A stretch of 64,000 nt of DNA from Siphonodentalium dalli (lineage: Eukaryota > Mollusca > Scaphopoda > Gadilida > Siphonodentaliidae). The translations under genes and the position numbers were made by a program. Below the pieces are notes generated by a model. That model saw only the letters and a list, made by a program, of their open reading frames with translations, was not told the DNA's origin and searched no databases. Shown one piece after another: positions 1-64,000 of this stretch. The stretch is from contig CP136065.1 in the NCBI GenBank assembly GCA_032622095.1, positions 248,621,474 to 248,685,473 on the forward strand. The letters run 5' to 3'. The stretch's first letter is position 1. Each line of letters starts with the position of its first letter.

Positions 1-775
1 TCGGAATGTTCGCGAACAGTGTTACTTTTCTCGCTCAGGGAAAGTTTTATAAGTAACGTATTACCATTATTATTACAAATATAACATAATTTCCGCTAAA
101 AAAATACTCTTACATAAGATTGCTATCATTAGAAGCTGAGAACTCGGAATGTTCGCGAACTGTGTTACTTTTCTGTCAGGGAAAGTTTTATAAGTACCAG
201 TATTATAATTATCATTACAAATATAACATAATTTACGCTAAAGAATTACTCTTATATACGATTATACATTTCACAACGCTACCGTCTTCGAATATATATT
301 CGAAGACTTTCACTTTTGTTAATAATGCACTGGCAAAGTAACACATTTCGCTAACGTCCCGAGTTCTCGGATTCTAAATCCAATGTGTACAGCGAAGGGG
401 AACGCCCTTCGCCTACCACACTGTCCTTGGAAGCCGTGAACTCGGAATGTTCGCGAACTGTGTTACTTTTCTGTCAGGGAGAGTTTTATTTGTACCCTAT
501 TACCATTATCAATACAAACATAGGTTAATTTACACTAAAGAATTACTCTTACATAATATTGTACATTTCACAACGCTACCGTCTTCGTCGAAGAATTTCG
601 CTTTTGTTAAAACTGAACTGGTAAAGTAACACATTTCGTGAACGTCCTGTTTTCTCGTTTTTTTCTTCTTCTAAATTCAGTGTGTACAGCGAAGGCGAAC
701 GTCATTCGCCTACCACACTGTCGTTAGAAGCCGAGAACTCAGAAGATTTGCGAACTGTGTTACTTTTCTGTCAAA
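1..775. repeat. Tandem repeat of about 298 bp, two full and two partial units
   Basis: Units begin with a TCGGAATGTTCGCGAAC-like block at positions 1, 144, 442 and, degraded, 739. The two full units run 144-441 and 442-738. Each carries a GTTACTTTTCTGTCAGGG block, an AT-rich middle and a CAATGTGTACAGCGAAGG block that includes a small stem pairing GCGAAGG with CCTTCGC. The first unit is short. A related block, TTTCGCGAACTCTGTTACAC, recurs near 42882. The array stops where the PAN-like open frame on the other strand ends, so that frame's 3' edge may lie in repeat DNA. Confidence 0.8.
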
Positions 776-1194
776 ATAGATTGTGAACCTCCTTGACTCT
801 GATCCACCCTGGTTCGTGTGTTATCTGGGGATACCCCTGACTCGTGGTGACCCTGGGCCACCCCTCGACTCGATGGCACTCTGGGCTGCCAGCATCTCGC
901 CATATACGTGTTTTCACATAAGATCTGTATCTTACCATCCTTCTCGTAGACGCTTCCTCCCGTGTATCCTTCGCTCAAAACTCCAGACGAGAGATGGCAC
1001 TTTCCTGTGTCAGTATTAAATGACAAGGTTCTGCAAAGGTACGATTTGCTGCACTCTTTGGAACACTCTATCTCCGAACGGAGAGAAACAATTAAATACG
1101 GCGAACTGTCACTTCCCGATGCCACCCTGTAAAAGATGTTGCTTGCGATGACATTAGCAATCGCTCCGGCTAAAAGTAAGAAGTAAGTTATCAT
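760..1194 (-). CDS. Small secreted PAN/apple-like protein or first coding exon
   Basis: This is an open frame of 144 codons read on the minus strand from an ATG at 1194. The first 18 residues (MITYFLLLAGAIANVIAS) look like a signal peptide. Residues of about 40-80 have the cysteine spacing of a PAN/apple module: ECSKECSKSYLCRTLSFN, then GKCHLSSG, then a later ILCE cysteine. PAN domains are extracellular protein- or carbohydrate-binding folds. The C-terminal 50 residues (from about MARCWQP) are basic, polar and unlike PAN, so the true exon may end at a donor inside this stretch, with the rest being read-through. The frame stays open upstream of the ATG, but that part runs through a 38-bp tandem repeat, which is why the internal ATG was chosen. 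No partner exons were recognised. It could be a whole small gene, one exon, or a relic. Confidence 0.45.
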   Translation of the reverse strand: MITYFLLLAGAIANVIASNIFYRVASGSDSSPYLIVSLRSEIECSKECSKSYLCRTLSFNTDTGKCHLSSGVLSEGYTGGSVYEKDGKIQILCENTYMARCWQPRVPSSRGVAQGHHESGVSPDNTRTRVDQSQGGSQSILTEK

Positions 1195-1211
1195 CTCGGA
1201 TGGTTCAGTGG

Positions 1212-1326
1212 CTGTGTCGCGAGAGACGGGTGCTTCGATGTACAATGTTCTGTGTCGCGAGAGACGGATGCTTCGATGTACAATGTTCTGTGTCGCGAGA
1301 GACGGGTGCTTCGATGTACAATGTTC
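1212..1326. repeat. 38-bp tandem repeat, three copies
   Basis: Three head-to-tail copies of a unit containing TGTGTCGCGAGAGACGG and TGCTTCGATGTACAATGTT start at 1213, 1251 and 1289. They lie just upstream of the ATG of the PAN-like frame, so they could fall in its 5' UTR or promoter. Confidence 0.9.
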
Positions 1327-1560
1327 TGAGAAATAGACACTCTCTGATCGACCACGCGGAGCTATAGTGAATGGCTGGTTATTGAGCCCACTCCGTTGGT
1401 AGGTATAACGAGTCGATAGCAGTCCCAAATACGAGTACACTGAACTATCGTTAATGGCTGGTTATTGTCCCCACGAAGCTGGCACTTATAAATGCTCCAT
1501 TGTGTGGTATTCGATCTAGCGATAAACATATATGACCTTGAACAGACAAAGAAGGAACTT

Positions 1561-2012
1561 TTAAATTCCAGACAAGTACACGTGTAGGATATTATTAATT
1601 CCAGACACGTACACATGTAGTATACAGACACGTACACATGTATGATATTATTAATTCCAGACACGTACACATGCCATGTAGGCTATTATTAATTCCAGAC
1701 AAGTACACAAGTAGCCTATTATTAATTCCAGACATGTACACGTGTAGTCTACAGACACGTACACATGTAGGATATTATTAATTCCAAACACGTACACATG
1801 TCATGTAGGCTATTATTAATTCCAGACAAGTACACAAGTAGCCTATTATTAATTCCAGACATGTACACGTGTAGTCTACAGACACGTACACATGTAGGAT
1901 ATTATTAATTCCAGACATGTACACATGTAGGCTACAGACACGTACACATGTAGGATATTATTAATTTCAGACATGTACACATGTAGGCTACAGACACGTA
2001 CACATGTAGGCT
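1561..2012. repeat. Minisatellite of ATTATTAATTCCAGAC / GTACACATGTAG units
   Basis: Units of roughly 30 bp combine TATTATTAATTCCAGACA with CGTACACATGTAGG, in about 15 imperfect copies. Two longer sub-blocks (from about 1630 and 1755) look like duplicates of each other, so the array grew at more than one scale. The ACATGT core is palindromic. Confidence 0.85.
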
Positions 2013-2850
2013 ATTTTGTTTTTATTTTGGCCACTTTCGAGACCCACCATGGCACCACCCCAGTTTTCTACTATATTATAATTGTTTGCTACGTGTTTTC
2101 TGAAACTCACTCCTTTGTATTCAATTTTATTTAACTTTTTACTGATTCGTCGTTCGAAAAATATTCGCTAATACCCACATATACCAGAGCCATGTATCAC
2201 CGAAGTATATTTTCATATATTATTCTTATAGAAGATAATTATATACATAAATAATGTATAATATATAAATTAAATACATAAATACAAATTTAGCAAACTC
2301 GTCCATTCTAGGCCAGTACGATATTCTCAGAAACCTCTAATTTTTAGATACCCTGCACTTTCTAGCAATCGATAAAACCACGTCCTATGTTGTAAATCAA
2401 CATTTTGCATACAGGGCAAGGGTGTGCGATTTTTTATTATGGACTCGCTACTATGAGAAAAATCGATATTTGAGGATTATTGACCCAAACATTGCACATA
2501 ATCGAAAAATCTTGCAAATGAAAACTGATACACATGATCTATAGAAATAATATTTTCTGAAGGTGAATATCCATAGAGTGACAGCTGTGACAGAAAGGGC
2601 CTCATTCTGCCCACTAAACAGTCGATTTTCAGTTAAACTTGGAGAAAAAGTCAAAAAACGACAAACTTTTCACTATTTTTCTGACCAACAAATGCCAATA
2701 TCTTGGGGCATATTAAAATATACACATAGCCCCAAACAAAACACTCTCTGCGATATCAGATTCTGTCTACCGGACAGTATATGACAGTGGCATACTTAAT
2801 TCATATATCACCTACTATTCTGAAATTTAGTTCTCCCCTAAAGTCTCGCA
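2013..2850. other. AT-rich stretch without a recognisable gene
   Basis: The open frames here are short, low in complexity and overlap on both strands. No domain, RNA gene or terminal repeat was recognised. Confidence 0.5.
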
Positions 2851-2852
2851 AA

Positions 2853-2992
2853 CCAATGAAACTGTCGAATCGAGTTAGCGTTACTAACGGTTACTACTCT
2901 CACAAACCAATGAAACTGTCGAATCGAGTTAGCGTTACTAACGGTTACTTGATGACATCACGCGTTACTAACGGTTACTTGATGACATCACA
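2853..2992. repeat. Short direct duplication followed by a 31-bp duplication
   Basis: A block from AAACCAATGAAACTGTCG to GCGTTACTAACGGTTACT occurs twice (about 2850 and 2902). The tail CGTTACTAACGGTTACTTGA is then repeated again near 2963. Confidence 0.8.
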
Positions 2993-3138
2993 TACTATGT
3001 CGTTTCACCTTGTTATCAGCTGGGAAATGATTATGCTGATATATATGACAAACAAACGTTGACATCAGACTCGATTAATATAAGTTATGATTTTCCGCTA
3101 AATATGACCTTTTTGTTTTCGTTTTCTATTCGACCGCA

Positions 3139-3345
3139 CACTTAGCGCCGGGGCCGGGATAATGAGCAGAGTACCCGGGGGGGTCGAAAAAAATTTCCAG
3201 ACACGTATGCTACTTTTTTGCCGATGTCCACTTTTTGGACCCACCCACCCCCGACCCCAATTTTTGTCTCCATTTCATAGAGTTTTTTCCAGCCATGTTT
3301 TGACACCCACCCCCTTGTTGAACGCAAAACACAAACATACAGAGA
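3139..3345. other. C/T-rich low-complexity block, also seen near 4.84-4.92 kb
   Basis: The segment has runs of G, C and T and the motif TTGACACCCACCNCC, which recurs at about 4850-4865 next to a long C tract (about 4889-4904). It resembles the end of a dispersed repeat, but no boundaries could be fixed. Confidence 0.3.
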
Positions 3346-3541
3346 AAACCAGGACCAAACCTCCTACATTGAGATTCAGTGAATCTAGTAATGAACAGCA
3401 GGACTGGTCTCTAGCAGTATATTATTGACTGCAGCAGACTGCAGTGGATTTTTAATCGTTTTTGTTAAATATCATATTTCCACAGCTCTGCAGTCAATTT
3501 ATTTTAAAGATTAGTATATGAATAGAGCATGGCTTGGAGTG

Positions 3542-3638
3542 GACTACGCAAATGTAGTGGCCAGTAGGGAAGGTGTGGTCCATGAGCCGAAGGCGAGTGA
3601 ACTACATCATTCCCACTGGCCACTACATTCGCGTAGTC
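3542..3638. repeat. Inverted repeat with 24-bp arms
   Basis: Arm GACTACGCAAATGTAGTGGC (continuing to 3565) pairs with an arm at 3615-3638 with one mismatch, leaving a loop of about 49 bp. Outside the arms, GAATAGAGCAT and ATGCTCTAAT are roughly inverted as well, which suggests a small foldback element. Confidence 0.75.
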
Positions 3639-3659
3639 AACGACAAGATATGCTCTAAT

Positions 3660-6600
3660 CATTATATTATATCGAACATTTATAGACAAACTGACGTTCT
3701 AATATTTATATAACATCGAACATTTTATTGCTAAACTGAAGTCATTGTATTGTGTCCAGGTTGCATTCAATTTCCTTCTCGTCACAAAACCTATTAAGCA
3801 GCTTTATTGCTATTGTGAATAGCAGCTATGCCTGAGTGGGTAACCGGTCACTGACACAGCGCACACAGTTAATCATTATTAATAGTCACTGTTTTAGTGC
3901 CAAAATGTGTGTGGTAGTCCTTTTTAGAGACATTTTTTTTAGTTTTTGTGTTTTGTTACTTTGTTATGGAATTTATAAAGATATTATGTCTATACTCCAG
4001 GTAGGTGATATTGCTATACACCAGATATGTGATTTTGTTTTACACCAGATAGGTGATATTGTTTTACACCAGATAGGTGATTGTATTATATCAGATAGGT
4101 TAAATTATTATATGCTACGTGCCACCCAGACTCATTAGACATTACTAAAACATGTTTATCGCACATATATCAATACACTAGAGCACCCATGATCACCAAT
4201 GGGAAATCAAAGAAAGTTAATGTTACGATTGATTCCAATTGATTCAGATTGGTCACGATTGGTTAGGAATTTTATAACGTTCACAGTTTATCTTGTGTGA
4301 ATTCAGGAATCTTGTATGAGTTCAGAAAAGGCATTATTTCCATTGGACTGCTCAAGTGTAGCATGTGAGAGTAAAGCATATAATAAAAAACAAACCTACA
4401 CTTTTAGTAGAAACCTGTATTAACTCATTCATGACTACATGAGATTGTGAATTATTACCATTTTCTATCTCTTTTGTCACATATGAGATAATTGTGTTAT
4501 CCACTCACAAGTCTAGGTATGTTACATGTTTTTTTCTTTATACATCAGTGTATACATCAGTGTTTAATGTCCATGTTTGACCAGATTTGGCATTAAATTT
4601 ATTTCTTTAAAGTTTTCCTTATTGGATGTTAATTACATAGAATACTGCATGGGCGATTCAGCTGCATTAAGAATACTTTCCCTTGTCATAAAGAGGCACA
4701 AACCAACATCCAATGGCCCTAGCGTGTTGACTGTTGCTGCAGTTCCTTATTATTTATTTCTTACAAACCAGTACAAACTAGTAAAAATCCAATACAAGGT
4801 GTGAAGGAACAAAAATAATTTTGTCACGGAAATATTGTTTTGGGCTTATTTTGACACCCACCACCTCCAGCATACGGGTCGGGAAATCCCCCCCCCCCCC
4901 CCGGAGTACCCCGCCAGAATTTAACTTGCCACACTCAGTTGTTTATTGTCACATAAAGATACCTTTGGTAAATGTTATCTTTAACAAACGGTGGAAAAAG
5001 TTGAAAGAATGCGTTCAAATGACCGGTGCTATTCAAGCACCAAGTGAGTTTAATCTCAATTTTAGAAATAATATATCGTGCAATGTACGTGTAGGACGTA
5101 TACATTTAATCAATCATAAGGCGTAATAGCAATATCAAACGTCTTGGGTGAAAATTTATACTCTCTGAATAAGATGGCAGCCAAAATGGCGACAGAAAAT
5201 TGAAAAATGAACTATTTTTCACACATTTATTCTAAATATTAAGTTCTTGTCATTTTGGTTGAGAGGTAGATAGTGGCTTATATTCTTATAATTCATACCA
5301 ACTGATCATTTGAGCAACTAAATCTGTAATATTTTGATTACTCATATCTGTCCTGTCAACCTTATATGGGCTCTTATCTACATCAATATATAATTTGGAA
5401 CCACATTTAGCTCTATTTAGGGGGTTTATATATGGTCTAAGGTTACAATACCGGTACAAATGCAGGCATTCTGGCAGACGTAACTCGAAGTTACCAAGTT
5501 TGTGTTTGATAAAGTGCGTTTGCCAATAAAACTCAATACAAAAGTCCCGAAACAAAAGTGAATTACATGTGTGCCTATACCCCGTTTGTGTACTACATAA
5601 TGTTAAGAACACGGGCTAATTTATATATGGGACTAAAGCAATATTATCTTGACTAGGTATGTTATCAGACTGGGACTCAATAAATGGTTACAAAATTACA
5701 AATTAATATTTTTACCCCACTTACATTACGATTATAGTTAGGCAATCTACCTTATATATGGTGCTCAAGACAACGTATTGAACCTGTTTCAAGGTTGACT
5801 TCGACAATTTACCTCATTAAAACTCGACATCGTGATCAGCATTCATGGGAAGATTGTCGGGCAGATTGAAAATTCAAGTATGAGCAAGTATGATCAAAGG
5901 TTTTATTGAATAATTTATATATTGCGGCGACAGATGGGGTCGCGAAGTGATACCTGTACAATAGATAGGTTTCCTAACTTGTTCTGTTATCTGTTCAAGT
6001 GGCAATATAATTTGTTTTTTTAATTAAACAAATAAGGCATGGCCTGACTCAGTTATCACGGTCGTGGAACCAGGAACCTAGTCGACATAATATGGCTTTA
6101 GCGCCATAAAACGAGTAGCCCGGTGTGAGCGACAGGCGTACTAAACAGTGACGCAAAATGTAAACACGTGGCTAAATCCATATATATGCACCGTAGTGCC
6201 ACCCAATCCTCCCAGACATCAAATAATAGTTTCTGGCACACTGACTGGCTCTGGACATCCGATCAGTCACCATATTGCTACACTATACATACAATACCAT
6301 TTCAAACCCGCGGAATTGACATGGAATTGAACTGGTTTAACACTGCATGTGTCCGTTAATTTTTGGGTTGCCTGGATGATAATTTGAACAATGTTTTAAA
6401 AAAATTCTCGACAGTTGGTAAATGCATGGTTTACAGGCCAGAAAAGATAATTCAAGTTCGAATGTGGTCATGGTCCAATGATTTTGACGGAGTTTTGCGC
6501 CTTTGTCGGACTTTGAAATTATAATTGTTGTGTTTCTAAATAACTTCATCAAACTTGAATCTCTCTATATTTGGTGTTCCGTCCTCCTTTGAGAACATAC

Positions 6601-6689
6601 GGGTCATCGTCAAGTCGGAATCAACTTGTTATCGGAATTTGAATTCTTTGTCATTAAACGAAGCCGATACACAAAAAAAGCCACCTCTT
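3660..6689. other. Gene-poor AT-rich stretch
   Basis: No gene was supported. The stretch contains short tandem copies of CACCAGATAGGTGATATTG near 4010-4100, a C homopolymer near 4890, and an AAGATGGCAGCC motif near 5171. The 108-codon minus frame at 5286-5612 has no recognised domain. Confidence 0.4.
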
Positions 6690-7067
6690 TTAACCCTTTA
6701 CCCAACAGAACGGCCCTGTGCCAATGCATTCTCTTATATATGCGAGTCGACCATAGGTCGCCTCGCATATATAAGAGAATGCATTGGCTTAACACATTAA
6801 AAATTATAAAATTGTTAAAGAATGTAAGAAAAAATAGTAAAAAGTGCCAATGCATTCTCTTATATATGCGAGGCGACCTATGGTCGACTCGCATATATAA
6901 GAGAATGCATTGGCACAGGGCATAACTGTAACCATCACAATGTGGTCAATGAGCCGGTTCCAATGATATCCATATTTGTATGGTTTTATTGAGACAGACC
7001 CAAGATAATTTAGGCTGTTGCAGCTTTATTTTGCCGTTTTTGGCCGGTTTGTTGGGTAAAGGGTTAA
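6690..7067 (+). mobile_element. TTAA-flanked MITE (CCCTTTACCC family), copy 1
   Basis: The element starts TTAACCCTTTACCCAACA and ends TGTTGGGTAAAGGGTTAA, giving perfect terminal inverted repeats and a TTAA at each end, as in piggyBac-type targets. Two 67-bp near-perfect palindromes lie inside at 6721-6787 and 6847-6913, and the second is the reverse complement of the first. There is no transposase frame. This is the only copy outside the 52-63 kb cluster. Confidence 0.9.
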
Positions 7068-8304
7068 TGTTCATGGGGTTATCGGATGCCTTTTTATCTT
7101 TCGAAGGATTTGATGATTAAACGTAACGGGACATAACGAAAATCATATATGTAAATGATCATACATACCGTAATGTAAATGTTGTTTATGCAAGGTCACA
7201 AAATCAATGTGAAAACAAGTGCACGGCCCAGAGTATACCCGTCAAGGTGGCTTTCCGCTGAGGTTTATTCATTTTCTGATGTGGCTTAATTTCGAACGAT
7301 GCCTGAGTTTCATGACGTTAACAGCGCCATTCAAAACCCGACCGCAGTAGACACCACCTAGGACATATACATGTGATAATTGGAATTATTTATTGAATAT
7401 CGCTGACATAAGCGTACCAAACTGAAGGAAATATTAATGTAAAGATGGCGGATTATTTAATTTATTTGATCGCACATTATTTCCTAGTTTTAGTGGCAAT
7501 AAGGCTGATGGGGTTATTGTCAGAAGGCATCGATCACATTCGTAGCCAGATTTTCAAATTGATCACAAATGTAGGCATGTTTTCAAGGGCGATCACATTC
7601 GTAGCCAGCTTTTAATATTCATGTGGGTCTAATGAATGAGACTAATTGTTTGGCTAATCACATTCTTAAGTGTATGAATGAAAAACAACTTACAATAAGG
7701 GAGGAAAAATTAGTTAATCGTTTTTTATACACAATGGCATGAAATTGATCAAGTTCTTTTTGTTCACACGATGACGTCATACATATTGCGTCATAAAACG
7801 ATAGAATTTGAAAAGCTAACTAGATACTAATTATTATGTGATCGCCTGTGAAAAGCTAGCTAGATACTAATTATTATGTGATCGCCTGTGAACAGATGGC
7901 TGCATTTGTGATCGATACCTGGTGACAATGACCCCATGCATTGGCGGCAATTAGTGCGTTCTCCTGATCTCGAATGTATCGGAACAGTACCGTGAGGAGT
8001 AAACAAACTCGATTATCATGTCAAAAAATCATAGAATGCTGATTCTTAGCAAGACACTGGGTATCCACTCCCCATGCATTAGTACAGCTAATGGGGTGAT
8101 GAAAGATTTACCATTTATTCTCGGTGATAAATGTGTAGGTTACATGCACTCAACACTGGCTTTTTCTAAGAGGGGTGTCCAACCCTCCATCGAGTGATTA
8201 TGTCAGCGTGGTGTATGGTGGAAGAACCGACTTTAAAACTTATAAAAATAATTCATTGTCAAAGCAAAAAAGCACAGTAATGTACAGTACCATCCCATCA
8301 ATAA
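7068..8304. other. Gene-free stretch with a short direct duplication
   Basis: A block of about 41 bp (TGAAAAGCTAGCTAGATACT to ATGTGATCGCCTG) is repeated twice between about 7810 and 7890. The phrase GATCACATTCGTAGCCAG occurs twice near 7536 and 7590. No coding frame was recognised. Confidence 0.5.
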
Positions 8305-8791
8305 TTAAAGGTACTCAACCCGATAAAACTCCTCTCAATTACTATTTCAATGGCTTCGGGGTCAAAAATATTTGATTCGAGTCGAGGAAGTCACCCATCA
8401 AAGCTCAGATTTGTTAGATATCGATTTTAGAAATCTATTATTTTTCATTATCGGGAATTCTTTCTGGCCCAGAAGATAGTAAAAAATTCGTTATTATTAC
8501 CCACTTGATTATAGAGTTATCCATCCTTGTCTGTTTGAATAGAATTTTGGCGTAAAATCTCGAGCATGTTACCAAATTGACGGCAGTTATAAGTACTCAT
8601 CTCGAGAACATAAGAATTTTCAAAAATCAATATCTAATGACTCTGAGCTTTGTTTGATGGGTTCCTCGACTCGAATCAAATATTTTTTACCCCCAAAGCC
8701 AAAGAAATAGTAATATAGGACCCTCTGATCGGATTGTTGTTGTTGGAATCTGTTGAGATGGGGACCCTCTTTACGGGTTGAGTACCTTTAA
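8305..8791. mobile_element. Foldback element with long terminal inverted repeats
   Basis: The left end TTAAAGGTACTCAACCCG and right end CGGGTTGAGTACCTTTAA are inverted. Homology continues inward through AATATTTGATTCGAGTCGAG on the left and CTCGACTCGAATCAAATATT on the right, so the arms are about 150-180 bp, imperfect, around a central spacer. TTAA is present at both outer edges, either as target duplication or as part of the repeat. There is no coding capacity. Confidence 0.75.
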
Positions 8792-9488
8792 GTCTCGTGT
8801 GTAATTACCATGCATTTACCACTGACGTTTTCTAGATGGGGTGGGTGTCCAACATTCGGTTGGCTAATGACCAGTAACTGAATGGCAGTGTTGCCCTGTG
8901 ATGATTGAATAAAACATGCATGAATTCAAAAACAATATTAAAATCGGTTCATATCTGTTTGAGTTATCAAGCCGGACAAACTAAAATCACGAGATATTGA
9001 CAAACTAAGGTTAATAACTCAGACAAAATGAAAACGCAAACGTGATCGGACAGTGTTTTAAGGCATTTGTGATGGCAAACCTCCAGACCAAATTTAATTC
9101 AGATCCGATAACCCATGGCTGAGATATCCACAGAAACAGACAGAAAAAAATAATTTCAGATAAACAAATTTAAGGATGATAAGTCTAAAATAGAACGTGT
9201 GAACAAAGTCGTTTGCCCCTATTTTGAAAGTAGTCATGCAGTACATATGAAGTTTGGTGACAATCGGATGGGGGGTGTGACCTGTATGGCGTGCCGAAGG
9301 ATTTGGTCATGTAAAGAGTAAAATACATGTTCACACCCAAGTCCCATTAATCAATAAGGGTCGTAACTCTGGAAAAAACCAATGGACGAAACCCGCTGTT
9401 TGTTAATACTCTTCCCCACATGTTGGTTCATCGGCATACCAATGATCATTAAAGTCCCATTGACGATGGCCAAGATTTCAAAGTTGTC
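8792..9488. other. Dispersed-repeat sequence without a gene
   Basis: The text is typical of invertebrate dispersed repeats (for example AAGTTTGGTGACAATCGGA near 9250, also seen near 20980 and 21390). No reading frame is supported. Confidence 0.45.
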
Positions 9489-11437
9489 ACGTGGGCTCTT
9501 TCACGTTAAAGGTTGACCACAAGTGGCCAAATAGGGTGCAAAAAAAGTGTTTTTCAAATAACTTTTTCTTCATTAATTCATGTTAGGAACATCATACTGG
9601 ATCGTGAACTGAAGTTTCAGAGCAGGAGCAAGTGTATTTTGATTTTTCAGGCTTGGTCTATGCAGGATTCCCTCAAAATTGAAAATACTGAACAACTAAC
9701 TTCTAATAGCTGAATTTTAATTATTATGCAACTGATTTCGGAATGATATCTCATGACATTGAGCATTGAACAATCAGAGAACATATATGTCAAAATTACT
9801 GGAAAAATCTTTGAATTTCCATATTTTTTAAAATTTATATGTAAATTATGAACTCTTAATATTCATATTCCCTAATTGTTATTCTCTGATAATAGAAAGA
9901 TGCTTCAGTAGTGTAAAGATGTTACTTCTCAGGTTGAAGTGCATGCTTCAAGGATTGTAATATTGAAAGCATTTTTTAAATCGGACAAAATTTGACTCAA
10001 CAAGAGCATATTTAAAAATTGCCAATTTCCACTGACTTTTTCTCGGAGAGGACACACTTTTTTAACATTCATTCACTGTAGACACCAGAGTCTTGTAACT
10101 CAATCATAGAAAGATTACCGATTTTCATTGCCTTGTTTTATATTTTAGAGAACTTGAATAGACCTGTCAAACTGAGAAATGTGAAGATAAACATATTGAG
10201 ACTCTTGGAAACATGACTCGACAAATGATAAGTTGGGGCAAAATCTGTTGTCCCATAACCAGTTTTGATGTGTACCCATACTACACGCCCGATAACCCTA
10301 TAGGCTGGTGGCTGTGGGTAGGCATATTGCTGTAGTGATATTGTGTGGCGGTTTTCACACGTGTGCTCAGAATTTTAGGAAAATCATAAAATCTGGAAAC
10401 CACCCGGCGAGAACGCTTATGGCATAAGATAGGACCATGACTGGTGTATTCATACACCATTTGTGATAGCCGTGTGCCTTTAGATATATTTTTTATTACT
10501 TAATTTGTCGAATTTTACAACCGGTTTTTGTCGTTTATCAAAGAAACTACCTAATATAAATGGTAGAAATCTCGATATGTAGGCTTCATGTACACATGTC
10601 ACTAGATGCACATTCCATTGATACAATGAAACCAAAATCCACAATAAAAGACATATTTTTCGTGGAAAAATATCGATTTTCCTGAGTGTCATATCACAAA
10701 TTTATGACAGGCATATTGCCTCCGCAGATAGGCTCATGGCAAAGCACAAACTTGTTATAATAGGCAAGTGGCATTGTTGATAGGCACGTTGTAAATATTG
10801 ACCAAGCTCCAATTTAGCACTTTAAAGCCAACAATATGCAACTTCTGGCATATATTATTTTATAAATACACTCTGGAATGATTATTCATTCATATAAAAT
10901 AGACAGAACCACACATATGTGTGCATGACGTGAAAATTAACGGACGGGTTTGTTACGCGGAATGTTACAACGTTACAACGATGATTCGCGAGTTGTAACT
11001 TGCAGCATAATTTAATTTTCTCACCACGCACACATAATGTGTGGTTGTATTTTATTACACACCCACTAGAACTATTCAACATCGAGATTTAGCGTTTATT
11101 GATTCGTTTCTGTCGTAATTTATAGCCATTTTTATCAAACTGATAGGCGACTTTATTAATAAAGTTTGTAGTTCTTGTTCAAAAGATAAAGTTGACGTAA
11201 TTTGTGACTCGTGACGTCGACGTTTTCCGTATTGTATAAGTGTTGAATACGTTGGTAAAGATATTGTATGGGCTACACACTGCTCAATATAACAAAATTA
11301 ACACAACGATTCATCTAGATCGGGCTCTATTTCTTCTGGTTCCGACATAATTTTAGCTTCTTTCTGAAATAGATAATTGAGCGGAGCCTGAGTCAGATAT
11401 AAATACAATTGGACCACTGTAAATGGTTGGCATTTTT

Positions 11438-11818
11438 TGTCAATACCGTGGGGCAGGTTGGGTACGAAGTAGGTACAAAGTGTCGGCTCTTTCACTAATG
11501 GCCTTCTAACGTCAACCATTTCTGAGATATGCATTACAGTTTAAACGGAAGTTGCAAAACCCGCCCAAATTTGTGCTATTATTTCATAATAAACTGAATA
11601 AATACTAATTATTTCTAAGTTTTAATACATTTTATCAGATTTATTGACTAATTTCTGCATTTAGAAGCAGAATCTTAGATTTAAATGTCAGAAAATCTGA
11701 AATCATCCCGCGATGACAACTCGATGTTTTTTTTCTGAGGTGATCATTTCTCCGATATGATATCGTACTCGGTGAATTTTAGACGCACCCAAAAACCTGC
11801 CCCACGGTATTGACAAAA
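11438..11818. repeat. Inverted pair TGTCAATACCGTGGGGCAGG
   Basis: A 22-bp segment at 11438-11459 recurs inverted at 11797-11818. It is the innermost of three inverted pairs between 9.5 and 16.8 kb. The 78-codon minus frame at 11298-11534 overlaps the left arm. Confidence 0.65.
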
Positions 11819-12169
11819 ACATTTACCACAATAAATGCCCACGAAATCTCACGGCGATTCCTCCTATATATAGCCAATGAGACAACAGCGACCACTCAAT
11901 TAAGTTAACGCCCCACACACATTTGTATTATTGCTCGGTGCTCCTGTTTATGTATATGCGGCATAACTGGGTCATGATCCAGGTCCACTATATGTATGCT
12001 CTAGCTATACAGGTTCTAGCGTACCCTAATTTTCGCACCTGATATTTCTCTGAGCCCAATGTCTTTACCAATATTGATACCACATAAAATTATGTATAAC
12101 AAGAGATGGACTGTCGTCCAGCATACCGCCTCGTGGTGCGGGCATATCTATAACTTATGAGGGCTATAC

Positions 12170-12768
12170 TCAGACAGATGGACCCAAACACCAGCATTTT
12201 CATATAAACAAAGATGAGTAACTATAGAACAATAAAAACAAAACAAACATTTGAATGTGCCATTAAATGTCCTCATAGTGGTGAATATCCATACAAAATT
12301 TCATTGAGATCCGAGCATTACTGTTCAAGTTATGACCTGAACAGACATCGGATGGACCAAACAACCAACATTTCCAGATAAACAAAGATGAATAACTCTA
12401 GAATGCAAAAGCAGAACAGAACAATGGAACCATCTGTTGAATGTCCTCATAGTAGTGAACATCCATACCAAATTTCATTGAGATCCCAGCACAACTGTTG
12501 AAGTTACGACATGAACAGACACCAGACGGACCAAAAAGCCAACATTTCCAGATAAACAAAGATGAATAACTCCAGAATGGAAAATCCGAACAAAACGATG
12601 GAACCCTCTTTTTAATGTACTCATAGTAGTGAACATCCATACCAAATTACATTGAGATCCGAGCACTACTGTTCAAGTTATGACATGAACAGACCTCGGA
12701 CGTACGTACGGACGGACAGACAGGTGCAAAACAGTATACCCCCCTTTAAAAAAAAAGGGGGGTATAAG
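12170..12768. repeat. Three imperfect tandem modules ending in a GGACGGACAGACAG tail
   Basis: Modules of roughly 175-180 bp contain AACATTTCCAGATAAACAAA, GATGAATAACTC and GTGAACATCCATACCAAATT. The last one ends in ACGTACGTACGGACGGACAG followed by a CCCCCCTTT / AAAGGGGGG hairpin. Related single modules occur near 50450-50740, 52360-52440 and 52890-53025. This is a non-coding dispersed repeat family. Confidence 0.75.
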
Positions 12769-14399
12769 TATTAGCTACATTTAGCATTGGCGGGACATTG
12801 AATTATTGTTAATAGCATCGTATGCTGTTATTTATTTGTGTGCGGTTTATATTCCATAAACCGTCGTAGACATGAATCGTTCTGGTCGAAGAGAAAAAAA
12901 ACAAATATATGAACGCCATTCTTTCGCAGAACGCCAAAAATAAAACCGGCTATAAATGGTAGCTATATTATCTATATGTAGTGGACCATGACCATTCAGC
13001 CTGAAAACTGCACAAAGCTGGCATGGCTCATTTTTTTTACATTAAAATATGCTGAATAGTTTGGGCTATACTTTCCCCATTTTCAATTAAAACCCCATTT
13101 TGCAAGTTTGTCACAGTTAAAACGTTTTACATTACAACTGCCAGTATTTAGTTCTTGGAAATAAGTAGTGTATGTTTCCTGACTCATGGACGATGTGAAT
13201 TTACAACACTGAATAATATAGCATCATAAAAGCGTTTTTTCTCAGACTAAAACCACTATTGATCATTGTGCTACATGCGTGTCTGTGTTTGCCATATGTC
13301 TATCCTCTCGGTGTTTGGCTATTCAATATGCCTACCACAAAATATTGACGGGACAGTATGTCAAATAGCTTTTTTTAACTGAAAAATGCATTATTTGAGT
13401 TCGCAGTCATGTTTGTATTGTCACTGAGATACTATACCACATGTATCCACGAAAATAACTTATAAATCGACATGCTGAGCAAATTTGGGAGTCTGTTTAA
13501 TTTGAAAGTTTGAAAAAGTCGACAAAATCCGAGATATTTTGTCTTCAAACAACGTATTCTACAATGCCAAATTGTTACCAAGAAGTTCAACTTATAAATC
13601 AGACTTTACTGCATCTGACGTGATAAAAAAATCTGACCTTTTACAGCGTATTTGATCAATTATAATCTAAAACATACCTTGGTTGCGAAACCCGCCACGC
13701 AATATCACCACAGCCACCAGCCTATAGGGTTATCGGGCGTGATACTATAGTATGGTATACGTAACGTTGATGTTAGGATTAACCACTCATCGTCCATCTG
13801 TCTATCCGTATGTAGACATTTTACGCATGGTGCGATAACTCAAAACATTTTCTATCCCATCGGAACAAAATTTTGTACGCGTTTCTCATCCCAAAATGTA
13901 GGATGAGTTTGAAAATGGGTTTGATGTGATTTTTAAATAGAGGTACCGTATGGGCCTTTTTCGACATCGAATTCACGCATGCTACGATGACTCGAACATG
14001 TTTTTATCTGACTGGAACCAAATCTGTTATTTTGGTTTGTGATTTCGCAGCCCGAAATACAGATCAAGTTCGAATATGGGTTTGAGACAATTTTTTTTAC
14101 TGGTGTGATGACCCTTTTCGACTTACAATTATTCAGATGTGAGGTTCACTGATTAATACAGGCTTTTACTGTATAAGAGACAAGTGACAAGGCGAATTAT
14201 TCAACTAGGGTTATTTTTAGCTGTCATATGTTAGCCCTATTATAATCTGTAACTCATTGACATTCACAAACAAGAGCATTGCTAGGGCGTGGCAAAATAT
14301 GCCCTTTAGCCATTTTGAGTACTACTGCAAAATAAAATAATACTTTGAGCTTAAATTTGAAGAAAATATGATATACCCCTAATTTCAAAGCCAAATGCG

Positions 14400-14812
14400 G
14401 TCAAATTCTAAGTAAAAAAATGGCCGTAACTCATGTAAAAATAACTGGACGGAACCCATATTCGAACTTGGCCTGTATCTTCAGCTGGGAAATACGCATA
14501 CCAACTTTGGTTCAGATTAAATAATCCAAACTGGAGTTATCGGTCGGAAACCAAAAATGTTAACAGACAGTCAAATTCTAAGTCGAAAAAGGGCCATAAC
14601 TCATGGAAAAATAATTGGACGGAACCCATATTCGAACTTGGTCTGTATCTTCAGCTGGGAAATATACATACCAACTTTGGTTCAGATCGAAAAATCCAAA
14701 CTGAAGTTATCGATCGGAAACCAAAAATGTTAACGGACAGACAGACGGACTGACAGACTGACGGACAGACTGATTACATAATACGACCTTTTTCAAAAAA
14801 GGGCGTATAATG
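14400..14812. repeat. Duplicated dispersed-repeat module ending in a pyrimidine/purine hairpin
   Basis: A unit containing GGCCATAACTCATGGAAAAA and CCATATTCGAACTTGG is present twice (about 14420-14575 and 14590-14735). After it come GGACAGACAGACGGAC repeats and a TTTTTCAAAAAAGG end. The architecture matches the 12.2-kb repeat but the sequence differs. Confidence 0.7.
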
Positions 14813-16842
14813 AATGGACTCTCCCATTTCATTCTAAAAGTATAAATAGGAATAGTCCATTGTCCATTTGTATGGATGTTTTCAGAATATGAGCAGACAG
14901 AGCGAACCCACATTTAATGTAGTAGCGCACTATTTAAAATTCAAATTATTTGCAGTCTCACTGGGCCGATTTCCATAATACTTGGTATGGAGACTTAGTT
15001 TATAATTTGTTCATAGGGTCATGGTTGAGTGGACTTTAGGGGACAATGAGGGGTGAGAAGATTAACATTGAGGGCTACTGGTATGGGGTTTTCATGGATT
15101 TAATGTCGAGAACAGAAATCAATGCTTTTCTATGTATGAAACAAATCTAGTGAGTGCTATAGAGCATTTGGAAAGGGGGCTATCTTCAGTTTATCATGTC
15201 AGGGGCTTCAAGCGGTCCTAGTCAGAGGGCATTAAAAGGGTCAGATAACTCTAAATAAAATAAGAACTTAAAAAGTCCAGTCCAAGAAGGCAGATAAACA
15301 TTGTTAATACTTGATGTGGATTATTGTGGTGAACCAAAATTTCCAATTTGTTCATCCTGTCATGGTTCATTGAAATTTAGGGGGCATAGAAGATTAACAT
15401 TGATTTTAGCGTCCAAGCTACTTGTAAAACATTTTAATGTGTGAAATCATTCTATTGGCGGGGGTTACTTACTGTTTTTTTTAACTGTGGCAATCTGTAT
15501 TGAGTGTATCAAGGGGTCATAGGGAGCAGAATCCTCATGGCTGTACAAATATATGGATAATACTTTTTTATGGTCTAAACTATTTTATTGAGAGCTATAC
15601 AGAACACCAGGGTATGAACTGTGTTTATTTATCTCAGTTTATGGGTCCTATGGTATTCCAATGTAATTATATGTACACGCACATGGATTATTCCTTTAAT
15701 ATTGCAAGTAAGTGCAGATACTCTGTAACCTGTTAAAAAATGTGTCCTCTCCGATAATTCAAGGCAATTATATTTAACTATTGAGAAACACATGTTTTAG
15801 GAACAACACTTCCTTCAAACCCCTTGTAATCAGTGACATGATTATCAATAATCAAGAAATTCTTCAGATTGACAATTTACTCAGACAATTGCAGTTGAGC
15901 AGACCTGAATTGCCTCAATGAAAATAAATGAGATAACACATTAGTAGCTCAAATTGGACACAGCATGTTACATAAACTGTATTTTAATATAATATATTAT
16001 TACTACACCCCGTTCTCATTAACAGAATGGTTAAAGTTCAATATAAACCAATGTCTTCCAGAAAATCTCTGGGTTCTATGCTTGAATTCTCGGAGAGGAC
16101 ATTTTTTTTAACATTTAATGAGCTGCTGTACCAAATCGGGATGGTTCAGCCCACCAATTAAAGTTTATACACCCTCAATACTAGTGACAGTTTACCCACA
16201 ATACAAAATGATTTTCTCATCTCATTAATATTAGCAATTGACAAAGATTCTCGGAGAGGACAGATTTTAACGGAATTTATGTGCACATATTTTGGAGAAT
16301 TGAATATAATTTAAATAGACTTATACACAAAAAACGAATTTGACCATTAATCTTCCATACCATGAAATGTCCAATTGAACTATAATCATGATCCATGGTT
16401 CTTGTAAATTGTATTTATAAAAAGCTTTATTTTAGATTCACATGCTATAAATCATTTAACGGAATATCTCAATAACCTTCAAATTCATATATTATCAAAC
16501 TGAATGCACGATATCACTCAAAATTTTCACCACAAGATCAATCAGACATAAGCTAAAGGTTAAATGAGGACATTTTTGACAAACCAATAAATTAAAATAA
16601 ATATAAGGAACACAAAATCATCACAGCAATGATTGGCCACTCAAAATATGCCAAAATTGGTACCCATCGCCCTATAAAAAAAAAAATTCCAATATACCAG
16701 TGAAATTTTGTCTGCAGGTTGAGCTGTGCGTTATCACTATAGAAATATTATTAGGACACTCCAAACACAATGACAAATGCATCATTTTCCCTCCTATCTG
16801 AAAAATTCATTTTGTCAACCTTTAACGTGAAAGAGCCCACGT

Positions 16843-18019
16843 ACGGACTGACGGGCGGAGTTCATTCATAAATCACCCGCCAAATTTCGTTTGCGTGGGA
16901 TACTAAACATAAAGTCGAGTATACCTGAAGTTTTACTATATGACTGACGCCCAAAAGTGGATGCTGAATGACAAATACATGAACAAATGTAGCCCATGTT
17001 TTATAGAGCCCATATACAGAATGAGCAGGTGATGCCAGTGTCCTGGGCCCACAAACAAGGTACCCCGCCTTGCTCACCGGAAGCTTATATTATGCTAATG
17101 ATGAACAGACAGTCTGCCGTAGGAGCAGTTTTAGCCAGTCAAAAATAAAAAATAGTGTAATAAAACAAACACTCGTACCAGTGAGCCCCTAGCGATATCG
17201 ACGATAGCCGGTCGGCGGGGTGGAAGTGCGGCAATCGGAGAATACTTGGGATTTGCTGACTGGCGCCCAGAAGGAAGGGTCGGGGCGCGATCAAAGGCGT
17301 TCACAGCCAACCAGCCTCGCCCGATATTAATCTCACTTCGCCTCATATGACACCGTATCCGGCAACAACTCGCCCTGTAACTTATAATATATATTAGTCA
17401 AACGCTCTTTGTGTGACCTAGTGATCTCATATTGTTGATATACGCGCCCAAGTCCAGTATCTATATACACGTCCTCATACAATCGTACAGTGTTATTATC
17501 CTCTGCAACCAATGTATGTTATACAGTACTATAACCAATGTATGTTATACAGTACTATAACAATTGTATGCTATACAGTACTAAAACAAATGTCCACCCT
17601 CACAATATGAGAGATACTTTCTAGTTATGTAAAAATGTGGTTAAAAAAAATACCACTATTTTTAGGTAGGTCGATAGAGAATTTGACATGAAATGTTTGC
17701 AAAATACATACTGGCTTATCGAGCTTATACGCCCATCTATAGTGCATGCGGTCAGTCTATAGACTAACAACTGAAATCATTACTCTCTGCGAGAAAATAA
17801 ATCAAATATTTTTCATTGCAAAATGCATATATATTTGTTTTTATTTTTTGGTGGCCATTTGCAGAACTATTTTTTTAAATTGTTTTAATGTTTCAAAGAC
17901 CAAAACAAAATAAAACAACATAACTTTTATTCAACCACGTTTGCAATAATCTGGCAGACATAAATACTGATTCTTATCAGACATATATACTGTTGTTTTA
18001 TGATTTTTCCTCCAAACAA
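16843..18019. repeat. Gene-poor stretch with a 26-bp triplication near 17.5 kb
   Basis: Between 17510 and 17586 the unit CAATGTATGTTATACAGTAC is present three times. The 71-codon minus frame at 17131-17346 is locally GC-rich (proline- and arginine-rich), but I do not recognise it. Confidence 0.5.
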
Positions 18020-18508
18020 ATGTTGGAATTGACTTCTTGGCTGTACTTATGACCTTTATTAATGACTTGTTGGCTGTATTTCTGACCTTTATTATGACTT
18101 CTTGGGTGTACTTCTGACCTTTATTAATGACTTCTTGGCTGTACTTCTGACTTTTATTCATGACTTCTTGGCTGTATTTCAGACCTTTATTAATGACTTC
18201 TTGGCTGATGTACATCTGACCTTTATTGATGACTTCTTAGCTGATGTACATCTGACCTTTATTAATTTACATTCGATGTATAATGCTTTAAAATGACTTG
18301 TTAAATTGGAGCAATTCGACCTTTTTTAATTTACATTTGACCAGATTTGACATATTTTAATGACTTCTGCTAAGTTGAAATTGACTTTATTAATAACTTC
18401 TTGGTTGTACTTCTGACCTCTATTAATGACTTCTTGGCTGTACTTCTGACCTTTATTGATGACTTCTTGGCTGTACATCTGACCTTTATTAATTTACATT
18501 CGATGTCC
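18020..18508. repeat. 33-bp minisatellite, left part
   Basis: Units of about 33 bp read ATGACTTCTTGGCTGTACTT then CTGACCTTTATTA, with about 12 imperfect copies. The period is a multiple of three, so frames stay open on both strands; they are not evidence of a gene. The array resumes in degraded form at 20254-20420, after the inserted element. Confidence 0.85.
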
Positions 18509-20253
18509 AAGTGTCGGCGCACACGATCCCGATTGTGCCCGGTTAAATCCGGCTGCCGGATAAATCGGGGCCGATAAAATCGGGGGGTCAGCGCACACGA
18601 GTCGGATTTTCACTCCGGTCATATGCATGCTATGGTCACTGTAGTATATAGCCAAACTGGTGTGGTCAGCATATCTAGCCAGTTACTATAGCTAGTCATC
18701 AGGGACGTGGCTAGAGGGTCTCCGTTGGGGGGTATCCACCTTGGGAATTCCAATCGCACCCCTCCCCCCTTGAATCAAAATCACAAGTTTTGCATAATTC
18801 CATTTGCACCCCACCCCCTTGCACCTCAGTGCTCAAGCCTAATATGATATATGAATATAAACCATGGTTCTATATTCCCGGTATGAGAACATTCAGATAT
18901 TTTAACCTGAAAAATTGCATAAATCCTAACATCTAGTGGTCTAACTCCAGATAAATGCACATGCACGGCTACGGACAAGAAAGCAGGATACACCGGGCTG
19001 ACCATGGTTATTCGGCCCGATGTGAGAAAATTTGGAAAACTATACAAGAAAATCGCAAATCCTAGCATCTGGACTGGCCTCAACTGAAGCTTCCCTAGTG
19101 TTGGAAATTTCAAACCTCATACTCCCCCTCAGGTTGGAAATTTCTCCAACTGATGACCATTTCAGTCCACAAGTTTAACCAAAATTAGCAGTGTTGTGTT
19201 GGCCATGCATGGGGGAGGGACAATGACACACCGGGCCGACCATGGTTCGGCCCGGTGTGCGAAAATTTTGAAATCTGAACAAAAAAATCGCAAAATCCGA
19301 GCATTTAGACTAGCCTCAAGCCTTCCTAGAGTTGGAAATTTCAAACCTGATACCCCCACTTAGGTTGGAAAATTTCCAACATACTGATGACAATTCCAAT
19401 GACAATGTTTTCCAAATGTATGACAATATTGTTTAAAAAAAATTAACTAGCAGTTTTTGACTGGCCACGGGGGAGGGACCAGGATACAAGCTTTCCAAGT
19501 GTAGGAAATTCCGACCTGTCACCCCCCTGAGGTTGGAAAATGTTCAACTAATGACCATTTCAGTCCAAAGTTTTGACAAAAAATAGGAAAATATTGGTCC
19601 AAAAACAATTAATTCCCCAAATAAATTGTTTGAAAATCAAACTACAAGAACATTTTCAACCTATTGTTGGTGTGAAATTTCCAACTAATGTTTTGGCAGG
19701 TATGAAATTTCCAACTGTTGAAAAATTTGACCAAAGTTGGAGGTGAGACACCCCCAACCCCCCCCCCCCCCCCCTGTCGCCACGTCTCTGCTAGTCATGG
19801 TGGTTTATATAAATATGTATTTCTAAAGACTAATATTTATTAATAATAAACTAAATAAATTATATATTAATATTATTAATAATATATTGAGGTCACGAGG
19901 AATAGCCGTAAAATGGCGTAATAGATCTTTCAATAGCTGTCGCCCTCTTGTTGCGATTATTATACATGCATTCATTTTCTGCCACAGGTATACCAGCCGT
20001 TGTTCCTTGTCGATCGATCAGAATTCTTGATTTAATTTCGAATAGCGGTCGCCGCTAACTTTTCCGACATTTTGAATGAGGTTTTCGTCATGTGACAGGC
20101 AAAACACGCGCGTTGCCATCGTCACGAGCCGGATTTTCGTGATGAAATCAAACTCAGTTTGATCGGTCCGATTAAATCGGATCCCACAAAAACCGCTCCA
20201 AAGTTAGGCGCACGCGATCCCGGTTGTCAACCGGGATCGTGTGCGCCGACACT
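18509..20253. mobile_element. 1.75-kb terminal-inverted-repeat element interrupting the minisatellite
   Basis: The left end AGTGTCGGCGCACACGATCC is matched by the inverse GGATCGTGTGCGCCGACACT on the right. Near-end sequence is rich in CGGATTTAATCGG-like stems (AAATCCGGCTGCCGGATAAA on the left, CCGATTAAATCGGATCC on the right). The flank after the element, AATGCTTTAAAATGACTT, matches the uninterrupted array near 18281. No transposase frame is seen. Its own interior is split by a hAT-type element. Confidence 0.8.
18692..19798. mobile_element. Non-autonomous hAT-type element with 8-bp target duplication
   Basis: The target site CTAGTCAT is present at 18692-18699 and 19791-19798. The element (18700-19790, 1091 bp) starts CAGGGACGTGGC and ends GCCACGTCTCTG, a 12-bp inverted pair with one mismatch. 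An 8-bp duplication and a CAGGG-type end are hAT hallmarks. The interior has repeated GTTGGAAATTTC blocks, which may be subterminal transposase-binding motifs, and a C homopolymer near the right end. No transposase is encoded. Confidence 0.85.
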
Positions 20254-20420
20254 AATGCTTTAAAATGACTTTTGTTAAATTGGCGCAAATCGACCTTTTT
20301 AAATTTACATTTGACCACATTTGACATCTGTCAATTTTTTAATGACTTCTGTTAAGTTGAAATTGACTTATTGGCTTTATTTATTTTCGTTTGACGTCTA
20401 TTAAGTTGGAATTGACTTAG
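20254..20420. repeat. 33-bp minisatellite, right part after the insertion
   Basis: Degraded units (AATGACTT, TTGACATCTGTC, TTGAAATTGACTTATTGGC) continue the array broken at 18508. Confidence 0.6.
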
Positions 20421-20869
20421 TGATTATTAGTTAAAGATAAGGGCGGTGTTGGCGGTGGGTATGCTGTTAAAATATTCACCCTCGCCAAAAACCGCCATAA
20501 ACAGAAAGAATAGTAAAATATAGACAGACCTTGTTCTTATACCAATCAGAATTGTGGCATAAACAGTATGTTATTGTCAAATGTTTTTCCTTTGTTGTGT
20601 AAACAAATGTAAAAAACGTTACAGAACCTGACTTTTGTTTAGATCCGGATATGATAAACATAAAGAGCGTTATTTGTTACTGTTTTTCTTATATGGAAAT
20701 AATAAAGAGCGTTTATATCATTTGTGTGTGATTAGCCAACATAATTGCGCTGTGTTATGTAAACAGAAGCAAAACTTCTGTAACACCAACAGGCTCTGAC
20801 TTGTTTACGTTACATTGGAAGAAGAAGATGAAGCAACACTTTTAATTTGGATGTTTATTAAAAAAAAGT

Positions 20870-21510
20870 CACCACCACTTTTGAAATCAAAGATGGCTGC
20901 TGGCAGCCATATTTTAAAACTGATTTCGAGGGGAAAATCGATGGTTCCCATCAAAGGGTCACCCCGAAGATCCATATAAAGTTTGGTGACGATCGGACGA
21001 GAGATGTTACTGTCGCGATATTAACTACGATTCAACATGTTATGTTGACGACAGTTGGACTGAGTTTGTGATTTTAAATCATTCCAAATTCTGAATTCAA
21101 AACGTCAATGTGGAGCATCTACATATGTGTAAATCTAGGACCATCCTGTAATCCAATAAAAGTGTCAATGGCACTGAAGCTCAATTTGGATAGGGATTAT
21201 TATCATATGTCACATTTAATGGAGCGATAGGGAATGTAGAGAGTTCGTATGTCTATGTAATACTAAATACACAACGGATTTAGTCATACAAAGAATAAAA
21301 TCCAAGATGGATACTGGAAGCCAGAATTTGGGGAAAATGGTAAGCTCGATATCCCATCTAGAGGTCACTCCGAAGATCCATAAGAAGTTTGGTGACGATC
21401 AGATGAGAGATATGACCTGTATGGTGTGCTAAAGGAATTAGTCATACCAAGAATAAAATCCAAGATGGCTGCTGGCAACTTCAGACATATATGTGTAGAC
21501 CTGGGACCAT
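20870..21510. repeat. Dispersed repeat with AAGATGGCTGCTGGCAGCCAT module
   Basis: Three modules start near 20890, 21305 and 21460 with CAAGATGG(C/A)TGCTGG followed by a CCAT palindrome partner and text such as CCGAAGATCCATA and AAGTTTGGTGACGATC. They are related in style to the 36.6-kb array. No gene is supported. Confidence 0.65.
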
Positions 21511-22200
21511 CCTGTTATTTCAAAGTTTATTTTTCTCATACGAACTCAAATTAGAATTTGCAACTTAGAAAAAAATATTACGACTCCCGAGTTCAACCCA
21601 CAGGGAAAACAAGAGGGGGTCGTCCTGTTCACCCGGCGGCTATTGTTTCGGGTAGGTGTTGGGACAGGAACATCGGATTTCTTTGGACCCATACCGGAAA
21701 AAAAGCGGAGAAGATACCGACTCAATCGTGCATAAACTAGGAATTCCACTGAAGCCAAAACTTATCTTTCGCAGTCATCGAGTTGGCCCATTTAAAACAA
21801 GACAGCCAAAGAATGTGGGGTCGCTCACCAGACTGCAAAGACTGATAAGACTGGGGCTTTGGAGACCATAACAGTTAGAACTTTTCATAATCACTTTAAA
21901 AAAGTAGATCTAAACAGGATATGTAGATAGAGAGGCTTCATGTACCAGCTGTACGCTACTGATCACCCCCCCCCCCCCCTCCTCCAGCTCATGTCCCTTC
22001 CCGACCAGGCTCCAGACTCCCAAGACTTAGATTGGCAACTGTCATCTCAAACTTTCTCTATTGTTGGAAATTTCCAATCCCACAAGCACCTTTTTATAAA
22101 ACTATTTAGACATGTTTGAAGCCCAATTATCCGTGGACCCAAAAACAGCATATATGTATGTCAGATTAATCAGTCAAGTAGTTCAAAGGTAGATGTTTTA
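21511..22200. other. Stretch without a recognised gene
   Basis: Overlapping frames on both strands at 21546-21871 have no recognised domain. A C tract lies near 21966-21979, and a TTGTTGGAAATTTCC block near 22062 resembles the interior of the 18.7-kb hAT element, so a relic of that family may be here. Confidence 0.35.
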
Positions 22201-22239
22201 ATGAATTTTGTATTTTAATGATTTTATTAGACACAAAAG

Positions 22240-24335
22240 TGTCAAGTCCCCATAGCCCCGTCGTTTCTTAACAGGTTGTCTTATGTTAACAAATCTGAAT
22301 CTCAGTCACTAAAGGATCCTCCATACTATATGTAAGCTAAATAGTCCAACCTCTCTTGAGAAGACATTTTAAGTATTACTATAGAGGCATACAGTTATGT
22401 CTCGGGTCCCACCCTATATCTGATGGTAGATGAGAAGTCGTTTTTAAGAATTACCATGGAGGGCAAGAGTTATGGCCCTGGCTTCACAACCATTTGAAAG
22501 AGTGACCTCATTTGAACAAATCTGAATATGAATCACCTAGGGAAAATCCACACCAAATATGAACCCATTCAGTCTTATGATCTAGAGAAGATGTTCACAG
22601 AATTGTTGACAGATTGATGGACGGAGAGAAAGATGAACAGGTGACAGATGAGAAGTGATGACTATAGCTTCGTCTCAGGTGAGCTCAAAAATTACTATTC
22701 ATTGAACAAATCTGTAAATCACCTCCCCAACACTGTGGGGACATCCCTGCAAGAATATGACATTATCTTATTATTTGAACAAATCTGAATGTGAGTCACA
22801 TACAGGTAGGGAATTCATATAGATCTCGAGAAGAAAACAATTGTTGATGGATGGATGGACAGAACAATGGATGGAAGGACACTCCGACAGACCAACAGAT
22901 TTACTCCAATATACCCCCACACTTTTTTGTCCATAATAAGGTATAATGAGGTCACATAGCTAAGTGGTTAAGAAAATAATATTGGAACAGCCAAGTGTGA
23001 ATTTAGTGTGTCTGAGGTCCCAAAAGGGTGAATGTAGTGATGCTATTCTGTAAGGTAGGCTAGCATCACCAAATTCACCATCTGGGAACCCAATTTTACT
23101 TAGTCCTCAACTGCTATGGGAGACCTAGGGACAGACAGAAGTTCTCCAGCTGAAGTTGGTGACATTACTGACATATGACAGTATGCGCACCCATTTAACA
23201 CCTCAATTATGCATTTTAAAATCTGAACAGAAGGGAAAAGAGCTGCTAAAAATGTCAATTTGAGACTCTAGATACTTCCCAGAAGATGAAGCCTAAGCAG
23301 AATGAGGTCCTCATATGATGTATTTGGCGATGCTAGCCTCTGGGAACCTCATTCTACAAATGCCAGACACACTTAAAGCTCTGAGAAAATGAATTTAATC
23401 TGATATTAATGACCATTGTATTGTAAACAATGATGGTGCTACTGACAACTTCAGAAAACAAATATACAACACCATTAATCTCATTTAAATTATGAATGAC
23501 ATGAATACACTCCCTGTGGACTCTGCCTATAGCTACAGAAGTTCTCTTATCTACCTATCTGGCCCTGATTATAAACAACATGTGTCATGTCTGTCAGTTC
23601 AGAGCAGAGTTGGCTTGTAATGGGAATGCACAGATACTAGTATTAAAAGGAATTTACTGAACATTTCTGTACATCTGTCTGTTCATCTTTTCTCCCAAAC
23701 CCCTGATTTCAACCAAATTTAGTGGGGAGACTAGAGGTACCTAACCCCCCCCCCCCCCCCCCCCCCAGATGTAATGTCATAAGTTCTTCAAAATTTTAAT
23801 TAAATGTTTTTTATTTTATTTAAATAAAAAAAAAATTATTTAATAAAAAAGAATATTTATTAAAAATAAAATATATATAATTTATTTTTTTTGGTTAAAT
23901 TGAGCAATAAGTTAAATCTAAAACAAAAAAATCTTCAGATTTATGTCCATAGCCCCACCCACATTTGACCCAGTGACCTCATTTGAACAAATCTGAACCA
24001 CAGTCACCCAAGGTACCCTCATACAAAATATGAACCCAATCGGTCCAACAACTTCAGAAAAGAAGTCGTTTTAAGAATTACTATGTGGAAAAATAGTTAT
24101 GGTCCTGACATCAAAACTATTTGACTTGGTGACCTCATTTGAACAAATCTGAATAAGAGTCACCTAGGGAACATCCAAACCAAATATAAACCCAATCGGT
24201 TTGATGGTTTCAGAGGAGAAGTTGTTTAAAGAATTGTTGGCGGACGGACGGACGGACGGACGGACAGACGGACGGACGAGGAGTGATGACTATAGCTCCA
24301 CCGGAGACGTCGTCTCAGGTGAGCTAAAAACATGT
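22240..24335. repeat. Dispersed repeat family with GACCTCATTTGAACAAATCTGA and a GGAC-rich tail
   Basis: The phrase CCTCATTTGAACAAATCTGA recurs near 22507, 23971 and 24134, and the related TTATTTGAACAAATCTGAAT near 22770. Copies end in GGACGGACGGACGGACGGAC followed by a GATGACTATAGCTCCACCGG and GTCTCAGGTGAGCT tail (24240-24330; a shorter one near 22620-22690). A run of about 24 C lies near 23743-23766. No protein is supported. Confidence 0.7.
23008..23090. repeat. Hairpin of the GAGGTCCC...GGGTGAAT family
   Basis: GAGGTCCCAAAAGGGTGAAT is followed by GTAGTGATGCTA and its near-inverse TAGCATCACCAAATTCACC. Other members lie near 23300-23360, 57990-58080, 63410-63450 and 63680-63775. Confidence 0.7.
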
Positions 24336-24417
24336 AGACGTTACTAATAACCAGGGTGCTGTTCAAACCACTCCAGCTCAGTCAAGGCAAATTATATTCC
24401 GCCTACCATCATATCGT

Positions 24418-24654
24418 GTGAGAAAGTCTGTGTATGATGTGCGACGTGACCTGAAAACCCTCGGTGTTCCTGAATACCCGGGACCCCTCTTCATTAATGA
24501 GGACCTTACAAGAACTCGCGCCAAAAAAATTCAACGCGCACGGAAGCTAAAGCAGATTTTATATAGCATGAACTGCATGTCCCAATATATGCATTACAAA
24601 ATTGTACTACATGTATACTATACCAATGCATGTCTCGGTCGAAATGCCCTGTAA
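24418..24654 (+). pseudogene. LINE ORF1-like C-terminal fragment
   Basis: The frame reads SVYDVRRDLKTLGV, then GPLFINEDLTRTRAKKI and an arginine/lysine-rich tail. FINEDLTxxRxxxxxxAR is typical of the nucleic-acid chaperone (ORF1) end of L1-like and related invertebrate retroelements. About 55 codons look meaningful and the rest is read-through. No reverse transcriptase was found nearby, so this is a relic. The family was assigned from remembered motifs only. Confidence 0.5.
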
Positions 24655-24659
24655 TCCAC

Positions 24660-25730
24660 TTAACATGACCTGATTCGGAAGTATCAATCTGGTTTCATTC
24701 TGCGTGGTCGTCCGTGGTATTTGTGTTAAACTATCAAAACATCCTCAAGTGTCGCACCAATAATTACGCGTGACTCTCGTGCGCTTCTGTGTTATGCGAT
24801 TGAGGTCAATTTCATGATTCGGGTAAAGCCTGGCTTGGTTCAGTTACTGCACACATTTCGTGTCTGCTCATATTTGTAAGTATATCTTAAATCACACTGT
24901 ATAATTATATGACTACGTTTTTCTAGTACATTCATATAGCCCTTTTTAGGCATTATAATCATATACAAGCTATAGAAACTTGACCCGGTCTATGTCAATC
25001 ATCCGTAGGCCCAATCGTACTACATGTCAGTCCGTCCGTTTATCTGTCCTATTTTATATGACGTTTATTTCACTGAAAAATTACCCCTTATTCCGTTTCC
25101 TTTTACGTCCCCTTTCTTTCCTCTTATCACAATGATATCGAGTAGCGTTGATCAGTGTATCCTCAATATCAATCGAACCAATGAGTGCAGGTTGATTTAT
25201 CGTCCCTCGGATAATATCACGAGGTAAGACAAGATGTTGCTCCCACCCCTTCTAATTCTCGTATGTCACTTTTCCTATGCACCTCTCCCTCACAAAAACG
25301 AAGCCCTTTCTGGTACTTCGCTTCACTTCCCTCTTTCATTTTGGCTGATGTATGGTATACAATACCAATTAACTTGACAAACGTTCTTCCTTCCTGCACT
25401 CTATCCCCCTACCCCCTCCTTGGACACTATTTTTTTCGGATCTAACATGTTATCCCCGTCTGCTAAATATACCCTATATGGTATCTATTCTGATACCAAG
25501 GGTAAACTTCTTATTCCGAGGAAAAGACTTGATAAAAGCCTTTCAGGCTTGTTGTCTAATCCCCGTTTTTGAACATGTGTTGTAAATTATGTCAATTTGT
25601 TTGTATGTGTTAAATGTTCTGTTCGAAAATTAAATATTGTTTACACTAATACTCATATGTGAAGCGACAAATCATGGTAATACCTTCGATGTTGAAATAC
25701 TTGTAATTTTAAACAAATACACATGTTCCA
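24660..25730. other. Stretch without a recognised gene
   Basis: A short frame near 24679-24730 (KYQSGFILRGRPWYLC) could be a further fragment of the retroelement upstream. Otherwise there are only short, low-complexity frames before the first large minisatellite. Confidence 0.35.
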
Positions 25731-25766
25731 GACTGAATGTGCACCAAAGCACGACCCCCTGGGCAA

Positions 25767-28010
25767 CCCATGAGTGACACCCTGATCAAACAGACTGAAT
25801 TCGTCATGTCAATACAACCCATGAGTGCCACCCTGATCAAACAGACTGAATTCGTTATGCCAATACAACCCATGAGTGACACCCTGATCAAACAGACTGA
25901 ATTCGTTAAGTCAATACAACCCATGAGTGCCACCCTGATCAAACAGACTGAATTCGTTATGTCAATACAACCCATGAGTGACACCCTGATCAAACAGACT
26001 GAATTCGTCATGTCAATACAACCCATGCGTGCCACCCTGATCAAACAGACTGAATTCGTTATGTCAATACAACCCATGAATGCCACCCTGATCAAACAGA
26101 CTGAATTCGTTATGTCAATACAACCCATGAGTGACACCCTGATCAAACAGACTGAATTCGTTATGCCAATACAAACCATGAGTGACACCCTGATCAAACA
26201 GACTGAATTCGTCATGTCAATACAACCCATGAGTGCCACCCTGATCAAACAGACTGAATTCGTCATGCCAATACAACCCATGAGTGCCACCCTGATCAAA
26301 CAGACTGAATTCGTTATGTCAATACAACCCATGAGTGACACCCTGATCAAACAGAATGAATTCGTCATGTCAATACAACCCATGAGTGCCACCCTGATCA
26401 AATGGACTGAATTCGTCATGTCAATACAACCCACGAGTGACACCCTGATCAAACAGACTGAATTCGTTATGTCAATACAACCCATGAGTGCCACCCAGAT
26501 CAAACAGACTGAATTCGTCATGTCAATACAACCCATGAGTGCCACCCTGATCAAACAGACTGAATTCGTTATGTCAATACAACCCATGAGTGACACCCTG
26601 ATCAAACAGACTGAATTCGTCATGTCAATACAACCCATGAGTGCCACCCTGATCAAACAGACTGAATTCGTTATGTCAATACAACCCATGAGTGCCACCC
26701 TGATCAAACAGACTGAATTCGTTATGTCAATACAACCCATGAGTGACACCCTGATCAACCAGACTGAATTCGTTATGTCAATACAAACCATGAGTGACAC
26801 CCTGATCAAACAGACGGAATTCGTTATGTCAATACAACCCATGAGTGCCACCCTGATCAAATGGACTGAATTCGTCATGTCAATACAACCCATGAGTGAC
26901 ACCCTGATCAAACAGACTGAATTCGTCATGCCAATACAACCCATGAGTGCCACCCAGATCAAACAGACTGAATTCGTTATGTCAATACAACCCATGAGTG
27001 CCACCCAGATCAAACAGACTGAATTCGTTATGTCAATACAACCCATGAGTGCCACCCTGATCAAATGGACTGAATTCGTTATGTCAATACAACCCATGAG
27101 TGCCACACTGATCAAACAGACAGAATTCGTTATGTCAATACAACCGATGAGTGACACCCTGATCAAACAGACGGAATTCGTTATGTCAATACAACCGATG
27201 AGTGACACCCTGATCAAACAGACTGAATTCGTTATGGCAATACAACCCATGAGTGCCACCCTGATCAAACAGACTGAATTCGTTATGTCAATACAACCCA
27301 TGAGTGACACCCTCATCAAACAGACTGAATTCGTTATGTCAATACAACCCATGAGTGCCACACTGATCAAACAGACTGAATTCGTTATGTCAATACAACC
27401 CATGAGTGCCACCCTCATCAAACAGACTGAATTCGTTATGTCAATACAACCCATGAGTGCCACCCTGATCAAATGGACTGAATTCGTTATGTCAATACAA
27501 CCCATGAGTGACACCCTGATCAAACAGACTGAATTCGTTATGCCAATACAACCCATGAGTGACACCCTGATCAAACAGACTGAATTCGTCATGTCAATAC
27601 AACCCATGAGTGACACCCTGATCAAACAGACTGAATTCGTTATGTCAATACAACCCATGAGTGACACCCTGATCAAACAGACTGAATTCGTTATGTCAAT
27701 ACAACCCATGAGTGACACCCTGATCAAACAGACTGAATTCGTTATGTCAATACAACCCATGAGTGCCACCCTGATCAAACAGACTGAATTCGTCATGTCA
27801 ATACAACCCATGAGTGACACCCTGATCAAACAGACTGAATTCGTCATGTCAATACAACCCATGAGTTACACCCTGATCAAACAGACTGAATTCGTTAAGT
27901 CAATACAACCCATGAGTGACACCCTGATCAAACAGACTGAATTCGTTATGTCAATACAACCCATGAGTGACACCTTGACCAAACAGACTGAATTCGTTAT
28001 GTCAATACAA
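25767..28010. repeat. 51-bp minisatellite, 44 units
   Basis: The length is exactly 44 x 51 bp. The unit reads CCCATGAGTGACACCCTGAT, CAAACAGACTGAATTCGTTA, TGTCAATACAA. Variants recur (GAC/GCC, ATGTCA/ATGCCA, AAACAG/AAATGG, GTT/GTC) and are scattered over all three codon positions. Because the period is divisible by three and the unit has no stop in one frame on each strand, a 761-codon + frame and a 717-codon - frame are both open; neither is convincing as a protein. Confidence 0.97.
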
Positions 28011-28499
28011 CCTGCATGTTGATTTATTTCAGAAGACAGCTGCTTGCGCGAGCGGTTGTGATCTTACTTCTTTCGAGTTCATGTCAATGATGTCTATAAC
28101 TATTTTCAATGTCAGAAATATTATCTGGAGCATATAAACTCACATTTCCACAACAAATTGATGATGCAGTAATATGTTTTACACTATGCGAATCCGTCGT
28201 GGTAGTCTTTACTATACACATGTGTCTTCATGAACGATTATAACAAACCATCATAAGACTTTTACGAAAAATTATTCTCAGATTGGAATTCTTGCAGAAA
28301 GATGGGCGAATTAAAAACTGAGCTAAAAAAATATTCCTGCGAAATTTCAATACGAGTAATGTGATGATTTCTATACATTTGTTTAGCTCATATGTATATA
28401 ATAAAGTGCATATACGAAGGAGTAAAAATTCAACTCTAAAAGGTGTAAATGTACAAATAGTGTAAATCTTTATAAATTTACTCTAATCAAATATTGCAC

Positions 28500-31400
28500 T
28501 TTAAGATCTACAAACAGGTGGAGTTTGTCCTTATACCGTTCATGCTAAATCCAGATGGTACTGTAAGATCTACAGATAGGTGGAGTTTGTTCTCATATCG
28601 TCCATGCTAAATCCACATGTTACTGTAAGATCTATAGATAGGTGGGGTTTGTCATTATATCGTCCATGCTAAATCCACATGTTACTGTAAGATCTATAGA
28701 TAGGTGGAGTTTGTTCTTATACCGTTCATGCTAAATCCAGATGGTACTGTAAGATCTACAGATAGGTGGAGTTTGTCCTTATATCGTCCATGCTAAATCC
28801 AGATGGTACTGTAAGATCTACAGATAGGTGGAGTTTGTTCTCATATCGTCCATGCTAAATCCACATGTTACTGTAAGATCTATAGATAGGTGGGGTTTGT
28901 CATTATATCGTCCATGCTAAATCCACATGTTACTGTAAGATCTATAGATAGGTGGAGTTTGTTCTTATACCGTTCATGCTAAATCCAGATGGTACTGTAA
29001 GATCTACAGATAGGTGGAGTTTGTCCTTATATCGTCCATGCTAAATCCAGATGGTACTGTAAGATCTACAGATAGGTGGAGTTTGTTCTCATATCGTCCA
29101 TGCTAAATCCACATGTTACTGTAAGATCTATAGATAGGTGGGGTTTGTCATTATATCGTCCATGCTAAATCCACATGTTACTGTAAGATCTATAGATAGG
29201 TGGGGTTTGTCATTATATCGTCCATGCTAAATCCACATGTTACTGTAAGATCTATAGATAGGTGGAGTTTGTTCTTATACCGTTCATGCTAAATCCAGAT
29301 GGTACTGTAAGATCTACAGATAGATGGAGTTTGTTCTTATACCGTTCATGCTAAATCCAGATGGTACTGTAAGATCTACAGATAGGTTGAGCTTGTTCTC
29401 ATATCGTCCATGCTAAATCCAGATGGTACTGTAAGATCTACAGATAGGTGGAGTTTGTTCTCATATCGTCCATGCTAAATCCACATGTTACTGTAAGATC
29501 TATAGATAGGTGGGGTTTGTCATTATATCGTCCATGCTAAATCCACATGTTACTGTAAGATCTATAGATAGGTGGAGTTTGTTCTCATATCGTCCATGCT
29601 AAATCCACATGTTACTGTAAGATCTACAGAAAGGTGCAGTTTGTCCTTATATCGTCCATGCTAAATCCACATGTTACGGTAAGATCTACATATAGGTGGA
29701 GTTTGTTCTCATATCGTCCATGCAAAATCCAGATAGTACTGTAAGATCTACAGATAGGTGCAGTTTGTCCTTATATCGTTCATGCTGAGGCCAGATGCTA
29801 TTGTAAGATCTGCATATAGATGCAGTTTGTCTTTATATCGTCCATGCTAAATCCAGATGGTACAGTAAGATCTATAGATAGGTGGAGTTTGTTCTTATAT
29901 CGTCCATGCTAAATCCAGATGGTACTGTAAGATATATAGATAGGTGGGGTTTGTCCTTATATCGTTCATGCTGAAGCCAGATGCTACTGTAAGATCTGCA
30001 TATAGATGCAGTTTGTCCTTATATCGTCCATGCTAAATCCAGATGGTACAGTAAGATCTACATATAGGTGGAGTTTGTTCTTATATCGTCCATGCTAAAT
30101 CCAGATGGTACTGTAAGATCTACAGAAAGGTGGAGTTTGTCCTTATATCGTCCATGCTAAATCCAGATGGTACAGTAAGATCTACATATAGGTGGAGTTT
30201 GTTCTTATATCGTCCATGCTAAATCCAGATGGTACTGTAAGATCTGCATATAGATGCAGTTTGTCCTTATATCGTCCATGCTAAATCCAGATGGTACAGT
30301 AAGATCTACATATAGGTGGAGTTTGTTCTTATATCGTCCATGCTAAATCCAGATGGTACAGTAAGATCTGCATATAGATGCAGTTTGTCCTTATATCGTC
30401 CATGCTAAATCCAGATGGTACTGTAAGATCTACAGATAGGTGGAGTTTGTCCTTATATCGTCCATGCTAAATCCAGATGGTACTGTAAGATCCACAGATA
30501 GGTGCAGTTTGTCCTTATATCGTCCATGCTAAATCCAGATGGTACTGTAGGATATACACTTAGCTGGAGTTTGTCCTTATATCGTTCATGCTAAATCCAG
30601 ATGGTACTGTAAGATCTACAGATAGGTGGAGTTTGTCTTTATATCGTCCATGCTAAATCCAGATGGTACAGTAAGATCTATAGATAGGTGGAGTTTGTTC
30701 TTATATCGTCCATGCTAAATCCAGATGGTACTGTAAGATATATAGATAGGTGGGGTTTGTCCTTATATCGTTCATGCTGAAGCCAGATGCTACTGTAAGA
30801 TCTGCATATAGATGCAGTTTGTCCTTATATCGTCCATGCTAAATCCAGATGGTACAGTAAGATCTACATATAGGTGGAGTTTGTTCTTATATCGTCCATG
30901 CTAAATCCAGATGGTACTGTAAGATCTACAGAAAGGTGGAGTTTGTCCTTATATCGTCCATGCTAAATCCAGATGGTACAGTAAGATCTACATATAGGTG
31001 GAGTTTGTTCTTATATCGTCCATGCTAAATCCAGATGGTACTGTAAGATCTGCATATAGATGCAGTTTGTCCTTATATCGTCCATGCTAAATCCAGATGG
31101 TACAGTAAGATCTACATATAGGTGGAGTTTGTTCTTATATCGTCCATGCTAAATCCAGATGGTACAGTAAGATCTGCATATAGATGCAGTTTGTCCTTAT
31201 ATCGTCCATGCTAAATCCAGATGGTACTGTAAGATCTACAGATAGGTGGAGTTTGTCCTTATATCGTCCATGCTAAATCCAGATGGTACTGTAAGATCCA
31301 CAGATAGGTGCAGTTTGTCCTTATATCGTCCATGCTAAATCCAGATGGTACTGTAGGATATACACTTAGCTGGAGTGTGTCCTTATATCGTTCATGCTCA

Positions 31401-32789
31401 ATCCAGACGGTACTGTAAGATCCACAGATAGGTGCAGTTTGTTCTTATATCGTCCATGCTAAATCCAGATGGTACTGTAAGATCCACATATAGGTGCAGT
31501 TTGTCCTTATATCGTCCATGCTAAATCCAGATGGTACTGTAGGATATACACTTAGCTGGAGTGTGTCCTTATATCGTTCATGCTCAATCCAGATGGTACT
31601 GTAAGATCCACAGATAGATGCAGTTTGTTCTTATATCGTCCATGCTAAATCCAGATGGTACTGTAAGATCCACAGATAGGTGCAGTTTGTCCTTATATCG
31701 TCCATGCTAAATCCAGATGGTACTGTAGGATATACACTTAGCTGGAGTTTGTCCTTATATCGTTCATGCTAAATCCAGATGGTACTGTAAGATCCACAGA
31801 TAGGTGCAGTTTGTCCTTATATCGTCCATGCTAAATACAGATGGTACTGTAAGATCTACAGATAGATGGAGTTTGTTCTTATATCGCCCATGCTAAATCC
31901 AGATGGTACTGTAAGATCTACAGATAGATGGAGTTTGTTCTTATATCCAATATATCGTCCATGCTAAATCCAGATGGTACTGTAAGATATACAGATAGCT
32001 GGAGTTTGTCCTTATATCGTCCATGCTAAATCCAGATGGTACTGTAAGATCTACAGATAGATGGAGTTTGTTCTTATATCGTCCATGCTAAATCCAGATG
32101 GTACTGTAATATCTACAGATAGATGGAGTTTGTTCTTATACCGTCCAAGCTAAATACAGATGGTACTGTAAGATCTACAGATAGGTGGAGTTTGTTCTTA
32201 TATCGCCCATGCTAAATCCAGATGGTACTGTAAGATATACAGATAGGTGGAGATTGTTCTTATACCGTCCATGCTAAATACAGATGGTACTGTAAGATCT
32301 ACAGATAGGTGGAGTTTGTTCTTATATCGCCCATGCTAAATCCAGATGGTACTGTAAGATCTACAGATAGCTGGAGTTTGTCCTTATATCGTCCATGCTA
32401 AATCCAGATGGTACTGTAAGATATACAGATAGGTGGAGTTTGTCCTTATATCGTCCATGCTAAATCCAGATGGTACTGTAAGATCTACAGATAGATGGAG
32501 TTTGTCCTTATATCGTCCATGCTAAATCCAGATGGTACTGTAAGATATACAGATAGGTGGAGTTTGTCCTTATATCGTCCATGCTAAATCCAGATGGTAC
32601 TGTAAGATATACAGATAGCTGGAGTTTGTCCTTATATCGTCCATGCTAAATCCAGATGGTACTGTAAGATCTACAGATAGCTGGAGTTTGTCCTTATATC
32701 GTCCATGCTAAATCCAGATGGTACTGTAAGATCTACAGATAGCTGGAGTTTGTTCTTATATCGTCCATGCTAAATCCAGATGGTACTGT
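28500..32789. repeat. 62-bp minisatellite, about 69 units, with higher-order structure
   Basis: The unit reads GTAAGATCTACAGATAGGTG, GAGTTTGTCCTTATATCGTC, CATGCTAAATCCAGATGGTA, CT. Sub-types are arranged in larger periods: GTGGGGTTTGTCATTATATC recurs at 248-bp spacing (4 units) in the left part, and CTGAAGCCAGATGCTACTGT recurs at 29971 and 30777, 806 bp apart (13 units). One unit near 31947 carries a small insertion. Frames are closed, so the array is non-coding. Confidence 0.97.
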
Positions 32790-33019
32790 CTTGTCATTCT
32801 ATCGTTGGTGGTGCAGTTACAATACCCTCACAGTCCACATGGATGAGTATTCTGCCAATATCATCATTCTTGGTTACAAAACTTCTCCCGTCCGCCACAA
32901 CTTGAATCTGAAATTATACCAAAACATATTAAATAACACTTCTAAGTCGAAAAGGAGCAGAACTCCCTCAAACTATCATAGCACCATGATCAAATCGAAG
33001 TTTGTATGTGTCTTCCCAA

Positions 33020-33688
33020 GTGTGTAACAGATATATACGAAATATCAAGACATGCTGTTAAATATTGCCCACGTTATCATCCGGAACCCATAAACAGCTA
33101 TGTTTAAAGACATTATGTACTTGTTCGGATGCGAGAAACTGGTAAGTTACCGGGTAGTATTCAGGTGCTATGTCAACTGGAGGATTGTAGCATTCTACTA
33201 ACATCACCGAAAATTTCAAGCAAATCGACCGTACCACTCTATAGAAAACAATGTCTGAACTATGCTAAATTGTAAATATTTACTACTCGAATCGGGACGC
33301 TTCTATCGACGATAAACTAACGAAAACGATTTCGCCATCGGCAGTCACTGCATTCAATTAATATATAAGAATGACGGTGTGTGTTGTCAACTTAGATATA
33401 ATATTTGTAAAAAATAACTACTCTGAACAATATTATTCTCTATTTCTATTTGATCACCATACCGGAGTGTTTTACATCACTTTAAGTCGAATAATGGTCA
33501 TAACTCCGTCAATTATCATTGGACCATAACTAAATGCGAACTTGGCCTATGACGTATCAAATGTAACCACAAGAAAACACATACTATACAGAATATTGTA
33601 AAACGACATTTTTATTATCCATCTGTTGGTTTATCCAAATTATGGGAATAAATTATTGTATAATTACAGGATGTACATGTAGTTTTCC
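33020..33688. other. Unique-looking spacer between minisatellites, with a copy of the 51.4-kb repeat family
   Basis: CTACTAACATCACCGAAAAT near 33198 and GGAGTGTTTTACATCACTTT near 33464 match the flanks of the 37-bp array at 51.4-51.8 kb. Here the 37-bp unit is present only once. No gene is supported. Confidence 0.6.
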
Positions 33689-35748
33689 CAGAGACGTGGC
33701 GACCAGGTTGGGTGTCTCATCCCCTCATGTGACGTGGCGACCGGGCTGGGTGTCTCACCCCCCCCCCCTCATGTGACGTGGTGACCGGGTTGTGTGTCTC
33801 ATTCCCTCATGTGACGTGGCGACCGGGTCGGGTGAGACGTGGCGACCCGGTTGGGTGTCTCACCCCCCCCCCCCCTCATGTGACGTGGTGACCGGGTTGG
33901 GTGTCTCATTCCCTCGTGTGACGTGTCGACCGGGTCGGGTGAGACGTGGCGACCCGATTGGGTGTCTCACCCCCCCCCCTCATGTGACGTAGTGACCCGG
34001 TTGGGTGTCTCACCCCCTCATGTGACGTGGTGACCGGGTTGGGTGTCTCATTCCCTCATGTGGCGTGGCGACCGGGTCGGTGAGACGTGGCGACCCGGTT
34101 GGGTGTCTCACCCCCCCCCCCCCCCCCCCAATGTGACGTGGTGACCGGGTTGGGTGTCTCATTCCCTCAAGTGACGTGGCGACCGGGTCGGTGAGACGTG
34201 GCGACCCGGTTGGGTGTCTCACCCCCCCCCCTCATGTGACGTGGTGACCGGGTTGGGTGTCTCATTCCCTCATGTGACGTGGCGACCGGGTCGGGTGAGA
34301 CGTGGCGACCCGGTTGTGTGTCTCACCCCCCTCATGTGACGTGGTGACCGGGTTGGGTGTCTCACCCCCTCATGTGACGTGGCGACCGGGTTGGGTGAGA
34401 CGTGGCGACCGGGTTGGGTGTCTCATTCCCTCATGAGACGTGGCGACCGGGTTGGGTGTCTCATTCCCTCATGTGACGTGGCGACCGGGTTGGTGTCTCA
34501 TTCCCTCATGAGACGTGGCGACCGGGTTGGGTGTCTCATTCCCTCATGAGACGTGGCGACCGGGTTGGGTGTCTCACCCCCCCCCCCCCCATGTGACGTG
34601 GCGACCGGGTTGGTGTCTCACCCCCTCATGTGACGTGGCGATCTGGTTGGGTGTCTCATTCCCTCATGTGACGTGGCGACCGGGTTGGGTGTCTCACCCC
34701 CTCCCCCCCATGTGACGTGGCGACCGGGTTGGGTGTCTCATTCCCTCATGAGACGTGGCGACAGGGTTGGGTGTCTCATTCCCTCGTGAGACGTGGCCAC
34801 CGGGTTCCCTCATGAGACGTGGCGACCGGGTTGGGTGTCTCATCCCCTCATGAGACGTGGCGACCGGGTTGGGTGTCTCATCCCCTCATGAGACGTGGCG
34901 ACCGGGTTGGGTGTCTCATTCCCTCATGTGACGTGGCGACCGGGTTGGGTGTCTCATTCCCTCATGTGACGTGGCGACCGGGTTGGGTGTCTCATTCCCT
35001 CATGTGACGTGGCGACCGGGTTGGGTGTCTCATTCCCTCATGAGACGTGGCGACCGGGTTGGGTGTCTCATCCCCTCATGAGACGTGGCGACCGGGTTGG
35101 GTGTCGCATTCCCTCATGTGACGTGGCGACCGGGTTGTGTGTCTCATTCCCTCATGTGACGTGGCGACCCGGTCGGGTGAGACGTGGCGACCGGGTTGGG
35201 TGTCTCATCCCCTCATGAGACGTGGCGACCGGGTTGGGTGTCTCATTCCCTCATGAGACGTGGCGACCGGGTTGGGTGTCTCGTTCCCTCATGTGACGTG
35301 GCGACCGGGTTGGGTTTCTCATTCCCTCATGAGACGTGGCGACCGGGTTGGGTGTCTCATTCCCTCATGAGACGTGGCGACCGGGTTGGGTGTCTCATCC
35401 CCTCATGAGACGTGGCGACCGGGTTGGGTGTCTCATCCCCTCATGAGACGTGGCGACCTGGTTGGGTGTCTCATCCCCTCATGTGACGTTGCGACCGGGT
35501 TGGGTGTCTCATTCCCTCATGAGACGTGGCGACCGGGTTGGGTGTCTCATTCCCTCATGAGACGTGGTGACCGGGTTGGGTGTCTCATTCCCTCATGTGA
35601 CGTGGCGACCGGGTTGGGTGTCTCATTCCCTCATGAGACGTGGCGACCGGGTTGGGTGTCTCATTCCCTCATGAGACGTGGCGACCGGGTTGGGTGTCTC
35701 ATTCCCTCATGAGACGTGGCGACCGGGTTGGGTGTCTCATTCCCTCAT
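33689..35748. repeat. 38-bp minisatellite, about 54 units, with variable C tracts
   Basis: The unit reads CTCATGAGACGTGGCGACCG, GGTTGGGTGTCTCATTCC. In the left third the ATTCC end is often replaced by C runs of 7-20 bases and by short units (GGGTCGGGTGAGACGTGGCG); the right two thirds are regular. Open frames of 60-110 codons here are products of the repeat. Confidence 0.96.
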
Positions 35749-35883
35749 GTTTGTCCAAAGATGCAGTAGTGGGCAAATCGGAGCATCCATGCAGTTGGAA
35801 ATTTTAGTAGAATGTGACATTTCCGACTTCAAGATTTCGTGACGTATAACCTGAAGTCCCGATAACTTTTATAAAAGTTATAT

Positions 35884-35925
35884 TGGACTCGATTCGAGTC
35901 TAAAATGGCTTTCGGAATCGAGTCC
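35884..35925. repeat. Short inverted repeat ATTGGACTCGATTC
   Basis: ATTGGACTCGATTC and GAATCGAGTCCAAT flank a short loop. The phrase GAGTCCAATATGAC is then repeated just downstream. It may be the end of a small foldback relic. Confidence 0.6.
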
Positions 35926-36199
35926 AATATGACATTCGGGAGTCCAATATGACTTTCTCCCGAATTATCATGTGACGGCTTCTGCCCAATCAGAAAAAGT
36001 GTTAGTTAAGGGATGGATGATAATATAGAATATTACTTGGTATAAAACTTACACTAATTTTTGGGTATTGTACCCGAATTACGTCTGTTGCCTCTTTCCA
36101 TGGCTGAAATAAGAAATTTACATATCAGAAGTGAATTCATATAGCTCACTTTAGTTCAAACCAATTTAATAAGACTTTCACTAGTCACGGCATGTTTAA

Positions 36200-36282
36200 A
36201 GTGTAGTACATCATACTACATGATATAGTGAAATGGACCATGTAAGTTTTAGTACATCATACTACATGATATAGTGAAATGG
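36200..36282. repeat. Direct duplication TAGTACATCATACTACATGA
   Basis: A block of about 34 bp, including TGATATAGTGAAATGGA, occurs twice, near 36205 and 36250. Confidence 0.75.
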
Positions 36283-36649
36283 AACTGTCATGCCTGCAAA
36301 AGCAGCAGTATTCTCATGTAGCAATACACAATTTCCAGTAATTTTGGCCAACCTGGGAGGGGGTACTGTAGACCAAATCTATGCTGAGCCATTATCATTG
36401 GCATAGGTCCCATCAAGCCTGTTTTATGTTCGACAGAAATGATAGATGTAAACAAATGTCTGTACTTTGGCTTATTCGTATAATTTGTCACTGAGTTATG
36501 CCCCTTGGTTTGCACACACAAAATGCTCAATTTTATCCATTATTTGACTAAAATTTACCACTTTCAACACAAAAGCAGACGACGACAGAGCGAATGTCAG
36601 TAAATATGCTTATTCTACCCAATAGAGCTATGTTAGATAAATAGCCCAT

Positions 36650-37310
36650 GCTAATAGATTGAATTTTGAAATCCAAGATGGCCGCTGGCGGCCATGTTTT
36701 TTTGCCGAATGACTCCAAAATGACTCGTTCCCATCTACATGTCAATGTCAACGCCCATGACAAATTTCATAATGATCCGACCAAAGGTATGACCTGTAGC
36801 CCGTGCCACAGGATTTAGTCATGCAAAGAGTAAAATCCAAGATGGCTGCCCGCGGCCATGTTTTATGGCCGAATGACCCCGAAATGACTCGTTCCCACCT
36901 ATATCTCATTGTTAACATCCATGACAAATTTTCATTATGATCCGACCAAAGGTAGGACCTGTAGTCCGTGCCAAACAATTTAGTCATGCAAAGAGTAAAA
37001 TCCAAGATGGCTGCTGGCGGCCATGTTTTTGGCCGAATGACCCCAAAATGACTCGTTCCCATCTACATGTCAATATTAAAATCCTTGACAAATTTCATGA
37101 TGATCAGACGAATATTAGGGCCTGTAGCCCGTGTTAATAGATTGAATTTTGACATCCAAGATGGCCACTAGTGGCCATGTTTTTTTTCCGAATGACCCCA
37201 AAATGACTCGTTCCTATCTACATGTCAATGTCAACAACTATGACAAATTTTATAAAGATCCGACCAAAGGTACGACCTGTAGCCCGTGCTAAAGGAAATT
37301 GTTGACGAAT
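36650..37310. repeat. Four tandem modules of about 160 bp with CCAAGATGGC(C/T)GC
   Basis: Each module has ATCCAAGATGGCNGC, a palindromic GGCGGCCAT partner, ATGACCCCAAAATGACTCGT, TCCCATCTACATGTCAAT and ATCCGACCAAAGGTA. Modules start near 36672, 36836, 37000 and 37152. The CAAGATGGC(G/T)GC core matches the remembered YY1 binding consensus. A CA-rich microsatellite follows near 37310-37340. Confidence 0.8.
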
Positions 37311-37671
37311 CACGCACACACGCACGCACACACAGACGACAAAGCCATTGAAATAGCTCAAACTTTACAAAGTAAAGTTGAGCGCCTTTTTTTTCTTTTC
37401 TTTTTTACCTAAGAACAATAACTCTAAAAGAAAAATGAACGTACTCTTAACGCGGCGGTTGTATACCACACCATATTCTCTCTTCTTTTCGCTGATATAA
37501 GGACGATCGTTCTTCCTATAATTCGAGATAATGCACGGGTGCCATTTATGCGGAAAGATCTTATCGACGAACTACAATCTACAAAGTCATAAGAATACTA
37601 AACACGGAGTTATGTCAAGAACGAAGAACGATATATTCGGGCGATACGAAGACACTGCGTATGACTGAGAA

Positions 37672-38628
37672 ACGGTTCTTTGGGGCGCCATCCCTGCAAA
37701 TATTCGTTTTCGGAGATATCTCCTTGTAATTCGGAGATCTCTCCTCGGTTTCGAGGAGATATCTCCTTGGAATTGCAATTCCTAGCAGATATCTGCTTGG
37801 AATATGGTACATTATGGAGATATCTCCTTGGATCCAAGGAGATATCTGCTTGGATTATGGAGATATCTCCTTGGATCATATGAGATATCTCCTCGCAACT
37901 ACGAGATATCTGCTTGAAATATTTCCAACGAGATATCTCATTGAAACCGATGAGATATCTCCATAATCCAAGCAGATATCTGCTCGGATCCAAGGAGATA
38001 TCTCCTTGGATCCAAGCAGATATCTGCTCGGATTATGGAGATATCTCCTTGAAATAGTTTTCAACGAGATATATCCTTGGACCCAAGGAGATATCTCCAT
38101 ATCCCAAGCAGATATCTGATTGGATTATGGAGATATCTCCTTGGAAAACCGCGGCCATGATATATTAATGATTTCACAGTACATATACTTACTATGATCG
38201 AAATACATCCAAGCAGATATCTGCTCGGAATATGGAGATATCTCCTTGAAATATTTTTCAAGCAGATATCTCCATAATCCGAGCAGATATCTGCTTGGGT
38301 CCAAGGAGATATCTCCTTGGATCCAAGGAGATATCTCCTTGAAAATATTTCAAGGAGATATCTCCATAATGCGAGCAGATATCTGCTTGGATCCAAGGAG
38401 ATATCTGCTCCTTGGATCCAAGCAGATATCTGCTCGCATTATGGATATCTCATCGGTTTCAAGGAGATATCTCCTTGAAAATATTTCCGAGGAGATATCT
38501 CCATATTCCAAGCAGATATCTCCTTGAAACCGAGGAGATATCACCATAATGCGAGCAGATATCTGCTTGGATCCAAGGAGATATCTCCGAAAACGAATAT
38601 TTGCAGGGATGGCGCCCCATACGGTTCT
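37672..38628. mobile_element. Foldback element packed with GATATC palindromes, 8-bp target duplication
   Basis: The target site ACGGTTCT is present at 37672-37679 and 38621-38628. The element between (37680-38620, 941 bp) has a perfect inverted end of at least 43 bp: TGGGGCGCCATCCCTGCAAA continuing to 37723, matched at 38577-38619. The interior is almost entirely short self-complementary blocks (GGAGATATCTCC, GCAGATATCTGC, TTGGATCCAA), with roughly 35 GATATC cores in head-to-head order. Only about 60 bp near 38148-38207 is not of this type. Many 60-130 codon frames appear on both strands because the units are palindromic; none is a gene. The 8-bp duplication is like hAT, but the end sequence is not a standard hAT end. 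Confidence 0.9.
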
Positions 38629-38639
38629 AGATTCGGAGA

Positions 38640-39190
38640 CGTCATCATTTTTTTTAAAATTCAAGTGTTTTAAGTTTTAAAAACAAATTTTTTTTTTGAA
38701 AAAAATAAAGTTTTGTAAGTTTTTAATCTTTTTTTTAATTTTAAAATTTTGTTCTGTGTCCTTTTAACTTGCACCCACTGCGAGTGCTGTGTGTTACTTT
38801 AACATTCATCCACAGTGAGTCAGGGTTGTGGCGATTACATGCCAATGTAATCGATTACGATTACAATTACATTTTGATTACTCATTTTCAGTGAGTGCCG
38901 AGTGTCCCTTTAAATTCACTTTATGAGTACCTTGTGTCCATTTAACATTATCATACCAAGAGTGCGCCCCTTTGACATTCACGGCAATTCGGGCGCATTG
39001 TCTCACTTTAATATTCACACTGAATGCATTGTGTCCCTTTAATGTGCGTTAATACACTTATTGTGAATATAATTCAGGGCGAGGCTCCCCCTTGTTCATC
39101 AGGGTCATCACGTAATATACATAACATTACACACATAACGTAATTCACATGTACGTACATGTTATGGCCGTGTTCGCCAGTGACCAAGTA
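38640..39190. repeat. T-rich segment and imperfect repeats of TTTAACATTCA / TGTGTCCCTTT
   Basis: Low-complexity T and A runs (38648-38750) are followed by loosely repeated phrases such as GTGTCCCTTTAA and TTAACATTCATCCAC spaced about 50-60 bp. No gene is seen. Confidence 0.5.
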
Positions 39191-39206
39191 TAGAATGTTA
39201 CAATGA

Positions 39207-39640
39207 GGTCATATCTACCTGTACTTCCACGGCAATACCTTTGATGTCATATCTACCTGTACTTCCGTGTACTTCCACAACAATACCATTGGTGTCATAT
39301 CTACCTGTACTTCCATGTACTCCCACAACAATACCTTTGAGGACATGTCGAGTTGGGTGATATATATAGCGTGGGTAGACAGTCTTATCTACCTGTACTT
39401 CCATGTACTCCCACAACAATACCTTTGATGTCATATCTACCTGTACTTCCATGCACCTCCACAATAATACCTTTGAGGACATGTCCAGTAAAATGATGGC
39501 GTGTGGGTATACTGTACTGCAGGTAATGAGGTCATGTCCGGTAGAATGATAGCGTGGGTGGACTGTACTGCTAGTAATGAGTTCATATTTACCTGTACTT
39601 CCACAACAATATACCTTTGATGTACTTCCACTAATTACAT
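39207..39640. repeat. Imperfect repeat of TCATATCTACCTGTACTTCC
   Basis: The phrase recurs about six times with ACAACAATACCTTTGA and GGACATGTC segments at irregular spacing of about 60-90 bp. The 163-codon minus frame is a product of this repeat. Confidence 0.75.
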
Positions 39641-39659
39641 TTGGGTTCAAACCGGCCTC

Positions 39660-41580
39660 CATGCAGCACATTCCATATATAGAAGTCATGAATAATTCAA
39701 AAGCTCCATAATATTATATGGAATTGCTACTCCAAAACTTTGACCAGTAGCACGGAACCGGAGCTGGACGATTCCAATAAGGCCACGACCCAATGATCTC
39801 GGTTATACGAAAATCATGTTACGTATCCCAATTTTTTACTTTTTGTTTAACTTTCCAAATTTTGTAAAATAATTAAACCACCAGAACCAGTAATATCACA
39901 TTTAACATAGACTACACTGGCAGCTATATGCTCCCATGAATACTTATTTTTCTATTAGACACTACCACTGCACGGTGGCCCACCCTCCTGCTAAATCCGT
40001 CCGAAATCGTATAATCGTCCAGTGCACATCGATAAATGCTAAGTTGCCCTCTCTGCAATTTTATAAAAATTAGCGTGACTGCACTTATATGGTAAGTATT
40101 TTCTTAAAAATCCAAATTATTCTTTCAAATTTATATTGTGATTTTTTTCAATATCAACGTCTGTATCCGTGTGTGTTGAATTTGAATTGTAGCGCTCACG
40201 TAAGATTGAACAATCGGGAGTTTATCACTTCTTTTTCGACATTTTACGGTATATAATGTTTGTTTTAGACCAGAAATGGGACATTCCAATGGGCAAACCA
40301 TAGTTTTCTGGTAAGTTTGATATCTCCGGGACACGAAAATGCAAGCATATACACGGACACTCTGAACAGGTCTACATGTGGCACATTAAAAGACAAGCAT
40401 ACGGTGGCTCCAGTGCGAAATTTGTATGGCTCCAGTTCGAAAACAACAAAAATTATAAGCTCCAGTGCGCACCCACGATAAATAATTTCGATATTGCACA
40501 TAATTCATCGAGAATTTAGTAGATTATAGGCGTTATAGCGGAGCATAATGACATTTTATCTAATATAATATTTGTGCACAAATTTGTCTCCGCGCTTTGC
40601 AGAGCAAATATAGATGTTACCAGACGGACAACGGGCAGACGAAGAAGATGCAAGACATATAATGTTACTCGAAGGGGATCGATAATTAAGCCATTACATG
40701 TACATATGTGTAATGTCAATTACGTAAGCTTGAGGCCTTCATCATGATTTGTGAATTTGGCCTCCGACATAAAACGACCCCCACCCCACCAAAAAAAAAC
40801 CCACACCCTGTACTGTGGTAGTTTCAACGTGACTACTAGTATGAGTATCAGTGTAATGTTAACGCCAATTACATCAATTAGATCAAAAACACAAACAGTT
40901 ATCGTATTCTATTTCGATACGGGTACTTTGAGGTGGTTAAATAAATTATATACCCACCCTTCCTACGAGCTCATGCCATTCAGAAGTTGACATAAATAAC
41001 ACGATACATATAGACCAACTGCAATGTTATGTATTTCCGCGGAGTAGTGTTACTGCAGAGCAAAGGCGAATCCTTCCATTTTGACAGGCGCTCAGTGAAA
41101 CATAAATAGAGGTATAAAAATAGTTTATCGGGGGTTCCCCAATCGGTCGTCACGTGATTATGGAAATAACTGTCGATCCCTTAAGCCGACCGTTAGAGAC
41201 CGAATTAATTTGTATCTTATCGGGTGCCCATATCGCTCCTAAACTTGCAGACCTGGTATTTGTATGGGCCTGACTGCACTGACAAGGTGAGTTTTACGAC
41301 AAACTGGAAGGGCATGCACACACACACACATACACCCCCACACACCCTACCTCACACACAAATCAGTTTACCCTGCTCCCTTGCAAGATAACAAAACAAT
41401 GACTACAGAAATCGGCCACGAAACGAATTCGCTCATGCATGTTAATTACCTGCGTGAATTCTTGAATCACTCGCACGAATATCTAATGCGACCTTATACA
41501 GGCGATACGAGAAGTAATGATTAAAACCACTCAAGGGTAATCTCAACTAGGCCTGCTGGTGAAAGCTTGTGGGTACAAGC
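39660..41580. other. Stretch without a recognised gene
   Basis: The frames are short and unmatched. A CA microsatellite lies near 41315-41360. No terminal repeats or RNA genes were seen. Confidence 0.4.
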
Positions 41581-41589
41581 TTTGATTGT

Positions 41590-41703
41590 CAGACGATTTG
41601 GGACCTTGGACGATTGGGACCTCGGACGATTGGGACCTCGGACGATTGGGACCTTGAGTCAGGACGATTGGGACCTTGAGTCAGGACGATTGGGACCTTG
41701 AGT
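41590..41703. repeat. Short tandem repeat of GACGATTGGGACCT
   Basis: Six copies of GGACGATT(T)GGGACCT alternate between a TCGGACGATT and a TGAGTCAGGACGATT spacing. Confidence 0.85.
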
Positions 41704-42006
41704 AATTGATTTCTTCAGTTATATATAAGAAATTATTCACAAACCCTGCAACTATTAATTCCGATTCTTAGCGGCCATGACGGCACTGGCACGTGACCAT
41801 GTTTACTAATTTCAGATTTATATTTAGTGCGGTGTGACGTAATTTGGGGGAAATTATAAGTATGGTATATTAGTTTAAAATCAAATTTTATTTATGTAAC
41901 GGAATTAACAAATATAATAATGATATAATACAAAACAATAATGACGATGGTATTTGATAATCTCATTGGTCATTGACCTGGTGGTGAGCATAGACCAGCA
42001 TACATC

Positions 42007-43242
42007 TTACTGGTCGCTTGATCTCTCATTCTGCCGAACGGGTGCATATAGCTTCGAAATTTCTTTCAGCAGCGACGACGATGAAATTTCTTTGGAGTCG
42101 TAACTGTCCCACAGTTTAAAGATTCTTCCCTGCAATTCTTTGGTGTCAGCTTTTTGCCTTCGGCTCAGTTTCCCTTCGCTGACCATCTTCACTTGTACGG
42201 GAATCTCTGACGCCTCTTGGTACAGTAAGGTGAGCAGCAAATAGAATAGAAGGTTGTTGTTAGTCGCCCTCTGGTTTAGTCTGGTGTGCCATCCCTCGAC
42301 GTCATTGTTGGTCCTAATACTGCGCCCAAACACACACCACTCCTCTGGACTCCATACGGTACTTTCCATCCACGTTGCCTTAACATAATCCATGAATGTG
42401 ACCATCTGATGTGCATCTGGTTGGATCTTTCGACGTAGATGCTCGAATGCCTCTATGCAGTTGTTTCATGTTATCTCCCGACCGGACGAAGGCGTGGATG
42501 CTGAAGAGTTGCGTGAACGGCTTGTCGACGACACTGAAGGTTCCATCAAGATACCATGTCTTGGCTCTGGCAAGAAGGGATAGCTGTTTGGTTGTTGCAA
42601 AAATGACATGTCTGGCGGCCCCTACTCTTATGTCATCTCTATAGAAATCATCACTGGCATGTTTGGAGAGATAATCCTGTTCTATCTGCAAATAAAGGAA
42701 AACATAATCTCATTATAATAGTCAAAGAATGAAAAAAATTAGGAAAAATATTTATAGCATAGTGCAGTTATATCTATGTCAATTATATATTTAATATATA
42801 TGTACACTATATGTATAGTATATCTTTCTTTGTAGTTATATTTCCGTGTCAATTATATTTATTATAATTTATATATATATTTTCGCGAACTCTGTTACAC
42901 ATTCTCGTCAAATTTGCTATTGGCACGCGGGCTGCTTCTGCATGGAAGGTCGGGGTTGCTGTACTTGTCTGTGACTTTCTTCACCATGAGACTAGAAGAG
43001 GCGAACAGGTCGTTGCATGCTGTCGACTTTACCTCTGCCTTGATTCTGGTCGATATCTGGATACCAGGATTCGATGTATGACTGTGGCCCCTGATGTTCG
43101 GTATGAAGGTGTCGCTGGTTGGTTGGTTAATCATTGCTGGACATGCAGATGGTGTTCGGACGCTACATCTCCACTCGACGGTGCCGTTCTTTTGTATTCG
43201 CTTGTGGACAAATGTGACAGGAATGATGACGTATAACGCCAC
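42007..43242 (-). pseudogene. FLYWCH/MULE transposase-derived gene with internal deletion
   Basis: Two exon-like parts lie on the minus strand. The first (about 43242-42890) has a FLYWCH-type zinc-finger pattern: KNGTVEWRC, ACPAMI and the RGHSHTSNPG histidines. It ends at a plausible donor (GAGAAT then GTGTAA). The second starts after the acceptor TTTATTTGCAG at about 42687 and reads DDIRVGAARHVIFAT, AKTWYLDGTFSVV and PFTQLFSIHAFV, the start of a MULE/DDE domain with its first aspartate in DGTF. At about 42455-42466 the protein jumps, with a frame change, to IEAFEHLRRKIQPDAHQ and then WCVFGRSIRTNNDVEGWHTR, the far end of the same domain. The central part, where the other catalytic acids should be, is missing, so the protein should be inactive as a transposase. 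It ends near 42007. The start is uncertain because there is no clear ATG upstream. Confidence 0.75.
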
Positions 43243-43289
43243 GATGGAAGCCTGCGAAGCACCGCTGGACAGTGTTAATTAATCGATAA

Positions 43290-45470
43290 TTACGTTGGAA
43301 ATGTCACCTGATCAATATAGGAAATGTATATGAATGTCTATATCTAAACATTACTCGGACCTGACTGACCAGCAGAACTTCGCAAGAAACCATCGTGGCG
43401 CTATGAATTTGAAAACATGAAAACAATGAGAATCTTACAATTTAACTACCTGTGTATATACAAAACTCACCGAGATCCAAAGGTCACTCACCGCCAAGCC
43501 ACCGGCCGCCAACCGAGAAGCACAGAACATATTGAATTGAATTGAACATCACTGGTAGGCCTACAGGTTATCATGACCATAATTATGTTCATTTAAAATG
43601 GCCACCTCCAGTGTTAATCTTGGGTCTTACTATCCAAGACAATGTCCCTCCTAAATAATAATAATAACAGAGTGACTAATTTAGCTTTAAATTATAGGCC
43701 TGCATAGTTCACTTATTCACTCTCGAAATGAATGAATATTATATCGATGACTGCTACGGTAACTTATTTTCGTCAGTGGTTGTAACACGGAATCTCCCGC
43801 ATCCATCCTGACGTCATGTGTTTACTATTCTCCATTGCAACTGTTTTCAGTTGTCAAACTGAGGTGTCATTGGAGCTCTTCGCCATCTCAAGTGCGTCGT
43901 AAGTATGAGAATGGTCCCATAAGTATGGGTCGATCTGCTATATATGTGCACTAGTCAATAAGATTAAAAACAAATAATAAATTAAGCACATAAACAGGGT
44001 AAACAGCTGATAAACTGATGTAATTTATTAACGATTTATTTTGCGTCGTTCCATTTTTTCTTTGTGCGTCGTTTGGCACACGGGTATGAGTGCCTGACCG
44101 CTATGTGACCTTTTAATACTATTTATTTCTATTCATGTGAACGAAAAGTTCAACCTGATCAAATTTGAATAGCTTATGTAAACAGGTTTAGAGAAAATGG
44201 AGGTTTATAAATTATATCATAATCATGAATCAACAGATCAAGTAGCAATAACCAACCATTTTTTTCTAAATGAGCTATGTAGGAACTGGATATATTTCCA
44301 GTAACCTCAGGATGTTAGAAACATAAAACAAAGTCATTAATCCCAAGAAAGAGAAAAAAAAATGACGTTTTAGCGAAATTATTGGATTGGGGTACGGCAG
44401 CCGATATTTGCGTTTTTAAAAATATGCCAAAAATCTGACAACACCTCAGTAGGAAATATGTTGTGATATATATAGTAAAACTATATGTTTTTTTTAATCC
44501 CCAGTTATTACTCTATTGATAACAGTAAAGAATTAGTACTTATCTCCCTTATGTCTAGATAATTGGCTAAAAATACAACTATACCCCCATCATAAAATGG
44601 ACAATATCACTACCAATTAGCAACGATTTTTCCCCAAAAAAATATCTGGGTGCAATGAATGCTCGTGCATATTGCTGTTGGTGTTAGAACCACAAAAGAA
44701 ATTAACCTGTGACCAGGGAACATGTTTAAAATGACGTTTTATCTCAAAATTTGAACGTCCAGGGTGGCCAAAAAAAAGCAGTTTTATGAAACTGGGAAAT
44801 TTTGACAACGTTCAATAATTTCCCCAAATATGATGGGAGGAAGCAAATTCTGTGTTTCATAGGTAATGGTATGCCTCACTGAATTGAACCTTCTATTCAT
44901 TTCTTGTTGAAATACATGTATGACTAGAATCCCAGTTGTGATGCTTTGTGAAATTTTATAGCGCGTTCTGTAAAATATAATTTTTGAGGGATCACAAGCG
45001 GGTATATAGGACCCCAATAATTGCATATTTAATTGCTCCAATGATCAGTTAATATACAAAATACAAAATAAAGGCATATTACTCAACCAATTCCAAACAG
45101 TATGAACTGATCTAGAAGATATTTGTGAAAAAATGTCATATTTTAACTTCCGGCGGCCATTTTGGTGGCCATCTTGGATGGTGTCTTTCAATTTTGGCCC
45201 AAAATAGTGTCATTATGTCTTGGCTTCATGAAAATATATACATTTGCAGTACATTTTACCAGATTAGTCATGAGAATTTGCAACAAATTCCAAGTAACTG
45301 TGGTTTTACCCCTGGGAACAAATTTGGGGTGGGTATACTTTTTAGGGAGCTATAACAAAAATTTATCAAGGCTGACAGATGGCCAGCTGATAAAATCTTG
45401 ATGTCGGATACCTGAATTTACTAAATCCGCAGAGAAAAAAACTTTACACGCGAAAACACGCATTCATGAA
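43290..45470. other. Stretch without a recognised gene
   Basis: The short open frames have no recognised domains. GGCGGCCATTTTGGTGGCCA with ATCTTGG near 45151-45178 is an inverse-strand copy of the AAGATGGC-type motif. Confidence 0.4.
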
Positions 45471-45499
45471 TTTCGGGGGGTTGGCGACCGGACTACACG

Positions 45500-46215
45500 G
45501 GAACACTGATTGGGCATTCAGCCGACAGTCAATTCTGTCAGTGATTAAATTCCATTTAGTTGCAACATTTGCATCTATCATCTAAGTCCATGCAAAGACC
45601 CCCCCCCCCCCCAAGAAAACATACCCAGCTTTGCTTGCACACCACTGGAACATTCAATTGACAGTCAATTCTGTCATACAGCGACCCCCCCTCACTGGAA
45701 AACATACCCAGCTTTGCATATGCACCCTACTGGAACATTGAGCATTCATCGGCAGTATTTTGTCAGAGATTAAATTCCGTTGGCTTACAACATTTGCCTT
45801 ATCATCCATGATCATGCAAAGACCCCCACCCCACTTATAGAGGGACCTTGATCATGCAAAGACCCCGCCCCACTTATAGAGGGACCTCCCATTGGAAACA
45901 TTCCCAGTTTGCATACATCCAACTGGAACATTGGGAATTCAGCCGACGGTCAATTCTGTCAGAGATTAATTTCCTGCTTGATTGCAACATTTGCCTTATC
46001 ATCTATGTGCATGCAAAGACGATTGACAGACAAATTCTGTCAGAGATTAAATTACGTTCAGTTTGCTTGCAACATTTTCCATATCCTCTATCCTCATGCA
46101 AAGACCATCCCCACCACAGTATACATCTACCTCAAAAGGAACATTCCGCCTTTAAATTTTATTCTTTTTGTCGTTGAAGAACATTCGACAGTTACTTCTG
46201 CTTGAGATTGAATCC
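45500..46215. repeat. Imperfect tandem modules with GACAGTCAATTCTGTCA
   Basis: Around six divergent modules of about 100-150 bp carry CATTCAGCCGACAGTCAATT, GATTAAATTCC, GCAACATTTGC and ATGCAAAGACCCCC. A C tract lies near 45600-45613. Open frames across it are not conserved in phase. Confidence 0.75.
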
Positions 46216-46219
46216 CGTT

Positions 46220-48300
46220 TGCTTGCCTTCAGCCTCAGGGCAGTTTTTTTTATGTAAACAAAAGTATTTTCCAACAAATAATAGGATAAAACAAATATAA
46301 ATATGTTTAAATGTTGTGGAAAGTATGTAAATTGTTTCTAAAAACAAAATAAAGCAAAATAATGGCCAAAATTGTGCTCCGGACAGTTCCTGTGGCCAGT
46401 GTGGGCGTGGCATATGGAGGCTGCCATGTTTTATTCATTGCTTCCGGATATAGAGTTACTTCCCGTGAACAATTTTTATTATCAATATATTTCATATTAT
46501 ACACGCTGTTCCATTTCTAATTCAATTTGCAATGTTTAAAACAATTATTTATCTAATACTTACCTTACATGAGAATAGTGTAACCGCTTGTAACCGGGTA
46601 GTATTTAAGCTTCAAAAACTTTGAAAAAAATAATCGTGTTGGAGACACGAAAAAATCTATTAATATTAGTATTATTTTTCCTGACCAGAAACGTTGTTGT
46701 GTTTAGTGATCCAATGAGAATCAATCGTACCTATTTTTAGCTACAAAAACTACGTAACATCTCTAAATAGCAACTTTTAAAAATAGCACCCCAATAAGAT
46801 CGACTCAAAATGGCGTGTTGTCAGCTCTGGCGGATTTCCGGAAATAGAACATGACGCGACACCTACGCCGGCGGTCAACGCTAGATCAAGGATTAAATTT
46901 AAAGTTAAACCTCCTTTCAGGTTTTTGGAGGTCATGTGATCGCAGATCTGAGATCAGTAACCAGGAGCCCCATCACTGATCAGGCATCACTCAGTGTCCA
47001 TGAATTGTGTCAGATGTGTTATTTCACATTGTTTTAGCATCAACAATGGTTGGTCAGCATTATGTACATGCACAGTGACAGTCCTAGGAATCACTGTCCA
47101 TGTACTAGTAATATTCAATTTCAACTTGATTAAAAGATAAAATATAATAAATAAATATACATGTAGTACCTCTACTAAAAAGAGAGAACTAACAGTGTCA
47201 GTTAGGCAACATCTGATTGGCTTAAGACCACTCACTGTGATCTATCACTAAAACGAACAATTCGATTTTTCGTTTCGAAAAAAATGCATTTATCTCCCCA
47301 CATTTGACATGTGGCAATTAAGTTACTAGTAATTGCTCTTAAATTACACTTAATGTGCTCGTTAGGTCAGATCAACTCTACATTGTCGGAGTTGTACATA
47401 AATCGTAATTTTTCATCCATATATCAGCATATATTCACATTTATTGAAGTCTTGGAAAACATTCACTGACGTATTTTTTACAAAACAGGAAGTTATCTCT
47501 TCAGTTCCCTATTAGGAATTCCTTAAAGCAAATTCACAATATCGTTCCTCCAAGCTTTCCCAGCATACCCGAACATTTGACTAAAATACGAAACGGATCC
47601 CGGACATCTCATGTTGAAATGGTGATATCGGGTTGATAATTAAAATTCGAATAGCGTTATCACAACATAACCAATAATATTTTCTTGAATTATGTGGCTT
47701 TAATGTGCATTTTATTTCCTTATTTTGTATGTTGGGTACCACTTTTTTATTCAATTCAATTCAAAACAAACAAATTGGTTATTCGGCCATTGCGATGTTC
47801 TTATTAGCCAAGTCCTGTAAAAGCCAGCCTTGGTTCCTAGCACATAACAATCACAGATACAGAGATCTTGTTAGGCCAATATAAATAAATTGCTAGATTT
47901 ACATTCACATTTTTTTCAATGGGGCGGAAGGGCGTGTACGTTTTATTAGTTTTATTTATATTATTCTTCCTAACATAAATTTCGGACATCAGAGAGAAAT
48001 GTACATTATAAAAGATATGCAAATAAAAAAAAATTTAGGAGGGTACTAAAATAGGGTCGGCATGGTATGTTAATCTCGATTTTTTTTTTCTATTTGCCTT
48101 ATTCGTGTTTTTTTTGTTTTGGATTTCGAGTACACCCGCCACCCGGGTATGAAAGTTGTTCATTGACCCTATAATTACCCATGCGTGCATGAACACTAAT
48201 TGCCTCATTCCACGTGACATGTTTGACCATTTGGCGCGTGTTTTTCGCCACATCACAATGGCTTGATATCACCATTTCTCTCCGATGTTCTCTGAAATTG
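46220..48300. other. Stretch without a recognised gene
   Basis: It is AT-rich with short frames only. A locally GC-rich patch with AAAATGGCGTGTTGTCAGC and CTACGCCGGCGGTC near 46807-46885 could be regulatory; nothing more specific is visible. Confidence 0.35.
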
Positions 48301-48302
48301 AA

Positions 48303-48406
48303 ATGAATCTCAACATACAACAGGCACATTGTTTACACCAAGTTTTAAATGGGCATAACATAATTGTTACGGGCCAATGTGGGACAGGAAAGACTTATTT
48401 GCTCAG
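48303..48406 (+). CDS. First coding exon of a PIF1-like helicase (Walker A exon)
   Basis: From the ATG at 48303 the frame reads MNLNIQQAHCLHQVLNG, then HNIIVTGQCGTGKTYLL, and ends two bases into a codon at a strong donor (CTCAG then GTGAGT). GQCGTGKT (residues 24-31) is a Walker A loop, and the preceding QQ...GHNIIVTG is the usual lead-in of PIF1-family DNA helicases, with a glutamine pair acting as a Q-motif. PIF1 enzymes unwind DNA 5' to 3'; many invertebrate copies belong to Helitron-derived or taxon-expanded genes. No later helicase motifs (such as a DEISM-type Walker B) were found in the window, so either the next exon is far away or this is a stranded fragment. The exon is too short to appear in ordinary open-frame lists. 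Confidence 0.55.
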
Positions 48407-48638
48407 GTGAGTTAAATTTGCTTATTTAGCAGAATCCTTTATTTTTATATATCTATCTATCTAGAACTGTCGACCTATGAGATAAAGTATTGTGGCCTAT
48501 ATACTAGCCCCCTATATAATCCCGCCACAAATACACGCTCTTACTAAATATCGCAAAACTAGTAAGTCGCTTTAATAGGGTAGGATGCAGACAGGTCGCG
48601 TGTGTGTTTGTGGCGTATGCACAACGCGTAGAACACCC

Positions 48639-48776
48639 TGCTTTCCCTAGTCCAAGTCTTCTCGTACTAAAACCAGCTAAGATATTGGGATGGAGATGCT
48701 GGTATTTAAATACCAGCATCTCCATCCCAATATCTTAGCTGGTTTTAGTACGAGAAGACTTGGACTATGCTTTCCC
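48639..48776. mobile_element. Perfect 120-bp spacerless palindrome with 9-bp target duplication
   Basis: Bases 48648-48767 form an uninterrupted perfect palindrome: 60-bp arms, no mismatch and no loop, centred at TATTTAAATA. Its ends are TAGTCCAAG and CTTGGACTA. It is flanked by direct copies of TGCTTTCCC at 48639-48647 and 48768-48776. A 9-bp duplication is typical of Mutator-like elements. It contains no coding capacity beyond the symmetrical frames. Confidence 0.92.
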
Positions 48777-49072
48777 GTGCGATACATAATGAGAGTAATT
48801 GGTTTCGCGCCCGATATGGTCGAAAAGATCGAGACCTTCACCACAAGTTTGGAGTTTGGGATGATACCCAGGAAGATTTGAAAGGGCCGTTGGCCTCTGC
48901 TACAACCCACTTTTGAATGCCGTAATTCCGCTGAAGAGCGTTTGTATTGTTTGTGAGATTGATACATACCCATGCACAGTATGTGTTAGCCTACTGCGCA
49001 TGAGGTGGATGCCACCAACCCATTCCGAACCAGGACCGGCGGAGAAGACCTTGATTAATCCGTGTGAGTTAG
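48777..49072. other. Stretch between two small mobile elements
   Basis: The frames on both strands are unmatched. It could hold more of the PIF1-like gene, but no helicase motif is visible. Confidence 0.3.
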
Positions 49073-49457
49073 TACCCTGCTGGACAAAACAAGTGTCCAC
49101 TTAACTGCGGTTAACGTTGCCACCGCGGCCGAAATGCAACTACATTGTACACCGTGGCTCCACTGGCTAAGTACAGTTGCCCAGGCCGCGGTGTAATTGC
49201 TATTTGGCATGGTGTAGTTGCCACGGTGTACTTTCATCAAACTGAAAAAAGACAATACAAACCAGAAATCTAACCACGGTGTACATGCCATTCGATCGCG
49301 AGGGTAGTTGCCTTTCGGCTGCAGTGAACTTGCCGTTTGGCCGCAGTGTACTTGCCATTCGGCCGCGGTGCTCAACTGCAGTTACAAACTCTGACACCGC
49401 AGCCGAACGGCAAATACACCGCGGTGCCAATGGACACTTGTTTTGTCCAGCGGGGTA
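49073..49457. mobile_element. TA-flanked MITE with GC-rich interior
   Basis: Inverted ends of 25 bp start CCCTGCTGGACAAAACAAGT on the left and finish ACTTGTTTTGTCCAGCGGGG on the right (one mismatch). The dinucleotide TA lies outside each end, as in Tc1/mariner targets. The interior repeats phrases such as TTGCCATTCGGCCGCGGTG, TTTCGGCTGCAGTG and GGCCGCGGTGTA in both orientations. No transposase frame. Confidence 0.85.
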
Positions 49458-50450
49458 CTTCACCACACTTTCGCGTACGACTTTCTATACAATCAAATTA
49501 CTTATTAAGCGCGGATGCCGGAGAGACCATATATATTACCAATAGTTGTAATGCCAGATCAAAATTCACCGTTTTTATTCCAATATAGCGATTAATTTAT
49601 TGTCAATAATCTGGGCTCATCCATGCTGCGTTATTTACCCCCTCAAATATATGAATCTATTTGTGGAGAAATACTAGCTTTATTATTCAACAAATATACA
49701 ATAGAAACATATATGTTGTCACTTGAAAGTGATTTTAATAGAGCTTTGTGATGGAAAATATTCTACTGGAAGGAAGTGGCATCATAATCCGTACTATTCG
49801 AATTATCTGAATGAGAATTGAGCATTGTAGCCAATAATCCGGTAATCAATGCATGTCAAATTCGTACTCTGAGCACTGGTTGTAGGTCATGTGTTTTAAC
49901 AATTACCGGTTGGCAATTCGTGAACGAAGTATTTATAAATTGGATATGTTTCTCCAAAATCATGAAGAATTCCCGAGATTTTCACCTGAAAGAATATTCG
50001 AGTAACTAACAGCTATTTTCTCGTAAGTGGGGAAAGATAATACAAATCTGAATACACCAGCGTTTCAAGAAAAAAATACGGAATATGATGATATAAACTC
50101 AGAATGCACGAATGTTTGTGTGGCATAAAAATTTGTACTCTGTAATTTCGTTCAAATCATCTGCCAATGAAAATTCAGATCACAAAATTTTTACTTGCCA
50201 AACTGGTCTTTATATTAATATAATAATATAATATAATATATTGATTTAATATTATTAAATAATATTTTATTTAACTAACAGTGATTCCTAGGGACTGTGG
50301 TATATGTAGTATTTTCGCTTATGACATTGATCCATGTGTGTTCTGATATATGACAATGTAAATGTAAAATGTAAAACCCACATGATGTGGGTCGGATTCT
50401 ACTATCCATGCAGTGCACATGTACATTGTATGTGCATGCATCCGTAAGTC
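49458..50450. other. AT-rich stretch without a recognised gene
   Basis: A TAATATAATATA tract lies near 50216-50275. No domain or RNA gene is visible. Confidence 0.4.
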
Positions 50451-50745
50451 AGTCCGATGTCTGTTCATATCAATAACTTGGGCAGTAGCGCTTGGATCTC
50501 ATTGAAATTTGGTATGGATGTTTTCGTTTGGTTTTTCTGTTCTAGAGTTATTCATCTTGGTTTATCTGGAAATGTTGGCTTTTTGGTCCATCCAATGTCT
50601 GTTCAGGTCATAACTTCAACGGTAGTGCTCGGATCTCAATAAAATTTGGTATGGATGTTCACTACAATGAGGACATTGTCCGAGCAGATATCTCCACCAC
50701 TGGTTGTCAGAACTCAATGAATTTGTATGCATATTCACTACTATG
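50450..50745 (-). repeat. Copies of the 12.2-kb dispersed repeat, inverted
   Basis: The phrases TCATTGAAATTTGGTATGGA, TTTATCTGGAAATGTTGGCT and TCTGTTCAGGTCATAACTTC are the inverse of the 12.2-kb modules. Two partial modules are present. Confidence 0.7.
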
Positions 50746-51384
50746 AGGGGAGCGGGACGATTCGGCCCAGGGCAGTTTCGGGCTTGGTCTTTTCAGTCCA
50801 GGGAAGATTCGGCAGGGACGATTTGGCCCCTATTCATTCGGGTAAATTAGGTAGCGTGGGTGTTAAAACAGTTAATTGGACAGCCTTTTATGGTATTGCC
50901 TTTGATTTGGGAGCGGTCTTTTGATGACAATGGAGATTATATTTGTACTTATATCACAACATCGCTATGATGGCTTTAAGAACAATAAAATTATACTTTC
51001 TTTAGACCTACAATTACCGTACAAGCCTGGACAAATTAATTTATAGTGAGATATAAAATATATAGGCTATAATAGCAGTCGTAGTGAAAGATGCCTACCC
51101 TTGGCTAGTGTTTGAAATCACCCCAAAGGAATTTGAAGGGGACACAAAAGGGTGTTTCCAATATGACAAATCCAAAAGGTTGTGTTTTGGTTTTTATCTC
51201 ATTTTAAACCACATAATTGAACATGCATGTTTATCGGTCATGATTTGGTTTCAATATGTAATTCAATGAAATTATCAGGGCGTATAAAGTTTTGACATAC
51301 ATTAAAAAACCAAGAAAAACATTCAACTGCGTTAAAGAGCGTTCCTGATAATATCTTGAGTGTATTCGAGCTCAAACAACATTC

Positions 51385-51860
51385 CAAAATCTACTAACAT
51401 TGCCGAAAATTTCAAAGAAATAGACCATACAACTCCATAGAAAACAATGTCAGAGTGTTTCACACAATGTGTATTTGATCGCCCTATCAGAGTGTTTCAC
51501 ACAATGTGTATTTGATCGCCCTATCAGAGTGTTTCACACAATGTGTCTTTGATCGCCCTATCAGAGTGTTTCACACAATGTGTATTTGATCGCCCTATCA
51601 GAGTGTTTCACACAATGTGTATTTGATCGCCCTATCAGAGTGTTTCACACAATGTGTATTTGATCGCCCTATCAGAGTGTTTCACACAATGTGTATTTGA
51701 TCGCCCTATCAGAGTGTTTCACACAATGTGTATTTGATCGCCCTATCAGAGTGTTTCACACAATGTGTATTTGATCGCCCTATCAGAGTGTTTCACACAA
51801 TGTGTATTTGATCGCCCTATCAGAGTGTTTCACATCACTTTAAACAAACAACTCATCAAC
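51385..51860. repeat. 37-bp minisatellite, ten units plus a partial
   Basis: Units start at 51451 and repeat exactly every 37 bp to 51820: CAGAGTGTTTCACACAATGT then GTATTTGATCGCCCTAT. Copies are almost identical. The flanks (CTACTAACATTGCCGAAAAT, and CAGAGTGTTTCACATCACTT) match the single-unit copy at 33.2-33.5 kb. Confidence 0.95.
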
Positions 51861-51989
51861 TCAGTGATTCTCAACTCAGATCGATCACCGTTGTATCTTG
51901 TTCAAACAAACATGTCAGAAGCGGTTCTGAGTGTAAAAAGCGCTGAACTATTCAAGGTAGATCATACATGTTCCTTTCTATAATTATGT

Positions 51990-52445
51990 TTCTATATACA
52001 TGTACTATATAGAAACATATGTACAACTTTATTATCAACTTTCTCACAGACAAATCGCCGGTAAGAATATTATATATATTATAATTTATATAGGATAACA
52101 AAATGTTCAAATCATATCAATCAAATCATAAGATCAAGATATATAATATAACTAGAGCAATGATACCCTTTTATACACTTTAATAATTAAAATTTTAAAT
52201 GTTTTATTATAATAATAAAATAACATGCAACAGAAAAATAAATATAAACATCCAAATATCCAACTGATAAAAACATTTTTAGGTGAGAAGATTCGGTCCA
52301 AACCATGGGCCGAATCGTCCCTGCTGAATCTGCCTTGTGCCGAATCTTCCCCAACCCACTATGAGGACATTCAATGATCAGGTTTTCCTTTCTGATCTTT
52401 GTTTCTCTGGAAATGTTGGGGTTTTATTTTTTCCGAGCAGATATC
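51990..52445. other. AT-rich stretch without a gene
   Basis: It holds a short inverted repeat (TTTCTATATACATG / ACTATATAGAAAC near 52008), AT tracts, and a fragment of the 12.2-kb repeat near 52360-52425. Confidence 0.4.
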
Positions 52446-52845
52446 TCAACCCTTTACCCAACAAACCGGCCAAAACCGGCCAAATAAAGCTTCAACAGCC
52501 TAAAATATCTTCGGTCTGTCTCAATAAAACCATACAAATATGGATATCATTGGAACCGGCTCCTTGACCACATTGTGATAGTTACAGTTATGCCCTGTGC
52601 CAATGCATTCTCTTATATATGCGAGTCGACCATAGGTCGCCTCGCATATATAAGAGAATGCTTTGGCCTAAACAAAATCTTTTTTTAACACTTTTTACCA
52701 TTTTTTCTTACATTCTTTAACAATTTTATAATTTTTAATGTGTTAAGCCAATGCATTCTCTTATATATGCGAGGCGACCTATGGTCGACTCGCATATATA
52801 AGAGAATGCATTGGCACAGGGCCCTTCTGTTGGGTAAAGGGTTAA
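52446..52845 (-). mobile_element. TTAA-type MITE (CCCTTTACCC family), copy 2
   Basis: It has the same ends as the 6.7-kb copy but the opposite orientation. The left target reads TCAA and the right TTAA, so one target copy has mutated. Palindromic cassettes lie at 52600-52666 and 52748-52814. Confidence 0.85.
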
Positions 52846-53128
52846 TAAAGTAGAGTTAATAATTTTAATTAAGGAACAGTTAACTTGAGCAACATATGTT
52901 GTTGAATTTTCATGAAATTTGTTATGGATGTTCACCACTATGAGTATGAGGACATTCAATGGAGTGTTCAATCGTTTTGTTCAGATTTTTTCATTGTAGA
53001 GTTATTCATCTTTGTTTATCTGAAAATTCAGATTTAGAGTCCGTATGCACCTGACAACAGTCCATCTCTTGTTATCTTTGGCCAAATGCACCAACAATCA
53101 TAATCAAATCCATATCTTTTGATTGCAG

Positions 53129-53276
53129 CCATCATGGAGACAGTTAATAGAGAGGAGAAGAAAACCAGGTCCCTGGTTATCGAGCCACTAATTGTCTTCG
53201 ACTCCTTCAAGAAAGCCCTATTCATCACAGGGACATTCCTGTTGGTTTTTGCAGCCTTCAGAAATTCCTTAACTTG
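53129..53276 (+). CDS. FAXDC2: FAXDC2-like coding exon 1
   Basis: The acceptor TTTTGATTGCAG is followed by CCATC and the ATG at 53134, and the donor is ACTTG then GTAAGC. The exon encodes residues 1-47 and two bases of a tryptophan codon. Residues 1-28 are charged and presumably cytosolic; residues 29-45 (LFITGTFLLVFAAFRNS) form the first membrane segment. Confidence 0.85.
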
Positions 53277-56200
53277 GTAAGCTACCAAAACTTTTTGTTT
53301 TATTATTCCCCCAACCCTCCGAAGGAGGATTCGTGTGTATATAGTGGAGACCTTCGTCCGTCCGTCCTTTGGTATGCCAGTAGACCAGCATTGTGGAATG
53401 GATCTCCACATAGTGCAGGTTTTGTCCGCCCTTGTTTGACTTGGGAATTTCTTAATTTTGTCTCTGTATGAACATTTCAGCTTGTACCTTGGGCATGGAT
53501 CATCGGATTTGATTGTGCTTTGCCTGTATTGATAGCCAGTTTAAGGGGAAAGGATACCCTCTTCTTGGATTTAGTAAATACAAAAACAATATCCATCCAT
53601 TGGCCATTGCCCACCATCTAAACTGAGTGCTTGGCATTGCATTTATTTTCATGTTGGCGATATAAATTTTGTAAGGTTGTGACTTTACTCATACAAACAT
53701 GGGACATAAGCTCTATTAACCCTTTACCCAACAAACCGGCCAAAACCGGCCAAATAAAGCTTCAACAGCCTAAAATATCTTCGGTCTGTCTCAATAGAAC
53801 CATACAAATATGGATATCATTGGAACCGGCTCCTTGACCACATTGTGATAGTTACAGTTATGCCCTGTGCCAATGCATTCTCTTATATATGCGAGTCGAC
53901 CATAGGTCGCCTCGCATATATAAGAGAATGCATTGGCCTAAAAAAATCTTTTTTTAACACTTTTTACCATTTTTTTCTTACATTCTTTAACAATTTTTAA
54001 TGTGTTAAGCCAATGCATTCTCTTATATATGCGAGGCGACCTATGGTCGACTCGCATATATAAGAGAATGCATTGGCACAGGGCCGTTCTGTTGGGTAAA
54101 GGGTTAATATCGATAACGCTTATGATGACTGAATGTTTGGTGTACTTGGTGAAATAAAGAACTTATAGAATGCAGCGTATAAAAAATGCACACCCTAAAT
54201 GGACATATACCAACCAAGAACTGGAATTTGGACTGATCCGCATTCAAATGATTACACAGCACTTGTGATAATAGAGAGTTTGGTGAATGTATGAAATCAT
54301 GTGCAGGTTTTAACCCTTTACCCAACAGAATGGCCCTGTGCCAATGCATTCTCTTATATATGCGAGTCGACCATACATGTAGGTCACCTTGCATATATAA
54401 GAGAATGCATTGGCTTAACATATTAAAAATGATAAAATTGTCGAAGAATGTGGAAAAATATTATAAAAATTGTTAAAAAATGTCCAAAAAATTATAAAAT
54501 GTAAGAATGTAAGAAAAAATGTAAGAAAAAATGGTAAAAAGTGTTAAAAAAAGAATTTTTAGGCCAATGCATTCTCTTATATATGCGAGGCGACCTATGG
54601 TTGACTCGCATATATAAGAGAATGCATTGGCACAGGGCATAACTGTAACCATCACAATGTGGTCAATGAACCGGTTCCAATGATATCCATATTTGTATGG
54701 TGTTATAGAGACAGACCGAAGATATTTTAGGCTGTTGAAGCTTTATTTGGGCGTTTTTGGCCGTTTTGTTGGGTAAAGGGTTAACTGGTAGCTTCCAGAA
54801 AATTTTGAAAACCCTATGCCACTGCATTCTCTTATATATGTGAGTCTCCCATTGGAGCCTCTCATATATAAGAGAATACATTGGCTGAACAATATTTACC
54901 TTGATCTTGTAAGCCAGTGAATTCTTGTTTATATGTGAGGCTCCCTATGTGAGACCCACATATATAAGAGAATGCACTGGCCCCGGATCTTTAATGCTGC
55001 AACAGCGCAACTTCCACCATGAAAGGGTTAATGTGACAATTGACATTGACTTCAATATTCATCCAATATGCATCCAATTAATGCGTTTATAAATAAACAG
55101 AGGGATTAGGCCACAGTTAATTAAAATTATTTTTAGCGTAAATCAAGAATTTTAACAACTGATGCATAATGCCGTGATTATTAATTATTATCGGGGTATT
55201 TATAGCCAATCAGGCGTGAGTGCCATTTAATAAACACTGCCCTGCAGAGATTCACTACATGTATATGGATATAAACAGTAACTAGGATTCAGCAAGCAAC
55301 TTGCTAGGACTACAGAACATGTTCATGCACTGCACAACTACCATAATGCCCTAAATAATCGACTCCTTAACCCTTTACCCAACAGAACGGCCCTGTGCCA
55401 ATGCATTCTCTTATATATGCGAGTCGACCATAGGTCGCCTCGCATATATAAGAGAATGCATTGGCTTAACACATTAAAAATTATAAAATTGTTAAAGAAT
55501 GTAAGAAAAAATGGTAAAAAGTGTTTAAAAAAGATTTTTTTTAGGCCAATGCATTCTCTTATATATGAGAGGCGACCTATGGTCGACTCGCATATATAAG
55601 AGAATGCATTGGCACAGGGCATAACTGTAACTATCACAATGTTGTCAAGGAGCCGGTTCCAATGATATCCATATTTGTATGGTTCTATTGAGACAGACCG
55701 AAGATATTTTAGGCTGTTGAAGCTTTATTTGGCCGGTTTTGGCCGTTTTGTTGGGTAAAGGGTTAACCACTGCAGAATTTTGGGTAACTTTTCAGGATTT
55801 AGTCAGAAATATGGCTTGTTGCCATTCATCGGAAAGCTCTCACTTAAGAGTTTTCCGATGAATGGCAACAAGCCATATTTCCGACTAAATCCTGAAAAAT
55901 TACCCATAATTCTGCTGTGGTTAAGGAGTCGATTACTGAGGGCATTGCTGTAGATTGATGAGATTGTCAATAACGGCAGTAGTTCTGAAAATGAACAAAA
56001 TCAGTTGATATACATGTACATGTAGTTAGTTATCACTTCATTGCGATCAAAATTTACAAAAAAAACTATTGTTAGGCCAATGTATTCTCTTATAATATAT
56101 GCGAGGCTCCCTATGGGACACACGCATATTTAAGATAATGCATTGGCACAGGGTTTTCGCAAAAATTCAGGAAGCTCCAGTCATGGAAGGGTTAATATTG

Positions 56201-59200
56201 TGCTGAAATTTGATTTCATTCCTAGGCAGATTCAGAGAATCTGGGGAGCATCAGGGAGTTTTTGGCAGAGACAGTGGGATAATATCTATGAACTGGCTGG
56301 CAACGATGACTATGTACTCGGGTTCTATGGTAAGTTGACAAATTAAATCCCTGTAAACTAAATTCTAAATCATTAGTTGATTGCATATATTTTTGATATC
56401 ATATATCTCCGGCTGATTTGACCAGGCTGTTGCTATTTGTGTCACCAGTCTGTTAGTGTTTTGTGTCACTTTAAGCTGTTATATGGCAATATCTGGTGTT
56501 ATATTTCGGCGATAATCGACTAGCAATCTCCTAGTTGACTAATTGCCATATTTTCCAGAAAGGTATAGATAAAAGTTTCTTTGGTAACTATCATTGCTGT
56601 ATGCAATATACTTCCATATTTATCATCGCCCATGTGTATAAAGGCACAATAAAGCACAGGCGCAGTGGACACCAAATACTGCCACCGGGTCGCGGTTATA
56701 TTTCAATTATACCATATGTATTTTATGAGTTTGTGGCACTGACACACCTGTCTTTGTTCTAAATATTTTCTAATTAATAAATATATTTTTTAAATTTAGT
56801 TAATACTGTTTATTGTACAGGAACCACAGTAAAATGTCATTCTATTTATTGTAGTAATCAAAAACTGTTCCACATACTATTTTAAATAATGTCCATATTG
56901 TAAATTATTTTCTCCATACCTGTATTCATAAGGTAATGAAAATAAAGAATTGAATACAGAAACCATTGTAATGGTAATACTGTTTATTGTAAAGGGACCC
57001 CTGTAATTGTAATACTGTTTATTGTAAAGGGACCCCTGTAATTGTAATACTGTTTATTGTAAAGGGACCCCTGTAATTGTAATACGTTTTATTCTAAAGG
57101 GACCTCTGTAATTGTAATACTGTTTATTGTAAAGGGACCCCTGTAATTGTAATACGTTTTATTCTAAAGGGACCCCTGTAATTGTAATACTGTTTATTGT
57201 AAAGGGACCCCTGTAATTGTAATACTGTTTATTGTAAAGGGACCCCTGTAATTGTAATACGTTTTATTCTAAAGGGACCCCTGTAATTGTAATACTGTTT
57301 ATTGTACAGGGACCACTGTAATTGTAATACTGTTTATTGTACAGGAACGACCTTTGTATCGAGCAGTGTCTTCTGGCTGGGTAATGCCACACTACTCTTA
57401 CTAGATGTTACGGGATATCCTCAGTTCCTCCTCAAATACAAGATTCAGGAAGATAAACACGTCAAGGTATCTTATTAAAGTCACTGCATTATAACTCCAC
57501 TTTTGGAAGAAAAATGGGCGTATACTGGATTGACTTTGTCCGTTCGTGGTACCATTGGGGCATCCGTCCGATTATCCGTTCGTCCGTGCATGTATCTCAG
57601 TCTTTGGTTATCGTATCTGAATGAAATTTGGTATGGAGCTTTGCCTGGGAAATTTCTAGCTTACTGGCCTGCCCGGATCATGTCCCAGCTTAACCCTTTT
57701 AGTGTCAGGGGCCGATCTCATCGGCCCTAAACCTACAAAATAAGTCTGTTAAAGCATAAGAATAAATTATTAAAATTGTAAAACATTGTAAAAAAAAATA
57801 AAAAATTGTTAGGCCAATGCATTCTCTTATATATGCGAGGCGACCTATGGTCGACTCACATATATAAGATAATGCATTGGCACAGGGTATATGGGTTGAT
57901 ACAAAAATCGGACCTGTCACTCAAAGGGTTAATTCAAGGGATTTAGCACCAAATCAGTCAGGCCTCAAATCATGGTGCCGGACATTTGCAGAATGAGGTC
58001 CCTAGAGGGTGAATTTAGTGACGCTACCCTGAACAGTGGGCTAGCATCACTAATTCACCCTCTGGGGACCTCATTCTGCTTTGGCCTCATCTCTCTGGAA
58101 ATTGAAAGTTTGTTTTTCTTTTTTAGTTTAGTTTCTTTACCGTATATTCCCATATATCCCCATCTCATATATGAGAAACAAATTTCCCGGTTCATGTATG
58201 AGAAACTGAGATTAATGCAAAATTCTCATTATGTATCACTTTAGGATACTATCTTTATAGTATGGTTAATGCCCAGACTTGTTAACTTCAGAATGTCAGA
58301 AATCGTGAGATTCCCCTCAAAAAATTGTGAGATTCCGGGAAAAATACTGAGATTTTTATAGCAGCTTAAAACTGCTCTAAAAAGTCATTTTAAAATCAAC
58401 ATTGCACTTTGTGCACTGTATTCATGTATTCCAATCATATTTGGTACTTTTGAAAATGATAAATTCCGTTTTGATACGAAGATTATGATGGGTTATGTTG
58501 TCTTCACTTTTTGTAAACCCAAATTGTACAGCCATTCATTATCATCGCAGAGCATTCAATAGCATATGAGAATGAAGCATGCTGTCTTTTTGTCATGTCC
58601 ATGCATATAAATTTTAAAAACATCCATGATTATTTTATTTTTCGACCACAGTTTGTATGTATCGCCTCACTTTGTTTCTCATTCTTACCGTGCGGTATCG
58701 GCGTAATAACGATTTACCGTACCGAATCAAAACTAAAAATACCGTATTTTCGGTAATGAAATTATTCATGCGTTGCCAACTTACATGTATGTGTGTAACC
58801 TTGTCACCGCGGCCGCGACATGAATTGTATGACTGTTAAGCGACGAGAATCGGATAATTATGATAACTCGGTGTAACAAGTCGGTACTATATATGTATCA
58901 GTCTATTGCAGCGTTGTTACATCAAGGTCACAGCTGGCCGGCGGCATCTTTGATCTTTACGACATAGTAATGACAATGTAACTAACATCATGACGTTTGA
59001 CTACTCGTAGCTGGAGCGTTATGTGTCAATTTTGGCATCCGCGCAAACTGGAATTTGCGTGGGCAACTCGGTACAGGCCCTAAGTCAATAATCTGTGTCC
59101 AAGTTGGAATCGAAGCACGTGTTATGGAGGGTCCCCATGGATTTTTTTAGGTGTCCTCAGGGTCCGGTATCCGGCCCCATTCCCAATGGAAAAAAGGCGC

Positions 59201-61922
59201 CTTTATTCCCAATTTTTAATCACCAAATTCCCAATTGCAGGCAGGTATATAATACCATCAGGTTTATTGAATAATTATCAATTTTTTCTGATGTTTTGTA
59301 CACTCAGTCGATCGATAAGCGGCTGAAAACCCGTAGTAAATCAGCGATATCGGGAGACTGCATCGTATAATGTACACTAGGCAACCTAACTATTAGCTTA
59401 ACATGCGAATTACCTCCCCTCTACCAGTCAGCGCATTTATGAAAGAGGAAGGATACCTCTAAATAAATTGCTGATTTATATAAAACATGTGTACAGTCGC
59501 GTTATACATCGAAAATTACGGTATTAGTACTATTTACTTGTGTGTAACAGTGATTAAATGAATTTTTCTAAAACATGGAAAATTCCCAATTTTTGTCTGT
59601 AAAGACACATTTTTCCCAATTCGAAGGGACCCGGACCCATTCCCAAAATAGGCAGAAAAATCCCTGGTCCCCGTGCACAACAAATTGAAACCCCCACCGG
59701 TTACTTTATAATTAGACGGTGATGCAATAGCGACTTGATATAGTTACGCACTGCAGATTATTTGATACAACCTGATCTTGTCAACTGCAAATCTTCTTGG
59801 CAAGTTGTGCACATACATTGTATATGTCGGTACATATATATATGTATATCCTACTATAAATTACTGTATTAAACATATGTACTTACTGGTATATTATAAA
59901 TATGTGCCTATATCTAACCAAAAAAAGATCGCGTGATACCTTTAAATTAACACTTGGGCACCATGTTCTAGCTTGCTGCTATAAATAAGAGGGACTCTTA
60001 TATACATGGATGGTATATTACGCTGCAAGGAGGAGAATAGGAACCACCTGTGGGTTTGAGCATCTGCCGTAGAAATTGCCATGGTTTGCCGATTTTAATG
60101 ACATCGCTCGAACGTTCATAAATTTGTGAATTGTGATCACTGATTAATACTCACAATTCTATTCACTCACGGAAATGTTACGAAAATCAAATTGACACGA
60201 AAAAATATTGTCATGCTCTTAATTCTTTTCAAAAGCCGTGCGACGGCAAGCGTGTAAATCATCAAAGAGATGTGTGAATATCACTTAATTGTGTAGGTCA
60301 TTTTGTTTCCTAATTTAGCTGTTGTCACGAATGTTGTAAATCCGTGGACCGTGCGCATATATACATGTATATTGTTCAGTTAAAACTTGAATTTAATACC
60401 GCAATTTACCGGGAATATCTGCTCTGGTCTTATAATTTAATAGCAATACTGATTACCGTACCGTTACCGAGGTAAATCGACGAAAATTTACCGATACCGA
60501 TACCGAGATTGAAATTTCAATACCGCCCATCTCTATCTCATTCCAACTTTTTTTTATGTTTGGGGGTAGTTGCCAATATATTTTGTAAACAATAGCATGT
60601 GCGTTGCTTACTATTAAAAATAGAGCATTGAATGTGCATTGAAAGTAGTTGATTTCATGTTCTTGCTTAAAACAAATATTTAATCAGAAACTAATACTAC
60701 CCATCAGGGTTCGCGCTGCCACTTGCCAAATTTGCCAATGGCAAAAATCATTCACATTTGGCAAAAAATATTTTATTTTGGCAAAAGTTTTGGCAAGTCA
60801 CTTTTTAATTCCTCAAGACAGTTGACAAATATTGGTCAATCAATACCATTCATTTTCAGTAAACTCTTACAATATAATTATATTTAAATTGTGGTGTTTT
60901 ATAATGTTTAGGAAAAGTTAACACCTCTATTAAGATGCAGTTAATCTGATAACTATTAGTATCAATGTGTGGAGGGATTACCCATGTTTAGTGTGGTGGT
61001 GGTTAAATAGCTAATCCTCTTGTGGTGTGCCCTTCTGATGAAGCAACCCTGCTATCATTTATTGTTCGGTGATTGGTTTATTGTTGTATAATAAACCACA
61101 ATAGAGATGTGAGTATAATTATTAGCTAACTGCTTTCTTATTGATATCAAAAGTCGTTCAAACTGCGAGTGTCGAAACATAAGACTTAATGTTGCAGAAA
61201 ATAGTACTATCATGGATATAATTTGGCAAATTCTAAAAGAATTTGGCAAAACAAAATTTCTTTTGGCAAATTATTTGGCAAAAGTAAATTTCAGTCCAGC
61301 ACGGACCCTGCAACCCATACTATTTTAGAAATGCATAAATTAGCATAATCTGTGTCAAAAGTGTGTGTTTGCAAATTACATTCGGCGCATTGTTGTTGGA
61401 CTACTGTGATGCCACATTCTTTTACGCCCAGCTTACTTCGCACTAATTAACACCAGCTACAGCTAGTTTGAACATTGTCTTTAACTGGGATTGGGTTTCA
61501 TCACCCGCTATATGTGTGCTTTGACATGTGTCAGCAGTATATACCCAACGGGCAGCTTAAACCATGCGATTTGCGTCAATGATGGTAAGGACGGGTGATG
61601 AGGTGTGAAACTATGAATCTCATGCAAAATTCGTGAAAGTTAATTAACATGTCTCTTAATGGCATCATTCAGACAAGCAACAGTGAATTAAACTTTGCTT
61701 CATCTCATTCCAGGTGGACATGGCAAAATTTAAGAAGACACTACTGTATGTGATTTTTGTCAGCCAAATAGCAGTTGGAATCCCATTTTTGTACTGCGCT
61801 TACCTCGCATTCCAGTGGAGAGGGTGCTCCTTCAGTGGTGATCTCCCAACCTTCCAGTGGGTGTTGCTTGAACTTCTTGTTTTCAGTATGGTGGAAGAAG
61901 TGGGATTCTACTATTCTCACAG
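53134..61922 (+). CDS. FAXDC2: Fatty acid hydroxylase domain-containing protein, FAXDC2-like (5' four coding exons; spans introns)
   Basis: Coding exons are 53134-53276, 56226-56329, 57345-57466 and 61714-61922, with phases 2, 1, 0 and 2, which join without a stop into 192 residues plus a split codon. The family comprises membrane di-iron hydroxylases of the endoplasmic reticulum related to sterol desaturase/C4-methyl oxidase enzymes. Marks seen are NSLTW joined to QIQRIWGASGSFW across intron 1, membrane segments near residues 29-45, 87-103, 131-152 and 169-188, and the approach to the first histidine box, EEVGFYYSH, with the exon ending inside the following arginine codon. The remaining histidine boxes must lie in exons past 64000. 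An acceptor (TTGATTGCAG) five bases before the ATG implies a separate 5' UTR exon upstream. The introns are loaded with TTAA MITEs. The match to FAXDC2 is by remembered motifs; a related paralogue is possible. Confidence 0.88.
53716..54107 (-). mobile_element. TTAA-flanked MITE (CCCTTTACCC family), copy 3
   Basis: TTAACCCTTTACCCAACA and its inverse are at the ends, with TTAA intact on both sides. Cassettes are at 53870-53936 and 54010-54076. It is very close to copy 2 in sequence and orientation and lies in intron 1. Confidence 0.9.
54310..54784 (+). mobile_element. TTAA-flanked MITE (CCCTTTACCC family), copy 4
   Basis: Ends and TTAA are as in the other copies. The first cassette (near 54341-54411) has a small insertion in its core (CATACATGTAGGTC), and the second is near 54563-54629. 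The spacer is longer, with repeated AAAATTATAAAATGTAAGAA text. Its right TTAA (54781-54784) is also the left TTAA of the next element. Confidence 0.9.
54781..55031. mobile_element. TTAA MITE of a second type (ends CATGAAAGGGTTAA)
   Basis: The right end is TTCCACCATGAAAGGGTTAA. The left end is shortened (TTAACTGGTAGCTTCCAG) but aligns with the end of the 56.1-kb relic. It contains two degraded cassettes, with cores CTCCCATTGGAG and GGCTCCCTATGTGAGACC. Confidence 0.7.
55343..55949. repeat. Large palindrome interrupted by a TTAA MITE
   Basis: Left-arm parts AATCGACTCCTTAA (ending 55370) and TTAACCACTGCAGAAT (from 55763) pair with one continuous right arm ending CTGTGGTTAAGGAGTCGATT (near 55914-55933). 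The inner arm continues through GGATTTAGTCAGAAATATGG and CTTGTTGCCATTCATCGG, with a small loop near 55834-55850. The arms are about 100 bp without the insert, with only a few mismatches. Confidence 0.9.
55367..55766 (+). mobile_element. TTAA-flanked MITE (CCCTTTACCC family), copy 5, inside a palindrome
   Basis: Standard ends with TTAA at 55367-55370 and 55763-55766. Cassettes are at 55398-55464 and 55546-55612. It splits the left arm of the palindrome described above. Confidence 0.92.
56077..56195. mobile_element. One-ended relic of a TTAA MITE with one cassette
   Basis: A degraded cassette (core GGCTCCCTATGGGACACAC) is followed by GCACAGGGTTTTCGC and the end TCATGGAAGGGTTAA. No left terminus was found. 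It lies 30 bp before the exon 2 acceptor, so the splice branch region probably lies in or next to the relic. Confidence 0.7.
56226..56329 (+). CDS. FAXDC2: FAXDC2-like coding exon 2
   Basis: The acceptor TTTCATTCCTAG and donor TTCTATG then GTAAGT give phases 2 and 1. The exon encodes QIQRIWGASGSFWQRQWDN, IYELAGNDDYVLGFY and the first base of a glycine codon. RxWGASGxFWxxQW is a strongly conserved stretch of the family. Choosing an AG four bases further on would create a stop, which fixes the acceptor. Confidence 0.88.
56801..57344. repeat. 35-bp minisatellite made of splice-acceptor-like units
   Basis: Units CTGTAATTGTAATACTGTTT then ATTGTAAAGGGACCC repeat every 35 bp from about 56976 to 57344, about ten times, with one sub-type reading CGTTTTATTCTAAAGG. 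A single separate copy, TAATACTGTTTATTGTACAG, ends at 56820. The last unit ends TTATTGTACAG and is the real acceptor of exon 3. Confidence 0.92.
57345..57466 (+). CDS. FAXDC2: FAXDC2-like coding exon 3
   Basis: The acceptor TTATTGTACAG gives phase 1 and the donor GTCAAG then GTATCT gives phase 0. The exon encodes TTFVSSSVFWLGNATLLLLD, VTGYPQFLLKYKIQEDKHVK. The first half is a membrane segment; D-x-T-G-x-P-x-F-L-x-K-Y-K-I-Q is a family signature. Confidence 0.88.
57690..57932 (+). mobile_element. TTAA MITE of a third type with one cassette
   Basis: The ends are TTAACCCTTTTAGTGTCAGG and the inverse of its right end, CCTGTCACTCAAAGGGTTAA, an imperfect inverted pair of about 20 bp. Only the first ten bases are like the main family. 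One cassette is at about 57814-57880. It lies in intron 3. Confidence 0.85.
57975..58085. repeat. Hairpin of the GAGGTCCC...GGGTGAAT family
   Basis: TTTGCAGAATGAGGTCCCTA, GAGGGTGAATTTAGTGACGC and the inverse ATTCACCCTCTGGGGACCTC, ATTCTGC form a stem of about 40 bp around CTGAACAGTGGGC. Confidence 0.8.
58640..60540. mobile_element. Possible decayed transposon with TACCG-rich flanks; gene-free intron
   Basis: TACCGTGCGGTATCGGC and ACCGTATTTTCGGTAATG near 58687-58758 face ATTACCGTACCGTTACCGAG and TTTACCGATACCGATACCG near 60452-60502, and the right side closes with CCGCCCATCTCT, a hAT-like end in inverse. A second repeat inside (about 59125-59668) has CAGGGATTTTT-like ends and many TTCCCAA phrases. 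Boundaries and target duplications were not found. Confidence 0.35.
60697..61318. mobile_element. Non-autonomous hAT-type element with TTTGGCAAA motifs
   Basis: The element (60705-61310, 606 bp) starts CAGGGTTCGCGCTG and ends CAGCACGGACCCTG, an inverted pair with two mismatches. The flanks CTACCCAT and CAACCCAT agree at 7 of 8 bases, fitting an 8-bp hAT target duplication. Clusters of TTTGGCAAA and its variants occupy both ends, as expected of subterminal transposase sites. No transposase is encoded. It lies in intron 3. Confidence 0.82.
61714..61922 (+). CDS. FAXDC2: FAXDC2-like coding exon 4
   Basis: The acceptor CATTCCAG gives phase 0, and the donor CTCACAG then GTTTGT splits an arginine codon. 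It encodes VDMAKFKKTLLYVIFVSQIA, a hydrophobic span to about residue 152, then SGDLPTFQWVLLELLVFSM and VEEVGFYYSH. The final histidine should be the first ligand of the family's HxxxH box, cut by the intron. Confidence 0.88.
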
Positions 61923-61950
61923 GTTTGTCTCTTAACGAAATATTCTTCCA

Positions 61951-62420
61951 TTAACCCTTTACCCAACAGAACGGCCCTGTGCCAATGCATTCTCTTATAT
62001 ATGCGAGTCGACCATAGGTCGCCTCGCATATATAAGAGAATGCATTGGCTTAACACATATTAAAAATGATAAAATTGTCAAAGAATGTAGAAAAGTATTA
62101 TAAAAATTATAAAATATTATAAAAATTGTTAAAAAATGTAAGAAAAAATTATAAAATTGTTAAAGAATGTAAGAAAAAATGGTAAAGAAATTTTTTAGGC
62201 CAATGCATTCTCTTATATATGCGAGGCGACCTATGGTCGATTCGCATATATAAGAGAATGCATTGGCACAGGGCATAACTGTAACTATCACAATGTGGTC
62301 AATGAACCGGTTCCAATGATATCCATATTTGTATGGTTCTATTGAGACAGACCGAAGATATTTTAGGCTGTTGAAGCTTTATTTGGCCGTTTTTGGCCGG
62401 TTTGTTGGGTAAAGGGTTAA
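61951..62420 (+). mobile_element. TTAA-flanked MITE (CCCTTTACCC family), copy 6
   Basis: Perfect ends and TTAA at 61951-61954 and 62417-62420. Cassettes are at 61981-62047 and about 62200-62267. The spacer is expanded with AAAATTATAAAATATTAT text, much as in copy 4. It starts only 29 bp after the exon 4 donor. Confidence 0.92.
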
Positions 62421-62439
62421 TTAAGAGATTTATCCCACA

Positions 62440-62517
62440 GGGAGCCTCACAGAGATGGAAGCATGCACTGCAGAGTGTCGTCTGCTCCAGTCTATGTGGG
62501 GCTCTATAAAGGGTTAA
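62440..62517. repeat. Relic with GTGTCGTCTGCTCCAG hairpin and AAAGGGTTAA end
   Basis: GGGAGCCTCACAGAGATGGA and CTATGTGGGGCTCTATAAAG form an imperfect stem around GTGTCGTCTGCTC. A second copy of the same hairpin lies inside the next element (about 62780-62855). Confidence 0.6.
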
Positions 62518-62623
62518 AATAATTTTTAGTGAGAATCAACATGAGAACAAAACTATAGAAGAAGTACAGGAAATCAAGATATTTATGGCCATATCAAATC
62601 CAGTCGTAAGTCAGGATTTTTTA

Positions 62624-62994
62624 TACCCTGTGCCAATGCATTCTCTTATATATGCGAGTCGACCATAGGTCGCCTCGCATATATAAGAGAATGCATTGGC
62701 CTAACAATTTTTTATCATTTTTTTTAAATAAATGTTTCTTACAATTTTTAGGACATAAAATAAAAAACATCCATTACCCTGCTGGGAGCCCCACACATAT
62801 ATAGAAGCATATAGAAGAGTGTCGTCTGCTCATGTTTGTCTGGGGCTCTGCATGGGTGAAATTATAAAATTGTTAAAGAATACAAGAACAAATTATTAAA
62901 ATTGTAAAAAATTGTTAGGCCAATGCATTCTCTTATATATGCGAGGCGACCTATGGTCGACTTGCATATATAAGAGAATGCATTGGCACAGGGT
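62624..62994 (+). mobile_element. MITE with ACCCTGTGCCAATGC ends and two cassettes
   Basis: ACCCTGTGCCAATGCATTCT on the left and its inverse ending GGCACAGGGT on the right form the ends, so here the cassettes themselves are terminal (about 62632-62698 and 62920-62987). No TTAA is adjacent. The spacer contains the GTGTCGTCTGCTC hairpin. Confidence 0.75.
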
Positions 62995-63056
62995 CACCCA
63001 TGATATATCAAGTCAAAACTATAGAAGTACAGGAAATCAAGATATTTGGAGAATCG

Positions 63057-63390
63057 GGGCCTCGGTGGCTCAATCGGTTAGGGGTACAACTCCAAGTCGT
63101 TTCGCCCTCCAGCGCTGGTGATGAGGGTTCAAATCCACATGTTTCCATCGTGAACTTTGTAACTCAAAATCGCTATCTGGTGGAGTTGCCAGGTTTCTCG
63201 CCGATGGCTGGTGTTTTGCCGCACATGGTCGAAAAGTTTATCAGCCATTGATCTTACTGCTAGATTAGCCATAAATGTGTGGATTTCCTCCACCACTAAA
63301 ACTGGCCGTCGTGATATGGCCTTAGTTGCTGGGCCTTAGTTTAATGGGCCTTAGTTGCACCATTTTAAACCTTGTGTAGGTAAAGGGGTC
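63057..63390 (+). mobile_element. tRNA-derived SINE
   Basis: A pol III A box (TGGCTCAATCGGTTAG, 63066-63081) and B box (GGTTCAAATCC, 63126-63136) are about 60 bp apart in a tRNA-like head. A tail follows with ATTTCCTCCACCACTAAAAC, TGGCCGTCGTGATATGG and repeated GGGCCTTAGTTG. The head does not fold into a clean cloverleaf, and the extended tail argues against a working tRNA gene. Confidence 0.75.
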
Positions 63391-63399
63391 AAAATATGA

Positions 63400-63785
63400 T
63401 GTTGGACATTTGCAGAATGAGGTCCCTATATAGGGTGAATTTAATAACGCTAGCCCACTGTATCCTCATCTCCTCTGGAAAGTTTTTTTATTATCAGATT
63501 AACAAGTTTTTTAGTTTCTTTAGAAATTTCTTTAGAAAGTTTCTTTTTCTTTTTTAATTTAATAGTTTCTCTATATTCCCAAATTGGCAGACAACAATGC
63601 ATAATCGAGGTGCCCAACGGGTGTATATCAGCATCCAGTTCACTTAAATCTGTGTCTAGGTCTTCCATAGCAGATGAGGCCATGCAGAATAAGGTCCCCA
63701 GAGGGTGAATTTGGTGATGCTAGCCCACTGTATGTCACTAAATTCACCCTCTGGGGACCTCATTCTGCAAATGTCCAGCACGATA
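63400..63785. repeat. Two hairpins of the GAGGTCCC...GGGTGAAT family
   Basis: A half-hairpin (63411-63456) and a full hairpin (63684-63775) share CAGAATGAGGTCCC and GGGTGAATTT with the 23.0- and 57.98-kb members. TTTGCAGAATGAGGTCCCTA near 63410 has its inverse GGACCTCATTCTGCAAATGT near 63756, so the pair may be the ends of one 370-bp foldback element. Confidence 0.7.
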
Positions 63786-64000
63786 TTTTGAGGCCATGAA
63801 GTTAACAATTCATCAGTTAATAATCTGATAAATAACAACTGTCATCTGAATATTTCCTATGGGATAACTACTCATCAATGATGCTTTAGTATAGAAAAGG
63901 TTTCGGTTTATCTTCGCGATGCAATTTGATGTTGGCCATATTCACCACATGAATGTGATCGGGAAAAAGGCATCGTTCTGTAAGGAGCACACATCGTGAC

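Follow-up and report, generated by a model that had tools for sequence, protein, structure and literature searches.

A palindromic module that looks shared between unlike MITE families of the scaphopod Siphonodentalium dalli

MITE families are usually recognised by their common ends, their insides being variable. The locus described here presents the opposite arrangement, with a shared inside and variable ends, and it raises the question of how one 67-bp palindromic cassette came to lie within several unlike elements. The window, i.e., the whole stretch of 64,000 nt that we analysed, together with copies taken from elsewhere in the genome, suggests that this near-perfect palindrome is a shared part that spread between tiny noncoding transposon families.

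The cassette has, besides a T.C mismatch, a 26-bp stem and an inner stem with an ATA loop (CGACC-ATA-GGTCG), as in the original prediction, whose count of approximately 18 cassettes, 16 of them in one interval, was also reproduced (18 in the window, with starts at 6721 and 6847 and the remaining 16 at 52600-62986). The sequence CCAATGCATTCTC matched the window 51 times at ≤3 mismatches, compared with 22.2 ± 4.4 times after shuffling, a count that none of 100 shuffles reached. Folded as single-stranded DNA, a single cassette with its edges reached −36.1 kcal/mol (z = −14.9; no equally good fold among 200 shuffles), and a whole element of the PAC type folded as RNA reached z = −24.5. The T on the arm next to the motif CCCTGTG was retained in all gap-free cassettes (122/122 modern and 23/23 old), and the complete T.C mismatch was present in 120 of 122 and 21 of 23, respectively. 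Exact 67-mers occurred 89,301 times across the 2.2-billion-base genome, and outer junctions (≤1 mismatch) occurred 204,238 times, or at about 200,000 sites. Judged from the junction count, cassettes were approximately three times denser in the window than in the genome on average (18 vs. 5.9 expected per 64 kb), and one 10.5-kb interval held 16 vs. 0.97 expected. A 22-mer from the cassette arm had no exact match in viral contigs, and the portions of the literature searched describe neither a palindrome of this sort nor a shared-core MITE like it. The cassette-bearing elements of the window were as follows.

6694..7063, minus strand: PAC MITE with CCCTTTACCC ends, TTAA at 6690-6693 and 7064-7067; modern cassettes at 6721-6787 and 6847-6913, exact reverse complements
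52450..52841, plus strand: PAC MITE, TCAA at 52446-52449 and TTAA at 52842-52845; modern cassettes at 52600-52666 and 52748-52814
53720..54103, plus strand: PAC MITE, TTAA at 53716-53719 and 54104-54107; modern cassettes at 53870-53936 and 54010-54076, exact reverse complements
53863..53989, plus strand: example of the shared module, with CCCTGTG at 53863-53869, the palindrome at 53870-53936 and an AT-rich inner tail
54314..54780, minus strand: PAC MITE, TTAA on each side; cassettes at 54341-54413 (73 bases) and 54564-54630
54785..55027, plus strand: relic of the old TTAA family with CCATGACTGG/CATGATGG ends; old-type cassettes at 54819-54884 and 54914-54980
55371..55762, minus strand: PAC MITE, TTAA at 55367-55370 and 55763-55766; modern cassettes at 55398-55464 and 55546-55612
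56077..56191, minus strand: right-hand portion of an element of the old family (CCATGACTGG), TTAA at 56192-56195; one old-type cassette at 56077-56146
57694..57928, minus strand: GAGTG-type TTAA MITE (CCCTTTTAGTGTCAGG / CCTGTCACTCAAAGGG), TTAA at 57690-57693 and 57929-57932; single modern cassette at 57814-57880
61955..62416, minus strand: PAC MITE, TTAA at 61951-61954 and 62417-62420; modern cassettes at 61982-62048 and 62200-62266
62590..63010, plus strand: damaged element of the GTGACCC family with rearranged ends (by-eye comparison with complete copies); modern cassettes at 62633-62699 and 62920-62986, inner block GGAGCCCC..GGGGCTC

The cassettes starting at 54819, 54914 and 56077 were of an older, diverged type. 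The two cassettes of a full element had been described as exact reverse complements, which was true for only two of the seven pairs in the window; four pairs were one base apart and one differed in length (73 vs. 67). Three plausible exons were open at about 53136-53278, 56228-56330 and 61708-61922, with several cassette-bearing copies placed between them. The joined translation of these exons had no match to any Pfam family at E ≤ 1, and the reading of the region as a FAXDC2-like locus was not confirmed.

The shared unit was larger than the palindrome: CCCTGTG, the 67 bp and an AT-rich tail of about 50-60 bp formed a module of ∼125-135 bp. Its orientation was fixed, the CCCTGTG side facing outward: of 132 full modern cassettes, 131 had CCCTGTG (≤2 mismatches) on the outer side of the T arm. 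Four backbones carried the module: PAC, GAGTG, an older family with CCCTTCCATGACTGG / CCCTTTCATGATGG ends and GTGACCC (GTGACCCGCCATATC ends). The original prediction of at least four backbones was right about the unlike ends, but its ACCCTG type was not an element end and belongs to the module's constant outer edge, CCCTGTG; the element at ∼62,590-63,010 looks, by eye, like a damaged copy of the GTGACCC-ended family, which is not of the TTAA kind. Among MITEs picked by exact matches from the window and the initial 34 Mb of a single contig, the outer backbone parts of PAC, GTGACCC, GAGTG and the old family did not align between families and showed no similarity (in each of nine comparisons, 80 to 292 of 300 shuffles scored at least as high). 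In the modern backbones, PAC, GAGTG and GTGACCC, the inner tails were similar (scores of 39, 29 and 42 vs. shuffle maxima of 24, 24 and 28), and the cassette consensus was identical across these unrelated backbones at 67 of 67 positions (38 and 32 cassettes from the short and long sides of PAC, 13 from GAGTG and 39 from GTGACCC; duplicates kept). Judged from this consensus, the modern cassette does not show the full agreement with its backbones that would have counted against the original prediction. Genome-wide, there were 47,509 TTAACCC..cassette junctions (PAC in 94 of 100 among the matches listed), 50,558 junctions of the PAC long side, 17,358 of GAGTG and 12,913 of GTGACCC, with approximately 37% of the 204,238 junctions outside any backbone assignment. 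Sorting MITE families by internal sequence and sorting them by ends can therefore disagree.

In the window, five of six PAC copies had TTAA at both ends (TCAA/TTAA in the other), as did the GAGTG copy, and copies of PAC, GAGTG and the CCATGACTGG family had terminal inverted repeats of the form CCC..GGG. By these two features, the three backbones fit piggyBac-type MITEs (TTAACCCTTCCATGACTGGAGCTT, counted on one side only, occurred 7,382 times in the genome). GTGACCC was unlike them. When one copy per locus was considered, its 4-bp flanks were identical in 17 of 21 loci (ATAT, ATTT, AATT, AAAT and ATGT) vs. 159 of 420 in the swapped-flank control, and in six of the eight loci with a left flank other than ATAT. 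None of the matched flanks was TTAA, which was seen once, on a single side. The claim of a similar cassette in unlike backbones thus came out stronger than it had been made, because one backbone has a different target duplication and ends without similarity. Since the module spans transposon types with different target duplications, a simple diverged MITE family is not a sufficient account. To our knowledge, rolling-circle elements make no target duplications; the carriers of the module do, and a Helitron/Helentron assignment does not fit them. ATon elements, which insert at AT dinucleotides according to the part of the source consulted (PMC3422177), were set aside.

The cassette of the older TTAA family differed from the modern one in its inner stem by two compensated base pairs (CTCCC/GGGAG in the old type vs. 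CGACC/GGTCG in the modern type, pairs 29.39 and 30.38 being changed on both sides). Covariation was counted in 51 both-side cells vs. 17.5 in shuffles and 2-28 after sliding, but two of the five measures were not above shuffles (5 vs. 4.7 for pairs in which both sides had changed; 17 vs. 16.5 for further pair types), and the remaining ones were inflated by the old/modern split. In the 100 listed of 10,873 matches, pair 29.39 was changed by one step as G.A in six (four from one tandem array) and as T.C in two, all uncompensated, vs. a compensated G.C in one. At a single locus (L030), an old-family CATGATGG end (score of 25; best of 1000 shuffles, 13) was joined to a modern cassette.

Copies in place decayed without pairing. 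Among paired positions of modern cassettes, 0 of 60 changes were matched on the opposite arm, and in PAC copies private mutations were equally common in cassette and backbone. For copies already in place, these patterns support neither arm-to-arm repair, which we rejected as a main force, nor the suggestion that the palindrome is "converted". GTGACCC copies had private mutation rates of 1.04% and 0.90% in the cassette vs. 1.70-1.96% in neighbouring regions, which contain T runs and AT-rich tails (individual comparisons nonsignificant, P = 0.05-0.27); in this family, some protection of resident copies, or conversion between copies, may occur. A different pattern was found for variants shared by at least two copies. 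In PAC (n = 33), they affected 11 of 143 backbone columns, 2 of 67 cassette columns and 16 of 81 spacer columns (spacer vs. cassette, P = 0.0019; backbone vs. cassette, P = 0.23, nonsignificant); a cell count of backbone vs. cassette in a smaller set of 22 copies gave P = 1e-5, but we rely on the weaker contrast from columns. On the left side of GTGACCC (n = 23), 7 of 26 end columns and 7 of 75 inner columns had shared variants vs. 4 of 67 in the cassette (P = 0.0096 and P = 0.54, the latter nonsignificant), and on the right side (n = 20) 4 of 26 end columns and 17 of 75 inner columns vs. 2 of 67 (P = 0.049 and P = 0.00045). Because shared variants were rarer in it than in several neighbouring parts, the cassette seems to be kept by the lineages that propagate. 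The idea that it is selected as a unit fits lineages still copying themselves, with mixed significance, but only at that level.

We consider the best explanation to be a cis-acting hairpin module handed between non-autonomous DNA transposon (MITE) lineages, with a probability of roughly 0.55. The older version is carried by the old TTAA family, and a version presumably modified from it occurs, facing outward in the same way, in at least three unrelated lineages (PAC, GAGTG and GTGACCC). Template switching or gap repair between nearby or nested copies is the likely route, and a master that had gained new ends may then have amplified. The palindrome was probably retained for aiding the copying of the element, as a cis-acting hairpin or protein-binding site; the mutation pattern is the reason for ascribing its retention to such aid and not to repair of resident copies. 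Among the copies compared, neither an empty backbone nor a transfer event was caught. More tentatively, the module might be a selfish passenger of MITEs, a noncoding hairpin that captures ends from unrelated transposon superfamilies and so spreads, is amplified by piggyBac-type and non-piggyBac transposases, and is selected more for copying ability than in the copies in place.

The constant outer edge can also be read as the end of a transposon in its own right (CCCTGTG..CACAGGG) that has the palindrome for a terminal repeat, inserted into several MITEs and survives mainly in composites. Consistent with this, both PAC and GTGACCC hold their cassettes in inverted pairs, two loci (L036 and L071) have cassettes without a recognisable backbone and, by eye, a T-run/TA..TA/A-run flanks the pair in GTGACCC elements. 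We regard it as unlikely, since the flanks of the PAC pair differ (TTATG / CCGTT), no separate target duplication was noticed in the copies examined by eye, and GAGTG has a single module. Descent of one family from a common ancestor, its ends mutating under a constrained cassette, would account for CCCTGTG beside the palindrome in all four backbones, the related inner tails and the TTAA and CCC..GGG tips of three backbones, but this is decidedly improbable: outer parts are no more similar than by chance, GTGACCC makes a different target duplication, and the consensus is identical in three modern backbones, yet PAC copies in place are unconstrained.

The TTAA targets had been taken to point to piggyBac-type enzymes, and this holds for three backbones. 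The genome has piggyBac transposases whose long reading frames are open: when 116 of 649 candidates were scored, they gave 128 piggyBac-domain matches (two each for some elements), many of them in open frames. By analogy with piggyBac and piggyBat, which bind subterminal palindromes through paired CRDs in the part of the account consulted (PMC11707139), the cassette might supply the subterminal palindrome bound by the two C-terminal zinc domains of piggyBac. Its position close to the element end is similar, and at two of the 30 piggyBac loci read (L019 and L133) the end CCCTTTACCCATCA was as in PAC at 13 of 14 positions; at two others (L004 and L008), TTAACACGTTGAGTGCCGG resembled GAGTG. However, the cassette was present in 0 of the 30 loci, which ruled out its belonging to an autonomous piggyBac among them, and none had an exact end partner for PAC, GAGTG or the CCATGACTGG backbone. 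The cassette also differs from the palindromes described there in its length of 67 bp and in its conserved mismatch and loop, and it occurs unchanged in GTGACCC, which does not target TTAA; a role as a transposase-binding site is accordingly rather improbable. Still less probable is a role as RNA, akin to the feeding of Dicer or piRNA pathways raised in the original prediction, in which intronic copies would be a source of small RNAs or change the transcripts of the host, the palindrome being preserved for that reason. The extreme stability of the hairpin and the position of several copies between putative exons would suit it, but none of 53 listed Rfam families reached its curated cut-off (best, 72.5 bits vs. 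211 required), sub-threshold miRNA matches may arise from any long hairpin, and PAC copies decay as their backbone does. The original interpretation as a whole was partly supported.

For a hairpin module handed between MITE lineages, one of the closest parallels is found in SINEs. Highly conserved domains (CORE, V, Deu and others) are common to unrelated SINE families, and the V domain lies inside the MITE MER6, according to the portion of PMC6887750 consulted. The likeness lies in a conserved central block common to non-autonomous elements of different origin and, for V, in its presence within a DNA-transposon MITE. The block studied here differs in being a palindrome. Its carriers are MITEs of DNA transposons, which make target duplications of two kinds and hold it near their ends in one orientation, and its copy number is very high. 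SINE domains lie in elements whose head derives from an RNA gene and whose tail is of LINE type; the carriers found here duplicate their target and have inverted repeats, as DNA transposons do. Why the blocks of unrelated SINEs are conserved is still debated; a counterpart in MITE families that differ in target duplication, at approximately 200,000 sites, would open it to testing, because with so many copies mutations that followed insertion can be told apart from changes in lineages that propagate. On our first look, it is mainly the propagating lineages that keep the block.

Non-autonomous Helentron elements of oysters carry satellite-like arrays, as far as the part of PMC7492417 consulted describes them, and differ from the elements studied here, which have target duplications (TTAA, or 4 bp, mostly ATAT). 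Mobile carriers of short tandem units occur in both cases: at one locus (L033), old-type cassettes form a 97-bp tandem array.

The window (G000:C5:248621474-248685473; genome of 2.23 Gb in nine contigs) contained 18 copies of the 67-bp near-perfect palindrome, here called the cassette, compared with 5.9 expected from the average density, and 16 of them were located at 52600-62986. Both this count and the hairpin layout agreed with the original prediction: in the modern cassette, a T.C mismatch separates a 26-bp stem from a 5-bp inner stem (CGACC/GGTCG), which is capped by an ATA loop. Genome-wide, the exact 67-mer occurred 44,706 + 44,595 times, the 23-base arm 147,703 + 147,543 times, and the outer junction of CCCTGTG with CCAATGCATTCTC 102,346 + 101,892 times (one mismatch allowed); reversed-pattern controls gave 0. 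Four MITE backbones carried the cassette.

Backbones, with ends, cassettes and target duplications
PAC: ends CCCTTTACCC; two cassettes; TTAA; piggyBac-like
GAGTG: ends CCCTTTGAGTGCCAGG; one cassette; TTAA; piggyBac-like
Older family: ends CCATGACTGG; TTAA; piggyBac-like
GTGACCC: ends GTGACCCGCCATATCAAATCCAGTCG; two cassettes; 4-bp flanks; not piggyBac-like

The unit common to these backbones extended beyond the palindrome. Its CCCTGTG start faced the element end, lying outside the T-bearing arm in 131 of 132 full modern cassettes (2 mismatches allowed) and outside the other arm in 2 of the same 132; these came from a catalogue of 210 matches from the fetched loci and the window (163 full length, some partial ones double-counted). 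In modern backbones the module ran inward as CCTAACAATTTTTTACAATTTTAATAATTTTTTCTTGTATTCTTTAACA or a related AT-rich tail, and the inner tails of PAC, GTGACCC and GAGTG aligned far above shuffles (scores 39, 29 and 42; shuffle maxima 24, 24 and 28). No likeness between the outer parts of different backbones was found in nine comparisons (80-292 of 300 shuffles equal or better), with the outer strings of the short side, GAGTG and CCATGACTGG typed from copies seen; the only significant pair was PAC's own two ends. With duplicated loci kept in, the modern consensus was identical on the PAC short side (n = 38), the PAC long side (n = 32), GAGTG (n = 13) and GTGACCC (n = 39). A single module in fixed orientation is present in unlike backbones, and these have two kinds of target duplication.

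The assignment of TTAA targets to piggyBac-type enzymes was supported for PAC, GAGTG and the CCATGACTGG family and does not extend to GTGACCC, which does not target TTAA. The 28 GTGACCC copies with both ends represented 21 loci after removal of 7 repeats of a counted locus; the 4-bp flanks were identical in 17 of the 21 (ATAT, ATTT, AATT, AAAT or ATGT), compared with 159/420 in the swapped-flank control. Where the left flank of these 21 was not ATAT, 6/8 pairs agreed; the overall figure before this clean-up was 15/19. Exact GTGACCC ends numbered 17,723. The predicted separate "ACCCTG type" was a damaged element (~62,590-63,010) that appears to be GTGACCC. Junctions of TTAACCC with the cassette numbered 47,509 (among 100 listed, 94 PAC, 1 rearranged PAC, 4 old-family and 1 GAGTG), PAC long-side junctions 50,558, GAGTG junctions 17,358 and GTGACCC junctions 12,913; these four counts differ in the mismatches allowed and are not strictly additive, and together they cover roughly 63% of 204,238. 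At window 55340-55950, PAC adjoined a strongly palindromic TTAA element (CCACTGCAGAATT.., 55767-55920) with a TTAA in common, the pair being flanked by inverted copies of AATCGACTCC. Since a fetched locus (L024, about 900-1400) showed a similar arrangement, the edge of the CCACTGCAGAATT element may be a recurrent target.

On contig C1, cassettes recurred every ~11.17 kb over some 100 kb (G000:C1:785,000-926,000) and every ~14.56 kb further upstream; these are large tandem repeats near the contig start. Cassette positions at ~5.93-6.05 Mb and 6.38-6.46 Mb also recurred, ~449 kb apart and with near-equal spacing, and five GTGACCC loci recurred inverted elsewhere on C1 (L042/L048, L043/L046, L045/L047, L055/L058 and L056/L057). 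The cause is either segmental duplication or haplotypes that the assembly left uncollapsed.

Elements ending in CCATGACTGG carried an older cassette (CTCCC-ATA-GGGAG), and intermediate inner stems occurred in L064 and L067. Old and modern cassettes showed two compensated differences, with two inner pairs each differing on both arms. The T.C mismatch was retained in 120/122 modern and 21/23 old gap-free cassettes. In the formal covariation count, cells changed on both sides numbered 51, compared with 17.5 in shuffles, and these cells, paired cells and the covariation score all exceeded 500/500 shuffles; pairs changed on both sides (5 vs. 4.7) and further pair types (17 vs. 16.5) were not above shuffles. 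Matches to the old cassette or to one-step variants numbered 10,873; in the 100 of them that were listed, pair 29.39 had changed once with compensation and eight times without, four of the eight coming from one array. Three full "young" cassettes were sorted into the CCATGACTGG family: L030 and L036, which are atypical members, and the intermediate L064. L030 is a hybrid locus, with a modern cassette, a long AT-rich repeat tail and an outer end resembling CATGATGG of the old family (score 25; none of 1000 shuffles scored above 13). Eight tandem old cassettes, the last partial, were spaced at 97 bp in L033 (875-1613), and a second old-type array of this period was located at C1:6733169-6733577; such arrays may mark a transition between MITE and satellite DNA.

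Decay within modern copies was unpaired: across 122 cassettes (3,782 pair cells), 60 paired-position changes were one-armed and 0 two-armed. The suggestion that the palindrome is converted was therefore not borne out for resident copies, which showed no repair from the other arm. Palindromes were partly lost by internal deletion at L024:963-1012, L026:925-974 and L034:373-400, as expected of hairpin-prone DNA. Of 38 PAC copies, 33 were used (3 were dropped because their block was a duplicate of one already counted and 2 because a flank was repeated; spacers came from 27 copies). Private mutations, present in one copy only, were equally frequent in PAC backbone (0.70%), cassette (0.63%) and spacer (0.73%), so that protection of resident copies was not seen in these 33. 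Columns in which at least two copies shared a variant were 11/143, 2/67 and 16/81, respectively (backbone vs. cassette, P = 0.23; spacer vs. cassette, P = 0.0019); counted by cells, the backbone contrast had been stronger in a smaller PAC set, but it was gone when counted by columns. GTGACCC sides were sorted into 27 left and 21 right (2 unsorted), of which 23 and 20 were kept. On the left, shared-variant columns were 4/67 in the cassette, 7/26 in the non-selected part of the end (P = 0.0096) and 7/75 in the inner part (P = 0.54); on the right they were 2/67, 4/26 (P = 0.049) and 17/75 (P = 0.00045). GTGACCC private rates were 1.04% and 0.90% in the cassette and 1.70-1.96% in its neighbours (P = 0.05-0.27 each). 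In GAGTG (8 of 18 copies usable), cassette and neighbours differed in shared-variant columns (0/54 vs. 11/118, P = 0.018) and private mutations (1.2% vs. 4.3%, P = 0.0017). The GTGACCC and GAGTG data leave some room for protection of resident copies, with neighbours' rates that poorly aligning T-runs and AT-rich tails may inflate. Still-multiplying lineages seem to retain the cassette.

Scoring of 116 of 649 candidates gave 128 piggyBac-domain matches (some elements yield two), many with an open frame about 600 residues long. One family had perfect 16-bp CCCTTTATCTGCTATA repeats, L019 and L133 were 98.6% identical over 3.7 kb and shared a TTAACCCTTTACCCATCACATCGG end, which agrees with that of PAC at 13 of 14 bases, and L004 and L008 ended in TTAACACGTTGAGTGCCGG. 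Neither the cassette nor an exact partner for PAC was found in the 30 piggyBac loci read (4.2-4.6 kb each). piggyBac enzymes bind subterminal palindromes (PMC11707139), but a role for the palindrome with piggyBac only fails to account for the GTGACCC family. The module may have passed by template switching or gap repair between MITEs, which can nest in each other; a GTGACCC copy lay within an old-family palindrome at L056 (L057 is the same locus duplicated). It is probably retained because it aids copying, acting either as a hairpin or as a site for protein binding.

No description of a palindromic core common to MITEs with differing ends was found in the literature searched with the wording used. 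The nearest counterpart is a group of conserved domains common to unrelated SINEs, one of these domains also being located in a MITE (PMC6887750). A second block, GGAGCCCC..AGCAGACGACA..GGGGCTC, was also observed in differing MITE backbones (window 62421-62513; GTGACCC elements L042 and L048; L062; L065-L066), so module sharing may extend beyond the palindrome.
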